From assembly GCA_019694595.1 (NCBI GenBank), contig JAIBBQ010000010.1:1-64000 (forward strand): 64,000 bases of DNA, in the 5' to 3' direction. The notes under the pieces are model-generated. The model was not told the origin of the DNA and ran no database searches. It worked only from the letters and a program-made list of their open reading frames with translations. The stretch comes from Myxococcaceae bacterium. Its GTDB lineage: Bacteria > Myxococcota > Myxococcia > Myxococcales > Myxococcaceae. The translations under genes and the position numbers were made by a program. Shown here piece after piece: positions 1 to 64,000 of the stretch (positions are counted from its first letter, which is position 1; each line of letters begins with the position of its first letter).

Positions 1-870
1 GCCGCCACCTTTGCCACCGCCGGAGCCGCTGCCGCCGCCACTCGAACCGCTGCCGCCGCCGGAGCCACCGGTGACCGCCTTGCAGCTGTCGTCGGTGCCG
101 GAGTTGACGCTGCAGCCCGCGGTGCAGACCTTGATGACCGTGGTGGTCAGCCCGTCGGCGTTGCACTTGTAGAGCGTGTTCGCGTCGCCCTTCACCTTGT
201 CGCCACCGCAGTACGCGCCGCCCGGCACGCAGATGAGGCCCGCCTTCACGCGCGCGACCGCGGCCTTCTCCTCGGTGGTGATGGGGCAGACCGTCTCGAT
301 GGCGTTGTTCGCCAGGCCGTTGCGGCCCTGCGCGAAGCTGGCGAGCTGATCCTTGAGCGACTGCTTGAGGCTGGGGGTGCCCGCGTAGACCGCATGAATG
401 TGGTACCCGAACGACGGCGGCACCCGGTACCAGGCCGCGAAGCCCTGCATGCGCAGCGCGTGCACGCGGCTGCAGGGCGCGCTCCCCTGGGTGAAGTCGG
501 TGGCCGCCGAATAGCGCACGCCCGGCTCCGGGCAGTGGGTGCCGACCGAGGCCGCGGCGTCGCCGAAGGTCTGCACCAGCGAGGCGTCGGTCACGCCCGC
601 GCGCAGCATCGCGTCGTGCGCCGCCGGGTACATGTAGCTGGGCGACGAGGAGTGCTGGCAGGTGTACGGCGCCGGGCAGTAGCAGGTGGTGACGGCGCTG
701 GAGACGGTCGCCTCCGGCTCATCGTCGCTCTCGTGGTCTGCCGGGAGCACCGGGCCCACCGGGCCACACCCGGCTGCGGCCAAGGCGAGCGCGGCAGCGA
801 GCGCGCGAAGGAGTTCCGGATCAGCCAACGGAGACGAGCGGGTCGAAGGTGCGTTCACGTGGTGAAGCAT
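1..870 (-). CDS. secreted lipoprotein, partial (C-terminus beyond window edge)
   Basis: An open frame of 290 codons runs from an ATG at 870 off the left edge of the window. The N-terminus has a hydrophobic stretch ending in a lipobox-like LAAAGC, so it is probably an outer-membrane or periplasmic lipoprotein. A TTG or GTG a little downstream could be the true start, because the ATG leaves a rather polar 15-20 residue lead-in. The mature part has several cysteines (the first in a CYCPAPYTC cluster). After about residue 260 the protein enters a Gly/Ser-only linker, a common spacer in myxobacterial surface proteins, and then leaves the window. I do not recognise a domain and infer no function. 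No promoter is evident in the 90 bp upstream, which contain a nested stem-loop that may end the preceding gene. Confidence 0.7.
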   Translation of the reverse strand, partial: MLHHVNAPSTRSSPLADPELLRALAAALALAAAGCGPVGPVLPADHESDDEPEATVSSAVTTCYCPAPYTCQHSSSPSYMYPAAHDAMLRAGVTDASLVQTFGDAAASVGTHCPEPGVRYSAATDFTQGSAPCSRVHALRMQGFAAWYRVPPSFGYHIHAVYAGTPSLKQSLKDQLASFAQGRNGLANNAIETVCPITTEEKAAVARVKAGLICVPGGAYCGGDKVKGDANTLYKCNADGLTTTVIKVCTAGCSVNSGTDDSCKAVTGGSGGGSGSSGGGSGSGGGKGGG

Positions 871-902
871 CGTCGGGTGTCGTCAACCGGTCACGGTGGG
901 AA

Positions 903-948
903 CTCCAGGTGGCGTCACGCCTCCGTGACGGTGTGTCCAGTCCTGGAG
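903..948 (-). terminator. nested stem-loop after the metzincin gene
   Basis: Outer arms CTCCAGG (903-909) and CCTGGAG (942-948) enclose a perfect 7-bp hairpin, CGTCACG-CCTC-CGTGACG (913-930). It lies 15 bp beyond the stop of the metalloprotease gene, where transcription would end. There is no U-tract on the minus strand, so it is an RNA structure or possible factor-assisted terminator rather than a canonical intrinsic one. Confidence 0.35.
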
Positions 949-962
949 GACAGCGTGGCCGG

Positions 963-2720
963 TCAGCCGCGGGCGAGCGGCGAGCGGCGCCGACGGGTGA
1001 GGCCCAGCAGCGCGAGCCCCAGCGCAGGCCCAAAGGCACCGGCGCCGCAGCCGCACCCCTGACCGCCGCCTCCCGGCGTGGTCGTCATGCCGCCGTCGCG
1101 CGGGGGAATCGGCATGCCCCCGTCGACCCGCTCGCAGAACGGCCCGCAGCCACCGTCGAAGGCGTTGGGGGGCAAGCACTCGCCGAACTGGCACCGGAGC
1201 CCCACCGCGCACTCGCCGTCGGCGGTGCACGCCGGCACGCAGCCCTTGCCCGTGGGCAGGTTCGCGCACTGGAGCCCCGCGCCGCAGGTGCCAGGGCCCG
1301 TGCAGGCCTTGAGACAGACCAGCGACCCTTGAGGCCCTGCCGGGTGGCAGACCGCGCCGCCGGGGCACGTCGCGCAGCCCTTGCCGCACCCCAGCGAGCA
1401 GAGGTTGCCCTTGCGGCCGTCGAGCCCGGTGCAGATCTGCCCGGCGCCGCACTGGCTGAAGGTGTTGCAGGGGTCGCCGAGCGCCCCGGTGCCCGACTGC
1501 CGGTTGACGCACAGCCCGTCGCAAGACCGGCAGAAGAAGTTCGTGGTGTCGCCGCAGTCCGCGTCCTGGCGGCAGATGGGAATGCACACGCCCGCGGCGT
1601 TGGTCGCCGCGCAGGCGTAGTCGGGGCGGCAGTCGGCGAGGCCGACCCGGCACGTCTTGAGGCACACCGGCTGGGTGTCGCCGATGTCGGTGCACTGGGA
1701 GCCGTACGGGCACGCCGGCTGACCCGGCGCGCAGGTCTGGAAGCAGTAGCCGCCGCTCCAGATGGGCTGCCCCTGGCCGTTGGCGATCTGCGGCTGGCAC
1801 ATGCCCACCGAGGAGCCGCACTGGCTGCTGGCGCTGCACGGCTTGCCGATCTCGGTGACCGTCGTCTCGGTGCGCAGGCAGGCCCCGGTGTTGGTGCCCG
1901 AGAAGAGCGTGGAGCTCTGGCAGGTGTACGGCACCTCGCAGGTCCCGGTGCCGGCGCCGACCGTGCAGCCCACGGTGCAGTACCGCACGGTGCCGGCGTC
2001 GAAGACCTGGCTCGCGCACTTGAAGCCCGCGTTGCAGCCGGTGCCGTTCGCCGCGCACGGCGAGCCGAGGCCCCCCATCACCGGGTAGCGCTGGCAGAGG
2101 CCCGCGCTGTCCTCGGCGGTCAGCGCCCTGCGCTGCTGCGCGGGAGACACGGTGCGGAACATCACCGAGTTCGGGGTGCCGAAGTGATCGAGCCCCAGAC
2201 AGTGCCCGGCCTCGTGGGTGACCACCGTCTGCAGGTCAAAGACGTCGGTCGGGGTGGGCGTGGCCGTGGTGTACGCGTGATCCGCGGCGTTGATGAACGT
2301 GTCGCACTGCTCGAGCACGCCGCCGTAGGCGAGCGGAATGGTGAGGCCCACCACGCTGGTGTCGGAGATGACGTTCACCCAGTCGGGGTCGGTGTGGCTC
2401 ATCACCCAGAGCGGCATCACGCTGAAGGCGTCGTACCGATCGTTGGGCGTGGGGATCGGCAGGTCCGACGACTTGCCCATGAACTTCGCCTTGGGCAGCG
2501 CGCAGCTCACCGCGTTCCACGCGCTCCAGGCGCCCTCTTCCGCCGCCTGCACGCTGGCGAGGCCGATGCCGGCGGGGTTCGCCTGCCGCGCGTCGAGGTA
2601 CCAGGGGAACGGCTGGCCTTGCGACGACAGCATGCGGAAGTCGAGGAACGCCGGCGGCAGGTTCTCGTCCTGCGCGAGCGCCGCGGTGGCCACCACCAGC
2701 GAGAGGGCCGCCCACCTCAC
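963..2720 (-). CDS. secreted metzincin-type metalloprotease with Cys-rich region and MYXO-CTERM tail
   Basis: This 585-residue protein is predicted to be exported and then anchored at the cell surface. A signal peptide covers residues 1-16. A zinc-protease domain follows, with HEAGHCLGLDH (169-179) giving three histidine ligands and the catalytic Glu, and a Met-turn candidate at Met187 (SVMF). That arrangement is typical of matrixin/astacin-like metzincins. Residues about 220-530 are rich in evenly spaced cysteines. The C-terminus has a Gly-rich segment with GCGC, a short hydrophobic helix and an RRRR cluster, which is the tripartite MYXO-CTERM sorting tail processed by myxosortase. The start overlaps the stop of the upstream gene by 4 bp (ATGA), so the two are translationally coupled. 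The substrate is unknown; predation or envelope remodelling is an inference. Confidence 0.88.
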   Translation of the reverse strand: MRWAALSLVVATAALAQDENLPPAFLDFRMLSSQGQPFPWYLDARQANPAGIGLASVQAAEEGAWSAWNAVSCALPKAKFMGKSSDLPIPTPNDRYDAFSVMPLWVMSHTDPDWVNVISDTSVVGLTIPLAYGGVLEQCDTFINAADHAYTTATPTPTDVFDLQTVVTHEAGHCLGLDHFGTPNSVMFRTVSPAQQRRALTAEDSAGLCQRYPVMGGLGSPCAANGTGCNAGFKCASQVFDAGTVRYCTVGCTVGAGTGTCEVPYTCQSSTLFSGTNTGACLRTETTVTEIGKPCSASSQCGSSVGMCQPQIANGQGQPIWSGGYCFQTCAPGQPACPYGSQCTDIGDTQPVCLKTCRVGLADCRPDYACAATNAAGVCIPICRQDADCGDTTNFFCRSCDGLCVNRQSGTGALGDPCNTFSQCGAGQICTGLDGRKGNLCSLGCGKGCATCPGGAVCHPAGPQGSLVCLKACTGPGTCGAGLQCANLPTGKGCVPACTADGECAVGLRCQFGECLPPNAFDGGCGPFCERVDGGMPIPPRDGGMTTTPGGGGQGCGCGAGAFGPALGLALLGLTRRRRSPLARG

Positions 2721-3217
2721 CGCGTCACCGCCCTGGGCAGCTTCTCGAGTGAAGGGAGCGTGCCGGCGGCGCGCAGCATCGGGCCCAGTGCGGCGAGCGG
2801 GCGCCGCTCGCGCTTGCCGGTGTTCACGTCGAGCACGAAGGCGTCGCCGCCCGACACCGGGGCCACGCCCGCCTCCAGGCCCACCAGGTGGCAGCGATCG
2901 CTGCCGCCGCAGCGCAGGAAGAGGACCGCGACCTGGCCGGCCTCGAAGCGCGCGTCACCGGGGATCCGCTCGCTCACCTGGCCGAGCTCGCCGCCGAGCT
3001 GCACCACGGTGAGCGAGAGCGGGCCCCGGCCCTTGTAGTCCTCGCCCACGGCGAGCTCGGTGAAGGTCTTGAGCCGCCGGGCATCGCCATGCTCGGCCCG
3101 CGTCTGCGAGCGCAGCACCTGGGCGAGCACCACCCGGTCGGCGAGGCGGACGCGATCTTCCAGGGTGTGCGGCGCCCAGGTGGTCGCCAGCGTCAGCGCC
3201 AGGAGCCGGGCGAGCAT
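2717..3217 (-). CDS. hypothetical secreted protein, coupled to the metzincin
   Basis: A 166-residue protein of unknown function. Its first 14 or so residues are hydrophobic (MLARLLALTLATTW), suggesting export. The middle holds a beta-rich stretch with two cysteines (RCGGSDRC) that could form a disulphide. It sits 3 bp after the upstream gene and its stop overlaps the metzincin start, so the three minus-strand genes from 3661 to 963 look like one transcript. Such coupling could mean it is a chaperone, inhibitor or partner of the protease, but nothing in the sequence proves this. Confidence 0.7.
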   Translation of the reverse strand: MLARLLALTLATTWAPHTLEDRVRLADRVVLAQVLRSQTRAEHGDARRLKTFTELAVGEDYKGRGPLSLTVVQLGGELGQVSERIPGDARFEAGQVAVLFLRCGGSDRCHLVGLEAGVAPVSGGDAFVLDVNTGKRERRPLAALGPMLRAAGTLPSLEKLPRAVTR

Positions 3218-3220
3218 GGG

Positions 3221-3661
3221 CTACAGCTTGTCGAGGATGAAGGCGGCCAGGAGGTCGGCCTCGGGCGAGACCGGCTTCTTCTTGCCGTCGCCCTTGCCGG
3301 GCGGAGGCGGCGCGGCCGAGGCTGCAGGTGCGGCCACCTCGGTGATGTAGCCGGGCACCACCTCGTAGGCGGTCTCCCCGAGGATCACCGAGTCCATCAT
3401 GTGCTCCGCGCCGAGCTCGTCGAGCTGGGGCATGGTCTTCACCCGGCCGACGAGATCATTGCCGTCCTGGCCCGAGACCAGCTTCACGAAGTGCACCGCG
3501 GGGGTCACCGGGTGGGTGGAATGGGTCTCCGCGACCTGGAGCTTGCCGTCCTGCAGATCGGCCTTCTCGGTCTGGCTCCAGTCCTCGAGCGTCTTCTGGG
3601 GCAAAAAGAGCTTCACCCCTTCGTTATAGCGCACTTGCTTGCGTGCGTTTGGCCCGCGCAT
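3221..3661 (-). CDS. hypothetical protein with Pro/Ala/Lys linker
   Basis: A 146-residue protein I do not recognise. The ATG at 3661 is supported by a GAGGGAG Shine-Dalgarno-like sequence 7 bases upstream; a GTG at 3616 is an alternative that would give 131 residues. Residues about 20-105 look like a small folded domain, followed by an Ala/Pro-rich, KGDGKKK-containing linker and a short hydrophobic C-terminal helix. There is no signal peptide. It is divergent from trxA with only 40 bp between the two starts and heads the run leading to the secreted protease. Confidence 0.65.
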
Positions 3662-3701
3662 TATCCGACTCCCTCAGTCACCTCTTTCCAAGAAGGCCAC
3701 C

Positions 3702-4028
3702 ATGGGCAAGGACACCGTCACCGTCAGCGCCAGCCAGTTCAAGGCCGAGGTCCTCGACTCGAGCACCCCGGTCCTGGTCGATTTCTGGGCCACCTGGTGC
3801 GCCCCCTGCCGTGCCATCGCGCCGGCGGTCGACGAGCTCGCCACCCAGTACAAGGGCAAGGTGAAGGTCGCCAAGGTCGACGTCGACGAGGCGCAGGAAG
3901 TCGCCCAGCAGTTCGGCATTCGCTCCATTCCCACCCTGCTGGTCTTCAAGGGCGGCAAGGTGGTCGAGCAGATCGTCGGGGCGGTTCCGAAGTCGAAGCT
4001 CGAGGCCGCGCTCCAGAAGGTCATCTGA
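3702..4028 (+). CDS. trxA: thioredoxin (WCAPC active site)
   Basis: A 108-residue thioredoxin, the usual length, acting as a cytoplasmic disulphide reductase fed by thioredoxin reductase. The redox motif is Trp32-Cys33-Ala34-Pro35-Cys36, with the cis-proline at Pro77 (RSIPT) and the buried Asp of the VDFWA strand present. The motif is CAPC rather than the classical CGPC. The ATG at 3702 is chosen because AGAAGG lies 5 bases upstream and the family's N-terminus starts there. mgtE follows 20 bp downstream on the same strand. Confidence 0.96.
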
Positions 4029-4048
4029 TCCGCCGCTGAGAGATCCTC

Positions 4049-5428
4049 GTGCTCGGACTCTTCCTCAAGCCCGAGTACGAGGAGCTGATCGCCAAGAAGG
4101 ACTGGGAGTCTCTGCGCGTCGCGCTGGAGGACCTGGACCCCGCCGACATCGCCGAGGTGCTCGAGGACCTGCCCCCGCAGGACTCGGGCGTCATCTTCCG
4201 CATCCTCCCCCGCGAGCGCGCCGCCACCGCGTTCGAGTACCTGCCGGTCGACCAGCAGGCGGGCCTGGTGAGCACGCTGTCCAGCGACTCGCTGGTCAAG
4301 GTGCTCAACGAGATGGCGCCCGACGACCGCACGCGCCTCTTCGAGGAGCTGCCGGCGGAAGTCACCAAGCGGGCGCTCCAGCAGCTCAACCCCGAGCAGC
4401 TGCGCGTCGCCCGCGCCCTGCTCGGCTACCCCGACGAGAGCGCCGGCCGGTTCATGACGCCGGAGTACCTCTCGGTGACGCCGGGCATGACCGCCGCCCA
4501 GGCGCTCGACCGGGTGCGCACCCACGGCAAGACGGCGGAGACGCTCAACGTCATCTACGTGGTCGACGACCACGGCGTGCTGCTGGCCGACCTGCGCCTC
4601 GCCGAGGTGGTGATGGCGCCGCCCGACACCAGGGTCGGCGACCTGCCCACGCGCGGCCTGGTGGCGCTCACCGCGACCCAGGGGCGCGAAGAGGTGGTGC
4701 AGACCTTCGAGAAGTACGACCGGGTCGCGCTGCCGGTGACCGACTCCGGCGGCGTGCTGGTGGGCATCATCACCGTCGACGACGTGCTCGACGCGGCCGA
4801 GCAGGAAGCGACCGAGGACATCCAGCGCCTCGGCGGCATGGAGGCGCTCGACGCGCCCTACATGGAGATCGGCTTCTTCGAGATGGTGAAGAAGCGCGGC
4901 GGCTGGCTGTCGGTGCTGCTGGTGGGCGAGATGCTCACCACCACCGCGATGAGCTACTTCGAAGACGAGATCGCCCGGGCGGTGGTGCTGGCGCTCTTCA
5001 TTCCCCTGATCATCTCCTCGGGTGGCAACTCGGGCTCGCAGGCCACCTCGCTCATCATCCGCGCGCTGGCGGTGCGGGAAATCGAGCTCAAGGACTGGTG
5101 GCGGGTGCTCCTGCGCGAGCTGCGCAGCGGCCTCGCGCTGGGCGTGCTGCTGGCGGTCATCGGCTTCGCGCGCATCATGCTCTGGCCGAGCCGCGACACG
5201 CTCTATGGGCCCCACTACCTGCTGATCGCCTGCACCGTGGCCTGCTCGCTCATCGGGGTGGTGCTCTTCGGGGCCTGCGCGGGCGCGATGCTGCCCTTCG
5301 CGCTGCGCCGCCTGGGCTTCGACCCGGCGACCGCGTCCGCGCCCTTCGTGGCCACCCTGGTCGACGTGACGGGGCTGGTCATCTACTTCACCGTGGCGAG
5401 CACCTTCCTCGCCGGCGTGCTGCTCTGA
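4049..5428 (+). CDS. mgtE: MgtE-type magnesium channel/transporter
   Basis: A 459-residue inner-membrane Mg2+ channel starting at GTG. The order is an N-terminal superhelical Mg2+-sensing domain (about 1-130), two CBS domains (about 135-255), a connecting helix and five membrane segments (about 280-458). The conserved pore segment with Pro319 and SSGGNSGSQ (325-333) is present, as is the aspartate of the last helix (Asp439 in LVDVTG) that lines the pore in characterised MgtE. The cytosolic domains normally close the pore at high internal Mg2+. It ends 9 bp from the convergent ribD. Confidence 0.95.
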   Translation: MLGLFLKPEYEELIAKKDWESLRVALEDLDPADIAEVLEDLPPQDSGVIFRILPRERAATAFEYLPVDQQAGLVSTLSSDSLVKVLNEMAPDDRTRLFEELPAEVTKRALQQLNPEQLRVARALLGYPDESAGRFMTPEYLSVTPGMTAAQALDRVRTHGKTAETLNVIYVVDDHGVLLADLRLAEVVMAPPDTRVGDLPTRGLVALTATQGREEVVQTFEKYDRVALPVTDSGGVLVGIITVDDVLDAAEQEATEDIQRLGGMEALDAPYMEIGFFEMVKKRGGWLSVLLVGEMLTTTAMSYFEDEIARAVVLALFIPLIISSGGNSGSQATSLIIRALAVREIELKDWWRVLLRELRSGLALGVLLAVIGFARIMLWPSRDTLYGPHYLLIACTVACSLIGVVLFGACAGAMLPFALRRLGFDPATASAPFVATLVDVTGLVIYFTVASTFLAGVLL

Positions 5429-5437
5429 GGCCCCGGC

Positions 5438-6544
5438 TCAGGCGGGCCGCAGCACCAGCTTGAGGTCGCCGCCCGGGCGGGACACCTCGACCACGTGCAT
5501 CGGCCTGGCCTTCGCCATCGCCGTCACGCCCAGGTCCCCGGTCCACGCGCGGCCCTGCTCGCCTGCGAGCTTGGGGCCCAGGTAGAGCCACACCTCGTCG
5601 GCGAGGCCGTCGGCGAGCACGCTCCCGGCGACGGTGGGGCCGCCTTCGACCAGCACGTGCAAGACCCCGGTCTCGAGCAGGCGCCGCAGCACCGGCCGCA
5701 GCGACAGCCGCCCGTTCTTCGACGGCGTCGGCCAGATCCACGCGCCGGCGTGCTTCAGCGCCTCGAGCTTCGCGCCGCGCGCCGAGGTGACCACGATGGT
5801 GGGGGCCGCCGAGCGCTGCTTGAGCAGCCGCGCCCTGGGCGAGAGCGTCGCGCGCGGGTCGAGCACCACGCGAATGGGGTCGCGGCCCCTGGGGGTGCGC
5901 GCGGTGAGCTGCGGGTCGTCGGACCGGGCGGTGCCGGCGCCGATCAGCACCGCGTCGACCTGCGCGCGGAGCTGGTGCACCTCGCGCCGCGAGGCCTCGG
6001 ACGAGATCCACCGCGAGTCGCCACCGCGGGTCGCCGCCTGCCCGTCGAGCGTCGCGGCCAGCTTGAGCGTCACGAAGGGCAGCCCTTCGCGCATCGCCTT
6101 GATGAACGGCCGGTTGAGCGCGGTGGCCTCGTCGGCCAGCACCGGCCCTTCGACCGCGATGCCGGCGCCCCGCAGCTGCTTGAGGCCGCGGCCATTGACG
6201 ATGGGGTTGGGGTCCACCCCGGCGAAGACCACCCGGCGGATGCCGGCCTCGATCAGCGCTGCGGTGCACGGCGGAGTGCGCCCGAAGTGGCTGCAGGGCT
6301 CGAGCGTGGTGAAGAGGTCGGCGCCCCGGGCCTTGGCGCCCGCGGCGCGCAGCGCCATCACCTCGGCGTGGGGGCCGCCGGGAGGCTGGGTGTACCCGCG
6401 CCCCACCACGCGCCCGCCGCGCACCAGCACCGCGCCCACGGTGGGGTTGGGGTGGGTGTGGCCCAGCCCCTTGCGGGCCTCGTCGAGCGCGAGGCGCATG
6501 AAGAACTCGGCCACCGCGCGGTCGAAGGCCTTCACCCCGCTCAC
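5438..6544 (-). CDS. ribD: bifunctional riboflavin deaminase/reductase RibD
   Basis: RibD performs two steps of riboflavin synthesis: deamination of the pyrimidine intermediate, then NADPH-dependent reduction of its ribosyl group. The start is taken at the GTG at 6544, which overlaps the nrdR stop by 4 bp (GTGA) and gives 368 residues, the usual family size. The N-terminal deaminase has His59-Ala-Glu61 and Cys84/Cys93 ([12 protein letters not shown]) as zinc ligands and proton shuttle. The reductase domain occupies about 150-368, with EGGPTVAGS typical of the family. It is the last gene of the glyA-nrdR-ribD run; no other rib gene is in the window. Confidence 0.95.
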
Positions 6545-7023
6545 GGCCGGGCCTTGGGCTTCGGCGAGCGCTGGGTCTGCAAGATGTCCTTCAGCTCGTC
6601 CATGAACTCCGCGATGTCGCGGAAGCTCCGGTACACCGAGGCGAAGCGCACGTACGCCACCTCGTCGAGCTCGGGCAGCCGCTTCATCACCTCTTCGCCG
6701 ATGCTGGTGGAGCTCACTTCCTTCTCGCCCAGCTCCTGCAGCCGCCGCTCGATGTCGGTCACCAGCTGCTCGAGCTGGGACACCGACACCGGGCGCTTCT
6801 CGCACGCCTTCTTGAGGCCCTGGAGCAGCTTGTCGCGGTCGAAGGACTCGCGGCGCCCGTCCTTCTTCACCACCAGGGGGTTCAGTTCCTCGACCCGCTC
6901 GTAGGTGGTGAAGCGCCGCTTGCACTGGGGGCATTCCCGCCGGCGGCGGATGACGGCGCCCTCGTTCGACTCGCGCGAGTCGAGCACCCGGGTGTCGTCG
7001 GTCGAGCAGAACGGACACTTCAT
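6541..7023 (-). CDS. nrdR: transcriptional repressor NrdR
   Basis: A 160-residue repressor of ribonucleotide reductase genes. The N-terminal zinc ribbon has Cys3/Cys6 and Cys31/Cys34 around the conserved RRRRECPQC segment. An ATP-cone domain (about 49-139) senses ATP and dATP in known NrdR proteins. It begins 4 bp after glyA and overlaps ribD by 4 bp, a neighbourhood often kept in Proteobacteria and Myxococcota. No NrdR box pair was identified in the window, and the nrd genes are elsewhere. Confidence 0.96.
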
Positions 7024-7027
7024 GGAA

Positions 7028-8287
7028 TCAGCCGGCGATCCGCGAGCGGTACAGGGGGAAGCCGGTGGCGAGCGCCTTCACCTGGCCCTTCACCTTCTCG
7101 AGCCCCGCCGGATCGCTGGCGTGGTCGATGGCGGCGCCGATGAGCCGGGCGACCTCGGCCATGTCCGCTTCCTTCATGCCGCGGGAGGTGATGGCCGGCG
7201 TGCCGACGCGCACGCCCGAGCTCACGGTCGGCTTCTCGGGGTCGAAGGGGATCTGGTTCTTGTTCACCGTGATGCCCGCCTTGCCGAGCACCTCTTCCGC
7301 CGCCTTGCCGGTGATCTTCTTGGGCCGCAGGTCGACCAGCATCAGGTGGTTGTCGGTGCCGCCGGACACCAGGCGCAGCCCCTGCCCCACCAGGCCCTGC
7401 GCCAGCGCGCGGGCGTTCTTGGCGATCTGCTGCTGGTAGGCCTTGAATTCGGGCTGCAGCGCCTCGTGGAAGGCGACCGCCTTGCCGGCGATGACGTGCA
7501 TCAGCGGCCCACCCTGGATGCCGGGGAAGATCTGGCTGTTGATCACCTTGGCGTGCGGCTCGCGCATGAAGATGGCGCCGGCGCGCGGGCCCCGCAGCGT
7601 CTTGTGGGTGGTGGTGGTGCAGATGTCCGCGTGGGGCACCGGCGACGGGTGCACGCCCGCGGCGACCAGGCCCGCGATGTGCGCCATGTCGACGATCATC
7701 ACCGCGCCGACTTCCTGGGCGATGGCCTTGAAGCGCGCGAAGTCGAGCGTGCGCGGGTACGCGGAGGCGCCGACCACCAGCACCTTGGGGCGGTGCTCCT
7801 TGGCGAGCGTCTCGACCTGCTTGAAGTCGATGGTCTCGCTCTCGCGGTCGAGCCCGTAGTGGACGATCTTGTAGAGCTTGCCCGAGAAGTTGAACGCCGC
7901 ACCGTGAGTGAGGTGGCCGCCCGAGTTGAGGTCGAGCGAGAGCATGGTGTCGCCCGGCTTCATCACCGCCATGAAGGCGGCCATGTTGGCCTGCGAGCCC
8001 GAGTGGGGCTGCACGTTGCACGCCTCGGAGCCGAAGAGCTGGATGCCGCGGTCGATGGCGAGCTGCTCGACCTTGTCGACTTCCTCGCAGCCGCCGTAGT
8101 ACCGCTTGCCCGGGTAGCCTTCGGCGTACTTGTTGGTGAGCACCGAGCCCACCGCTTCCATCACCGCGGGGCTGACGAAGTTCTCCGACGCGATCAGCTC
8201 CAGGCCTTCTTCCTGGCGCCGGGTCTCGGCCTGGATCAGCGCGTGAATGGCGGGATCGACGTCCTTCAGCGGGCGGGTGTTCTCCAT
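7028..8287 (-). CDS. glyA: serine hydroxymethyltransferase GlyA
   Basis: A 419-residue PLP enzyme that interconverts serine and glycine while charging tetrahydrofolate with a one-carbon unit. The Schiff-base lysine is Lys229 in [12 protein letters not shown], preceded by the PLP-contacting Asp200 and His203 (VDMAHIAGL). The N-terminal ENFVSP and [13 protein letters not shown] folate/PLP segments are intact. The length is normal. It heads the operon with nrdR and ribD and lies 44 bp from the end of the Cys-rich lipoprotein gene upstream. Confidence 0.97.
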
Positions 8288-8331
8288 GACACGGTGAGCT
8301 ACCGCCCAAGGCCCTCGAAATCAAAGGTTCT

Positions 8332-9531
8332 TCAGCGCAGCGACTTGCAGTCGGCGGCGCACCCGTCGCCCCCCACCGTGTTGCCGTCGTCGCACACCTC
8401 GCTGGCGTCGAGCCGGCCGTCGCCGCAGCGGGGCACCGTGCAGTTCTTGCGGCAGAAGGTGCCGGTGTCGAACGCCTCGATGGTGATGGGCTCGGTCATC
8501 TTGAGCGGCAGCCGCACCCCGTCGTGGCGCACGTAGCCCCAGGTGGTGAGGCCCAGGCTGAAGTGCGGGGTGACGGTGATCTTCCAGGCCCCGGGGAACG
8601 GCAGCCCCCCGAGGATGCCGCCGTCGCTGTTGCGGTTGAAGGTCCAGTGGCCGCTGGCGGTCGACGGCCCGGTCTTGAGGAATTCCCCCGGGTCGTCGCT
8701 CAGGTCGATGCTGAAGCCTTCGGGAATGCCGGTCACGTCGAACGAGACCGAGCTGTCGGGCTGGGTCTGGCCGCCGGCGTCGAAGTCGATGCCGTGGGTG
8801 AGGATCAGGCTCAGCCGGCCGGTGAGCGCGTCGGCGTACAGGTAGATGCGGCTTTCCCCCACCTGCTCGAGGCCGGTGTGCGAGCTCGCCGAGCGGTAGT
8901 CGTAGAAGGCCGCCGAGCTCTTGGAGCGGATGAGCGGGTTGGTGGCGATGCTGGTGCCCGACGGCTGGGAGATGAGGAAGGCGGGCCGATCGCCGTTGTC
9001 GGGCCCCAGGTCGCATTCCTCGCGGCCTTCCTTCTTCCCGTCGCCGCACACCGGCAGACGGCAGGCACTGGTGCAGTCGTCGCCGTCGCTGGTGTTGCCG
9101 TCGTCGCATTCCTCGACGCCCTGCTCGACCACCCCGTCGCCGCAGCGGGCGGCGAAGCAGCTCGAGAGGCACGCGTCGGAGTCGTCGGTGTTGCCGTCGT
9201 CGCACTGCTCGCCGGGGCCGACCTGGCCGTCGCCGCAGCCCGGGCCGGCGCAGCGCCGGGTGCAGCCGTCGGTGTCGTCCTGGTTGCCGTCGTCGCACTG
9301 CTCGACCCCGGCGTGCACCACCCCGTCGCCGCAGCGGGCCCTGGCACAGGTCACCGGCAGGCAGTCGTCGGTGGCGTCCTGGTTGCCGTCGTCGCAGACC
9401 TCGGGAAACTGCACCACGCCGTCGCCGCAGCGGGTGGGCGCCGGCCCCGAGTCCACGCTCATCGCCACCACGTCGTAGGTCTGCGTGCGGCCGCACGCGG
9501 CGAGGACCACGGCGAGGAGGAGCCAGCGCAC
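8332..9531 (-). CDS. lipoprotein with Myxococcus Cys-rich repeats (DUF4215-type)
   Basis: A 399-residue predicted lipoprotein: short signal peptide with lipobox LAAC at Cys13. Five repeats of the CGDG-x-CDDGN type span residues 35-177 and a sixth lies near the C-terminus (about 372-388). This unit is known as the Myxococcus cysteine-rich repeat and probably forms small disulphide-stabilised, Ca2+-binding-like modules. Between them, residues about 190-365 form a Cys-poor beta-rich domain resembling a carbohydrate-binding or convertase P-like sandwich; that assignment is weak. It probably sits on the cell surface. It is flanked by glyA downstream and the VWA gene upstream, with a stem-loop in the latter gap. 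Confidence 0.85.
   Translation of the reverse strand: MRWLLLAVVLAACGRTQTYDVVAMSVDSGPAPTRCGDGVVQFPEVCDDGNQDATDDCLPVTCARARCGDGVVHAGVEQCDDGNQDDTDGCTRRCAGPGCGDGQVGPGEQCDDGNTDDSDACLSSCFAARCGDGVVEQGVEECDDGNTSDGDDCTSACRLPVCGDGKKEGREECDLGPDNGDRPAFLISQPSGTSIATNPLIRSKSSAAFYDYRSASSHTGLEQVGESRIYLYADALTGRLSLILTHGIDFDAGGQTQPDSSVSFDVTGIPEGFSIDLSDDPGEFLKTGPSTASGHWTFNRNSDGGILGGLPFPGAWKITVTPHFSLGLTTWGYVRHDGVRLPLKMTEPITIEAFDTGTFCRKNCTVPRCGDGRLDASEVCDDGNTVGGDGCAADCKSLR
9001..9429 (-). repeat. coding tandem repeats (CGDG...CDDGN units)
   Basis: Five imperfect protein repeats inside the lipoprotein are visible at DNA level as a recurrent ttgccgtcgtcgca block on the plus strand, spaced about 75-100 bp apart. They are in-frame coding repeats, not a CRISPR or satellite array. 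Confidence 0.8.
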
Positions 9532-9565
9532 GGCGTCCGAGTATAGGCCTCGCCCGCAACGCCGC

Positions 9566-9600
9566 GCGGGCCGGCGCCTCGCTGGAGGTCACCGGCCCGC
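9566..9600 (-). terminator. stem-loop after the VWA gene
   Basis: Perfect 9-bp arms GCGGGCCGG and CCGGCCCGC enclose a loop that itself can pair (CCTC/GAGG). It starts 24 bp beyond the VWA stop codon. There is no U-tract, so termination is only suggested. Confidence 0.4.
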
Positions 9601-9623
9601 CGGGACTGCGGCACCGCTCGCGA

Positions 9624-10775
9624 TCACTCGAACTGGTAGGCCTGCTTGCCGCCCTGCGCCTTGGCCGACTCCAGCAGCGCCTCGTCCATCGACTTGTCGC
9701 CGGCCTTGGCGCGCTTCTTCGACTCGGTGGCGATGTACGCGTCACGCTGGGCCGACAGCGCCTGGATCTTCTTCTGGATCTCGGCGCGCTCGGAGTCCTT
9801 CTGGGCGACGTAGGCTTCCCGCTCTTCCGGCTTCATCGCCTTCATGGGCGCAGGCAGCGCTTCCACCGGCATCGCCTTGAGGTCGACCTTGCCCTTCTTC
9901 TTCGCGTCGACCAGGTCCCAGTCGGAGTTGTCGTAGGCCACCGAGGCCTTGGCGGCCGCACGCGTGGCGCCCGAGCTCGCGCTCATGCCCATCGCGTTCT
10001 GGTCCTGCTTCTCCTGCCGCGCGACCCCCTCGCCCCCGGCGCGGCCGAAGCCGACGTAGGTCTTGTTGAGCTCGGCGCCCAGCTGGGCGAGTTCCTTGTC
10101 CTGCGGCGCGTCGATGCGGGCCACCGCGCGGTTCTGGTCAATGGTCATGAACGAGCCGTCGGCGAGCTTGGCGGCGTCCTTCCAGTGGCCGCTCACCCCG
10201 TCGGACTCGGAGCCGGCGTGAATGGTGTTCACCACCACGCCCTTGGCGATGGCGTTCTTCACCGCCTGATCCCAGTGCACCGGGCCCTGGGTGAACGGCT
10301 CGTTGCCGGCGATGTAGATGAGCTTCAAGTCACCCGGGCGCTTGCTCCACTCGAGCTGGCTGATGGCCTTGGTGATCGCGGCGCCGCAGTACTCCTCGCC
10401 GCCGTTGGTGCGCAGCGCGAAGAGCTTCTCCGAGACCTTGTCGATGTTGGTGGTGAGCGGCACCACCTGCTGGATCCACTGGCTCTCGGCGCTCAGCGAG
10501 TCGTTGCCGTACTGGTAGAGCGCGAGCTCCAGCGTGGGGCGGACCCCGTCCTTCTTCGCCGAGGCGAAGGTGTTGACGATCTTCCACAGCTGCTCGCGGG
10601 TCTGGTTGATGAGCCCGTCCATGCTGCTCGAGGTGTCGAGGAGGATCGCCACCTGGATCTTCGGCTTCACCACCTCGTCGACGTGGGCGATGGGCGCCTT
10701 CTCGTCGGCGGCGAAGGCGGGAACGGCGAGCAGGACGACGGCGAGGGCAGCGGACAGGAACGAGAGGCGCTTCAT
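9624..10775 (-). CDS. secreted von Willebrand factor A domain protein
   Basis: A 383-residue exported protein with a signal peptide (residues 1-22, ending AFAA). A VWA domain spans about 40-240 and contains the MIDAS metal site DTSSS (47-51). VWA domains bind partners or ligands through a divalent metal. The remaining third is charged, with a Lys/Glu/Gln-rich coiled coil (about 310-370). GGAG lies 7 bases before the ATG. It stands alone between smc and the Cys-rich lipoprotein, with stem-loops on both sides. The partner is unknown. Confidence 0.85.
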   Translation of the reverse strand: MKRLSFLSAALAVVLLAVPAFAADEKAPIAHVDEVVKPKIQVAILLDTSSSMDGLINQTREQLWKIVNTFASAKKDGVRPTLELALYQYGNDSLSAESQWIQQVVPLTTNIDKVSEKLFALRTNGGEEYCGAAITKAISQLEWSKRPGDLKLIYIAGNEPFTQGPVHWDQAVKNAIAKGVVVNTIHAGSESDGVSGHWKDAAKLADGSFMTIDQNRAVARIDAPQDKELAQLGAELNKTYVGFGRAGGEGVARQEKQDQNAMGMSASSGATRAAAKASVAYDNSDWDLVDAKKKGKVDLKAMPVEALPAPMKAMKPEEREAYVAQKDSERAEIQKKIQALSAQRDAYIATESKKRAKAGDKSMDEALLESAKAQGGKQAYQFE

Positions 10776-10798
10776 GGGGGAGCTCCGGGAGAGAGGTG

Positions 10799-10835
10799 GT
10801 GGCGTGCGTCGAAGCCGTACGCTTCAACGCGCCAC
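10799..10835 (-). other. stem-loop between smc and the VWA gene
   Basis: Arms GTGGCG/CGCCAC and GAAGC/GCTTC separated by a small internal loop form a hairpin with a CGTAC apex. It may end the smc transcript or structure the 5' leader of the VWA gene. There is no U-tract. Confidence 0.3.
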
Positions 10836-10892
10836 CCTCCGCGCGGATCTCCCGGGGCCGTCGGACCCGGATTCCCCAACGACTGCGGCGAC

Positions 10893-14480
<3,588 letters not shown>

Positions 14481-14570
14481 CGGTGGGGGGCCCTCGGATG
14501 ACGATCGCAGGCCGAAAATTCGGCTCCGGAGACGATCGGAGTACCACCGCTCGCGCGCTCAGATCAAGCG

Positions 14571-14610
14571 TGACGCTACAGGTCGTGACCAGTGATGACC
14601 ATACGTGACC
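14571..14610. promoter_or_regulatory. 10-bp phased TGACC repeats upstream of smc
   Basis: TGACC occurs at 14586, 14596 and 14606, exactly one helical turn apart, with a related TGACG at 14571. One copy is part of GGTCGTGACC, a near-palindrome. Such phasing is typical of sites bound cooperatively on one DNA face. The block lies between the 49-residue gene and smc, about 90-125 bp before the smc start. The binding protein is unknown. Confidence 0.4.
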
Positions 14611-14619
14611 GCGCCGGAA

Positions 14620-14769
14620 CTACGCGGCCTTGAGCGACTTCACGACGGTGAGCTTGCCGTTCACGACGCTGACGGTCGGCTGGGAGACGAAACGCGTCAC
14701 CGGGACCGCGACCACCTCGGCGGGGCGAGAGACGCTCACCTTGATCTTCTTGCTCTTCCCGTCCGACAT
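14620..14769 (-). CDS. small basic Val-rich protein (49 aa)
   Basis: A 49-residue open frame beginning at the ATG at 14769, with GGAGG 9 bases upstream. The protein has a Lys-rich N-terminus (MSDGKSKKIK) followed by alternating Val/Ser/Thr residues that would make about four beta strands, and no signal peptide. High-GC-type codon use and the good ribosome site argue that it is real. I do not recognise it. A longer in-frame extension (to 14892) lacks a better ribosome site. It lies between the HtrA gene and smc on the same strand. Confidence 0.6.
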   Translation of the reverse strand: MSDGKSKKIKVSVSRPAEVVAVPVTRFVSQPTVSVVNGKLTVVKSLKAA

Positions 14770-14885
14770 GGCGACCCGCCTCCGCTGCTCCCTTGGCAAC
14801 ACCGGATCATCAGCAAGGCCAAGGCCAGGCGCGATGGGGGGCAACAGGGTCAGCGAAGGCATTGAACTCTCATCGAGACGACATC

Positions 14886-14902
14886 TGCCCACAGGGTGGG
14901 CA
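14886..14902 (-). other. stem-loop between the HtrA gene and the 49-aa gene
   Basis: TGCCCAC-AGG-GTGGGCA is a perfect 7-bp stem with a 3-base loop, 82 bp after the HtrA stop and 117 bp before the small gene's start. It may be a transcript end or leader structure. No U-tract follows. Confidence 0.35.
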
Positions 14903-14983
14903 GGCGTCGGATTGTCGCACTCGGGTCAGGGCAAGCTGGTGCGCGCGCGTCGCGATCTGCGCTCCAGGTGATGTCAGGTCGCC

Positions 14984-16363
14984 TTAAGGAACCTCGAGGG
15001 CGATGAGCGCGCGGTTGTTGCCGCCGGGGACCGCGGCGCGCAGGAGCGCGACGCTGCCGCTCTTGGCTTCACCGAGGAGCCGGGCGAGATCATCGCGGCC
15101 GCGCACGGGCTTCTTGTTGATCTCCACCACCGCCATGCCGCGGGCGAGGCCGGCGCGCTCCGCGGGGGACCCGGGCGCCACCTCGACCACCAGCGCGCCG
15201 CGCTGGGGCAGGCCCAGGCCCTCGGACAGCCGCGGATCCATGTCCTGGTAGCTGATGCCGAAGCGCTGCTGCTTGCCCGCGCTGGGCGACGAAGGCTCGG
15301 GCGAGCGGGCGGCGATGTTCTCGAGATCGGGGCGGGTGCCGACCTTGAGCTTGAGCTCGAGCGGCTTGCCGGAACGGTAGGCGCTCAGGGTGATCAGGCT
15401 CTCGGGGCGCTTGAGCGCGATGGCGCGCGACAGGCCCGCGCTGGAGACGACCTTCTCGCCGTCGACGGCGACCACCACGTCCTCTTCCTGGATGCCGGCG
15501 GCGGCGGCGGGCGAGCCGGGGTTCACCTGGGTGATGACGGCGCCGTCCTGCACCGGCAGGCCCATGCCCTTGGCGAGCGCGCCGCTGAGGTCCTGGATGC
15601 CGACGCCCAGCCAGCCGCGCACCACGGTGCCGGTCTTCTCGAGCTGGGGCACCAGGGCCTTGGCGACGTTCGACGGCACCGCGAAGCCGATGCCGCTGCC
15701 CACGCTGGTGATGGCGGTGTTGATGCCGATGACCTCGCCCTTCAGGTTGAAGAGCGGGCCGCCGGAGTTGCCGGGGTTGATGGCGGCATCCGTCTGCAGG
15801 AACTGATCGTACGGCCCGGCGTGGATGTTGCGGTCGAGCGCGGACACGATGCCCAGCGAGACCGAGGAGGCGAGCCCGAGCGGGTTGCCGATGGCGACCA
15901 CGAAGTCGCCCACCTTCATCTGCGCCGAGTCGCCCAGCTTCACGGCGGGGAGCGCGTCGAACTTGCCCTTGAGCTTGACCAGGGCGACGTCGGTGAGCGG
16001 GTCGCGGCCGAGCACCTCGCCGTCGAAGGAGCGGCCGTCGTCGAAGCGCACGCGGATGCTGACCGCGCCTTCGACCACGTGGTTGTTGGTGAGCACCAGG
16101 CCCTTGGGGTCGATGACGAAGCCCGACCCCATGCCCTTGGCGAGCTGCTCGCGCTTGGGGCCGCGGCCGAAGAAGCGCTCCATCGACTCCTCGTCCATCT
16201 CCATGCCGGGTCCCTTGTGGGACTGCACGTCGACGTTGACCACCGCGCCCTTGATGGACTCGACCAGGGGGGCGAGGGACGGGAGCGCCGCTTCCTTGGT
16301 CGCGCTCTGGGCCAGGGCCAGGGCGGGCAGGAGGACGAAGACGATGCCGTTGATGGGTCGCAT
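14984..16363 (-). CDS. periplasmic HtrA/DegP-family serine protease with two PDZ domains
   Basis: A 459-residue envelope protease/chaperone. A signal peptide (residues 1-19, ALAQ) precedes a trypsin-like domain with catalytic His95, Asp125 and Ser200 (GNSGG). PDZ1 (about 245-335) and PDZ2 (about 355-450) follow, the DegP/DegQ architecture. The start is set at the ATG at 16363 because GGAGAGG lies 4 bases upstream; an ATG 21 bp earlier has no such site. It is divergent from the large lipoprotein gene at 16516 and probably degrades misfolded envelope proteins. Confidence 0.94.
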   Translation of the reverse strand: MRPINGIVFVLLPALALAQSATKEAALPSLAPLVESIKGAVVNVDVQSHKGPGMEMDEESMERFFGRGPKREQLAKGMGSGFVIDPKGLVLTNNHVVEGAVSIRVRFDDGRSFDGEVLGRDPLTDVALVKLKGKFDALPAVKLGDSAQMKVGDFVVAIGNPLGLASSVSLGIVSALDRNIHAGPYDQFLQTDAAINPGNSGGPLFNLKGEVIGINTAITSVGSGIGFAVPSNVAKALVPQLEKTGTVVRGWLGVGIQDLSGALAKGMGLPVQDGAVITQVNPGSPAAAAGIQEEDVVVAVDGEKVVSSAGLSRAIALKRPESLITLSAYRSGKPLELKLKVGTRPDLENIAARSPEPSSPSAGKQQRFGISYQDMDPRLSEGLGLPQRGALVVEVAPGSPAERAGLARGMAVVEINKKPVRGRDDLARLLGEAKSGSVALLRAAVPGGNNRALIALEVP

Positions 16364-16515
16364 GGTGCCTCTCCGGATAACCATGGGCCTCGAAACGTCC
16401 AGCCCGGCGGGTGATTCCCGGCCCTTGCCTCACCCAGCTGGCGTACACAACGCCCGGAGTTTGCCGTACATTCTCGCGGCTTCGTCGGTGGCCGGAAGAA
16501 AGGCAGTCTTCGCCC

Positions 16516-19182
16516 GTGATTTCGACCAGGTGGTGGAGCGCAGCGTTGCTGGCGCTCACCGGCGCGTGCATTCCCAACATCGACGTCAGCGCCGACGGGG
16601 GCACCTTCATCGCGGGGCCCAGCGGCGGCATCTTCAGCCGGCAGGGGGCGACGTTCGACATTCCCCGCAACGCGCTGGACCAGGACACCGAGATCACCGT
16701 GCAGGTGATCGACACCGGGGTGCCCGAGGTGCCGATGCGCAAGCGCATCAGCTTCGGGTACCGCATCTTCCCCACCACGCTGGTGTTCAAGCAGCCGGTG
16801 AAGGTGATTCTCCCGTGGATCCCCGAGCGGGTGCCCCAGGCGGTGGACCCGGGGACCTTCGACGAGCGGCGGCAGGCGGGCACCCAGGCCTACGAGCAGC
16901 TGCCCAACGCGAAGACGCTGCTCGACTTCAAGGCGGTCGAGGCCCAGAGCGACCGGCTGGGGCTCTTCTGGCTGACGAGCCCGGCGCAGCCCAACGTGGC
17001 GCGGCTGGAGCTCGACCCGATGGAGCTGGTGATGCAGGTCGGGGACAAGAAGCAGCTCAACGCCCGGGTGGTGGACCCCACCGGAGCGACGCTCGATGCG
17101 GGCGTGACGTGGTCGGTGGTGCCGCCGCGGGTGGCGAGCATCACCCCTGGCGGCGAGGTCACCGCGCTCGACCCCGGCACCGCGCGGGTGGTGGCGCGCT
17201 CGGGCGACCAGTCGGCGGAGGCGAAGATCTCCGTCATCGGCACCACGGTGGGGCCGATGACCTTCGTGAGCGAGAACCCCTACCCCACCGGCAACGACCT
17301 CTACGGCGGGTTGTCGATCGGCGTGGCGACCGCGTTCGTGGGCGCCAACGGCACGGTGCTGGTGGAAGACCTGCAGGGCAAGTTCACCCGGCTCTTCTCG
17401 TCGCCCAGCCTGGTGCTCAAGGGCGTGGCCGGCACGCTGGACAACGCGGTGGCGGTGGGCTCGGCGGCGACGCAGGGCGTGGTGATCGAGCTCAAGAAGG
17501 GCCAGAGCACGCCGAAGGTCTCGACCTTCCAGAACGTGCAGCCGCGCGCGGTGTGGTTCGACGGCACCAGCGGGCTGGCGGCGGGCGACGGCGACGACGT
17601 GGTGGTGTACCGGAACGGCGCCTGGGTGCGCGACGACAGCCCGACGCGGGAAGCGATCCTCTCGCTCTCGGGTGACGGCCAGGGCGGCTTCGTGGTGCTG
17701 GGGAACCTGGGCTCGCTGTACCAGTACGACCCGGGCACCAAGGCGTGGAACTCGCTGTACCGCACGACGCTGCAGGTGCTGCTCACTGCGGGGACGCTGG
17801 TGGGGACGCAGGGCGGCGAGGCGTGGGCGGTGGGTGGCAACCAGCTCTGGCACTTCCAGGGTGCGGGGTGGCAGCCGCTGGCGCTGCCGGTGGATCCGCG
17901 CCTCGAGGAAGCGACGGCGCTGGGCACGGTCGACGGCAAGGTGGTGATCGGCGGGCGCAACGGGAAGGTGGGCTACGCCCTGCTCTACGGCGGCCCGGGC
18001 GACGGCGGCGTGCCCGCGGTGCCCGACGCTGGGGTGGACGCTGGCGTGCCCGACGCCGGCGAGCAGGACGCTGGCCCGGTGGACGCGGGCGACGTCGACG
18101 CCGGTGAGCTCGACGCTGGCGATCCGGATGCGGGCTTCGACGCGGGCATGACGGTGGACGCGGGCACGCCGTTGCCGCCCGGGTGGTCGCTGGTGACGCT
18201 GCGCAAGCCGCAGATCCCCCGCGGGTTCATCCCCGCCGGGCCGACCGCCTTCCTCGTGGGCGACGTGGGCGCCATCTACAAGTACGTGGGCGGCACGTTC
18301 ATCGAGCAGTCGCGCGGCTTCTACGGCGACGTCGCTGACGTGTACGCGAGCGACGCGGGGGCCTTCGCGGCGGTGAACGAGTGCCTGGGCGCGACCTGCA
18401 TGGCGAAGTCCGGCGCGGTCTACGCGCGCTCGCCCAGTGGCGCGTGGGATCTGCTCGGCGCGCCGCAGCCCTTCGGGGGCGAGGTCTTCGCGGTGACCGC
18501 GCGCGGCAAGGACGTGCTGGTGAGCCTCAACAACGCGGTCTACCGGTGGGACGGCTCGGCCTGGAGCGCGATCCCGATCCAGGGTGGCGTGCAGGGCCCG
18601 CTGTACGACCTGCAGTGGTGCGCCGGCGCGCTCTACGGCGTGGGCCAGGGCGGCGTGGTGTTCAAGGGCGGCGCCACGCTCCTCGCGTACCAGGGCACGG
18701 TGGGTGGCCGGACGCTGCGGTCGATTCACTGCCCGAACGACTCGCAGATCTGGGTGGCGGGCGACCGCGGGCTCTTCTCGCGGGCGACGAGCGGCATGTG
18801 GAGCTCGCGGACCACGATGGGCGTGAACCACGCCGACTACTACGCGGTGTGGAGCCCCGGTGTGGACGAGGCCTTCGCCTTCGGCGACTCGCGCTACGGC
18901 GTGTACTGGGACACCGAGCAGCTCAACGTCGTCGACTCGCCGGGCGGGCTGTACGTCGACGTGGCGACCGGGCTGTGGGGCAGCTCGATCGACAACCTCT
19001 ACATGGTGGGCAAGACGCTCCTGCCCAGCGTGTTCGGGTTCGCGCTGCGCTTCGACGGCGTGCAGTGGCGCCTGGTGGACTCGGGCTCGCAGCGGCCGGT
19101 GACGTCGATCTCCGGCAGCTCGCGCACGGAGATCTACCTGGGCACCGAAGGCGGCGGGCTCTTGCGCGGCCAGGTCCCGTAG
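16516..19182 (+). CDS. large lipoprotein with ZU5-like, Ig-like (BIG2) and propeller-like repeats
   Basis: About 888 residues starting at GTG 16516, which places a hydrophobic leader and lipobox-like LTGAC (Cys18) at the N-terminus; an upstream ATG at 16411 would spoil the signal peptide. Residues about 35-105 resemble a ZU5-like fold (GATFDIPRNAL). A BIG2-type Ig domain follows at about 160-240. Residues 504-550 are a linker of ten Asp-Ala-Gly units, a myxobacterial hallmark. The flanking parts contain repeated 'GxxWxxVGxxG' blades that look like a beta-propeller (Ycf48-like). It is probably on the outer surface. No enzymatic motif is seen. Confidence 0.82.
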   Translation: MISTRWWSAALLALTGACIPNIDVSADGGTFIAGPSGGIFSRQGATFDIPRNALDQDTEITVQVIDTGVPEVPMRKRISFGYRIFPTTLVFKQPVKVILPWIPERVPQAVDPGTFDERRQAGTQAYEQLPNAKTLLDFKAVEAQSDRLGLFWLTSPAQPNVARLELDPMELVMQVGDKKQLNARVVDPTGATLDAGVTWSVVPPRVASITPGGEVTALDPGTARVVARSGDQSAEAKISVIGTTVGPMTFVSENPYPTGNDLYGGLSIGVATAFVGANGTVLVEDLQGKFTRLFSSPSLVLKGVAGTLDNAVAVGSAATQGVVIELKKGQSTPKVSTFQNVQPRAVWFDGTSGLAAGDGDDVVVYRNGAWVRDDSPTREAILSLSGDGQGGFVVLGNLGSLYQYDPGTKAWNSLYRTTLQVLLTAGTLVGTQGGEAWAVGGNQLWHFQGAGWQPLALPVDPRLEEATALGTVDGKVVIGGRNGKVGYALLYGGPGDGGVPAVPDAGVDAGVPDAGEQDAGPVDAGDVDAGELDAGDPDAGFDAGMTVDAGTPLPPGWSLVTLRKPQIPRGFIPAGPTAFLVGDVGAIYKYVGGTFIEQSRGFYGDVADVYASDAGAFAAVNECLGATCMAKSGAVYARSPSGAWDLLGAPQPFGGEVFAVTARGKDVLVSLNNAVYRWDGSAWSAIPIQGGVQGPLYDLQWCAGALYGVGQGGVVFKGGATLLAYQGTVGGRTLRSIHCPNDSQIWVAGDRGLFSRATSGMWSSRTTMGVNHADYYAVWSPGVDEAFAFGDSRYGVYWDTEQLNVVDSPGGLYVDVATGLWGSSIDNLYMVGKTLLPSVFGFALRFDGVQWRLVDSGSQRPVTSISGSSRTEIYLGTEGGGLLRGQVP
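18025..18165 (+). repeat. Asp-Ala-Gly linker repeats
   Basis: Ten DAG tripeptides separated by one to three variable residues (VP, EQ, PV, DV, EL and so on) form a flexible acidic linker within the lipoprotein. The DNA shows recurring gacgcygg blocks. Confidence 0.85.
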
Positions 19183-19227
19183 CGCCTGCGACAGCGCCGC
19201 AGTCGCGGCGAACGAGAACGAGCGACC

Positions 19228-20334
19228 ATGATCATCGTGATGCGGTCCGAGGTGACGCCCGACGGGCCCGAGGTGACGCACCTGCGCCGGGTGGCGGCGA
19301 ACCACGCGTCGCTCACCACGGAAGTGCGGCACATGCAGGGGGCCGAGCGCACGCTCACCGAGATTCACCTGCTGGGGAACACGGCGGCGGTCCCGACGGA
19401 GACCTTCGAAGGCCTGCCGGGGGTGGAGCGGGTGGTGCGCATCAAGGAGCGCTACCGCGCCATCGGTCGGCACGCGGGCAAGGCCGTCTCGCCCGGCTTC
19501 GACTACCGCGGCGTCTCCTTCACTCAGGACAGCTTCCACCTCTTCGCCGGGCTGTGCGCGGTCGACAGCCGCGAGAGCGTGGAAGCGACCTTCCAGGCGC
19601 TCCAGGCGGTGGGCGTCACCACCACCCGCGCCGGCGCGTACAAGCCGCGCACGAGTCCTTACGACTTCCAGGGCCTCGGGCAGGACTGCCTGCCGTACGT
19701 CTTCGAGCTCGCGGGCAAGTACGGCATCAAGGTGGTGGCGATGGAGGTGCTCAAGCCCCAGCACCTCGACGAGATCCGCGCGGCGCTGACGGCGACCGGG
19801 AACCCGACCGGAGTGATGGTGCAGATCGGCACCCGCAACGCGCAGAACTTCGAGCTGCTCAAGGAAGTGGGCCAGCAGCAGGACTTCCCGGTCCTCTACA
19901 AGCGCGGCATGGGCATCACGCTCGAGGAGTCGCTCAACGCCTGCGAGTACATCGCGGCGAGCGGCAACCACCGCATCGTGTTCGCGCTGCGCGGGGTGAA
20001 GAGCAACCTGGGCGACCCGCACCGCAACCTGGTCGACTTCGCCCACGTGCCGGTGATCCGCCGCATGACGCGGCTGCCGGTGTGCATCGACCCGTCGCAC
20101 TCGGTGGGCAAGAAGAGCGTCGACCCCGACGGCATCACCGACGTGCACCACGTCACCGCCCAGGGCGTCATCGCCGGCGCCAACATGGTGCTGGTCGACG
20201 TGCACCCCTTCCCCGAGAAGGCGCTCTGCGACGGGCCCCAGGCGCTCACCCTGCCCGAGCTGGCGCCCTTCGTGGAAGACGTGCGCCTGGTGCGCCAGGC
20301 GTGGGAGCAGCGCAAGAAGCGCTTCTCAGCCTGA
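19228..20334 (+). CDS. aroF: DAHP synthase-family protein (type I beta), divergent active-site motifs
   Basis: 368 residues matching 3-deoxy-7-phosphoheptulonate synthase, the first step of the shikimate pathway (PEP plus erythrose-4-phosphate). It has the N-terminal ferredoxin-like regulatory domain (about 1-70) and a TIM barrel with KPRTSPYDFQGLG, QIGTRNAQNF, YKRGMGITLEE and DPSHSVGKK. Three normally conserved motifs differ: GPC is GLC, the ERG(I/V)RT loop is LRGVKS, and EVHP is DVHP. The Cys, the DPSH His and the final Asp ligand are kept. It could be an active variant or a relative with altered substrate. It stands alone between two lipoprotein genes, with no other aro gene in the window. 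Confidence 0.85.
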   Translation: MIIVMRSEVTPDGPEVTHLRRVAANHASLTTEVRHMQGAERTLTEIHLLGNTAAVPTETFEGLPGVERVVRIKERYRAIGRHAGKAVSPGFDYRGVSFTQDSFHLFAGLCAVDSRESVEATFQALQAVGVTTTRAGAYKPRTSPYDFQGLGQDCLPYVFELAGKYGIKVVAMEVLKPQHLDEIRAALTATGNPTGVMVQIGTRNAQNFELLKEVGQQQDFPVLYKRGMGITLEESLNACEYIAASGNHRIVFALRGVKSNLGDPHRNLVDFAHVPVIRRMTRLPVCIDPSHSVGKKSVDPDGITDVHHVTAQGVIAGANMVLVDVHPFPEKALCDGPQALTLPELAPFVEDVRLVRQAWEQRKKRFSA

Positions 20335-20402
20335 GGCGTCGTCGGCCCCCTGCCCCTTTCTGCGCCCTTGGCCCCCGGCGGCCCTCTGGTAGAAGCCGCG
20401 GC

Positions 20403-21824
20403 ATGTTCACGCGCGCAAGCCTCGCGGTGGTGGTGCTCCTGCTGACCGGCTGCCCCGGGGGTGGCGGCGGCTCGGGCTCCGGCGGAGGCAGCGGCGCGAC
20501 GGGCGGAGGCTCGGGAGGCAGCTCCGGTGGCGGCCGCGGCGGAGGCATGGCGGCCTTCGACGGCGGCTACACCCGGTACCTGCCCGCCTCGCACAACGCG
20601 TTCGGCCACCGCGCCCTGTCCATCGCCGGGAAGATCCTTGTCGGGGGCGAAGGCCTGCAGCTCGACGGCGGCACCAACGTCGACTTCTTCGCCGCGCGCT
20701 TCAACAAGACCGGCGCCGGCGTCACCCTGGACCCGAGCTACGGCGACACCCAGGGCATGTCGTTCACCGACTTCGATGGCGGCATGATCACCATCTTCAA
20801 CCGCAACTTCGACACCGCCTTCGACCTGCAGCCCGCGGACAACGGCTTCCACCTCGTGGGCACCGCCGAAGGCCTCTTCGACCACACCAAGAGCAACGCC
20901 GCCATCGCCACCGTCGACGGCAACGGCCACCTCATCACCAGCGTCGGCACCGGCGGCAAGACGGTGCTGCGCGTCAGCAACGCCGGCACCGACTTCGAGA
21001 CCTTCTGGATGTCGGCGACCCCCGCCGCGGTCGACGGGCGCTTCTACGTGTCTGGCTTCATCTTCAACGGCGGCGGCCGCGGCGAGGACATCGTGGTCGC
21101 CCGCTACAACGCCAACCTCTCGCTCGACGTCACCTTCACCGGCGGCTCGGGCGCGGGCGTCATCACCGACCACGGCAGCGACGGCGAGCGCGGCAACTTC
21201 GTCTTCGACCGCGCCGGCGGCGGCGTCATCACCGGCGGCGGCGATCGCTTCACCGTCGCCGCGTACGACCAGGCCGGCAACCCGGACACCACCTTCGCCA
21301 CCGCCGGCCTGTACCAGAGCCCGGGCCGGCTCTTCAGCGCCGCGCAGGCCTCCAACGGCGACCTGGTGCTCGCCGGCGGCCGCACCGAGTCCTCGACCGA
21401 CGGCGGCTCCGACACGACCTCCCTCAAGGTGGTGCGGCTCACCTCCGCCGGCGCGCCGGTCGCCACCTTCGGCACCGCGGGGGTGATGGAAGTGGTCCTG
21501 CCCAATGATCCCCTCGCGCAGGTGCGCGGCGCCGCGTTCCAGGGCGACGACCTGATCCTCTACGTGGTGGTGAACATCGCCCAGGGCGGCCTCATCCGCA
21601 TCAAGCCCAACGGCACCGTGGATCACACCCTGGCCGGGGCCGACCCTGCCGGCGTGCGGCCCATCGCGGTGCGTCTGCCGCTGTTCAGCTCCATCTCCAT
21701 CGATGCCGCCCATCACCTCACCGTCGACGGCAACGAGGCGATCATCACCGACAGCAACCTGGTGAAGGTCGACGCCGCCGGCAACCTCGACAACATCTTT
21801 GCCCTCATCCGCGAGCCCCTCTGA
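20403..21824 (+). CDS. lipoprotein with Gly/Ser linker and delta-60 repeats
   Basis: 473 residues: signal peptide and lipobox LTGC (Cys17), then a 35-residue Gly/Ser/Thr linker, then repeats of the form 'D-x-x-F...G...(A/G)xAxQxxGxxVxAGG'. These match the delta-60 repeat (for example NPDTTFATAGL and GDLVLAGG), which folds as propeller blades in large Myxococcota and Proteobacteria surface proteins. The stop overlaps the ATG of the ABC-F gene by one base (TGATG), so the genes may be co-transcribed although functionally unrelated. Confidence 0.82.
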   Translation: MFTRASLAVVVLLLTGCPGGGGGSGSGGGSGATGGGSGGSSGGGRGGGMAAFDGGYTRYLPASHNAFGHRALSIAGKILVGGEGLQLDGGTNVDFFAARFNKTGAGVTLDPSYGDTQGMSFTDFDGGMITIFNRNFDTAFDLQPADNGFHLVGTAEGLFDHTKSNAAIATVDGNGHLITSVGTGGKTVLRVSNAGTDFETFWMSATPAAVDGRFYVSGFIFNGGGRGEDIVVARYNANLSLDVTFTGGSGAGVITDHGSDGERGNFVFDRAGGGVITGGGDRFTVAAYDQAGNPDTTFATAGLYQSPGRLFSAAQASNGDLVLAGGRTESSTDGGSDTTSLKVVRLTSAGAPVATFGTAGVMEVVLPNDPLAQVRGAAFQGDDLILYVVVNIAQGGLIRIKPNGTVDHTLAGADPAGVRPIAVRLPLFSSISIDAAHHLTVDGNEAIITDSNLVKVDAAGNLDNIFALIREPL

Positions 21825-23422
21825 TGTTCTCCATTCAAGACGTCTCCAAGGGCTACGGCCCCAAGCGCCTCTTCGAGAACGTGAACGTCGCGTTCTCGGC
21901 CGGTCGCCGCTACGGCCTCACCGGCCCCAACGGCGCGGGCAAGTCGACGTTCATGAAGATCCTCTCCAAGGAAGAGGAGCAGGACACCGGCGTCATCATC
22001 CGGCCCAAGAAGCTCGGCGTGCTGAAGCAAGACCACTTCCGCTACGAGGACGTGCGCGTCCTCGACGTGGTCCTGCGCGGCAACGCGAACCTCTGGGCGG
22101 CGCTGGAAGAGAAGAACACCCTGCTCGCCAAGGAGAACCTGACCGACGACGACGGCGTGCGGCTCGGCGAGCTCGAAGGGGTGATCGCCGAGGAAGACGG
22201 CTACACCGCGGAGAGCGACGCGGGCGCCCTGCTCATGGGCCTCGGCATCGAGGAGTCGTTCCACGAGGGGCCGCTCAAGGCGCTCACCGGCGGCTACAAG
22301 CTGCGCGTGCTGCTGGCGCAGGCGCTCTTCGGCAAACCCGAAGGCCTGCTGCTCGACGAGCCGACCAACAACCTCGACCTCGACTCCATTCGCTGGCTGG
22401 AGAACTTCCTCCACGACTACGAAGGCGTGCTGATCACCATCAGCCACGACCGGCACTTCCTCAACTCGATCTGCACCCACATCGCGGACATCGACTACCA
22501 GACGATCATCATCTACCCCGGCGGGTACGACGACATGGTCCGCCAGAAGTCGCAGGTCCGCGGGCGCGTCGAGCAGGAGAACGCCGAGAAGCAGAAGAAG
22601 ATCGCCCAGCTGCAGGAATTCGTGCAGCGCTTCTCCGCCGGTACGCGCGCCTCGCAGGTGCAGAGCCGCAAGAACCAGCTCGAGAAGCTCAAGCTCGACG
22701 ACCTCAAGCGGTCCAACATCGCGCGGCCGTTCATCAAGTTCGAGCAGAAGGCGCCCAGCGGCAAGCAGACGCTGACCATCGAAGGCATCAGCAAGTCCTT
22801 CGACGGGAAGACGGTCTTGAAGCCGTTCTCGACCCTCATCACCAAGGGCGAGAAGATCTGCGTCATCGGCAAGAACGGCGTCGGCAAGTCCACCCTGGTG
22901 CGGATGATCGCCGGCGCGCTCCAGCCCGACGCCGGCACGCTCACCTGGGGCCACCAGGCCTCGGTGGGCTACCTGCCGCAGGACCACCACGGTCTCATCG
23001 GCAAGGGCACCACGGCGTACGACTGGCTGCGCAGCCTCGACTCCAAGCTCTACAACGAGGAGATCTCGGGCCTGATGGGCCGCATGCTCTTCTCGGGCGA
23101 GGAGCGCATGAAGCCCACCGACACCCTGTCGGGCGGCGAGACGGTGCGCGTGCTCCTCTGCCAGCTGATGATGCGCAAGGACAACGTGCTGGTGCTCGAC
23201 GAGCCCACCAACCACCTCGACCTGGAGTCGATCGCCGCGCTCGCCGACGGCCTGTCCAAGTACGAAGGCACGGTCATCTGCGTCACCCACGACCAGGAGC
23301 TCATCCGCGAGGTGGCGACCCGCATCTGGGCGCCGAGGCTCGGCCAGGAGTTGGTCGACTTCGTGGGCGGGTTCGACGACTTCCTCGTGAAGCACGCCGA
23401 CGTGGCGGCGCACCACCGATGA
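21824..23422 (+). CDS. ABC-F family ATPase (YbiT-like)
   Basis: 532 residues with two ABC cassettes and no membrane domain, so a ribosome-associated ABC-F translation factor. Cassette 1 has Walker A GPNGAGKST and an atypical signature LTGGYK; cassette 2 has GKNGVGKST and LSGGE. Walker B is LLLDEPTNNLD and LVLDEPTNHLD. The inter-domain linker (about 240-310) is charged and helical, as expected for the element that reaches the peptidyl-transferase centre. Length and linker resemble E. coli YbiT. Its stop overlaps the methyltransferase start by 4 bp. Confidence 0.92.
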   Translation: MFSIQDVSKGYGPKRLFENVNVAFSAGRRYGLTGPNGAGKSTFMKILSKEEEQDTGVIIRPKKLGVLKQDHFRYEDVRVLDVVLRGNANLWAALEEKNTLLAKENLTDDDGVRLGELEGVIAEEDGYTAESDAGALLMGLGIEESFHEGPLKALTGGYKLRVLLAQALFGKPEGLLLDEPTNNLDLDSIRWLENFLHDYEGVLITISHDRHFLNSICTHIADIDYQTIIIYPGGYDDMVRQKSQVRGRVEQENAEKQKKIAQLQEFVQRFSAGTRASQVQSRKNQLEKLKLDDLKRSNIARPFIKFEQKAPSGKQTLTIEGISKSFDGKTVLKPFSTLITKGEKICVIGKNGVGKSTLVRMIAGALQPDAGTLTWGHQASVGYLPQDHHGLIGKGTTAYDWLRSLDSKLYNEEISGLMGRMLFSGEERMKPTDTLSGGETVRVLLCQLMMRKDNVLVLDEPTNHLDLESIAALADGLSKYEGTVICVTHDQELIREVATRIWAPRLGQELVDFVGGFDDFLVKHADVAAHHR

Positions 23423-24159
23423 ACGCGATCCACGGCGACTCGACGACCTGGGATCCGTGGGTCAAGGCCCTGCAGGGCGACCGTGCGCACCTGCTCTTCA
23501 CCGACCCGCCGTACTGCCTGCTCACGCGCCGTCGCAAGACCGGAGAACGGCGCGACCCCAAGAAGGTGAAGAACGAAGGCCCCGAGGTGCGGCGCTTCGA
23601 GTCGGTGGGCGAGTACCGCGACTTCACCAAGGCGTGGATGACCCACGCCCAGGCCTGCACGCTGCCCGAGGCCCCGTGGATCGTCTGGACCAACCTGCTC
23701 GGCAAGGCGCCGATCCTCGCCGAGGCGCAGGCCCACGGCCGGCCCCACTGCTGGGGTGAGTTCACCTGGGCCAAGCGCACCCGCGAAGGCAACTCCGGCG
23801 AGGAGATCCTGCGGGTGGTCGAGGTGGCGCTGGTGCTCTCACCGGTCGCCATGCCCGCGCTCGCCGCGGCAGCGCCGGCGCGGCCCTGGGCGGTGGTGGC
23901 CGGCTACGACGACGACGGCGAGGCCGCCACCTGGGGCAGCCACCCCAACCACAAGCCCTTCGGCGTGCTGGAGGCGCTGCTGCGCACCTACAGCCAGCCG
24001 GGGCAGCTGATCGTCGACTGCTTCGCGGGGAGCGGCTCCATCCCCGCCGCTGCGGCGCGCCTCGAGCGGCGGGCCGCGGCCATCGAGAAGTCGGCCGAGT
24101 GGGCCAAGCGGGTGAAGGCGCGCCTCGCGGCGACCAGCTTCCGGGTCAGCGTGACGTGA
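23419..24159 (+). CDS. DNA (N4/N6) amino-methyltransferase, beta-type motif order
   Basis: 246 residues. Motif IV (DPPY, 29-32) comes first and the AdoMet-binding motif I (DCFAGSGS, about 201) near the C-terminus, the beta-class order of adenine-N6 or cytosine-N4 DNA methyltransferases. The target-recognition segment between them is short. It is joined by 4-bp overlaps to the ABC-F gene before and the HAD gene after, and no restriction endonuclease is present, so it is either an orphan DNA methylase or a related nucleic-acid methylase. Confidence 0.82.
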   Translation: MNAIHGDSTTWDPWVKALQGDRAHLLFTDPPYCLLTRRRKTGERRDPKKVKNEGPEVRRFESVGEYRDFTKAWMTHAQACTLPEAPWIVWTNLLGKAPILAEAQAHGRPHCWGEFTWAKRTREGNSGEEILRVVEVALVLSPVAMPALAAAAPARPWAVVAGYDDDGEAATWGSHPNHKPFGVLEALLRTYSQPGQLIVDCFAGSGSIPAAAARLERRAAAIEKSAEWAKRVKARLAATSFRVSVT

Positions 24160-24839
24160 CCCGCACCGTCCTGCTCTTCGACATCGACGGTACGCTCATC
24201 ACCACCGGCGGCGTCGGGCGCAAGGCGCTCGAGCGCTCGTTCCTCGAGCTCCACGGCCGGGAAGACGCCTGCACCACCTTCCGGCTCGACGGCATGACCG
24301 ACCGGGCCATCGCCCGGCTGGGGCTCGCCGCCATCGGCCTGGAGCCGACCGCGAGCGCCATCGACGCGGTGCTCGCCTGCTACCTCGCCCACCTCGAGCA
24401 GACCATCGCCGGCGCCGACGCCGCGAAGTACCGCGTGCACCCCGGCATGGCGGAAGCCGTGCAGGCGGGAAGGCAGCGCGGCCACGCGGTGGGCCTGGGC
24501 ACCGGAAACCTGCGCGAAGGCGCACGGCTCAAGCTCGCCCGGGTGGGCCTGTGGGAATCCTTCGACTTCGGCGGCTTCGGCGACGACGCCGAGGACCGCG
24601 CCGCCCTGATTCACGCCGGGGCGCAGCGGGGCCGCGAGCGGCTCGGCGACGGCGAGGCCCCGGTCATCGTCATCGGCGACACCCCCAAGGACGTGGCGGC
24701 GGCCCAGGCCATCGGCGCGTGCTGTCTGGGCGTGGGGACTTCGTCGTTCAGCGTCGCGCAGCTGCGCGACGCGGGCGCCACCTGGGCCTTCGAGTCGCTC
24801 GCCGCGCCCGGCGCGATGGACGCGCTCTTCGGCGGCTGA
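24156..24839 (+). CDS. HAD-superfamily phosphatase (phosphoglycolate phosphatase-like)
   Basis: 227 residues from a GTG overlapping the preceding stop by 4 bp. HAD motif I is DIDGT (9-13), with Asp9 as nucleophile and Asp11 as acid/base; motif II Thr lies in GLGTGN, motif III Lys in ARLKLARVG, and motif IV is GDTPKD. A four-helix C1 cap is inserted after motif I, as in Gph-type phosphatases. The substrate is not evident. It ends 4 bp from the convergent M48-like gene. Confidence 0.88.
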   Translation: MTRTVLLFDIDGTLITTGGVGRKALERSFLELHGREDACTTFRLDGMTDRAIARLGLAAIGLEPTASAIDAVLACYLAHLEQTIAGADAAKYRVHPGMAEAVQAGRQRGHAVGLGTGNLREGARLKLARVGLWESFDFGGFGDDAEDRAALIHAGAQRGRERLGDGEAPVIVIGDTPKDVAAAQAIGACCLGVGTSSFSVAQLRDAGATWAFESLAAPGAMDALFGG

Positions 24840-24843
24840 GCGC

Positions 24844-25530
24844 TCACCACAGCTCGCGGGTGCGCGCTGCTTGAGTCCCGAGGAGGCTCACCCCGAGGCG
24901 CCGGCGCTTGCGACGCTTGTAGGCGTCGAGGATCGTCGCCACGCGGACCTCGGCGGGGTCGTAGTCCTGTGGCACCTTGGTCTCGAAGCGCTGGTGCGCG
25001 AGGAGGAACTCGCACACCGCGTCGGGGCTCACGTCGAGCTCGGCGCACACCCGGCCGGCGAAGCGGTCGGCCTTGGCCTCTTCCGCCCGGTACAGCGCGT
25101 TGAGCGCCTTCTTGCTCAGGTGAGACAGGTCGCCCTCGGGCCAGGTCCACGGCTGGTGGCCGACCTCGTGGCCCAGCACCGCGATGAGCAGCGGGTCGTC
25201 GTCGCCGTGCTTCTCGAGCAGCTCCACGCCCAGCATCACCTCGCCGTCGCGCGAGATGCAGGCGTTCTCGCCTTCGCACAGCTCGAGCGCGAGCTCGCCT
25301 TCGCGGCGGCCGACGTCTTCCGCGATGCGGTCGAGCAGCGCCGAGGCCTTCTTGAGCTTCTTGCCCAGCTTGGGGTGCTTCTTCTTGTCCAGCTTCCGGG
25401 GTGCCTGCTTGCCGAAGAGCAGCACCGAGACGGGGTGACCGGCGACCCGCGAGGGGTTGAAGGGCTGCGGCTGCCCCTGCAGCTGGGTCTGCGTGCTGCC
25501 CAGGGGGCTGCGGCCGATGCGGATGACCAC
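24844..25530 (-). CDS. M48-like zinc metalloprotease, soluble
   Basis: 228 residues starting at GTG. The zinc motif HEVGH (121-125) is followed 26 residues later by EAKADRFAG (151-159), the ExxxD third-ligand motif of the M48/HtpX family. Unlike HtpX it has no membrane segments and no clear signal peptide. The N-terminal 60 residues are basic and proline-rich. It may act in the cytoplasm or be exported by an unrecognised route. Confidence 0.75.
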   Translation of the reverse strand: MVIRIGRSPLGSTQTQLQGQPQPFNPSRVAGHPVSVLLFGKQAPRKLDKKKHPKLGKKLKKASALLDRIAEDVGRREGELALELCEGENACISRDGEVMLGVELLEKHGDDDPLLIAVLGHEVGHQPWTWPEGDLSHLSKKALNALYRAEEAKADRFAGRVCAELDVSPDAVCEFLLAHQRFETKVPQDYDPAEVRVATILDAYKRRKRRRLGVSLLGTQAARTRELW

Positions 25531-25577
25531 GGGGAAAGCTTAAACCCCTGCCCGCCCCGGCGCTGCCCGACCCGCGT

Positions 25578-26300
25578 TCAGCGCAGGTTGTGGAAGACGC
25601 GCTGCACGTCCTCGTCCTGCTCCAGGGCGTCGACCATCTTGAGCACCTCGGTGGCCTTGTCCTCGGGCAGCTCGAGCATGTTCTGGGCGACGTACTCCGA
25701 CTCCGCGGACAGCGGGTGCAGGCCCTTGGCCTCGATGGCCGTCTGGAGCTTGCCGAAGTCCTGGAACTCGCAGCGAATGACGAGCTGCTTCTCGCCCTTC
25801 TCGCCGACGCTCTCGCCCATCTCCTGCAGGCCGTGGTCGATGAGCTCGAGCTCCAGCGTGTCCTGGTCGAGCCCTTCGGGCGCGAGGCGGAAGACGCCCA
25901 TGTGCTTGAACTGGAAGGCGACCGAGCCGACGTTGCCCATGTTGCCGCCGTGGTTCTTGAAGCCCGAGCGCACGTTGGCGACGGTGCGCACCACGTTGTC
26001 GGTGGCGGTCTCCACCAGCACTGCGATGCCGTGCGGCGCGTAGCCTTCGTAGATGACGACGTCGTAGGCCTTCTGGTCCTGGCCCGACGCGCGCTTGATG
26101 GCAGCGTCGACCTTGTCCTTGGGCATGTTGCCGGCCTTGGCGTTCTGCAGGGCCCGGCGCAGCGCAGGGTTCGAGTGGGGGTCGGTGCCGCCCGCCTTCA
26201 CCGCGATCGCGATGTCCTTGGAGATGCGCGTGAACAGCTTCGCCATCTTGTTCCACCGCGCGAACATGGTGGCTTTTCGGGTCTCGAAGATGCGTCCCAT
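25578..26300 (-). CDS. yebC: YebC/TACO1-family regulator/translation factor
   Basis: 240 residues from ATG 26300. The N-terminus is a divergent [16 protein letters not shown] in place of the usual MAGHSKW start, then [18 protein letters not shown] and the three-domain YebC fold. Family members bind DNA or assist translation through proline-rich stretches. An in-frame ATG at 26375 is less likely because it would overlap the upstream coding sequence. It follows the acyltransferase by 29 bp. Confidence 0.93.
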
Positions 26301-26329
26301 GGGGCGCTGTCTACCTCCAACGAGCGCCC

Positions 26330-27226
26330 TTACGCGATGGGCTTCTCCTTCCAGCGGCGGTGCAGCCACAGCCACTGCTCCGGGCGCTTGCGAATGTGCT
26401 GCTCGAGCACCGCGGTCACCTCCGCGGTGAGCGCCTGCACGTCGGCCCGGAAGTCGCCCGACGGTTCCCGGGTGATGGGGCCTTCGACTTCCATCACCAG
26501 CCGGTCGTCTTCACGGGCGGCCAGCACGACGTAGATGGGTACCCCGGCCCGCAAGGCGGCCGCGGCGGACGCCGGAGAGGTGGACGCCGGGCGCCCGAAG
26601 AACGGCACGAAGACGCCCTGCTTCGCGGGCACCGACTGGTCGAGCAGCTGCACCACCGGGCGCTTGCGCTCCAGCGCGGTGAGCATGCCGCGCAGAGCGC
26701 CCCGCTGGAGGATCAGCTCCACCCCCGAGCGCTGCCGCAGCTTCACCACGTGGGCGTTGAAGGCTCCCGCGAGGGGGCGCACCACCGCCGAGAAGGGGAT
26801 GACGCCCCGGCCCATGACCTCGGCGAAGAGTTCCCAGCTGCCGAAGTGGGCGGACACCACCATCACGCCTTCACGGCCGAGCCGCTGGTCGAGCCCCTTC
26901 CAGTCGAGCACCGCGTACGCCTGCTTCAGCTCCGCGTCGGGGATGAGGTCGCTGGTGACGGCTTCCACCGCGGCCTGCGCGAGGTGGCGGTAGGCGGCGC
27001 GGGCGATGGCGCGGCGCTCGGCGTCGCTCTTCTCGGGGAAGGCGTGGGCGAGGTTGTCGAGCGCCACCCGGCGGCGCACGCCCAGGGTGTAGACGGCCGA
27101 GCCCAGGGCACGCGCCAGGGCCTCGCGGACCTTGCGCGGCAGCAGGCGGACGAGGCCCACCACCAGGGACACCAGGGCGGTGGCGAGCGGACCACCGGGG
27201 GTGATCGCGGGCTTCGGCGCCGCCAC
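26330..27226 (-). CDS. lysophospholipid/lipid A acyltransferase (LpxL/HtrB family)
   Basis: 298 residues. An N-terminal hydrophobic helix (about 14-30) anchors it to the inner membrane. The catalytic HxxxxE motif lies in [10 protein letters not shown], followed by the conserved RPL and GxPI(Y) segments. Family members add a secondary acyl chain to Kdo-lipid A or a related lipid. No other lipid A gene is nearby, so the exact acceptor is open. It begins 3 bp after the kinase stop, suggesting co-transcription. Confidence 0.9.
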
Positions 27227-27229
27227 CTG

Positions 27230-28963
<1,734 letters not shown>

Positions 28964-29042
28964 TGCTGCCCCTTTGCGCGCGTGGGAACCGCCACCGGGA
29001 GGATGGTCTACCCGGGCGGCGCCCGCAACAACCCAAGGGAAG

Positions 29043-29558
29043 TCAGAAGGTCTTGCGCATCGCCTCGAGGTACACGTCGGGGCGCTGATCGAGATCGCCT
29101 TCGGGAGCGTCGGCGTACCCGCGGGCGGCGTAGAGCGCCCTGACCCCTTTCGCTCCACGTCGAACGTGCAGACAGACCCCGGTTCCGTGCGCGCGCGCCC
29201 AGGCCTCGGCGGTGTCGAGCAGCAGCGTGGAGACCGCTCCACCGCGATGGCCCGAGGCGACCGCCAGGTGGCGCAGATCGCACGCCCCGGCCACCCACGC
29301 CTCGCTGCCCTGGGCGCCCGGCGGCCAGAGCGCCACCGTGCCCACCACCCGGCCTTCGCCGGCGACGCAGACCCAGACCTTCGCCACCGCCCGCTTGGCG
29401 GCGACCGCCCGCAAGGACGCTCGGCGGCCTTCGGAGATGACGACTTCGGGCATCTTGCGCGCGTATTGCTCGTCGAAGGCGAGGACCAGCAGCTCGCCGA
29501 TCTCCACGTCGTCCGCCGCAGTGGCTTCACGCACCCGGTACGCCATGCGGCGCTCCAT
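29043..29558 (-). CDS. GNAT-family N-acetyltransferase
   Basis: 171 residues with the GNAT order: N-terminal helix, the central beta-strand region VGTVAL, the acetyl-CoA loop region LRHLAVASGHRGGAVS and a C-terminal VRALYAARGY typical of the family. The acceptor cannot be predicted. An alternative start five codons downstream (MAYRV) has GGAG 6 bases upstream. It lies 11 bp from the MerR gene stop and may be the last gene of that operon. Confidence 0.85.
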   Translation of the reverse strand: MERRMAYRVREATAADDVEIGELLVLAFDEQYARKMPEVVISEGRRASLRAVAAKRAVAKVWVCVAGEGRVVGTVALWPPGAQGSEAWVAGACDLRHLAVASGHRGGAVSTLLLDTAEAWARAHGTGVCLHVRRGAKGVRALYAARGYADAPEGDLDQRPDVYLEAMRKTF

Positions 29559-29569
29559 ACCCTGCCCGC

Positions 29570-30337
29570 TCAGCGCTTGGGGCGCGTCTTCTCGAACAGC
29601 TTGCCGAGCTGCTCGCCCACCTGGGCCTGCACCTGCTTCTCCATCGAGCGCTGCAGCTCGCTGGTGACCACCACCTCGGCGAGCGGCCGCAGGCGGTGGA
29701 CGAGGTCGGTGAGCTTCTTGGCCTCCGAGCCCTGGGTGACCGCGCCCAGGTGTGGCGCGAAGACGTGATCTGCCACCAGCCCCACGAAGCGTGCGGTCAT
29801 GCGGTCGAGGTCCTTCCGCAGTGCCTTGAGCTCCTGAAGGATCATCGGCAGGGGCACCCCGGCCCGGTGCAGCTCGGCGCCCACCTTGAGCAGTCGCAGC
29901 GATGGGGTGCGGAAGCGGCCCTCGAACGGCTCGAGGAGCCCGGCCTGCACCGCCGCGTTGAGCGTGGAAGCGTTGCCGGTGCCGAACAGCGCGTTGAGCT
30001 CCTGCAGGCTCACGAAGGTGGGCGACTCGTCGGAGAACGGGTCGGTCAGCGCGGCCTCGAGGCCGAGGAGGTCGCGCAGGTTCTGCCCGTTCTCCCAGGC
30101 GCCGATCAGCTCGGCGATGTTCTGCAGCGAGTAGCCGCGCTCCAGCAGCGTGCCGATGAGCCGCAGCCGGGCGAGGTGGGCCTCGTCGTACACCGCGGCG
30201 CGGCCGTCGCGCCTCGGCGGAGGGAGCAGGCCCTTCTCCTGGTACGAGCGCACGTTGCGCACGGTGGTGCGCGCGGCCCGGGCGAGGTCGTCGATCCGGT
30301 ACTCGGTGTGGGTCGAAGGTTTGGGGGCGGCGCTCAT
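29570..30337 (-). CDS. MerR-family transcriptional regulator
   Basis: 255 residues from ATG 30337, whose ATGA overlaps the PF10118 gene stop. The N-terminal winged helix (about 13-80) has the MerR pattern (TTVRNVRSYQEKGLLPPPRR, then a dimerisation helix). A 170-residue C-terminal domain without metal-binding cysteines suggests a hydrophobic or organic effector. By position it probably controls the operon from 33724, perhaps through the palindrome at 33740. Confidence 0.88.
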   Translation of the reverse strand: MSAAPKPSTHTEYRIDDLARAARTTVRNVRSYQEKGLLPPPRRDGRAAVYDEAHLARLRLIGTLLERGYSLQNIAELIGAWENGQNLRDLLGLEAALTDPFSDESPTFVSLQELNALFGTGNASTLNAAVQAGLLEPFEGRFRTPSLRLLKVGAELHRAGVPLPMILQELKALRKDLDRMTARFVGLVADHVFAPHLGAVTQGSEAKKLTDLVHRLRPLAEVVVTSELQRSMEKQVQAQVGEQLGKLFEKTRPKR

Positions 30338-31179
30338 GCGGCGAGGCGGCCTTCGTAGTCGCGGAGGAACGCGCGCGCCAGCGGCCAGACCGCGTTCTCG
30401 TCGTGCGGGTCGTGCCCCGGCTTCAGGTACCGCGCGATGGCGACGGTGATGCCCGGGAAGGTGGGGAGCGTGCCGTCGAGGCCGTGCCGGGCGAAGCGCG
30501 CCCAGCTCGCCCGGCCGGGTGCGGTGGGGTCGAGCCGCATCAGGGTGCTGGTGCCGCGGGCCCAGATGCCGGTGAGCACCGGGAAGACGACGGCCATGGC
30601 CGCGGCGCGGTGCCAGCCCGACGCGCCCAGCGCCTGGAGCACCTCGTAGGCCACGCGGCGGTGCTCCACCTCCTCCGAGGCGTGCCACTTGAGGCAGTCG
30701 AGCATCGCGCCGTCGGCCCCCTTGGCCTCGAGCCGCTGGTGGTTGGACAGGAGCCAGGTGGCCAGCACGCAGGTGACGTGCTCGATGGCGGCGACGACGG
30801 ACAGGCGGCGCACCAGCCACGCGCGCTCGCCGAGGAACGGCCGCGCGTTCTTCGACAGCAACGTCTCGAACATCCAGTCGAGGCGCTCGAGGTACGGGGC
30901 GGGGTCGATGCCCTGGGCGCGCAGGTGGCCCATGATCGCCTCGTGGGCCCGGGCGTGGATCTCTTCCTGTCCCATGAAGGCCTTCATGCGTCGGCGCAGC
31001 TCGGGGTTCTTCACGTGGGGCAGCGCGTCCTTGAAGACGTCGACGAACCAGCGCTCGCCCGCGGGCAGCAGCAGGTGGAGCACGTTGATGGTGTGGGTGA
31101 GCTGGGGGTCACCCGGCATCCAGTGCAGCGGGGTGCGCGAGAAGTCGAAGGCCGCGAGGCGGGGGTGGAAGGCGGGCAT
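30334..31179 (-). CDS. PF10118-type 'metal-dependent hydrolase' with di-iron ligand pattern
   Basis: 281 residues. Databases call this family a metal-dependent hydrolase, yet the spacing of acidic residues and histidines (Glu42, Glu72-x-x-His75, Glu133, Glu170-x-x-His173) is the signature of a ferritin-like di-iron carboxylate protein such as a desaturase or monooxygenase. Helices of suitable length surround the ligands. GAAGGGA precedes the start. It is placed after the hydrolase-SDR fusion (17 bp gap) and overlaps the MerR gene by 4 bp, so a redox step on a lipid-like substrate is a reasonable inference. Confidence 0.8.
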   Translation of the reverse strand: MPAFHPRLAAFDFSRTPLHWMPGDPQLTHTINVLHLLLPAGERWFVDVFKDALPHVKNPELRRRMKAFMGQEEIHARAHEAIMGHLRAQGIDPAPYLERLDWMFETLLSKNARPFLGERAWLVRRLSVVAAIEHVTCVLATWLLSNHQRLEAKGADGAMLDCLKWHASEEVEHRRVAYEVLQALGASGWHRAAAMAVVFPVLTGIWARGTSTLMRLDPTAPGRASWARFARHGLDGTLPTFPGITVAIARYLKPGHDPHDENAVWPLARAFLRDYEGRLAA

Positions 31180-31196
31180 CGGTCGGGTCCCTTCTT

Positions 31197-32906
31197 TCAG
31201 TGCGGCGTGAGCTCGAGCTTCGCCAGCCGGCGCATCAGGGCCGGCGACAGGCGCGACAGCAGGTGGGCGCCGTGGGCCTCCGGGGCCACCGGCACGACGG
31301 CGAGGTCGCGCTGCACGGCTTCCATCACCCGCGCGGCCACCTGGCGGGGCGTGAAGTTGCGCTTGCGGTAGAGCCGCTGCGCCTCGGTGCGGCTGCGTTC
31401 CTGCTGGGCCGCCGTCTGGCCGACGAAGCGGGTGGCGCCGGTGATGGGCGTGTCGATGATGCCCGGGCAGATGGCGCTCACCCCGATGCCGTCGCCCGCG
31501 AGCTCGGCGCGCAGGCACTCGGTGAGCATCAGCACCGCGGCCTTCGACGTGGAGTACGCGGGCAGCATCTTCGACGGCGTGAAGGCGGCCATCGAGGCCA
31601 CGTTGACGATGTGGCCCCCTTGGCCCCGCGCCACCATCTGCCGGCCGAAGAGGCGCGAGCCGTGGATGACGCCCCAGAGGTTGACCCGGAGCACCTTGTC
31701 CCAGTCGGCCACCGTGGTGTCGAGGAACGCCCCGGCGAGGCCGATGCCCGCGTTGTTGATGACCACGTCGGGCACGCCGTGCTCGCGCTCCACCGCGGCG
31801 GCGAAGCGCTCCATCGCGGCGGCGTCGCCCACGTCGACCACCACCGGCGTCGCCTCCGCGCCGACCAGGCTGCAGAGCTGCGCGGTGCGCTGGGCGGCGG
31901 CGCCGTCGAGATCGGCGATCACCACCCGGCAGCCCGACTCGGCGAGCGCCAGCGCGGTCTCCCGGCCGATGCCCGAGCCGGCGCCGGTGACCACCGCCAG
32001 GGGGCCGGGGCGAGGCCCGTGCACCCGCGCCTGCTGGAGCGCGTGGCTCTCGGGCCCGCCTTCGCGGAAGTCGACCCACTCGGCGATCCACCGCGCGACG
32101 CGCTCGGGCGCGGTGCGGACGATCCAGTGCCCGCCTTCGACCTCGCGGCGCCAGAGCTGCTCGACGAACGGCTCGGCGGCGTCGGCGAGGTGAGGGCTCA
32201 CGAAGTGGTCGCCCAGGGGAGTGACGAGCTGCACCGGGCACTGGGCGCGGCGCACCCGGGGCTTGAGCAGCCGCTGCAGCATGTTCTGGCGGTACAGCCC
32301 CACGCCCCGCTGCGCGTCGGCGCTGAACCCTTCGGGCAGCGCCGGCGACTCGATGCCCTCGAGGCGGCGCAGCACGGTGGGCCAGGCGCGCCCCAGGGTG
32401 CGCCAGAGCGCGCGCCCCAGGAGCGGCGGCTGGAAGGCGAGCACGTACCAGGACTTGAGCAGCTGCTCGAGCGAGGCCCCGGGGTGCTTGAGCAGGCCGC
32501 GCGCCCAGTGGCCGACGTGGTCGAGGCACGGCCCGGAGATGGCGGTGAAGGACGCCAGCGGAGTGCCGGGCTCGGTGGCGGTCTCCCAGTGCTGGATGGC
32601 GCCCCAGTCGTGGCCGACGAGGTGCACCGGCTTGCCCGGCGCGAGCGCCTCGAGGACCGCGAGGAGATCGCCGCGGAGCGCTTCCAGCGTGTAGCCGCCT
32701 TCGCTCGCGGGCGCGCTCGACTCGCCGCAGCCGCGCACGTCGTAGGTCAGCACCCGGTAGCGCGCGGCGAGGATGCCCGCGACGCCGGCCCACACCTCGT
32801 GAGTGTCGGGGTAGCCGTGCGCGAGCAACACCACCGGCGCGTCTTCCGGGCCCTGGGCCCAGGCCGCCAGGCTCACCTCGCCGCTGCGGACGCGGTGCGC
32901 GCTCAC
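31197..32906 (-). CDS. alpha/beta-hydrolase - short-chain dehydrogenase fusion (EphD-like)
   Basis: 569 residues from a GTG overlapping the upstream stop by 4 bp. Residues 1-290 are an alpha/beta hydrolase of epoxide-hydrolase type: HGYPD (30-34) for the oxyanion hole, nucleophile Asp100 in GHDWGA, and a C-terminal GGHWI histidine. Residues 301-569 are a classical SDR: TGAGSGIG (307-314), NNAG (384-387), catalytic Ser438, Tyr451 and Lys455. The same fusion is found in mycobacterial EphD, linked to mycolic-acid metabolism. A role on an epoxide or fatty-acyl/wax substrate is inferred. Confidence 0.9.
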   Translation of the reverse strand: MSAHRVRSGEVSLAAWAQGPEDAPVVLLAHGYPDTHEVWAGVAGILAARYRVLTYDVRGCGESSAPASEGGYTLEALRGDLLAVLEALAPGKPVHLVGHDWGAIQHWETATEPGTPLASFTAISGPCLDHVGHWARGLLKHPGASLEQLLKSWYVLAFQPPLLGRALWRTLGRAWPTVLRRLEGIESPALPEGFSADAQRGVGLYRQNMLQRLLKPRVRRAQCPVQLVTPLGDHFVSPHLADAAEPFVEQLWRREVEGGHWIVRTAPERVARWIAEWVDFREGGPESHALQQARVHGPRPGPLAVVTGAGSGIGRETALALAESGCRVVIADLDGAAAQRTAQLCSLVGAEATPVVVDVGDAAAMERFAAAVEREHGVPDVVINNAGIGLAGAFLDTTVADWDKVLRVNLWGVIHGSRLFGRQMVARGQGGHIVNVASMAAFTPSKMLPAYSTSKAAVLMLTECLRAELAGDGIGVSAICPGIIDTPITGATRFVGQTAAQQERSRTEAQRLYRKRNFTPRQVAARVMEAVQRDLAVVPVAPEAHGAHLLSRLSPALMRRLAKLELTPH

Positions 32907-33724
32907 GCCGCCACCCCGCGCGCCGCCTGGGTCCAGCGCCGCACGTGCGGCAGATCGTCGTCGAGCCAGCGGGCGCCCGCCTCGTCGACCACCAGCAACT
33001 CCTCGAACTTGGCGCCCACGCCGCGGAACGCGAGGTGGGGCTCGACCGCCCAGATGCCCGGCACCGGCGGGTGGTTGGACTGCGCGTTCCACAAGGGCGA
33101 CCAGCCTTCCCGGCGAGCGGCCCAGGCCTGCCGGCCGAGCTCGGTGAGGGTGCGGATGCCGAAGCCCCCCACGCTCCCCTGCCGCGGACCCTGCTCGACC
33201 GGCGTCACCAGGTGGGCCAGCACGCCGAACGGGTAGGCCCGGTGCCGCACCTCGTAGCCGTGGCGCGCGGCCAGCACGTCGACCCGGCGGGAGATCTCCG
33301 CGAAGGGCACCCGCTCGTTCACCAGGCGCACGATGAGCGACCGGTACTCGGCGAGATCGGCGAGCAGGAGCTCGAGGATGGGGTTCTTCCCCAGGCTGCC
33401 GGCGTAGCCCACGTCGGCGGCGACCCCGCCCTTCACCGGCGCCACGTCGAGGATGAACGGCATGCCGGGCTCGAGCCGCCGCGACGACGGGAAGAACTTG
33501 AGCGGGTGCCAGCGGCCGGCGAAGGCGGTGCGGTCGCCGAACCAGGCGAACGGCCGGTGGAACCAGTCGTCGATGCCTTCCCGTTCCAGCCAGTCGGTGA
33601 GGAGCGTCGCCGCCTGCTTCTCGGTGATGCCGGGGTCGAGCTCTTCCGCCACCGATTCCACGCAGCGGTAGGCGAGCTGCTGCACCTCGGTGAAGCGCTG
33701 CAGCTGGTCGGCGCGGTCGTTCAT
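32903..33724 (-). CDS. M24 (aminopeptidase P/creatinase-fold) metallohydrolase
   Basis: 273 residues from ATG 33724; an ATG at 33751 would include the palindrome in the coding sequence, and neither has a clear ribosome site. The pita-bread fold's five metal ligands are present: Asp93, Asp104, His171, Glu228 and Glu241 or 242 (numbered from 33724). There is no N-terminal creatinase domain, so it is the short form. The family includes aminopeptidases, creatinases and lyases acting on amide-like bonds. It opens the four-gene operon. Confidence 0.82.
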   Translation of the reverse strand: MNDRADQLQRFTEVQQLAYRCVESVAEELDPGITEKQAATLLTDWLEREGIDDWFHRPFAWFGDRTAFAGRWHPLKFFPSSRRLEPGMPFILDVAPVKGGVAADVGYAGSLGKNPILELLLADLAEYRSLIVRLVNERVPFAEISRRVDVLAARHGYEVRHRAYPFGVLAHLVTPVEQGPRQGSVGGFGIRTLTELGRQAWAARREGWSPLWNAQSNHPPVPGIWAVEPHLAFRGVGAKFEELLVVDEAGARWLDDDLPHVRRWTQAARGVAA

Positions 33725-33739
33725 GGCGTTTTCGACTGT

Positions 33740-33755
33740 GCCATTGGTCAATGGC
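33740..33755. promoter_or_regulatory. operator-like palindrome GCCATTG-GT-CAATGGC
   Basis: A perfect 7-bp inverted repeat with a 2-bp spacer lies just upstream of the M24 operon, in the divergent gap before the UbiB gene. Its size suits a dimeric repressor or activator; the operon's own MerR protein is the obvious candidate. Confidence 0.4.
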
Positions 33756-33831
33756 TTTGTCTACGATGGCCCATCAACTGGCGGAAAGTAGTCGACGCCG
33801 CCCCGGCCCCTCGGCGACAACGCCCACGCTC

Positions 33832-35511
33832 ATGGTCTCCATCGTCACCGCTGCGCGCGACTTCAACCGGATGCGGGAGATCTCGGGCGTGCTGGTGCGC
33901 CACGGCTTCGGCGAGCTGCTCACCCGCATGGGCATGGTGCGGACCAAGGACAAGCCGAGCGCCTCGGCCGACGCGATCGAGGTGGCGTCGGACAGCCTGG
34001 AGGCCGGCGAGAAGGAGAAGGGCCGGGTCAGCCTGGGCGAGCGCATTCGCCTGGTGGCGCAGGACCTGGGGCCGTCGTTCATCAAGCTGGGGCAGATCGT
34101 CTCCACCCGCACCGACGTGATGCCGCCCGACCTGGTGAACGAGCTCAAGAAGCTCCAGGACGACGTGGCCGCCATCCCCTCTGCCGAGGTGCGGGCGCAA
34201 ATCGAAGGCGCCTTCGGCAAGCCGGTGGAAGAGCTCTACGAGCGCTTCGACGAGAAGCCGATCGCCGCGGCGAGCATCGGCCAGGTGCACCGCGCGGTGC
34301 TCAGGACCGCCGACGGCCCCAGGGACGTGGTGGTGAAGGTGCAGCGGCCGGGCGTGGCGCAGACGGTGGCGCGCGACCTCGAGATCCTCGACTTCATGGC
34401 CGGGCTCCTGGAACGCGCGGTGCCCGAATCGAAGATCTACCAGCCGCGCAAGCAGGTGGCGGAGTTCGCCCGGTCGATCACCGCCGAGCTCGACTACACG
34501 ATCGAGGCCGACCACGCGCGGCGCTTCTTCAAGAACTTCGAAGGGCAGCCGCACATCCGCTTTCCGCGCGTGTACGACGAGGCGTCCGCCCGCACGGTGC
34601 TGACGCTGGAGTTCCTCGAAGGGAAGAAGGTCTACGACGCCATCGCCGACGGCCACTCGGGCGAGAAGATCGCCAAGGCCACCACGGCGATCATCGTGAA
34701 GCAGATCTTCGAGGACGGCTTCTTCCACGCCGATCCTCACCCCGGGAACATCTTCATCCTCGGCGAGAAGGACGCGCCGGTGATCGGCATGGTCGACCTC
34801 GGCATGGTCGGGCGCATGTCGCCGGAGATGCGCGACAAGACGGTGGATCTGATGTTCGCCGCGGTGCGCGGAGACTCGCTCGGCGTGGCCGACGCGCTCT
34901 ACGCCATCGGCCGGCCGCTGCGCCGGGTCGACATGCAGGCGTACCGGGCGGAAGCCTCGATGCTGGCCGAGAAGTACCTCGGCCGCTCGATGAAGGACCT
35001 CAAGTTCACCCCGCTCATCAAGGACCTGGTCAACGGCGCCACCAAGTACGGCCTCGAGATCCCCAGCGACTTCCTGCTCATGGGCCGCGCGCTGATGACG
35101 CTGGAAGGCGTGGGCCGCGAGATCCACCCCCAGCTCAACGTCTTCGAGGAGACCAAGCCGCTCTTCTTCGAGATGGTGAAGGCGCGCTACTCGCCCGAGA
35201 AGCTGCTCACCCAGGGCTGGAGCGCGTTCCAGAAGTTCGGCGGCGCCGCCTACGACGCCCCCCAGCAGCTGCGCGAGGTGCTGGAAGACCTGCGCCTCGG
35301 CCGCCTCTCGGTGCGCACCGACAGCGCCGACAACCCCCGCTCGTACGATCGCCTCGGCCGCCGGCTCTTCTCGGGCCTGGTGGCCGCGGGGTTGATCATG
35401 GCCGGCGCGCAGCTGCTCGTCGCCCCGGGGCGGGAGCAGTTCGCCTTCGCGCTCTGGGGCCTCGCCGCCGCCCTCGGGGTGGTGCACCTCGTGCGCGATC
35501 AGTTCCGGTGA
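33832..35511 (+). CDS. UbiB/ABC1-type atypical kinase
   Basis: 559 residues from ATG 33832. The family's typical N-terminus (short helix, then ISGVLVRHGFGELL) begins here, whereas an in-frame ATG at 33766 adds a low-complexity lead. The ABC1 motifs are all seen: KLGQ, the Ala-rich loop AAASIGQVHRA, the VVKVQRPG lysine, ADPHPGNIF and DLGMVG. Two hydrophobic helices end the protein. UbiB-type proteins support quinone synthesis or lipid handling through ATPase activity. It overlaps the helicase start by 4 bp. Confidence 0.92.
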   Translation: MVSIVTAARDFNRMREISGVLVRHGFGELLTRMGMVRTKDKPSASADAIEVASDSLEAGEKEKGRVSLGERIRLVAQDLGPSFIKLGQIVSTRTDVMPPDLVNELKKLQDDVAAIPSAEVRAQIEGAFGKPVEELYERFDEKPIAAASIGQVHRAVLRTADGPRDVVVKVQRPGVAQTVARDLEILDFMAGLLERAVPESKIYQPRKQVAEFARSITAELDYTIEADHARRFFKNFEGQPHIRFPRVYDEASARTVLTLEFLEGKKVYDAIADGHSGEKIAKATTAIIVKQIFEDGFFHADPHPGNIFILGEKDAPVIGMVDLGMVGRMSPEMRDKTVDLMFAAVRGDSLGVADALYAIGRPLRRVDMQAYRAEASMLAEKYLGRSMKDLKFTPLIKDLVNGATKYGLEIPSDFLLMGRALMTLEGVGREIHPQLNVFEETKPLFFEMVKARYSPEKLLTQGWSAFQKFGGAAYDAPQQLREVLEDLRLGRLSVRTDSADNPRSYDRLGRRLFSGLVAAGLIMAGAQLLVAPGREQFAFALWGLAAALGVVHLVRDQFR

Positions 35512-38048
35512 TCGCGCTCCCCATCGACGAGGCGCTGCCCCGGGTGATCGCGGGGCTGCGCCAGACGGGCACCCTGGTGCTCGAGGCGCCGCCGGGCGCG
35601 GGCAAGACCACGCGGGTCCCCCCGGCGATCCTCGACCAGGGGCTCGCGGGCTCGGGCGAGATCGTCGTGCTCCAGCCCCGGCGCCTCGCGGCGCGGCTGG
35701 CGGCGAACCGGGTGGCGGACGAGCGCGGCGAGCGCACCGGCGAGACGGTGGGCTACCAGGTCCGCTTCGAGGACGTGTCCGGCCCGAAGACGCGCATCCG
35801 CTTCCTCACCGAAGGCCTGCTCACCCGGCGGCTGGTGAGCGACCCCACGCTCAAGGGCGTCTCGGTGGTGGTGCTCGACGAGTTCCACGAGCGGCACCTG
35901 GCGGGCGACCTCGCGCTGGCGCTCTGCCGGCGGCTGCAGCTCGGGCCCCGGAAGGACCTCAAGCTGGTGGTGATGTCCGCCACCCTCGACGCCGCGCCCA
36001 TCGCCGCCTGGCTGGGTGACGCGCCGCAGGTGCGCTCCGAGGGCAAGCGGTTCGACGTCGAGCTCGAGCACCTGCCGTCGGACGACCCGCGCCCGGTGCA
36101 CGAGCTCTCGCTGGCGGCCCTGAAGAAGCTGGTCCAGCGCGGCCTCGACGGCGACGTGCTCGTCTTCCTGCCCGGGGCCTCGGAGATCCGCCGCACGCGC
36201 GAGGTGAGCGAGGACCTCTGCAGCCGCCACGGCCTGGAGCTGCACGTGCTGCACGGCGACCTGTCGCCCCAGGAACAGGACCGCGCCATCCGGCCGGGCA
36301 AGCAGCGCAAGGTGATCCTCTCCACCAACGTGGCCGAGACGAGCGTCACCATCGAAGGGGTGAGCGCGGTCATCGACTCCGGCCTGGCGCGGGTCGCCGC
36401 CCACTCGCCGTGGAGCGGCATGCCCACCTTGAAGGTGCAGAAGGTGGCCAAGGCCTCCGCGATCCAGCGGGCGGGCCGAGCCGGCCGCACCCGCGCCGGC
36501 GTGTGCCTGCGCCTGTTCACCAAGGGCGACTTCGACGGGCGCCCCTTCGCCGACCCGCCGGAGATCCGCCGGCTCGACCTCGCCGACACCGTGCTCGCGC
36601 TGCGGGCGAGCGGGGTCACCGACGCGCGCACCTTCCCGTACTTCGAGGCCCCGGCCCCGGCGGCGCTGGAGGCCGCCGAGGCGCTGCTGCGGCAGCTCGG
36701 CGCGCTCGACGCCCAGGGCACGCTGAGCGAGGTCGGCCGCCGCATGCTGCGCATCCCCGTGCACCCGCGCCAGGCGAGGGTGCTGCTCGCCGCGGAGGAC
36801 GCGGGCCTCGCGCAGGAAGGCGCGGCGCTGGCGGCCTTGCTCGGCGAGCGTGACCTGCGGCTCGAGACGCGCACCCGCTTCGCCGGCCACGGCCACCACG
36901 CCAAGGACGTCACCGCCGGCCCCTCCGACCTCCTCGAGCTGCTGGAGCGCTTCGAGCAGGGCCACGAGCGCGGGGCGCGCAGCGCGGGCGTGGACCAGGG
37001 CGCCCTGCAGACCGCGACCCGGGTGAAGAGCCAGCTGCAGCGCCTGGTGGACAGCCGCCGCGCGACGCGGCCCGCGGACGCCCACGCCCGGGAACAGGCG
37101 CTGCTGCGCGCGGTGCTCGCCGGGTACCCCGACCGGGTCGCCAAGCGCCGCCGCGCGCTCGCGCCCCAGGTGGTCTTCGCCACCGGCGGCGACGCCACGC
37201 TCGACGAGACCTCGGTGGTGCGCGACGCGGAGTGGCTGGTGTGCGCCGACGCCGAGGAACGCAAGGGCGGCGTGGTGGTGCGGCTGGCGAGCCAGGTGGA
37301 GCCCGAGTGGCTGCTCGACGCCGCGCCCGAGCTCTTGCGCGACGAGGACACCCACGTCTGGAACGCGCAGACCGAGCGCGTGGAGCGGGTGACGCGCCTG
37401 GCGTACGGGAACCTGGCGATCGACGAGACGCGCAAGAGCGCCGAGCCCGGCCCCGAGGCGGCGAAGGTGCTGGCGAAGGAAGCGGTCGCCCACGGCCTCG
37501 AGCGCTTCGTGGAGCCGCAGGCGCTGACGCTCTTCCGCGCGCGGCTGACGCTGCTGCGCACGAGCTACCCGGAAGCGGGCTTCCCCGAGTTCACCGACGA
37601 AGGCCTGCGCGCCTCGCTCGAGCAGCTCTGCGAGGGGCTGACCTCGTTCCGGGAGCTGCGCGAAGCCAACGTGCTCGCCCAGCTGGAAGCGCAGCTGACG
37701 CCGCAGCAGCTCACGCTCCTGCGGGCCCAGGCCCCCGACCGGGTCACCCTGCCCGGCGGCCGCTCGGCGCAGGTGCACTACGAGCTCGGCCAGCCGCCGT
37801 GGATCGAGTCGCGCCTGCAGGACTTCTTCGGCATGGCCAAGGGGCCCGCGGTGTGCGGTGGCCGGGTGCCGCTGGTGCTCCACCTGCTCGCGCCCAACCA
37901 CCGCTCGGTGCAGGTGACGACCGACCTCGCCGGCTTCTGGGAGCGGCACTACGCGACCATCCGCAAGGAGCTGATGCGCAAGTACCCGCGCCACTCCTGG
38001 CCGGAAGACGGCCGCACCGCGGCGCCGCCTCCGCCGGGCAAGCGCTGA
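35508..38048 (+). CDS. hrpB: ATP-dependent helicase HrpB
   Basis: 846 residues, the usual HrpB size, starting with a GTG that overlaps the ubiB-type stop by 4 bp. RecA1 has Walker A PPGAGKTT (28-35) and DEFH (124-127), and the SAT motif is VMSATLD. RecA2 has STNVAETSVTIEG and QRAGRAGR. The HrpB C-terminal domain is present. It is a DEAH-type RNA/DNA helicase; in E. coli HrpB the physiological role is unsettled. It converges on the TPR gene 3 bp away. Confidence 0.95.
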   Translation: MIALPIDEALPRVIAGLRQTGTLVLEAPPGAGKTTRVPPAILDQGLAGSGEIVVLQPRRLAARLAANRVADERGERTGETVGYQVRFEDVSGPKTRIRFLTEGLLTRRLVSDPTLKGVSVVVLDEFHERHLAGDLALALCRRLQLGPRKDLKLVVMSATLDAAPIAAWLGDAPQVRSEGKRFDVELEHLPSDDPRPVHELSLAALKKLVQRGLDGDVLVFLPGASEIRRTREVSEDLCSRHGLELHVLHGDLSPQEQDRAIRPGKQRKVILSTNVAETSVTIEGVSAVIDSGLARVAAHSPWSGMPTLKVQKVAKASAIQRAGRAGRTRAGVCLRLFTKGDFDGRPFADPPEIRRLDLADTVLALRASGVTDARTFPYFEAPAPAALEAAEALLRQLGALDAQGTLSEVGRRMLRIPVHPRQARVLLAAEDAGLAQEGAALAALLGERDLRLETRTRFAGHGHHAKDVTAGPSDLLELLERFEQGHERGARSAGVDQGALQTATRVKSQLQRLVDSRRATRPADAHAREQALLRAVLAGYPDRVAKRRRALAPQVVFATGGDATLDETSVVRDAEWLVCADAEERKGGVVVRLASQVEPEWLLDAAPELLRDEDTHVWNAQTERVERVTRLAYGNLAIDETRKSAEPGPEAAKVLAKEAVAHGLERFVEPQALTLFRARLTLLRTSYPEAGFPEFTDEGLRASLEQLCEGLTSFRELREANVLAQLEAQLTPQQLTLLRAQAPDRVTLPGGRSAQVHYELGQPPWIESRLQDFFGMAKGPAVCGGRVPLVLHLLAPNHRSVQVTTDLAGFWERHYATIRKELMRKYPRHSWPEDGRTAAPPPPGKR

Positions 38049-38051
38049 CGG

Positions 38052-38597
38052 TCAGGGTGAAGGAATGCGCAGCGTGCCCAGCTCGGGCAGCGCGCCGTCG
38101 CCGCCCTTGGGCCGGGTGAGCACCACCGCGGTCACCACGCCGGCGATCACCGCCGCGCCGACCGCGACGCCGCCCACCACGTACGGCCAGCGGCGGGGCT
38201 CGACGGGCGGCGCCACCACCTCGGGCTCGGAGGCCTTCGGCGGCGGCGTGAGCTCGGGCGGCTTGGCCGCGACCGGCGCGTCCGGCGACTTGGCCACCTC
38301 GGCGCGCAGATCGCTGAGCGTGTTCTCCACCGCGCGGCGCAGCGGGTGGTTGGGCGCGGCGGCGAGGAACGCCTCCAGGGTGGCGATGGCCTCGGTCCGC
38401 CGGCCGAGGCCGCGGTGGCACTGCGCGATGTTGAGCAGCAGCTCCGGCGACGGATCGGTGGCCCGGGCCTTCTCGAAGAGCTGGAGCGCCTCCGCGAGCC
38501 GCCCGGCCTCGAAGGCCGCCTTGCCCTGCTGGAAGAGGGGCAGCGGCTGGGCGGAGAGGCTCAGGCTGAGGAGCAAGGCGAGCACTGGAGCCGCCAT
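38052..38597 (-). CDS. secreted/membrane TPR protein
   Basis: 181 residues. A short N-terminal hydrophobic signal (about 1-16) precedes two to three TPR-like helical hairpins (about 20-95), a Pro/Glu-rich linker and one membrane helix (about 138-160, GGVAVGAAVIAGVVTAVVL). The layout is typical of small myxobacterial periplasmic scaffold proteins. No specific partner is evident. It is divergent from the MBL operon with a 56-bp gap. Confidence 0.75.
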   Translation of the reverse strand: MAAPVLALLLSLSLSAQPLPLFQQGKAAFEAGRLAEALQLFEKARATDPSPELLLNIAQCHRGLGRRTEAIATLEAFLAAAPNHPLRRAVENTLSDLRAEVAKSPDAPVAAKPPELTPPPKASEPEVVAPPVEPRRWPYVVGGVAVGAAVIAGVVTAVVLTRPKGGDGALPELGTLRIPSP

Positions 38598-38653
38598 GCT
38601 ACCCGAGATTTTCCAAGCCCCGGGGGCGCGCCGTGGTGGCGTAGAGTCCGCGC

Positions 38654-39976
38654 GTGCTCGTCACCTGGCTCGGCCACGCCCAGCTCTTCCTCAACGCCGC
38701 TGGCCGCACCCTGCTCCTCGACCCCTGGTTTCACGAGCCGGTCTTCGGCGGGGCCTGGTTCCGGTACCCGCCCGCGCCCTACCCCGACCCGTCGGCGATG
38801 CCGCGGCCCGACTTCCTGTTGCTGAGCCACACCCACCCCGACCACTCGGGCCCGAAGACGCTCGAGCAGCTGCCGCGCGACCTGCCCGTGCTGGCGCTGC
38901 CGTTCCCTTCGGGCGCGATGAAGCGGCGGCTCGAAGCGCTGCGCTTCACCAAGGTGCGCTGGCTCGCGGCCTGGGAGACGGCCGAGGTGGCGCCCGGCCT
39001 CAAGGTGACCTTCGTGCCCCACGACCGCGGCTGGGAGGTCTCCAGCATCGTGGTCGAGGCGCAGGGCGTGCGGCTGTACCACGGCAACGACAACCCGCTG
39101 TCGGTCGACGGCTACCGCGAGGTGGTGAAGCGGCTGGGGCCCATCTCCATCGCCTTCCTCCCCTTCGCGGGCGCGTCCTCGTACCCCACCGGCTTCGAAG
39201 GCGATCGCGCCACGCTCGAGCAGCGCTGCGCGCAGAAGAAGAAGGAAGGGCTGCAGCGCTTCCTCGACGGCATCGAAGGGCTGCGCCCGGAAGAGGCGGC
39301 GCCGTTCGCCTCCAGCTGGGCGCTGCTGGAAGACGGCGAGCGCTGGAAGAACTACCTCGACCGCCCGACGCCCGACGAGGCGCTCGCCTCGGCGATGGAA
39401 CAGGCCAACGAGTCGGGCACCCACCTGCTGCGCCTGGAACCCGGCGACGAGTGGAGCCCGGCGACGGGCGTCATCGCCAAGGGGCTCACCGCCGACTGGC
39501 CCAGCGAGGCCACGGCCATCGAGCGCTACGCGGTGCGGGAAGCCACGCGGGTCCGCGCGGCCATCGCCCGCAGCCGTTCCGCCGCGGCGCTCACCTCGCC
39601 CGACAAGCTCGACCGCGCGATGCAGCTCTACTTCGCGGAGCTGCTCGAGCGGACGCGGGCCGGGACTGCCGGGCTCACCATGCGCGCGGGCTTCTCGACC
39701 GCGGAAGGCGCGGGCTGGCGCGTCGAGTTCCGCCCGGGGCAGGCGCCGGCCTTCAGCCAGGGGCTGCGCGGCGACGAGGACGAGGTGCTCACGCTCCCCG
39801 CCGCGGAGCTGTGGAACATCCTCGCCGGGCCCGCGAACTGGGAAGACGTCTGGTACGGCTACCGGCTCCACGTGCGCAAGGCGCCGGGCGCGGGGTACTA
39901 CCGGGCCTTCTGGGAGATGCTGCTCAACTTCGACGCCGAGGCCCTGAGCGCCCGGCTGGCCAAAGAGCTCGCCTGA
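38654..39976 (+). CDS. metallo-beta-lactamase-fold hydrolase with C-terminal SCP2-like domain
   Basis: 440 residues starting with GTG. The N-terminal half is an MBL-fold hydrolase: His8, the HTHPDH ligand cluster (59-64), PHDRGWE and the later YHGND metal site. Residues about 330-440 resemble an alkyl-sulfatase or SCP2-type lipid-binding domain, suggesting a lipophilic substrate. Its stop overlaps the ABC binding-protein start (TGATG), tying it to the importer that follows, so the imported compound may be its substrate. Confidence 0.8.
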   Translation: MLVTWLGHAQLFLNAAGRTLLLDPWFHEPVFGGAWFRYPPAPYPDPSAMPRPDFLLLSHTHPDHSGPKTLEQLPRDLPVLALPFPSGAMKRRLEALRFTKVRWLAAWETAEVAPGLKVTFVPHDRGWEVSSIVVEAQGVRLYHGNDNPLSVDGYREVVKRLGPISIAFLPFAGASSYPTGFEGDRATLEQRCAQKKKEGLQRFLDGIEGLRPEEAAPFASSWALLEDGERWKNYLDRPTPDEALASAMEQANESGTHLLRLEPGDEWSPATGVIAKGLTADWPSEATAIERYAVREATRVRAAIARSRSAAALTSPDKLDRAMQLYFAELLERTRAGTAGLTMRAGFSTAEGAGWRVEFRPGQAPAFSQGLRGDEDEVLTLPAAELWNILAGPANWEDVWYGYRLHVRKAPGAGYYRAFWEMLLNFDAEALSARLAKELA

Positions 39977-40989
39977 TGCGGTGGCTGTGCGCCCTCCTGT
40001 TGCTCGCCGGTTGCCGCATCGAGCGCGTCTCGCCGAGCGCGGGCGCGGCCGAAGGGGGCGACGAGCCCCAGGGTGACCTCTGGGTCTACACCTCGATGTA
40101 CCGCCACGTGGTCGACGCGCTCGACCCGGTGATCGCCAAGGCGCTCCCCAAGGTGAAGGTGCACTGGTTCCAGGGCGGCAGCGAGAAGGTGATGGCCCGG
40201 CTCGAGGCGGAGCTCGCCGCGGGCGGCACCCAGGCCGACGTGGTGCTGACGTCGGACCCGTTCTTCTACCAGCGCTTCAAGGACGAGGGCCGCTGGCTGC
40301 GCTACGTGTCGCCCAACGCGGTGCGGGTGTCGCGGCAGCTCATCGACCCCGACGGCGCCTTCACCGCGGTGCGGCTGTCGACGATGGTGATGATCCGCGG
40401 GAAGGACGCGGCGGCGCCGGAGTCCTTCGGTGCGCTGCGCGAGCCTCCGTTCAAGGACCAGGTCGCGCTGGGCGACGCGCTGACCTCGGGAACCGCCTTC
40501 ACCTGGGCGGTCTTCACCGAGTCCGCGCGCGGCGACCCCTGGTTCCGCATGCTGCGCCTCAACGGTGCGCGCGTCGCCGGCGGCAACGCCGCGGTGCTGC
40601 AGAAGGTGCAGAGCGGCGAGGCCAAGGTCGGCGTGGTGCTGCTGGAGAACGCGCTCAAGGCGAAGGCGGAAGGAGCGCCGATCGAGATCGCCTGGCCGGC
40701 CGACGGGGCGGTGGTGATCCCCGGCGACGCGGCGATCTTCTCCACCACCCGGCACCGCCGTGCGGCTGAAGGGCTCATCGACGTGCTCCTGAGCCCCGAG
40801 GGGCAAGACGTCATCGTCCGCCTGGGCGACATGCACGGGGTCGATCCGCGCGCCGCTGGCCCTCGGGGCGAGCCGGGCGTGGAAGGGCTCCTGGTGCGCA
40901 GCCAGCCGTGGACCGAAGGCATGCGGGAGAGCGGCGCCCAGACCGGCGAGCAGGTGAAGCGGCGCTTCCGTGAGGCCTTCTCCCAGTGA
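39976..40989 (+). CDS. ABC-importer substrate-binding lipoprotein (iron/AEP-type)
   Basis: 337 residues with a signal peptide and lipobox LLAGC (Cys13). The mature part has the type-II periplasmic binding protein fold of the FbpA/PotD-like cluster (DLWVYTSMYRHV at the start, DVVLTSDPFF). The Tyr-Tyr pair that ligates Fe3+ in FbpA is not seen, so the cargo may be another anion or organophosphonate. It is the first part of the importer and overlaps the permease gene by 4 bp. Confidence 0.87.
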   Translation: MRWLCALLLLAGCRIERVSPSAGAAEGGDEPQGDLWVYTSMYRHVVDALDPVIAKALPKVKVHWFQGGSEKVMARLEAELAAGGTQADVVLTSDPFFYQRFKDEGRWLRYVSPNAVRVSRQLIDPDGAFTAVRLSTMVMIRGKDAAAPESFGALREPPFKDQVALGDALTSGTAFTWAVFTESARGDPWFRMLRLNGARVAGGNAAVLQKVQSGEAKVGVVLLENALKAKAEGAPIEIAWPADGAVVIPGDAAIFSTTRHRRAAEGLIDVLLSPEGQDVIVRLGDMHGVDPRAAGPRGEPGVEGLLVRSQPWTEGMRESGAQTGEQVKRRFREAFSQ

Positions 40990-42622
40990 AGCGCTCGGCG
41001 CTCACCGCGGCCCTGCTGGCGCCGCTCGTGATCTTCGCCCTGCTGCCGCTGGCGGTGCTGGTCGTGCGCGGCCTGCGCTCGCCCGACGCCTGGGGGCTGC
41101 TGGTCGACCCGGCCACCTTCGCCGCGCTGCGGGGCACCACCATCACCTCGGCCGGCGCCGCGGCCATCGCCTTCGGGCTCGGGCTGCCGCTGGGGCTGTT
41201 GCTGGGGCGCACCGACCTGCCCTGGTCGCGCGCCTGGCGAGCGCTCTTCGCGCTGCCGGCCGCGGTGCCGCCCTTCATCTTCGCCATGGGCTGGCAGCTG
41301 CTCGCCAACCCGCGCACCGGCCTGCTCAATACCGCGCTCCACCTGCACGTGGACATCTACTCCTCCACCGGCATCGCCTTCGTGCTCGGCCTGAGCGCGC
41401 TGCCGCTGGTGCTGCTGCCCACCCTGGCCTCGCTCGAGCAGGTCGACGCCGCGTGGGAAGAAGCGGCGCGCCTGGCAGGGGCCGGGCCCTGGCGCACGCT
41501 GCGCGACGTGGCGCTGCCGCTGGCGCTCCCGGCCGCCGGCTCGGGCGCGGCGCTGGCGTTCCTCTCTTCGGCGTCGGCCTTCGGCGTGCCCTACCTGCTC
41601 GGCGTCACCGCCTCGCCGCCCATCCCCACCCTCACCACCCGCATCTGGGCGCAGGTGCTGCTCGGGGCGCACGGGCTCGACCAGGCGGGCGCGCTCGCCC
41701 TGTGGCTGCTCGGGCTGTCCACCCTGGTCCTCGCGCTCGCCCAGCGCCTCGGCAAGCGCGGCCGGGTCTCGCTCGCCAGCGGGAAGGGCGCGCGTCGCAC
41801 CCGGCTGCCGCTGGGGCCGTCTCGGGTGGCGGTGAGCGCGACGACCGGGCTGGTCGCCTTCGTGCTGGTGGTGCTGCCGCTGCTCGTGGTGGTGGTCGCC
41901 TCGCTGCAGAAGAACTTCGGCACCTTCGACGCCTTCACCACCGCGCACTGGGCGCGGCTGAGCCACGACACGCGCACCCTGGGCGCCTTCGGCCAGAGCG
42001 CGCTGCTCGCGCTGGGCACCGGGGTCATCGTCACCGGCGCGGGCCTGGCGCTCGCCTGGGCGCGCAGCCGGCTCGGCCAGCCCTTCGGCGCGGTGGCCTG
42101 GCTCGCCGCCTGGCCGTACGCCATTCCCGGCACGGTGCTCGCGCTGGGCCTCATCCTCGCGTTCAGCCTCGACACCCGGGTGGTGCTCTTCGACTCGGTG
42201 GCGCTGGTGCTGGCGCTGATGAACACCTCGTGGCTGCTCCTGGTGGCCTTCTCGGTGCGGCACCTGGCGCTCGGGCTGCGCGCCGCGCGCGATGGCCTGG
42301 AGCGGGTCGACCGCTCGCTCGCCGAGGCCGCCCGACTCTCGGGCGCCAACCGCCTGCGCGCCTTCCTCGACGGCACCCTGCCCCAACTGCGCGGCCCGCT
42401 CGTCGCCGGCTTCACGCTCGCCGTGCTCGCCTCGCTCACCGAGCTGACCATGGCCACCTTGCTGCTCCCGCCGGGCACCGACCTCCTGGGCACGCTGCTC
42501 TTCGAGCTGATGAGCTACGCCGACCCGGCGGGCGCGGCGGTGCTGGCCTGCGCGGTGGTGGCGGTGGTGCTGCTCGGCCAGGCGGCGATCGCCGCCGCGG
42601 CGCCCAGGAAGGTGGCCTCCTG

Positions 42623-42623
<1 letters not shown>
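40986..42623 (+). CDS. ABC-importer permease, double-module (FbpB-like)
   Basis: 545 residues starting with GTG. About twelve membrane segments are arranged as two homologous permease halves, each with an EAA loop: EEAARLAGAGPWRTLRDVALP in the first and AEAARLSGANRLRAFLDGTLP in the second. This fused arrangement is typical of Fe3+/phosphonate-type importers (FbpB, PhnV relatives). One polypeptide therefore supplies both transmembrane domains. It overlaps its neighbours by 4 bp at the start and 1 bp at the end. Confidence 0.9.
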
Positions 42624-43651
<1,028 letters not shown>

Positions 43652-43664
43652 AGGAAGGCTCCGC

Positions 43665-45455
43665 ATGAGCCTCCCCGTCAGCTACCGCGTCAGCCTCACC
43701 CGGCCCAACACCCACCTCTACGAGGTGCAGGCCCACTTCCCGCCGTGCGGCGAGACCATCGACGTGCAGCTCCCGGCGTGGACCCCGGGCAGCTACCTGG
43801 TGCGCGAGTACGCCCGCCACGTGCAGCACCTCACCGCGCTCACCATGAGCGACCAGCCGCTGCGCTTCGAGCGGCTGGACAAGGCGACGGTGCGCATCCA
43901 CGCCGGCAACAAGCCCGCGCGCCTGCAGTACCAGGTGTACGCCAACGAGCTCACGGTGCGGACGAGCCACCTCGACGCCACCCACGGCTACTTCAACGGC
44001 GCCACGCTCTTCTTCTTCTGCGAGGCGCTGCGCGACCGCGAGCACCGCGTCGCCATTCACGCCCCCGACGGCTGGAACGTGCACACCGCGCTACCGCGCC
44101 AGGGCATGGAGTTCCTCGCGCCCGACTACGACACCCTGGTCGACTCGCCGTTCGAGGTGAGCCCCGCCAAGCCGCTCACCTTCCTCGCCGCGGGCGTTCC
44201 CCACGAGGTGGTGCTCTGGGGCGAGCCGCAGCTCGACGAGAAGAAGCTCGTCGACGACCTGCGCACGGTGGTGGAGACCGAGGCCAAGCTCTACGGCGGG
44301 CTCCCCAAGGACCTGCAGCGCTACCTCTTCATCATCCACGCCGGCGACAAGGGCCGCGGCGGCCTCGAGCACAAGGCGAGCACCGTGCTGCTCTTCACCC
44401 GCAACGGCTTCCAGGGTCCGCGCGGCTGGGAAGACTTCCTCACCCTGGCCACCCACGAGTACTTCCACCTCTGGAACGTGAAGCGGGTGAAGCCCCGGGC
44501 GCTGGTTCCCTTCGACTACTCGAAGGAGAACTACACCGAGCTCCTCTGGGCCTTCGAAGGCGGCACCAGCTACTACGACAACCTCCTGGTGCGCCGCGCG
44601 GGCCTGATGAGCGCCTCACGCTACCTGACGCGCTTCGGGGAGTCGCTCACCGCGCTGCACACCACGCCGGGCCGCCTGGTGCAGAAGCTGGTCGACGCGT
44701 CCGTGCTCTCGTGGATCAAGCACTACCGGCCCGACGAGCACACCGCGAACAGCGCCATCAGCTACTACCTCAAGGGCGAGATCGTCTGCTGCCTGCTCGA
44801 CCTGGAGCTCCGCAAGGCCACCAAGGACACCAAGAGCCTCGACGACGTGATGCGCGCGCTGTGGGCCCGCTACGGCGACGGCTCGGGCGTGCCCGAGGAC
44901 GGGGTGGAGGCGATCGCCAGCGAGCTCGCCGGGGTGAACCTGAAGCCCTTCTTCGACCGCGCGCTGCGCTCCACCGAGGAGCTCGACTACTCGGCCTTCG
45001 CTCACGTGGGCCTCGAGGTCCGCTTCCGCATCCGCGAGTCGGCGGGCGACAAGGGCGGCACCCCGCCCCGCCTCAAGGCGCAGGACACCCGGCCGCGTGG
45101 CTACCTGGGCGTCACCACCCGGGGCAGCGCCACCATCGCCACCGTGCTCGACGGCACGCCGGCGCTCGAGGCAGGGCTGTGCCCCGACGACGAGGTGGTC
45201 GCGCTCGACGGCTGGAAGTGCGACGCCTCGGCGCTGCTGAGCCGCACCGACGACAAGAAACCGGGCGAGCAGGTGGTGCTCACGGTCTTCCGGCGCGACA
45301 AGCTGCTCCAGGTGCCGGTGACGCTCGGGCAGCGCCCCTCCGACGCGGTGTACCTGGTGCGCACCGAGCGGCCGACCGAGGAGCAGAAGGCCGCCTTCCG
45401 GGCCTGGCTGGGCGTCAGCTGGGATGACGGCGTCGACCAGCGCCCCACCCTGTGA
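43665..45455 (+). CDS. M61-family (glycyl) aminopeptidase with PDZ domain
   Basis: 596 residues with GGAAGG 7 bases before the ATG. The thermolysin-like catalytic domain has HEYFH (264-268) and Glu298 as third zinc ligand (FEGGTSYY), preceded by an N-terminal beta-sandwich domain as in glycyl aminopeptidases of the M61 family. A PDZ domain (about 475-570) lies at the C-terminus (GYLGVTTR, GLCPDDEVVALDG). No signal peptide is visible, so it is probably cytoplasmic. Confidence 0.93.
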   Translation: MSLPVSYRVSLTRPNTHLYEVQAHFPPCGETIDVQLPAWTPGSYLVREYARHVQHLTALTMSDQPLRFERLDKATVRIHAGNKPARLQYQVYANELTVRTSHLDATHGYFNGATLFFFCEALRDREHRVAIHAPDGWNVHTALPRQGMEFLAPDYDTLVDSPFEVSPAKPLTFLAAGVPHEVVLWGEPQLDEKKLVDDLRTVVETEAKLYGGLPKDLQRYLFIIHAGDKGRGGLEHKASTVLLFTRNGFQGPRGWEDFLTLATHEYFHLWNVKRVKPRALVPFDYSKENYTELLWAFEGGTSYYDNLLVRRAGLMSASRYLTRFGESLTALHTTPGRLVQKLVDASVLSWIKHYRPDEHTANSAISYYLKGEIVCCLLDLELRKATKDTKSLDDVMRALWARYGDGSGVPEDGVEAIASELAGVNLKPFFDRALRSTEELDYSAFAHVGLEVRFRIRESAGDKGGTPPRLKAQDTRPRGYLGVTTRGSATIATVLDGTPALEAGLCPDDEVVALDGWKCDASALLSRTDDKKPGEQVVLTVFRRDKLLQVPVTLGQRPSDAVYLVRTERPTEEQKAAFRAWLGVSWDDGVDQRPTL

Positions 45456-45483
45456 CGCGGGGCCGGGCCATCGACCAGGGTGT

Positions 45484-45512
45484 TTGACCCCCGCCACGGC
45501 CGGGAGTAAGGC
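45484..45512 (+). promoter_or_regulatory. candidate sigma-70 promoter for the lipoprotein-rnhB operon
   Basis: TTGACC (45484-45489) and TAAGGC (45507-45512) are separated by 17 bp. The -35 fits well and the -10 poorly. The start codon follows 10 bp later, leaving little room for a leader, so this is tentative. Confidence 0.25.
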
Positions 45513-45521
45513 CGCCGGCCC

Positions 45522-45923
45522 ATGATGCGTGCACTCCTCCTCGGCGTCGCGGTCCTCGGTCTCTCGGCTTGCAACGTGCTCGACGGCACCCAGCCCCTGC
45601 CCGACGGCGGCCGCGCCCGCATCGTGTGCGCCAACGGCTTCACGGTGCTCCCGGTCAAGGTGGTGGACTCGAGCGGCAAGCCGGTGGACGGCGCCGCGGT
45701 GAGCGCGACCAACAACTCCAACGGCAAGTCGGCCAGCGGCACCACCAACGGCAGCGGCGTCACCACCGCGGTGGACGAGACGCTCGGCTCGGGCGTGGTC
45801 CGCATCACCGCCGAGAAGGCCGGCCAGAAGAGCGCGCCCTTCGACGTCACCTTCAGCTGTGGCGAGTGCGACTGCTACGTGACGCCGCGCTCCGCGACCC
45901 TGATGGTCAACGTCGCCCAGTGA
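45522..45923 (+). CDS. small lipoprotein with Ig-like/CarboxypepD_reg-like domain
   Basis: 133 residues. The signal peptide ends with lipobox LSAC at Cys17. Residues about 40-125 form one beta-sandwich with the VDSSGKPVDGAAVSATN pattern of carboxypeptidase-regulatory-like domains, with a Cys cluster (CGECDC) near the end. No enzyme motif is seen. Its stop overlaps the start of the RNase HII gene by 4 bp (GTGA). Confidence 0.75.
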   Translation: MMRALLLGVAVLGLSACNVLDGTQPLPDGGRARIVCANGFTVLPVKVVDSSGKPVDGAAVSATNNSNGKSASGTTNGSGVTTAVDETLGSGVVRITAEKAGQKSAPFDVTFSCGECDCYVTPRSATLMVNVAQ

Positions 45924-46753
45924 CCGTGCCGCGCTCGCTCTCCGAGCTGCGCGAGCGGTACCTCCAGGGCGAACGCAAGCTGCCTCCCGGGCTCCTCACC
46001 GAGCTCGAGCGCGACACCCGCGCCGGCGCGCAGGCGCTCCTCAAGGCCCTCAAGGCGAAGCAGAAGGCGAACCGCGCCGAAGGGCAGCGGCTGCGCCACA
46101 TGTGGCGCTACGAGCAGGAGCTCACCGAGCAAGGCCTCACGCGCATCGCGGGGGTCGACGAGGCGGGCATGGCGCCGCTCGCCGGCCCGGTGGTGGCGGC
46201 GGCCTGCATCCTCCCGCCCGGCTACCGGCTCAAGGGGCTCGACGACTCGAAGAAGATCCTCGACGAGGCGAAGCGCGAGGAGCTGGCGGCGCAGGTGAAG
46301 GCCGACGCGGTGGCCTGGGCGACCGGCGAGGCGTCGGTCCAGGAAATCGACACCATCAACATCTACCACGCGGGGTTGCTCGCGATGCGCCGGGCGGTCC
46401 AGGCGCTCGCGGTGGAGCCGCAGTTCTGCCTGGTCGACGCGCGGAAGATCCCGGTCATCACCATTCCCCAGCGCGGCATCATCCACGGCGACGCGCTGAG
46501 CCTGTCCATCGCGGCGGCGTCGGTCATCGCCAAGACCACCCGCGACGCGATGCTGCACGGGCTGCATGCAAAGCACCCGCACTACGGCTTCGCGTCGCAC
46601 AAGGGCTACCCCACCCCGGAACACCTGGCGGCCATCGAGAAGCACGGGGTGATCGCCGAGCATCGCCGCAGCTTCGCGCCGGTGAAGCAGGCGCTGGGCC
46701 TGTTGCCCACCCAGACCGAGCTCTTCGCGCCGGTGAAGTCGCGCCGCGCGTGA
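45920..46753 (+). CDS. rnhB: ribonuclease HII with an altered GRG motif
   Basis: 277 residues from a GTG overlapping the lipoprotein stop. An N-terminal, Lys/Arg-rich helical extension of about 65 residues precedes the RNase H-like domain. Catalytic carboxylates are visible: Asp-Glu in GVDEAG, Asp in CLVDAR and Asp in TRDAML, along with LDDSKK and IAAASVIAK. RNase HII removes ribonucleotides from DNA. The GRG motif that normally follows DEA (DEAGRGPLAG) reads DEAGMAPLAG, losing the Arg and second Gly that read the RNA-DNA junction. Activity on single ribonucleotides may therefore differ. Confidence 0.92.
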   Translation: MTVPRSLSELRERYLQGERKLPPGLLTELERDTRAGAQALLKALKAKQKANRAEGQRLRHMWRYEQELTEQGLTRIAGVDEAGMAPLAGPVVAAACILPPGYRLKGLDDSKKILDEAKREELAAQVKADAVAWATGEASVQEIDTINIYHAGLLAMRRAVQALAVEPQFCLVDARKIPVITIPQRGIIHGDALSLSIAAASVIAKTTRDAMLHGLHAKHPHYGFASHKGYPTPEHLAAIEKHGVIAEHRRSFAPVKQALGLLPTQTELFAPVKSRRA

Positions 46754-47382
46754 GCGCCGACGTGGACATCGGAGCATGGCTCTCGTCCCTCGGGTTCGGG
46801 CTGCCCGCGGGCGCATCCGCAGCGAGGGCCGTGCTCGAGGCGCAGGGCCTCACCCGGCCCGGCAAGCAGCGGCTGTCGACCGAGAAGCTGCACCGCGCCC
46901 AGTCGGCGCTCCTCGAGGCGCTCTGCCTGCACTGCCCGTCACCGGAGTGCGAGGCCTTCGCCAAGGCCAGCGGCAAGCCCCCGGTGCGCTCGTCGCTCAA
47001 GACCACCTGCCGGCGCTGCGGCGGCAGCGACAACCGCCGGGCGGAGACCGAGTTCCTCGAGGCCTGCCAGCGCGCGGGCGCCCGCAAGGTGGTCATCGTC
47101 GGCGGGAGCCCCGCGGTGCGCGAGGAGCTTGAGCGCGGCCTGGGCGGCAAGCTCGAGCTGCGCATGATCGACGGCACCGAGCGCCGCACCGCCGACCGTG
47201 CCAGGGCCGACCTCGAGTGGGCCGACCTGGTGCTGCTGTGGGGCGGCACCGAGCTGCACCACAAGGTGTCGATGCAGTACTCGAGCGCGCCGCCGGAGCT
47301 GAAGTGGAAGGTGGTGCACGAGACCAAGCGCGGCGTCGCCGGGCTCCTGGCCGCCGGCGTCGAGCACTTCCGCCGACGCTGA
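46750..47382 (+). CDS. DUF2325-like protein of unknown function
   Basis: 210 residues from a GTG overlapping the rnhB stop by 4 bp. The N-terminal half has four cysteines (CLHCPSPEC and CRRC) that could bind zinc. The C-terminal half resembles DUF2325: a VVIVGG strand, a central variable loop, and ADLVLLWGG followed by LHHKVS and a final KRGVAGLL helix. DUF2325 has no settled function. Coupling to RNase HII hints at a nucleic-acid role, which is inference. Confidence 0.6.
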   Translation: MSADVDIGAWLSSLGFGLPAGASAARAVLEAQGLTRPGKQRLSTEKLHRAQSALLEALCLHCPSPECEAFAKASGKPPVRSSLKTTCRRCGGSDNRRAETEFLEACQRAGARKVVIVGGSPAVREELERGLGGKLELRMIDGTERRTADRARADLEWADLVLLWGGTELHHKVSMQYSSAPPELKWKVVHETKRGVAGLLAAGVEHFRRR

Positions 47383-47383
47383 G

Positions 47384-47968
47384 TCAGTCCTTCACGAGGT
47401 CGAGCAGCGCCGGCCGCAGCCGGGCGAAGGCCTGCCCGCGGTGGGAGACCTTGGCCTTCTCCTCGCGGGTGAGCTCGGCCATCGTGCGCCCCTCGGGCAG
47501 CTCGAAGATGGGGTCGTACCCGAAGCCGTTCTGACCGCGCGCGGCGATGGCGATGCGGCCTTCGCAGAGGCCCTGCACGCTGCGCTCCCAGCCGTCGGGC
47601 TTCACCAGGGCGAGCGCGCACTTGAAGCGCGCGGTGCGGCGCTCCCGGGGCACCGCCTGCAGCTCGGCGAGGAGCTTGATGATCCGCGCGGCGTCGGTTG
47701 GCGCGTAGCGCGCCGAGTGCACGCCCGGCCGCCCGTCGAGCGCGTCGACGCAGAGGCCCGAGTCGTCGGCGAGCGCCGGCAGCCCGGTCGCCTCCGCGAA
47801 GACCCGCGCCTTCTTGAGCGCGTTGCCCGCGAAGCTCTCCGCGTCTTCCACCACCTCGGGAATGTCGGGGAACGCCTCCGGCCCCACCACCTCGAGCGCG
47901 CCTTCGAGGAGCGCCATGAGCTCGAAGCGCTTGCCGGCGTTGGTGGTGGCGAAGACGAGCTTCTTCAT
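47384..47968 (-). CDS. rdgB: non-canonical purine NTP pyrophosphatase RdgB/HAM1
   Basis: 194 residues of the Ham1 family, which hydrolyses dITP, XTP and similar nucleotides to protect DNA and RNA. Family motifs are present: [11 protein letters not shown] at the N-terminus, [29 protein letters not shown] and VSHRG. The gene starts with an ATGA overlap to rph and ends 1 bp from the convergent DUF2325-like stop. rph-rdgB pairing is common in bacteria. Confidence 0.96.
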
Positions 47969-48675
47969 CCGATGGCCGCGCGCTGGTGCTCGTGCAGCGT
48001 GGCGATGGCCTTGAGCGCGCCGTCGAGCATGGCGTCGAGCTGGGGGCGGTCGAAGTGGCCGTGCTCGGCGGTGCCCTGCACCTCGATGAGCTTGCCACCC
48101 AGGAGCGCCACCACGTTCAGGTCCACGGCGGCGCTGGAGTCCTCGACGTAGTCCAGGTCCACGCAGACCTCGCCCTTCACCACCCCGACGGAGACCGCGG
48201 CCACCGGGTTGAGCGTCACGTTGCCCACCTTGCCGATGCCCTTGAGCTTCTTGAGGGCCAGCGCCATCGCCACGTAGGCGCCGGTGACGCTCGCGGTGCG
48301 GGTGCCGCCGTCGGCCTGGAGCACGTCGCAGTCCAGCGTGAGCGTGCGCACGCCGAGCTGCTTCAGGTCGATGCTGGCGCGCAGGGCGCGGCCGATGAGC
48401 CGCTGGATCTCCATGGTGCGGCCGGTCTGCTTGCCCTTCGCCGCCTCGCGGGCGCTGCGGTCGTGCGTGGCGCGCGGGAGCATGCCGTACTCGGCGGTCA
48501 CCCAGCCCGACCCGGTGCCCATCACGTGCGGCGGCACCCGGTCTTCCACGCTGCAGGTGACCAGCACCTTGGTGTGGCCGAACTCCACCTGGCAGCTGCC
48601 TTCGGCGTGGCGGTTGACGTTGGGGGTGAGGACGACCGGACGCAGCGCCGCGGGGGCGCGTTCGAAGGAGCGCAT
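47965..48675 (-). CDS. rph: ribonuclease PH
   Basis: 236 residues, the usual size, from ATG 48675. RNase PH trims tRNA 3' ends by phosphorolysis. The phosphate-binding arginines lie in [15 protein letters not shown], and the [19 protein letters not shown] and [15 protein letters not shown] blocks are highly conserved. A longer in-frame extension upstream to 48798 is not part of the family and lacks support. It is coupled to rdgB. Confidence 0.96.
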
Positions 48676-48697
48676 GCGCACGGCTGTACCACGAGCG

Positions 48698-49453
48698 TCA
48701 GGGGCTGGGCTTGCCTTCGCGCGCCTCGAGCTGCTCGAGGAAGACGCGCACGCCGTCGGCGATGGCCTGGGCCACCGCGGCCTGGTGCTCCGGCTCACCC
48801 AGCTTCGCCCCTTCGTCGGGGTGAGAGATGAAGCCCACCTCGACCAGCGCCGCCGGCGCCTCCAGCCCCATCAGCACGTAGAACGGCGCCTGCTGCACGC
48901 CGCGGTCGACGGCGCCCGTCTTGGCGATGAGCGCTTCCTGCACCGCGTAGGCGAGCCGCGAGCTGTCCTTGTGCGCCTCGGCGCGCTGCAGGTCCGCGAG
49001 GATGAAGGCCAACGTGTCCGACTGGGGCCCGGCATGCGCGTCGCCGGCCTCGGCGTTCTCGCGCGCGGCGACCTTCTTCGCCTGCTCGCCCGAGGCGCTC
49101 GCCGACAGGAAGTACGTCTCGATTCCCGAGGTGTTCTGCCGCAGCCGCCGGGTGGGCATCGAGTTGGCGTGAATGGACAGGAAGAGGTCGGGCTTGAGCG
49201 CGTTGGCGCTCTTCACCCGCTCCTTGAGGTCGAGCTCCACGTCCTTGCTGCGCGTCAGGTGCACGGTGAGCCCGCGCCCCTGGAGGATCGCCCGCACCCG
49301 CATCGCCAGGTCGAGCGCCAGCGCCTTCTCCTGCAGCCCCTTGGGCGAGTTCGCCCCGGCCTGCGCGCCGCCGTGGCCCGGGTCGAGCACCACCACCGGC
49401 CCGGCCAGGGCCGAGGCGGCAGTCAGACACAGGACGATGGCCAGCCCGCGCAC
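48698..49453 (-). CDS. N-acetylmuramoyl-L-alanine amidase (Amidase_3)
   Basis: 251 residues. A signal peptide (1-17) exports the enzyme, which cleaves the bond between MurNAc and the stem peptide. The Amidase_3 zinc ligands are present: His in VLDPGHGG, Glu in QEKALAL, His in SIHANS, and the catalytic Glu in VEVGFISH. There is no AMIN or other targeting domain. It belongs to the minus-strand run selD-amidase-rph-rdgB. Confidence 0.92.
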
Positions 49454-49494
49454 GGCTCCGATGCTCTCATTTCACCGCGGGGTCCGTCGAACCT

Positions 49495-50547
49495 TCAGAG
49501 CACGTCGATGCGCGCCGGGCCGGCCACCAGGCCGCCGATGACCATCGCGTCCACCCCTGCCCGGTCCAGCGCCTTCAGCGCGGCGCGCCCGTGCTGGCGG
49601 GGCACCGCGGCGAGCAGCCCGCCGTTGGTCTGGGCGTCGGCGAGCACCAGCTTGGCGTCGTCCGGCAGCCCTTCCGCGAAGCGCACGAAGCGCTTCACGT
49701 GGTCGAGGTTGCTCTTCGTGCCGCCGGGCACCACGCCGGAAGCGGCCAGCGCGGCCACGCCGGGAATGAGCGGCACCGCTTCGAGCTCCACCACCGCCCC
49801 GACCTTCGCCCCCTGCACCAGCTCGAGCAGGTGCCCCAGGAGCCCGAACCCGGTGACGTCGGTGAGCGCGTGCACCGGGAAGCGGCGAGACGCGAACACC
49901 TCGCCGGCAGCGCGGTTGAGCTCGGCCATCTGCGCGGTGACCTGGGCGGTGAGCGACTTCGACGCCAGCCCACGCTTGATGGCCGTGGTGGCGATGCCGG
50001 TGCCGAGCGGCTTGGTGAGGAGCAGCACGTCGCCCGGCTTGCCGCCCGCGTTGGTGAGCACGTGCTTGGGGTGCACCACGCCGGTCACCGCCAGGCCGTA
50101 CTTGGGCTCCGCGGAGCGCACCGAGTGCCCCCCGAGGATGGGGATGCCCGCCTCGGCCGCCTTGTCGGCGCCGCCCGCGAGGATCGCCTTGAGCACCCGC
50201 TGCGGCAGCGTGTCGGGGAAGGCCACCACGTTGAGCGCGAAGAGCGGCTTGCCGCCCATCGCCCAGACGTCGCTCATGGCGTTGGCGGCGGCGACCTGCC
50301 CGTAGGCGTACGGGTCGTCGAGCACCGGGGGGAAGAAGTCGACCGTCTCCACCACCGCGAGCTCGGGGGTGAGCTTCCACACCGCCGCGTCGTCGCGGGT
50401 CTCGAAGCCGACGAGGGCGCGGGGGGAACGGACCTTGGGGAGCCCCGCCAGGAGCGGCCCGAGCGACCCCGGGCCCAGCTTGGCGGCGCAACCGGCACAG
50501 CTCGACAGCGAGGTGAGGCGGGGGAGCGCCGGGCGCTTACCCGCCAC
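49495..50547 (-). CDS. selD: selenophosphate synthase SelD
   Basis: 350 residues from a GTG at 50547, overlapping the upstream gene's end by 11 bp. SelD makes selenophosphate, the Se donor for selenocysteine and 2-selenouridine tRNA. The N-terminus has SSCAGCAAK with Cys17 and Lys23 as catalytic residues, and the ATP-binding DDAAVW, VDFFPP and GGHSVR motifs are intact. The active-site residue is Cys, not Sec. No selA, selB, selC or selU was seen in the window, so the downstream use is unknown. Confidence 0.93.
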   Translation of the reverse strand: MAGKRPALPRLTSLSSCAGCAAKLGPGSLGPLLAGLPKVRSPRALVGFETRDDAAVWKLTPELAVVETVDFFPPVLDDPYAYGQVAAANAMSDVWAMGGKPLFALNVVAFPDTLPQRVLKAILAGGADKAAEAGIPILGGHSVRSAEPKYGLAVTGVVHPKHVLTNAGGKPGDVLLLTKPLGTGIATTAIKRGLASKSLTAQVTAQMAELNRAAGEVFASRRFPVHALTDVTGFGLLGHLLELVQGAKVGAVVELEAVPLIPGVAALAASGVVPGGTKSNLDHVKRFVRFAEGLPDDAKLVLADAQTNGGLLAAVPRQHGRAALKALDRAGVDAMVIGGLVAGPARIDVL

Positions 50548-51463
50548 GCACGTAGCCCTTCTGCACCAGCTTGGCGATCGCCTCCGCCACCACCAGGTCG
50601 TCCTTCTCCGAGTGGTCGATGGCGCCCTGGAAGCTGCCGAAGTTGTGCACCAGCTGGAGCACATCGAGCTCGTCGGGTTGCAGGTCGCGCAGCGGCGCCG
50701 TCATGGGCATCGTCAGCGTGAGCGACGAGGTGACCGGCGGCAGCTGGGTCTGGATGCGCTTCATCTCGTCGAGCTGACGGAGCGCGTCCATCAGCAGCGC
50801 TTCGGTCGACGAGTCGAGCTCGACCATGAACTCCTGGTTGTCGGGCGGGCGCAGCTCGAAGTCGCCGGTCTCCCAGGTGATGATGCGGTTGAAGCTCTTC
50901 TGCGGGCCGAGCTCGTGGTTGTCGTCGATGCTCGCGTAATAGACCTTGCCCTGCCGCAGGTAGATCTTGGCTTCGTGGTCGTTGGTGACGACCAGCACGC
51001 CGTTCTTCTTCGAGGTGTGGAAGAGCTGCAGCAGGTCCGGCAGCGGGACCTCTTCCAGCTTCCCGGTCATCGCGGTGCGGGTCTGCTTCTGCGACTGGTT
51101 GGCGGCGACCTCTTCGAGCCGGCGCTTCACCTGCGCCTCGTCGAGCTCGGGCTCGTTGGCGCCCTGCCGCACCAGCTTGAGGATCGAGGTGCCGATGAGG
51201 ATGCGGTCGCCTTCCTTGAGGCGGCTCTGCTGGACCTTCTCGCCGTTGACGAAGGTGCCGTTGGTGCTGCCCAGGTCCTCGATGGTGATCTTCCCCGCGC
51301 CGACGCTGATCTTCGCGTGCTTGCGCGAGACCATGTCTTCCACGAGCACCATGTCGAGCTCGCTGGAACGGCCGATGACGACCTGCTTGTCGGACTTCAG
51401 GGGGAACTCGCCGCCCTGGTACTTGCCCGAGATGAACTTGAGCGCGTAGCCGGTGCCGGACAT
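50537..51463 (-). CDS. FHA domain - DUF4388 signalling protein
   Basis: 308 residues. An FHA domain (26-97) has the phosphothreonine-binding GRS (31-33), SRKH (46-49) and TNG (67-69), so it probably binds proteins phosphorylated by Ser/Thr kinases. A DUF4388 domain (about 132-235) follows; it is frequent in Myxococcota and linked to response-regulator and gliding systems. A C-terminal helical part completes the protein. It lies between a TPR gene (4 bp away) and selD (11 bp overlap). Confidence 0.87.
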   Translation of the reverse strand: MSGTGYALKFISGKYQGGEFPLKSDKQVVIGRSSELDMVLVEDMVSRKHAKISVGAGKITIEDLGSTNGTFVNGEKVQQSRLKEGDRILIGTSILKLVRQGANEPELDEAQVKRRLEEVAANQSQKQTRTAMTGKLEEVPLPDLLQLFHTSKKNGVLVVTNDHEAKIYLRQGKVYYASIDDNHELGPQKSFNRIITWETGDFELRPPDNQEFMVELDSSTEALLMDALRQLDEMKRIQTQLPPVTSSLTLTMPMTAPLRDLQPDELDVLQLVHNFGSFQGAIDHSEKDDLVVAEAIAKLVQKGYVRGG

Positions 51464-51467
51464 TGGG

Positions 51468-52181
51468 TCAGCTCACCTTTCCCGAATCCTTGACCAGGTT
51501 GAGGTACATCTCGGCGCTGCGGTTGCCCGGGTTCTTGGCCAGCACGTCTTCCCAGACCGCGACCGCTTCCGCCTTCTTGCCCGCCGAGTAGAGCGCGATG
51601 CCGTAGTGCACGCGCCCGGGGAGGTAGTTGGGGTTCACCTTCAAGATCTCTTCGAACTGCGCGAGCGACTCCGCGTGGTCGCCGCGATCGCGGCAGGCGT
51701 CCGCGAGCTTCATGCGGATGTCGACGAAGGTCGGGCACAGGCCGAGCGCGCGGCGGTACTCGCCGATTGCCTCGTCGAGCATGCCGGTCGACGCGAACAC
51801 GTCGCCGATGTCGGCGTACATGTTCGAGATCTTCCCCTTCACGAAGGGGTCCATGCGGTTGGGCGAGGCGCGCTGGCGGGTGAGCGCCGACTGGTAGACT
51901 TCCTTCGCTTCGCGGTACTTGCCGAGGTCGTTGTAGATGACCGCGAGGTTGAGCGCGGCGTCGGTGTACGCGGGGTTGATGCGCAGTGCGGCCTCGAACG
52001 CCCGCTGGGCCCGGGCGAACTGACCCTGGTCGTGATAGATGACGCCCAGCATGTTGTAGACGTCCGCGAACGCCTGAGACGTCTCGGCGACCTGGGCGAG
52101 ATACTTCTCCGCCTGCGAGTACTGCTTCTTTTCGAAGTAGCCGCGGCCGAGCGTCAGCAGCTGCTTGAGCGCCTCATCCAT
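51468..52181 (-). CDS. cytoplasmic TPR-repeat protein
   Basis: 237 residues made almost wholly of tetratricopeptide repeats (about six, for example ADVYNMLGVIYHDQGQF and AALNLAVIYNDLGKY), with no signal peptide or membrane helix. TPRs form a superhelical scaffold for protein partners. It is 4 bp from the FHA gene and probably works with it, as TPR-FHA pairs are common in myxobacterial signalling. No further clue is visible. Confidence 0.85.
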   Translation of the reverse strand: MDEALKQLLTLGRGYFEKKQYSQAEKYLAQVAETSQAFADVYNMLGVIYHDQGQFARAQRAFEAALRINPAYTDAALNLAVIYNDLGKYREAKEVYQSALTRQRASPNRMDPFVKGKISNMYADIGDVFASTGMLDEAIGEYRRALGLCPTFVDIRMKLADACRDRGDHAESLAQFEEILKVNPNYLPGRVHYGIALYSAGKKAEAVAVWEDVLAKNPGNRSAEMYLNLVKDSGKVS

Positions 52182-52227
52182 GAACGGGGGCTCCGGGCGA
52201 AAGGTCCAAAGGCGACGGGTTGTTACG

Positions 52228-52869
52228 CTACCAGAGGCCCTCGGGGAAGAAGAATCCCGAGTCCCGACGCTCGAGCGACAGCCGCTTCTCGGCCACTAGG
52301 TCGACCGGCCGCTCGGGGGTATCGCCCTGCAGGCGGTAGCGCTCGGTCACCTCGGCGCCTTTTCGCTCCAGTCGAATGAACCAGGCCTGGGCGGACAGCC
52401 GCCGGCGCTCGAGCGCTGACCCGGGCCAGTCGCCGCCATCGGGGAGCCCGTCGCGCTCCAGGGTCTGCCGCCGCAGCTCGAGCGCCTCGACCACCTGCCC
52501 CAGCCGGGGGGCCAGCGAGGGGGCGACCCAGTCGCCGTCCCTGACCTCGAAGGCCACCTGCTCCACCCCCAGCGAGCTGACCTGGGTCGCCCCGGCGTGG
52601 CCTTCGCAGTCGAGGGTGGCGTCGACCACCGCCACGCCCGGCGCCGGCAGGCGCACCGAGAGGCGGTCGAAGCTGGCCTTGTCGATCTTGAGCGGGAGCG
52701 GCCCGGGGACGGTGAAGCCCTTGCCTTCGGCTTCCTTGAGCATCGCCACCAGGCCGCCTTCGGGCCCCGCGGCGGCGGACAGACACTTCGGGCCCAGCAG
52801 CACGACTCCGGAGCCCACCACCGCGACCAGGGCCATCAGCCCGAAGAGGCGGAAGACGTCGCCCTTCAC
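52228..52869 (-). CDS. hypothetical membrane-anchored protein downstream of bamD
   Basis: 213 residues from a GTG overlapping the bamD stop by 4 bp. An N-terminal membrane helix or signal anchor (about 8-28) precedes a domain that begins with a KCLSAAAGPEGGL segment. The rest is beta-rich and Leu/Arg-rich, without known motifs. As part of the recX-bamD run it may serve the outer-membrane assembly pathway, but that is position-based inference. Confidence 0.7.
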   Translation of the reverse strand: MKGDVFRLFGLMALVAVVGSGVVLLGPKCLSAAAGPEGGLVAMLKEAEGKGFTVPGPLPLKIDKASFDRLSVRLPAPGVAVVDATLDCEGHAGATQVSSLGVEQVAFEVRDGDWVAPSLAPRLGQVVEALELRRQTLERDGLPDGGDWPGSALERRRLSAQAWFIRLERKGAEVTERYRLQGDTPERPVDLVAEKRLSLERRDSGFFFPEGLW

Positions 52870-53654
52870 CCGTTGGGGCCCAGCATCGCCTTGGCGCGCT
52901 GGGCGCCCTTGGTGTCGGGGGCCTTCTCCACCAGCGCGCGCAGGGCATTCTTCGCGCGGTCGCCGTCGTTGAGCTTGAGGTAGGCGTCGTAGAGGCCGAA
53001 GTAGACCTCCTCGTCGAAGCCGAGGCCGCCGTACTGGCTGGCGACGGTGGACAGGCGGGCGACCACGGCCGGCCACTTGTCGCGCCGGGCGTAGAAGTGG
53101 GCGACGTAGAGCTCGTGCTCCGCGAGGCGGATGCGGATCTGCTTGAGGTACTTGTCGGCGTCGGCCTTGTAGGAAGAGTCCGGGTAGCTGCGGACGAAGT
53201 CGGCGAGCGCGAGGTTGGCGCCGCGCACGTTGGCCTGGTCCTTCTCCTCGGCCGGCGGGAGGAAGAAGTAGTCCGAGGGGATGTCCTTGTAGAAGGTCAT
53301 CGCCACCCGGAAGGCGGCGTAGTCGACCTTGGGGTGCGTGGGGTGGAGCTTGATGAAGCTCTGGTACCGGTCGCGCGCCTCGAGGAAGTGGTCGCGCTCG
53401 AAGTCGACGTCGGCGAGCTTGAGCTCGGCGGTGCGCGCGGCGTCGAGGTACGGGTACTTGGAGCGCACGAAGTCGTAGTACTTCTGCGCCTCGGCGTAGT
53501 TGTGGCTGTCGAGCGCCTCGTCGCCCTTCCTCAGGTTGGCGTCGGCGTCGTCGCCGTAGCTGACGGACGGGTTGTCCTCGCTCGAGAAGAGCGAGAAGGA
53601 CTTGCAGCCCCCGAGGAGGGTCACCGCCAGGGCGAGGCAGAGCGCGCGCAGCAC
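52866..53654 (-). CDS. bamD: outer-membrane assembly lipoprotein BamD
   Basis: 262 residues with signal peptide and lipobox LLGGC (Cys17). The mature protein consists of TPR-like helical hairpins of the BamD/YfiO family (DEALDSHNYAEAQKYYDFV, FVRSYPDSSYKADADKYLKQ). BamD works with BamA to insert beta-barrel proteins into the outer membrane. It lies 10 bp after recX and overlaps the next gene by 4 bp. No bamA is in the window. Confidence 0.9.
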   Translation of the reverse strand: MLRALCLALAVTLLGGCKSFSLFSSEDNPSVSYGDDADANLRKGDEALDSHNYAEAQKYYDFVRSKYPYLDAARTAELKLADVDFERDHFLEARDRYQSFIKLHPTHPKVDYAAFRVAMTFYKDIPSDYFFLPPAEEKDQANVRGANLALADFVRSYPDSSYKADADKYLKQIRIRLAEHELYVAHFYARRDKWPAVVARLSTVASQYGGLGFDEEVYFGLYDAYLKLNDGDRAKNALRALVEKAPDTKGAQRAKAMLGPNG

Positions 53655-53664
53655 GGGGAGGCTC

Positions 53665-54117
53665 TTACCCGCCGTCAGGCACCTCGTCCACGCCCGCGAG
53701 CCGGGCGGCGAGGTCCTCGTCGAACCCGCGGGAGGCGAGGTAGCGGGCGGCCTCGAGCCCGGTCTTGCGCTTCTTGGACAGGGCGAGGCGGGCAGCGGCC
53801 TCCTCCGTGAGGCCGAGCTCGGCGGCGGCGTGGTCGACCGCGCGCCGGGCCACCTCGGGCGCGATGCCCACCGCCTCGAGGCGCTGCGCGACCTGCTGCC
53901 GCGCCCTGCCCTCCGGCAGTTCCTTCATCGCGCGCGCCAGGGCGACCCGGGCATCGTCGAGGTAGCCCCAGCGGGAGACCTGCTCGAGGGCCGCGTCCAC
54001 CTCGGCCTCGGGGTACCCGCGCTGAGAAAGCGCAGCGGCGAGCGCAGCGCGCGACTTGGGGCGCCCGGCGAGGAGCGCCACTGCCTGCTCGACTGCCGTG
54101 CGGACCTGCTTCGCCAT
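53665..54117 (-). CDS. recX: RecX-family RecA regulator
   Basis: 150 residues, typical of RecX, from ATG 54117. It shows three-helix repeats and motifs such as SRAALAAALSQRGY, GYLDDARVALARAM and LASRGFDEDL. RecX binds RecA filaments and limits strand exchange. recA is not nearby. A longer in-frame extension upstream is not family-like. It is divergent from the acidic-tail gene at 54167. Confidence 0.88.
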   Translation of the reverse strand: MAKQVRTAVEQAVALLAGRPKSRAALAAALSQRGYPEAEVDAALEQVSRWGYLDDARVALARAMKELPEGRARQQVAQRLEAVGIAPEVARRAVDHAAAELGLTEEAAARLALSKKRKTGLEAARYLASRGFDEDLAARLAGVDEVPDGG

Positions 54118-54166
54118 GCCGCGCGCGAGGGTACCAAACGGTTGGGGTGTGGTACGGGCGCTGGCC

Positions 54167-55006
54167 ATGCACCCCGTGCTCGCCCGGTACATGAACGCGC
54201 AGCAGCTCCTCGAGTCGCTCGCGCGGCACGGCCGGGGCGAGAAGGCCCAGGACGAGGTGGAGGCGGCGCTCTTCGCGGAGGCGTCGGCGCACCCCGAGGT
54301 GGGGGCCTCGCTGGGCAAGAAGTCGTCGAAGACCTCCGACGAGGCGAGCGCCGAGGTGCTCAAGCTCGCCTCCAACGCCGCGGTGCGCGCGCTGTCGCAG
54401 GACGCGGCGCTGGGCCCGCTGGTGGAAGCCGGCCGCGCGGCGATGCGCCAGGAAGGCGCGTCCGACGAGGAGACGCAGCTCCTCTTGGCGATGGTGCTGC
54501 TGGAGGAAGGGTTCGGCACCGACGAGGACGTGGACGACTTCGACGCCGACTTCGTGGCGGAGACGCTGACGTCGATCCCCGCGCTGGCCAAGGTGGACGA
54601 GGCGAAGGTGGAGGCGCTCGAAGAAGCGTTCGTCGCCAAGGGCCCCAAGGACGCGCGCGCGCTGCGCAGCGCGGTGGCGGAAGCGCTGATGGGCGCGGCC
54701 TGGAGCGAGGGCGTCGGCCCGGTCTCCGCGGAGCACGTCGCCGAGGCCGGCGATGCCCTGCTCGCGGACGCACCGGAGCTCGAGCTGGTGCCGCGGCTCG
54801 AGGGCATCCTGGCGATGATCGAGTTCCTCGCGGCGGAAGGGCTCGTGGGGCCGCTGCGCCTGGAGCGGCTACTGGATGCGGCGCACGCCGCGGCCGCGGC
54901 GGCCCAGGGCGGCGAGGATGACGCCGAGGAGACGCTCGACGACGACGAGGAGTTCTCGGACGACGACGAGGACGAGGGTGGCGGCAGCTCGTCACCGCTC
55001 AACTGA
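54167..55006 (+). CDS. hypothetical protein with acidic C-terminal tail
   Basis: 279 residues from ATG 54167 (an ATG at 54191 is an alternative). The first 235 residues are mostly helical and Ala/Glu/Leu-rich, without recognised motifs. The last 40 residues are nearly all Asp/Glu with some Gly and Ser, a disordered acidic tail. No signal peptide or membrane helix is seen. It is divergent from recX and ends 28 bp before the lower-GC pocket. Function unknown. Confidence 0.72.
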   Translation: MHPVLARYMNAQQLLESLARHGRGEKAQDEVEAALFAEASAHPEVGASLGKKSSKTSDEASAEVLKLASNAAVRALSQDAALGPLVEAGRAAMRQEGASDEETQLLLAMVLLEEGFGTDEDVDDFDADFVAETLTSIPALAKVDEAKVEALEEAFVAKGPKDARALRSAVAEALMGAAWSEGVGPVSAEHVAEAGDALLADAPELELVPRLEGILAMIEFLAAEGLVGPLRLERLLDAAHAAAAAAQGGEDDAEETLDDDEEFSDDDEDEGGGSSSPLN

Positions 55007-55033
55007 ACGACGCGTCGGGCAGCAAGCGGAACC

Positions 55034-55201
55034 TCAGAACTCCCTGGGCTCACGACCTTCGTCCTGGCCACGAATCACGCTGACTGCCCACGCAGCTTCT
55101 TGCCCGATCGTCCACCACCCGGGAATGAGCGTCCGGTCGCGCTTCAATCGCGAGAGCTTCTGATGCGGCCAGTCGAAGGTTCGGGCACCGGCTTCATGGC
55201 C
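55034..55201 (-). pseudogene. possible gene remnant (55 codons, no start codon)
   Basis: An open frame between a TAG (55202-55204) and a TGA (55034-55036) encodes a protein-like segment, including a Trp-rich PGWWTIGQEAAWAV stretch, but has no ATG or GTG; only an internal TTG could start it. It is in the same frame as the small secreted gene upstream but separated from it by two stops. G+C is visibly lower than in neighbours. It may be the decayed 3' end of a gene. Confidence 0.3.
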
Positions 55202-55207
55202 CTACCG

Positions 55208-55537
55208 TCAGGGCGCACCGGCATCAGCCCTGACAACTGCAATTGCTGACTCGCCAGCGTCGGTGCACATGCATCGCAGCTCACCTCCTCCGCGGCAGGG
55301 CGTCATCGCCTCGCCACATCGGAGGTAGTGCCGAGAGTGCCCCCAGCCGACGCCAATGAGATGGGTGTCCTCCAGAACGCGGCAGCCTGCGTCCGCGAAC
55401 TGACTGAGGTCTGCACTACAGACCTCAGTCGCGGTCCGAACCTCGATGGACGTGGTTGGTGTCTCCGCATTCGCCTGGGATGGCTGAGCAATGGAGAAAC
55501 TCACCACGACCAGCAGCATGAGGAGACCAAGCCTCAT
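55208..55537 (-). CDS. small secreted Cys-rich protein
   Basis: 109 residues from ATG 55537, 23 bp after the pilT-like stop. A signal peptide (about 1-24, ending QANA) is followed by a domain of about 85 residues with six cysteines (40, 52, 74, 81, 89, 91), suggesting three disulphides. I do not recognise the fold. Codon use and G+C are more relaxed than in flanking genes, so it may be acquired. A perfect 12-bp inverted repeat sits inside the coding sequence around Cys40. Confidence 0.6.
   Translation of the reverse strand: MRLGLLMLLVVVSFSIAQPSQANAETPTTSIEVRTATEVCSADLSQFADAGCRVLEDTHLIGVGWGHSRHYLRCGEAMTPCRGGGELRCMCTDAGESAIAVVRADAGAP
55402..55430. repeat. perfect 12-bp inverted repeat, 5-nt loop
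   Basis: GACTGAGGTCTG (55402-55413) and CAGACCTCAGTC (55419-55430) are exact reverse complements separated by CACTA. The DNA or RNA would fold into a strong hairpin. It lies in the coding region of the small secreted protein, where it encodes part of the segment around Cys40. Confidence 0.85.
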
Positions 55538-55560
55538 TCGCACAGCGACTGGCGCCGCCC

Positions 55561-56988
55561 TCAGAACCGCTCGATCTGGAAGTCGTCGTCCTTCGCGGTC
55601 GGAGCGCCCGCCTGCGGCTTGGCCGCGGGAGCCGCCGCCGGTACGGGCTGCGACCCGGTCGCGCGCGCGGGAGGCGCGGGCACCGGCACCGGCCCGGTCG
55701 CCGGCCGCGCGCCGGCCGGCGCCGACGCTGCGGGCGGGCGGATGTTGCCCGACGACGGACGGGTCTGCGACGGCGCGGCCACCGCGGGCCCGGCGGCTGC
55801 CGCCGGCGCCGGAGCCGCCCCACCCTGCTGGGTCGACTGCCCGAAGGCCTGCGTCCCCGGAATCGGCTTCTCCTCGCCGGCCTTGTGGTCGAAGTCGTCC
55901 CACTTGGAGTCCGACGTCGAGCTGATGCCCTGGTAGCGCAGCGCGAAGTCGTCGGGGTTCGTCGCCTGGCGCAGCGCCTCCTGGTAGGTGACCAGGCCGT
56001 TCTTCACCAGCGACATCAGCGACTGGTCGAAGGTCTGCATGCCGTACGTGGTGTGACCCTGCGCGATCGCGTCGGGGATCTCCTTCGTGCGGTCCTTGTC
56101 CTCGATGAGCTCCTTCACGCGCGTGGTGACCTTGAGGATCTCCACCGCCGCGACGCGGCCCTTGCCGTCGGCGCGCGGCACCAGGCGCTGCGACACCACC
56201 GCCTTGAGCACCGCGCCGAGCTGCAAGCGAATCTGCTTCTGCTGGTGCGGCGGGAACGCCGAGATGATGCGGTTGATGGTCTCGGTGGCGTCGAGCGTGT
56301 GCAGCGTGCTCATCACCAGGTGACCCGTCTCCGCCGCGGTCATCGCGGTCTCGATGGTCTCCATGTCGCGCATTTCGCCGACGAGGATCACGTCGGGGTC
56401 CTGCCGCAGCGCGCTCTTCAGCGCCTGGCTGAAGGAGTGCGTGTCCACGCCGACCTCGCGCTGGTTCACGATCGAGCGCTTGTCCCGGATCAGGAATTCG
56501 ATCGGGTCCTCGATGGTCATGATGTGGTTGGTCTCGTTGGCGTTGATGTGATCGATCATCGCCGCCAGCGTGGTCGACTTGCCGGAGCCCGTGGTCCCCG
56601 TCACCAGGATGAGGCCGCGCTCTTCCAGCGAGACCTTCTCCAGCGCCACCGGGAGCAGCAGCTCCTTGATGCTCATGATCTTGAACGGGATCACGCGGAG
56701 CACCGCGCCGATGGTGCCGCGCTGCTGGAACACGTTCACGCGGAAGCGGCCGAGGCCGGGCACGCCGTACGCCAGGTCCACCTCGTTGGTGGTCTTGAAC
56801 TTCTCCTTCTGGAACTCGTTCATGATCCCGAAGGCCATGCGGGCCACCTCTTCGGGGGGCAGCCGCTTGCCGTCCTTCAGGGGCACCAGGCTGCCGTCCA
56901 CCCGGAACATCGGCGGCAGGCCCGCCTTCAGGTGAATGTCGGAAGCCCCCCCGCGCAGCGCGATCTGCAGAATCTCGTTGAGCTCCAT
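55561..56988 (-). CDS. PilT-like twitching-motility ATPase with Pro/Ala-rich C-terminal tail
   Basis: 475 residues. The PilT core (1-350) has an N-terminal PAS-like domain, Walker A GTTGSGKST (131-139), an Asp box, Walker B-type DPDVILVGEMRD and the His-box LHTLDA. PilT hexamers retract type IV pili. Residues about 360-475 form an Ala/Pro-rich tail ending in DDDFQIERF, not found in typical PilT (about 345-370 residues). It is away from any other pil gene and follows rpsI, with an intrinsic terminator between. It could be a PilT paralogue rather than the main retraction ATPase. Confidence 0.9.
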   Translation of the reverse strand: MELNEILQIALRGGASDIHLKAGLPPMFRVDGSLVPLKDGKRLPPEEVARMAFGIMNEFQKEKFKTTNEVDLAYGVPGLGRFRVNVFQQRGTIGAVLRVIPFKIMSIKELLLPVALEKVSLEERGLILVTGTTGSGKSTTLAAMIDHINANETNHIMTIEDPIEFLIRDKRSIVNQREVGVDTHSFSQALKSALRQDPDVILVGEMRDMETIETAMTAAETGHLVMSTLHTLDATETINRIISAFPPHQQKQIRLQLGAVLKAVVSQRLVPRADGKGRVAAVEILKVTTRVKELIEDKDRTKEIPDAIAQGHTTYGMQTFDQSLMSLVKNGLVTYQEALRQATNPDDFALRYQGISSTSDSKWDDFDHKAGEEKPIPGTQAFGQSTQQGGAAPAPAAAAGPAVAAPSQTRPSSGNIRPPAASAPAGARPATGPVPVPAPPARATGSQPVPAAAPAAKPQAGAPTAKDDDFQIERF

Positions 56989-57018
56989 GGAGGCTCACGA
57001 GGCTAGCCCAGCGGTGCC

Positions 57019-57057
57019 GAAAAGAAATCGGGGGCGCTCCCAGAAGGAACGCCCCCG
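57019..57057 (-). terminator. intrinsic terminator of rplM-rpsI
   Basis: On the minus strand a 12-bp GC-rich stem (CGGGGGCG and CGCCCCCG extended by T-G, T-A, C-G, C-G pairs) with a short loop is followed by ATTTCTTTT, a T-rich tract. It lies 27 bp after the rpsI stop and before the PilT-like gene. Confidence 0.85.
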
Positions 57058-57084
57058 AAGACTGTTGCGCAGACTGTGTGCGGA

Positions 57085-57486
57085 TCAGCGCTTGGAGAAC
57101 TGGAACCGCTTGCGCGCGCCCGGACGGCCGTACTTCTTGCGCTCGACGGCGCGGGCGTCACGGGTGAGGAAGCCCGCCTTCTTCAGCGGCGAGCGGAACT
57201 CCGGGTTCAGCTTGCAGAGCGCGCGCGAGATGCCGTGGCGGATCGCGCCGGCCTGGCCAGAGAGGCCGCCGCCGACCACGTTCACCGTGGCGTCGATCTT
57301 CCCCATCTGCTCCAGCACCTGCAGGGGCTGGTTGATGACCATCTTCGAGGTCTCACGCCCGAAGTAGTCGTCGAGCTTGCGGCCGTTGATGATCAGGTTG
57401 CCGTTGCCCGGCTTGATCCAGACGCGCGCAGTGGCCTCCTTGCGGCGGCCCGTGGCGTAGAACCCATCCTTCGCAGACTTCGTCAT
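57085..57486 (-). CDS. rpsI: 30S ribosomal protein S9
   Basis: 133 residues. The C-terminal [17 protein letters not shown] tail reaches into the P site of the small subunit. N-terminal [14 protein letters not shown] and [15 protein letters not shown] are the family signatures. AAGGGA lies 9 bases upstream. It lies 14 bp after rplM, the almost universal L13-S9 operon, and is followed by a strong terminator. Confidence 0.98.
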
Positions 57487-57500
57487 GTGCGTGCGTCCCT

Positions 57501-57947
57501 TCAGCTCAGAAGCTTCTTGGCCACGGGCTTCTGCGCCTCGTGGGTGTGCTTGTCGTCGGCGTACACCTTGAGCTTGGTCATCATCTGACGGCCGAGCGCG
57601 CTGCGGGGCAGCATGCGCCGCACGGCGTTCTTGATGATGTCCTCAGGGTGACGCTCCATCAGCTTGTCGTAGGTCGTGGTCTTCAGCGCGCCCGGGAAGC
57701 CCGCCTTCGGGTGCCGGTGGTAGGTCTTGCTGGTCGCCTTGGTGCCGGTGACCTTCACCTTGCGCGCGTTGATGACGATCACGTGATCGCCGGTGTCGAT
57801 CGAGGGCGTGTACATCGGCTTGTGCTTGCCCTTGAGGATGAACGCGATCTGGCTCGCGACGCGGCCGAGGATCTGGTCGCTCACATCGACCAGGTGCCAC
57901 TCCCGCTTGATGTCCTTGGCTTTGGCGCTGTACGTCCGCTGCGACAT
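57501..57947 (-). CDS. rplM: 50S ribosomal protein L13
   Basis: 148 residues from ATG 57947, with GGAG 6 bases upstream. It shows the L13 signatures [27 protein letters not shown] and GMLP-like [11 protein letters not shown]. It assembles early into the large subunit. In some bacteria L13 binds its own leader. Here the leader holds two GGGCCC boxes that could pair (at about 57961 and 57979). Confidence 0.98.
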
Positions 57948-57997
57948 GGCTGACTCCGAAGGGCCCGCAATTGAGAAAGGGCCCAAAAAGGGGGGCC

Positions 57998-58027
57998 TCC
58001 ATACGGGGCGCGTACCCATGAAGTCAA
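57998..58027 (-). promoter_or_regulatory. candidate promoter for rplM-rpsI
   Basis: On the minus strand TTGACT (58022-58027) and TATGGA (57998-58003) are 18 bp apart, about 50 bp before the rplM start. The -35 has five of six consensus bases and the -10 begins with TAT. No other good match is seen. Confidence 0.4.
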
Positions 58028-58127
58028 GCGTCCTACCCTTCCGAGCGCTGGCGGACGGCCGATTCTCCGCATTGCCCTGAATCTTCAACACATTGCGTCA
58101 TCGAGTGGCGCTTCCGCGCACCGCGCG

Positions 58128-58144
58128 GCGCTGTTACGCAGCGC
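58128..58144. promoter_or_regulatory. operator-like hairpin before the sugar ABC operon
   Basis: GCGCTG-TTACG-CAGCGC is a perfect 6-bp inverted repeat ending 5 bp before the GTG of the ATPase gene. Palindromes of this size near sugar operons are often LacI-type operators, and it could also hide the start codon region. No regulator gene is adjacent. Confidence 0.25.
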
Positions 58145-58149
58145 GCCCC

Positions 58150-59214
58150 GTGCCAGCCGTCGAGCTCAAGGCCATTCGCAAGTCGTTCGGCGACAACGCG
58201 ATCGTCAAGGGCGTGGATCTGGCGGTGAACGCCGGCGAGTTCCTGGTGATGGTGGGCCCGTCGGGCTGCGGCAAGACGACGCTGCTGCGCCTGGTGGCGG
58301 GCCTCGAGCAGGCGGACTCGGGCGACATCTTCTTCCACGGCAACAAGGTGAACGACGTGCCGCCGCGCGATCGCGACGTGGGCATGGTCTTCCAGAGCTA
58401 CGCGCTCTACCCGCACCTCTCGGTGCGCGAGAACCTCGCCTTCGGCGTCACCCTGCGGAAGATGCCGAAGGCCGAGGTCGACCAGCGCGTCGCCGAGGCC
58501 TCGCGCATGCTCGAGCTCGACGCGCTGCTCGACCGCAAGCCGAAGGCGCTCTCGGGTGGCCAGCGGCAACGCGTCGCCATCGGCCGCGTGCTGGTGCGCC
58601 GCCCGTCGCTCTTCCTCTTCGACGAGCCGCTGTCGAACCTGGACACCGCGCTGCGCGTGCAGATGCGCGGCGAGCTGGCGCGGCTGCACCAGCAGCTCGG
58701 GGTGACGATGATCTACGTCACCCACGACCAGGTCGAGGCGATGACGCTCGCCACCCGGGTCGCGGTCTTCAACCAGGGCGTGCTGCAGCAGCTGGGGCCG
58801 CCGCTCGAGCTGTACCACCGGCCGGCGAACACCTTCGTCGCCACCTTCCTCGGCTCGCCGTCGATGAACCTGCTGCCCGCGCGCCGCGAAGGCGCGCAGC
58901 TTTCGGGCGACGGCTTCACCCTGCGCGCGCCGGCCTCGCTCGCCGACGGGGGCGAGGTGCAGGTCGGCCTGCGCCCCGAGGATCTGCGCCTCGCCTCGTC
59001 GGGGCCGCTGTCCGGCACGGTGGTGGCGCTGGAGCGGCTGGGCTTCGACGGCTTCGCCTTCCTCAAGACGGCGGCCGGGCCGGTGACGGCGCGCTTCGAG
59101 AACGCCTCGGTGCAGGTGGGCGACCAGGTGAAGGTCGAGCTCCTCGGGGAGCAGGTGCACGTCTTCTCTCGCGACGGGGCCAAGGCGCTCTGTCACCCGG
59201 AGCCCAAGGCGTGA
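58150..59214 (+). CDS. sugar ABC-importer ATP-binding protein (MalK/UgpC-like)
   Basis: 354 residues from GTG 58150, just where the family begins (VELKAIRKSF). The ABC domain (1-235) contains GPSGCGKTT, FQSYALYPH, LSGGQRQR, LFDEP and THDQ. The C-terminal TOBE domain (about 240-354) is of the MalK/UgpC regulatory kind. It overlaps the fused binding-protein/permease gene by 4 bp. The imported sugar cannot be told from the ATPase. Confidence 0.93.
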   Translation: MPAVELKAIRKSFGDNAIVKGVDLAVNAGEFLVMVGPSGCGKTTLLRLVAGLEQADSGDIFFHGNKVNDVPPRDRDVGMVFQSYALYPHLSVRENLAFGVTLRKMPKAEVDQRVAEASRMLELDALLDRKPKALSGGQRQRVAIGRVLVRRPSLFLFDEPLSNLDTALRVQMRGELARLHQQLGVTMIYVTHDQVEAMTLATRVAVFNQGVLQQLGPPLELYHRPANTFVATFLGSPSMNLLPARREGAQLSGDGFTLRAPASLADGGEVQVGLRPEDLRLASSGPLSGTVVALERLGFDGFAFLKTAAGPVTARFENASVQVGDQVKVELLGEQVHVFSRDGAKALCHPEPKA

Positions 59215-61349
59215 AGGCCTGCCTGGCGCTGGCGTGCGTGTTCGCGGCCACCGCCCAGGCGGACGAGTTGACGCTGTGGCACGCGTACCGCGGCGGCGAA
59301 GAGCAGGCGCTCGAGCAGGCGACCAAGGCCTTCACCGCGCAGACGGGGCACACCGTCACCCTGCTCGCGGTGCCGTACGACGCCTTCTCCGCCAAGCTCT
59401 CGTCGGCCATCCCCCACGGCGCGGGGCCCGACGTCTTCATCTTCGCGCACGAGCGGGTGCGGCAATTCGTGCGGCTGGACATGCTGGCCACCTCCACCGG
59501 CAAGCTCGACCCGTCGGTGTACCTGCCGGCGGCGATCGACGCGCTGGAGGTCGACGGCCAGAGCTACGGCTACCCGCTGTCGCTCAAGTGCCTGGCGCTC
59601 TACGTGAACGACGCGCTGGTGACGAAGGCGCCCGACACCACCGCGGAGTTCCTCGCGATGGCGCCGCGGCTGTCGGCGGCGGACCGCAACCAGTTCGCGC
59701 TCGCCTACGAGGCGGGCGACTTCTACTACCACGCGCCGATCCTCCTCGGCTTCCAGGCGCCGCTCTTCGACGCGCAGGGCAAGGCGAGCTTCGATTCGCC
59801 GGGCATGACGCACTCGCTGCAATTCGTGCGCGGGCTGCAGGACAAGGGCTTCATGCCGCAGGAGTCGTCGAGCGCGCTGGTGAAGTCGCTCTTCAACGAC
59901 GGCCAGGCGGCGATGGTCATCTCCGGGCCGTGGTTCGCGGGGGAGATCGCCGAAGGGCTGCGCTACTCGGTGCACCCGCTGCCGGTGGTGAGCGAGACGC
60001 AGGAGCCGATGCACCCGTTCCTCGGCGTGGAAGCGGCGTTCGTCTCCGCGCGCTCGACCAAGGCGGCCGCGGCGAACGCGCTGGCGGAGTTCCTCGCCAG
60101 GGGCGAAGGCGCGCGGCTGCGGGTGACGGTGGGCCGGCAGATCCCCGCGGAGACGGCGGCGTACGAGCGCCCCGAGGTGGCCCAGGACACCTTCATCCAG
60201 TCGTTCCACCGCGCGGCGGCGAACGCGCGGCCGACGCCCAACACGCTGGAGATGGCGCGGCTGTGGGAGCCGATGAAGCTCACCCTGCGCGCGGTGCTGC
60301 AGGGCACGGCGGCGGCCGAAGACGGCGGGGCGGTCGCGGCGCGGCGCTACCGGGCGCTCAACCGCGAGGCGCCGCCGGAGACCTCGCCGGTGCCGTGGCT
60401 CCTCGCGCTCGGCGCGGCGGTGGTGGGCTTCGTGCTCTGGCAGTCGAGGAAGAAGAAGGAGAAGGCGCCCGACCTCAAGAAGGCCATCGTCTGGGTGGCG
60501 CCGGCGGCGGTGGGCGTGCTGGTGCTGGTGCTGATCCCCTTCGTGGTGGGGCTGTCGCTGTCCGTCTTCCACCACGACGCGGGCCACTACACCTTCGTGG
60601 GGAGCGCCAACTTCACCGACATCCTCACCTCCAAGGGCTACCGGGTGACGGAGCCGTTGAGCTTCTGGTTCACGCTCGCGGTGACGGTGCTGTGGACGGC
60701 GGTGAACGTGTTCCTGCACGTCGCGGTGGGGCTGGCGCTGGCGCTGGCGCTGAAGAGCCCGCTGCTCAAGCTGCGCGGGCTGTTCCGGGTGCTGCTCATC
60801 GTGCCCTGGGCGGTGCCGAACTACATCACCGCGCTGATGTGGAAGGGGCTCTTCCACCGGCAGTTCGGCGCCATCAACGGCCTCTTGCATCTGCTGGGCG
60901 TGGAGCCGGTGAGCTGGTTCACCCACTTCTCGACCTCGTTCGCGGCCAACGTGTGCACCAACACCTGGCTGGGCTTCCCCTTCATGATGGTGGTGGCGCT
61001 GGGCGCGCTGCAGGCGATTCCGCAGGACCTCTACGAGGCGGCGGAGGTCGACGGCGCGTCGAAGTGGACGCAGTTCACCCGCATCACCCTGCCGCTGCTC
61101 AAGCCGGCGATGTTGCCCGCGGTCGTGCTGGGCACGGTGTGGACCTTCAACATGTTCAACGTCATCTACCTGGTGTCGGGCGGTGACCCGGGCGGGGCGA
61201 CGGACATCCTGGTGAGCGAGGCGTTCCGCTGGGCGTTCCAGCGCAACGAGCAGTACGGCTTCGCGGCGGCGTACTCGGTGCTGATCTTCGTGGTGCTGCT
61301 CGGCTGGTCGGCGATCACCAAGCGGCTGGGCGCGGAGAAGACGGCGTGA
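59211..61349 (+). CDS. fused sugar-binding protein and CUT1 permease (MalE-MalF fusion)
   Basis: 712 residues from a GTG overlapping the ATPase stop by 4 bp. Residues 1-17 are a signal peptide. Residues 18-392 are a type-II periplasmic sugar-binding protein (DELTLWHAYRGGEEQALE at the start, GPWFAGEI). A membrane helix (396-411) leads to a positively charged RKKKEK, then a MalF-type permease (about 425-712) with an EAA loop (EAAEVDGASKWTQF from 609). Positive-inside charge fits a periplasmic binding domain and cytoplasmic EAA loop. In most CUT1 importers these are two proteins. The fused domain would not diffuse and sits next to its channel. Confidence 0.93.
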   Translation: MKACLALACVFAATAQADELTLWHAYRGGEEQALEQATKAFTAQTGHTVTLLAVPYDAFSAKLSSAIPHGAGPDVFIFAHERVRQFVRLDMLATSTGKLDPSVYLPAAIDALEVDGQSYGYPLSLKCLALYVNDALVTKAPDTTAEFLAMAPRLSAADRNQFALAYEAGDFYYHAPILLGFQAPLFDAQGKASFDSPGMTHSLQFVRGLQDKGFMPQESSSALVKSLFNDGQAAMVISGPWFAGEIAEGLRYSVHPLPVVSETQEPMHPFLGVEAAFVSARSTKAAAANALAEFLARGEGARLRVTVGRQIPAETAAYERPEVAQDTFIQSFHRAAANARPTPNTLEMARLWEPMKLTLRAVLQGTAAAEDGGAVAARRYRALNREAPPETSPVPWLLALGAAVVGFVLWQSRKKKEKAPDLKKAIVWVAPAAVGVLVLVLIPFVVGLSLSVFHHDAGHYTFVGSANFTDILTSKGYRVTEPLSFWFTLAVTVLWTAVNVFLHVAVGLALALALKSPLLKLRGLFRVLLIVPWAVPNYITALMWKGLFHRQFGAINGLLHLLGVEPVSWFTHFSTSFAANVCTNTWLGFPFMMVVALGALQAIPQDLYEAAEVDGASKWTQFTRITLPLLKPAMLPAVVLGTVWTFNMFNVIYLVSGGDPGGATDILVSEAFRWAFQRNEQYGFAAAYSVLIFVVLLGWSAITKRLGAEKTA

Positions 61350-62197
61350 AGAAGCAGTCGACCACCGCGCAGTCGGTGCTGCTCCACGTCGGCCTGGTGC
61401 TGATGAGCATCGTGGTGCTCTACCCGGTGCTGTGGGTGGTGAAGCTGGCGCTCTCGCCGGGGCAGGCGCCGAGCCTGAGCGCGAGCCCGCTGCCCGACGC
61501 GGTGACGTTCGACAACTTCAAGGACGTGCTGCTCGCCAGCGACACTCAAGGGCGCTGGCTCTTCGGGCGGCAGCTGCTGGCGAGCCTCACGGTGTCGTCG
61601 GCGACGACGATCGTCGGGCTGACCCTGTCGGTGAGCGCGGCGTGGGCGCTCTCGCGCTTCCGCTTCCCGGGGCGCGAAGGCGGCATGCAGGTGCTGCTCA
61701 TCACCCAGATGTTCCCGGCGACGCTGATGCTGGTGCCGCTGTACGGCATCCTCGAGAAGCTGGGGCTGCTCGACAGCCTGACCGGGCTGGTGCTCGTGTA
61801 CTCGACGACGTCGGTGCCCTTCTGCGTGTGGATGCTCAAGGGCTACTTCGACACGCTCCCCAAGGAGCTCGAGGAAGCGGCGATCGTCGACGGCGCCTCC
61901 ACCGCGCAGGTGTTCTTCAAGGTGGTGCTGCCGCTCGCGCGGCCGGCGCTGGCGGTGACCGCGCTCTTCTCCTTCATGCAGGCGTGGAACGAGTTCATCC
62001 TCGCGGCGACGCTGCTCAACGACGCGGGGCGCTTCACGCTCCCGGTGGCGCTGCAGCGCTTCGTGGGCGAGTACAAGGTCGAGTGGGGCCGCTTCGCCGC
62101 GGGCGCGCTGGTGGTCTCGGCGCCGGTGATGGCGCTCTTCTTCGCGCTGCAGAAGCACCTGGTCGGCGGGCTCACCGCGGGCGGCGTGAAGGGCTAG
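61346..62197 (+). CDS. sugar ABC-importer permease (MalG-like)
   Basis: 283 residues with six membrane segments and the EAA loop EEAAIVDGASTAQVFFKVVLP near residue 178, typical of MalG-type CUT1 permeases. It overlaps the fused gene by 4 bp, so the three genes make a complete transporter: ATPase, binding protein-permease and second permease. No sugar-catabolic gene is adjacent. Confidence 0.94.
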   Translation: MKKQSTTAQSVLLHVGLVLMSIVVLYPVLWVVKLALSPGQAPSLSASPLPDAVTFDNFKDVLLASDTQGRWLFGRQLLASLTVSSATTIVGLTLSVSAAWALSRFRFPGREGGMQVLLITQMFPATLMLVPLYGILEKLGLLDSLTGLVLVYSTTSVPFCVWMLKGYFDTLPKELEEAAIVDGASTAQVFFKVVLPLARPALAVTALFSFMQAWNEFILAATLLNDAGRFTLPVALQRFVGEYKVEWGRFAAGALVVSAPVMALFFALQKHLVGGLTAGGVKG

Positions 62198-62212
62198 TCG
62201 TCGCGGGCTTGC

Positions 62213-62234
62213 GCTGTCTCCTGGAGACGACAGC
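62213..62234 (+). terminator. stem-loop after the sugar ABC operon
   Basis: GCTGTC (62213-62218) pairs with GACAGC (62229-62234) around a self-complementary loop, 16 bp after the malG-like stop. No T-tract follows, so it is only a possible transcript end. Confidence 0.35.
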
Positions 62235-62300
62235 GAGCACGAAAATTCACAGGGAAAATCATCGACGTAACCAATCGAGGGCCTCGCGCGAAAACGTCGC

Positions 62301-63176
62301 ATGCGCACCGTCCCCCGATCGAACGTTCCCCACCCCGCCGCCGCGCGACCTGGCCCCAGGACGACGCCGGCGTTCACCCAGCAGGCCGAGGTGCTGCAGA
62401 TGACGCCCACCAAGGCGACGCCGGCCGGCCTTCGCGCGGCGATCGAGGTGGCGCGTCGACCGAACGTCACCATCGCCAGCCAGCAGCCGGTACCGGGGCT
62501 GCCTCCGTCGCGCTGGACGCAGGTGGTGCCGACGATGGGCCGCACGCCGCAGCAGGTCGCCGCCTCGGTGGTCCACGCGCTCACCGCGGCGAACCCTGCC
62601 CCGGCGCGGGTGCTCCTGGACGAGCTCCGGGGCGACTCGAAGCACACCATCTCCGGCGCGGTGCGGATCCTGGCGAGGCAGCACCCTGAGCTCCGCGGGC
62701 GCTGGGGCGTCTACCTCTCCGGCGGCTCCCTGGCGCACGCGCGCAACCTCAACGACGAAGGCAAGAAGCCCCAGGGGGCGCTCGACTTCGTGCACGAGGG
62801 CGGCGGCTACGTGGTGGCGGAGATGTACGACCCCAAGCTCTTCGACCACCGGGTGATCGACTACCTGCGCTCGAAGGGCGTGAAGCCGTCGGTGGTGATC
62901 GGCGTCGACGAGAAGCACCGGGCGAAGAACGGGGTGATGACCGGGGTGCTCGACGATGGCGTCCGCGGCGACGCGCAGCTGCGCAGCCGGGTGGCCAGGG
63001 CGAAGGTGGCCTTTCCCGACCTCTTCCAGCGGGGCGCGGTGGGGGCGTGGGTGTTCCGCGACGTGCCGCGGCGGGGCGGCAACGGCCCCGACGAGGCGAT
63101 CGACGTGCCGCGGCGGCTGCGGCTCTTCTCCAGCCTGACGGCGGCGGCCCACGGCGGGGACAACTTCGCGCCCTGA
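62301..63176 (+). CDS. hypothetical protein, conserved-looking C-terminal half
   Basis: 291 residues, unknown. The first 80 are low-complexity Pro/Ala/Thr-rich and may be a disordered region. The rest looks folded (about 85-285), with WGVYLSGGSLAHARN, DEKHRAKNGVMTGVLDDG and a closing RRLRLFSSLTAAAHGG. No signal peptide, membrane helix or metal motif is evident. The 100 bp upstream are AT-richer than usual for this window, and TTCACA (62246) with TAACCA (62268) could be a weak promoter. Confidence 0.65.
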   Translation: MRTVPRSNVPHPAAARPGPRTTPAFTQQAEVLQMTPTKATPAGLRAAIEVARRPNVTIASQQPVPGLPPSRWTQVVPTMGRTPQQVAASVVHALTAANPAPARVLLDELRGDSKHTISGAVRILARQHPELRGRWGVYLSGGSLAHARNLNDEGKKPQGALDFVHEGGGYVVAEMYDPKLFDHRVIDYLRSKGVKPSVVIGVDEKHRAKNGVMTGVLDDGVRGDAQLRSRVARAKVAFPDLFQRGAVGAWVFRDVPRRGGNGPDEAIDVPRRLRLFSSLTAAAHGGDNFAP

Positions 63177-63222
63177 CGAAAAGTTGGGCGGGGGGGTGGG
63201 CTGACCGACACTCCCGGGTGGC

Positions 63223-63984
63223 GTGTTCACCCTCGAAGGCCCCGGCCGCAAGCCGCACCACAACCGCGTCCTGGCGGCGACGCTGTCGATCATCGCCGGG
63301 TTCGTGAACTCCGCCGGGTTCATGCTGGTGGGGTCCTTCACCTCGCACGTCACCGGGCATGCGGGCCGGCTGGCGAGCGACGTCGCGGAGCAGAAGCTCC
63401 CTTCCGCCGCGAGCGCCTTCTTGCTGGTGCTGGCCTTCTTCTCGGGGGCCTTCGTGGCCAACATGGTGCTGCTCACGCGCATCGTGCGTCGGCGACCGCT
63501 CATCTACGCCGCCCTGCTCTTCCTCGAAGGTGGGCTCCTGGCGACCTTCGTGCAGCTCATCAACGGGGTGGTGCTGGTGCCCGAGGTGCCGGTGGCCGAC
63601 GCGGAGGCCAGCATCCTGTGCTTCGCGATGGGCGTGCAGAACTCGATGGTGACGCTGATCTCCGACGCGCGGGTGCGCACCACCCACCTCACCGGCGTGG
63701 TGACCGACCTGGGCATCGAGGCGGCGCGGTGGGTGCGCTTCCTCATCTGGCGGGCGGCGCCGACCTACTCGTCGTCGGTCCCGCCGCCGCAGCCGGCGAC
63801 CGCGCTGCTGCTCCTCAACATCTTCGGCGGCTTCATGACCGGGGGCGTGCTCGGCGCGCTGAGCACCCAGCTGTGGGGCGCCCAGGCGATGTACGCCCCG
63901 GCGCTGGCGGCGAGCCTCGCTGGCGCCTACGCGGTGTGGTCCGGCACGCGCGCCCCGGCCGCGCCGGCGACAGGGCCTTCGTAG
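63223..63984 (+). CDS. DUF1275 (YoaK-like) membrane protein
   Basis: 253 residues from a GTG. About six hydrophobic segments match the DUF1275/YoaK family of small inner-membrane proteins, with the usual N-terminal GFVNSAGFMLVGSFTSHVTG (helix 1 and loop) and C-terminal FGGFMTGGVLG. The family's function is unsettled. The ribosome site is poor. The stop lies 16 bp before the right edge of the window, so the gene is complete. Confidence 0.88.
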   Translation: MFTLEGPGRKPHHNRVLAATLSIIAGFVNSAGFMLVGSFTSHVTGHAGRLASDVAEQKLPSAASAFLLVLAFFSGAFVANMVLLTRIVRRRPLIYAALLFLEGGLLATFVQLINGVVLVPEVPVADAEASILCFAMGVQNSMVTLISDARVRTTHLTGVVTDLGIEAARWVRFLIWRAAPTYSSSVPPPQPATALLLLNIFGGFMTGGVLGALSTQLWGAQAMYAPALAASLAGAYAVWSGTRAPAAPATGPS

Positions 63985-64000
63985 GCGGTTGCACGCGGTG

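Follow-up and report, generated by a model that had tools for sequence, protein, structure and literature searches.

A putative CUT1 maltodextrin importer with a MalE-like domain fused to its MalF-like permease

Introduction

It has been known that the substrate-binding proteins (SBPs) of ABC importers can be fused to the permease, as stated in a passage of PMC9045158, which cites Licht et al. (Res Microbiol 2019;170:1-12). The title of that work, as given there, describes a maltose/maltodextrin transporter with a single MalE domain fused to MalF, and on the strength of this title the published transporter and the locus described here share one and the same feature, a single MalE domain joined to MalF. 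The structure PDB 6FFL, released in 2018, is titled as the MalE domain of Bdellovibrio bacteriovorus bound to maltotriose, and its molecule name is transport permease homologue. This entry presumably belongs to the work on the fused transporter.

Fusions of receptor and permease are best described for GlnPQ and OpuA, which import amino acids and osmolytes, respectively. In both, as set out in passages of PMC8025302 and PMC11065425, respectively, a binding domain is covalently joined to the permease. OpuA is a homodimer with two substrate-binding domains (SBDs), while GlnPQ carries tandem SBDs. The SBP of ArtRQP from B. subtilis is also fused to a membrane subunit, according to a passage of PMC11466899, and the model NF043073 is named for a spermidine/putrescine permease/SBP fusion, which again places receptor and permease in one chain. 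In contrast, MalE of the E. coli maltose system is free in the periplasm, and its MalF has eight helices and a periplasmic domain of 180 residues (passage of PMC2246101). Titles returned by our literature searches did not name a MalE-MalF fusion, the passages of PMC3924187 on M. xanthus transporters do not mention it, and the fusions mentioned in the passages of PMC3899296 are those of ATPases only.

Here we describe a fused MalE-MalF chain in a myxobacterial genome. Such a fusion is already known as a kind, and what we add is its breadth in one phylum, a conserved tether and a likely repeated origin.

Results

Domain organization of the fused chain

The window, which is the whole stretch of 64,000 nucleotides that was analysed, contains at positions 59211-61349 a single frame of 712 residues with a GTG start and without an internal stop. 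All features described below lie on the + strand. Pfam searches detected SBP_bac_8 at residues 36-326 (2.5e-31), SBP_bac_1 at residues 31-297 (2.8e-25) and BPD_transp_1 (PF00528) at residues 507-697 (4.8e-18). Among the NCBIfam SBP profiles, MalE scored highest and aligned residues 6-377 with profile positions 19-391 of 396 at 146.8 bits, which is under its equivalog cut-off of 291. The MalF profile (NF008232) aligned residues 457-701 with positions 259-509 of 520 at 191 bits. This score is under the cut-off of 392 and the pre-core region has no match, so that the chain falls outside the enteric MalF equivalog. Since the match begins at position 259, the region before the core is missing in the fused chain, and the SBP occupies the N-terminal place in comparison with E. 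coli MalF; a MalF that retains its own pre-core region was rejected for the same reason. When we searched with phmmer, the E. coli MalF chain 2r6g_F matched residues 458-702 at 8.7e-47. The NF043073 model, which has 1021 positions and belongs to the polyamine family, matched the permease only, at 21 bits against a cut-off of 1250. The original prediction for this locus had given the chain length of 712 residues, the coordinates, the domains and a positive RKKKEK flank, all of which agree with the frame, Pfam and NCBIfam results.

From its sequence alone, the N-terminus (59211-59261, residues 1-17) reads as a putative cleavable signal peptide, with a probable cut between AQA, ending at residue 17, and DE. 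The MalE-like substrate-binding domain follows at 59265-60350 (about residues 19-380) as delimited by Pfam, NCBIfam, PDB sequences and the structure model, and the MalF-like permease domain lies at 60477-61346 (about residues 423-712) as delimited by BPD_transp_1 and the phmmer match. Alignment places the stretch YEAAEVDGASKWTQF at 61032-61076 (residues 608-622), which we take to be the EAA-type coupling loop, and A610, A611, D614, G615 and A616 of this loop are invariant in 46 aligned sequences.

We then examined a structure model of the fused chain. The AlphaFold2 model, made for the single chain and not for the complex, has a mean pLDDT of 85.4 and a pTM of 0.75. Block means of 88-97 were obtained across residues 21-380, and the model is less sure for the permease parts at about residues 511-590 and 651-680. 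When the MalE-like domain model was compared with VIA-align, maltodextrin-binding proteins were matched with Z values of 40-42.5. These include 6ffl, which has the same fold at a Z of 42.0 and an rmsd of 3.1 over 366 aligned residues, with 21% identity. MBP and MBP-tagged proteins occupy the Foldseek and VIA-align lists, with no MalF chain among the 50 matches listed by each, so the permease identity comes from the sequence matches given above.

Operon and partner subunits

A MalK-like ATPase gene lies upstream at 58150-59214. Its frame opens with TTG at 58093, and the likely start is the GTG at 58150, because the alignments of several homologues begin at query residue 20, which corresponds to this position. 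Pfam detected ABC_tran, OB_MalK and TOBE_2 domains in its product, and the UgpC subfamily profile scored 436 bits against a cut-off of 432. The stop of the MalK-like gene and the start of the fused gene share a GTGA overlap at 59211-59214, suggesting translational coupling of the two genes, and a second GTGA overlap at 61346-61349 links the stop of the fused gene to the start of a MalG-like gene. In-frame overlaps of four nucleotides were found in 30 of 45 neighbouring MalK/fusion pairs and in 42 of 52 neighbouring fusion/MalG pairs.

The MalG-like gene (61346-62197) encodes the unfused partner permease (BPD_transp_1, 4.6e-22), whose MalG profile score of 190.9 bits is under the cut-off of 261, and Pfam found no SBP domain in it. 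The operon therefore shows the traits of the CUT1 (MalEFGK) type, namely a MalE-type SBP, two different PF00528 permeases and a MalK-type ATPase with OB/TOBE domains, the EAA-type loop having been assessed by alignment in the fused chain. As in E. coli MalEFGK2, there are MalE, MalF, MalG and MalK parts, core permease helices and an EAA loop. Transporters of the OpuA/GlnPQ type have at least two binding domains each, whereas the gene content here indicates a heterodimer with one SBD, since the MalG-like partner is separate and lacks an SBP domain. One SBP per MalF/MalG pair follows from this gene content, in line with the 1:1 ratio of binding protein to channel that had been predicted. Four genomes carry a fused gene without an adjacent MalG in the locus, and in these a MalG-like gene with 61-65% identity is found elsewhere.

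Based on these observations, we suggest that the window encodes a CUT1 (MalEFGK2) maltodextrin importer in which the SBP is covalently tethered to the MalF-type subunit, and we put the probability of this reading at about 85%.

Substrate of the importer

Sequence comparisons suggest that the substrate is probably maltodextrin. We compared the fused chain with E. coli MBP at what we take to be ligand-pocket positions, aromatics included. W230, W340, Y155 and R66 of MBP correspond to W241, W352, Y172 and R82 of the fused chain, and conservative changes were seen from W62 to F78, from D65 to E81 and from E153 to D170. D14, K15 and E111 of MBP are replaced by R27, G28 and K126, and they are replaced also in 10 of 10 relatives, split forms included, so that the ligand may differ in detail. 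These replacements favor an importer for some other sugar, such as trehalose or galacto-oligosaccharides, as does a match of the GanS profile at 126.8 bits. However, the MalE profile scores higher (146.8 bits), and the closest folds listed by VIA-align include maltodextrin binders that carry bound maltodextrins.

The gene neighborhoods bear on the same question. The window copy has no sugar gene beside it, which would also suit another sugar, and neither a GH13-like nor a LamB-like neighbor was found there, but such neighbors occur in many relatives. The M. xanthus copy (L062) adjoins a LamB porin and a GlgX-like GH13 enzyme. Among the 57 loci of at least 11 kb, two query loci included, a GH13-like gene is near 26, a LamB-like gene is near 18 and neither is near 31, counts that come without a background rate and in which many of the 26 GH13 loci represent one family. 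The genome from which the window comes has homologous LamB and GH13 genes as well, grouped on a different contig. We thus regard a sugar other than maltodextrin as unlikely.

Tether helix and linker

The two domains are joined through a putative tether transmembrane helix at 60381-60446 (about residues 391-412), as indicated by hydrophobicity, alignment and the model. Residues 391-409 are hydrophobic with a mean Kyte-Doolittle value of 1.78, AlphaFold2 places a helix at residues 394-414, and RKKKEK comes next at residues 413-418 (60447-60464), presumably as a positive flank on the cytoplasmic side. A hydrophobic stretch with a mean Kyte-Doolittle value over 1.0, followed by net positive charge, was present in all 46 aligned chains, and the charge after the tether exceeded the charge before it in 42 of the 46. 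This pattern fits an N-out, C-in tether ahead of the permease. The spacing between the SBP and permease domains is 34-49 residues in the 108 short-fusion loci, some of which repeat one gene, and is 42 or 43 residues in 70 of these.

The linker between the domains is proline-rich and variable in sequence, which would suit a chain that is cut near the tether, or a MalF that is also made from an internal start, with SBP and permease as separate parts. Against this, the linker length and the tether are kept in distant copies, and if the chain were cleaved, it would be hard to see what is gained by the fusion. Processing of this kind therefore seems quite unlikely to us, and we favor an intact tethered chain.

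Other binding proteins in the same genome

The fused domain could also serve in docking or sensing, while a free SBP encoded elsewhere delivers the sugar, and the own genome does hold five other SBP_bac_8 matches. The one of these that we looked at (C59) reads by eye as polyamine-binding-like. With the fused chain as query, no second MalE-like domain was found in this genome at an E-value of 1e-3, and an extra free MalE was rejected on this result. Since the fused domain also retains the pocket aromatics and a complete fold, delivery by a free SBP is very unlikely, and we consider that the tethered domain itself would bind the sugar.

Distribution of the fusion

A full-length, stop-free fusion was found in 20 of 60 near relatives. 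Across the phylum, at least 74 of 195 genomes have it, with identities from 70% down to 40%, and the own genome is counted in both sets. Full length means that at least 80% of the query matched in one place, as counted by eye from the matches listed, and the lists for these 195 genomes, as well as for the 95 genomes described below, were counted and then recounted. Some match at 1e-60 was present in 142 of the 195 genomes and absent from 53. The other 68 matching genomes comprise 57 with a permease-only best row, five with long fusions (G037, G044, G049, G053 and G056), four with fragments (G005, G013, G107 and G165) and two whose matches were not listed (G099 and G187), and because of the latter two the number of 74 is a lower bound. 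Within the phylum, the fusion is no rarer than the permease-only form (74 versus 57 genomes, on uneven sampling). It had been expected that such a fusion would be unusual in maltose-type systems, which these counts do not bear out, and a fused MalE-MalF transporter has been published.

In a named collection, both domains were in one frame at 80 of 80 loci, which are the best 80 of at least 533 relatives and are thus biased towards fused forms. These loci overlap with the sets of 60 relatives and 195 genomes, and several are the same genes. The fusions in this collection come from Myxococcus xanthus AM003, Pyxidicoccus and Archangium among others, and also from metagenome-assembled genomes (MAGs) labelled Elusimicrobia, Sumerlaeota and several rumen bacteria. 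These labels may reflect binning errors. When we searched 95 genomes from the phylum of one MAG, 33 contained a full-length fusion.

An assembly error or a frameshift that joins neighboring malE and malF genes is conceivable, since other relatives have the two genes separate and in the same order, but its chance is negligible given the identical uninterrupted architecture in so many genomes, an even third-position GC over the junction, the conserved spacing and tether, and a junction at which the longer MalF N-terminus of the split relatives could not fit. The third-position GC of the fused gene is 0.96-1.00 in 13 of 13 overlapping 100-codon slices (residues 1-700), without a dip or a change of frame at the junction of the two domains. 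The original prediction that SBP and permease are truly fused in this CUT1-type importer is therefore upheld by the homologues and the coding signal, which exclude a frameshift. It would have been refuted by relatives with a stop between the two genes, and what we found instead is that the split relatives form a different branch and are not the same gene interrupted by a stop.

Split and long architectures

When we opened 17 permease-only loci, 16 turned out to be split operons, in which MalF is separate from a free SBP of some 400 residues, and in the remaining one (L144) no SBP was found within the fetched stretch. Before its core, the MalF of the split systems has 336-396 residues in 12 loci and 256 in L042, with L044, L045 and L048 kept outside these counts because of an ambiguous MalF start. 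In the long fusions L040, L041, L043 and L052, 108-199 residues lie between the two domains. Pfam searches to an E-value of 0.1 on eight chains gave only weak matches under the cut-off in the extra parts of split MalF and long fusions, including T4SS_pilin (0.028) in L038 and CwsA (0.02) near the tether of L047. The split N-terminus of L036 gave no convincing match among PDB sequences (best 0.27).

We then built a permease tree from 89 of 108 rows and rooted it on E. coli MalF. L002-L006, L026-L035 and L147 had been skipped, followed by loci without one of the two domains, L019, L083, L133, L152 and L153, and near copies were dropped as well (20 of the 24 loci L056-L079, then 19 more). One branch of this tree (support 100/97) has 66 members, namely 64 short fusions, L043 and L047, and the split systems L140-L143 are placed directly outside it. 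The long fusions L040, L041 and L052 cluster elsewhere with the split system L042 (100/96). Long branches lead to the E. coli outgroup, L047, L136, L145 and L146, and the placement of L047 is not trusted. The distribution of fused and split forms requires at least two changes on the tree. As the short fusions form one clade and three long fusions lie elsewhere, the sequences suggest that fusion most simply arose twice, while one gain of the fusion with several losses could also have produced this pattern.

Discussion

We propose the following mechanism for the tethered importer. After export and removal of the signal peptide, the MalE-like domain would reside in the periplasm, anchored by a single helix (N-out/C-in) that is flanked by positive charge on the cytoplasmic side, and past this tether the chain would go back into the membrane as the permease. 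Its partners would be the separately encoded MalG-like permease and a pair of MalK-like ATPases, and each transporter would then have a single binding domain. The tethered domain would capture maltodextrin, close and dock on its own permease at a very high local concentration. Once docked, it would stimulate the hydrolysis of ATP and pass its sugar on in the manner of the E. coli cycle, and the importer would thus work without a pool of free binding protein. For OpuA, a concentration of about 4 mM has been calculated for the tethered SBD near its docking site (passage of PMC11065425), and by analogy the local concentration of the fused MalE-like domain may be similar.

According to a passage of PMC3328499, Bao and Duong reported that the dissociation of MalE forced by maltose limits transport. 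A tethered MalE-like domain could not be lost through such sugar-forced release, we infer. It is then a tentative and rather doubtful idea that MalE became covalently bound to MalF on at least two occasions in the maltodextrin importers of myxobacteria, and that the fused form went on to reach other phyla, because tethering lifts this limit. If this were the case, uptake should hold at high sugar, and an excess of binding protein would be unneeded, as the receptor cannot leave. The fused system is a natural test of the limit described in that passage, and the split, short-fusion and long-fusion sister systems would, should this idea be true, offer a ready comparison for the role of the free receptor pool.

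Irrespective of this idea, the results indicate that maltodextrin importers with a fused receptor and permease are common in one phylum and probably evolved there more than once. Sister systems with free and with fused receptors would permit a direct test of why many importers keep an excess of free SBP. We also searched plasmids, where 2445 records matched, all of them under 60% identity, and in the matches listed (30 and 10 rows) the two domains, where both are annotated, lie in separate genes.

Long and divergent fusions

Three loci from related genomes encode long fusions of the substrate-binding protein (SBP) to the permease (L040:2192-4972, L041:2828-5581, and L052:1395-4085), in which approximately 150-200 residues separate the binding domain from the permease, and the permease tree placed all three outside the main clade. 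When the inter-domain parts of the L041 and L052 chains were scanned against Pfam, no family was found. A divergent SBP-permease fusion of 761 residues was detected at L047:656-2941. This chain is highly divergent and has a lipoprotein-like N-terminus, and its genome holds a long fusion as well. L047 possibly represents a further independent fusion event.

MalG partners and MalF of split systems

No MalG homologue adjoins the fused gene within loci L085 and L092 (both from rumen MAGs), L112, or L109 (a 6 kb contig), and a MalG-like gene is located elsewhere in each of the four genomes. In split systems, which have a free SBP and a separate MalF, MalF carries an N-terminal extension of 336-396 residues (L036, L037, L038, L039, L046, L055, L140-L143, L150, and L151). 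A Pfam scan of this extension in three chains, those of L036 (MalF at L036:3742-4860), L037, and L038, returned zero families at the cut-off, and comparison of the L036 extension with PDB sequences gave no convincing match. Judged by eye, the extension appears to recall a Cache-like sensor domain.

Associated genes

In M. xanthus, a LamB porin and a GlgX-like GH13 enzyme flank the transporter, whereas in the genome studied here the homologous set is clustered on a separate contig (C324:28000-42000, locus L168); its LamB-like and GlgX-like genes score 52% and 55% to the M. xanthus homologues, respectively. A myxobacterial mal locus (L067), whose LamB and GH13 neighbours are 92% identical to those of M. 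xanthus, occurs in a record entitled Comamonas sp. KCTC 72670, and this record is perhaps mislabelled or contaminated.

The SBP_bac_8 profile also matches at 40189-41603 of the window (28.6 bits), giving a second binding-protein candidate that adjoins a permease match, and the two are not fused because their frames differ. Downstream of the operon lie a 291-residue frame (62301-63176), for which Pfam and NCBIfam gave nothing at 1e-3, and a DUF1275 protein (63223-63984).
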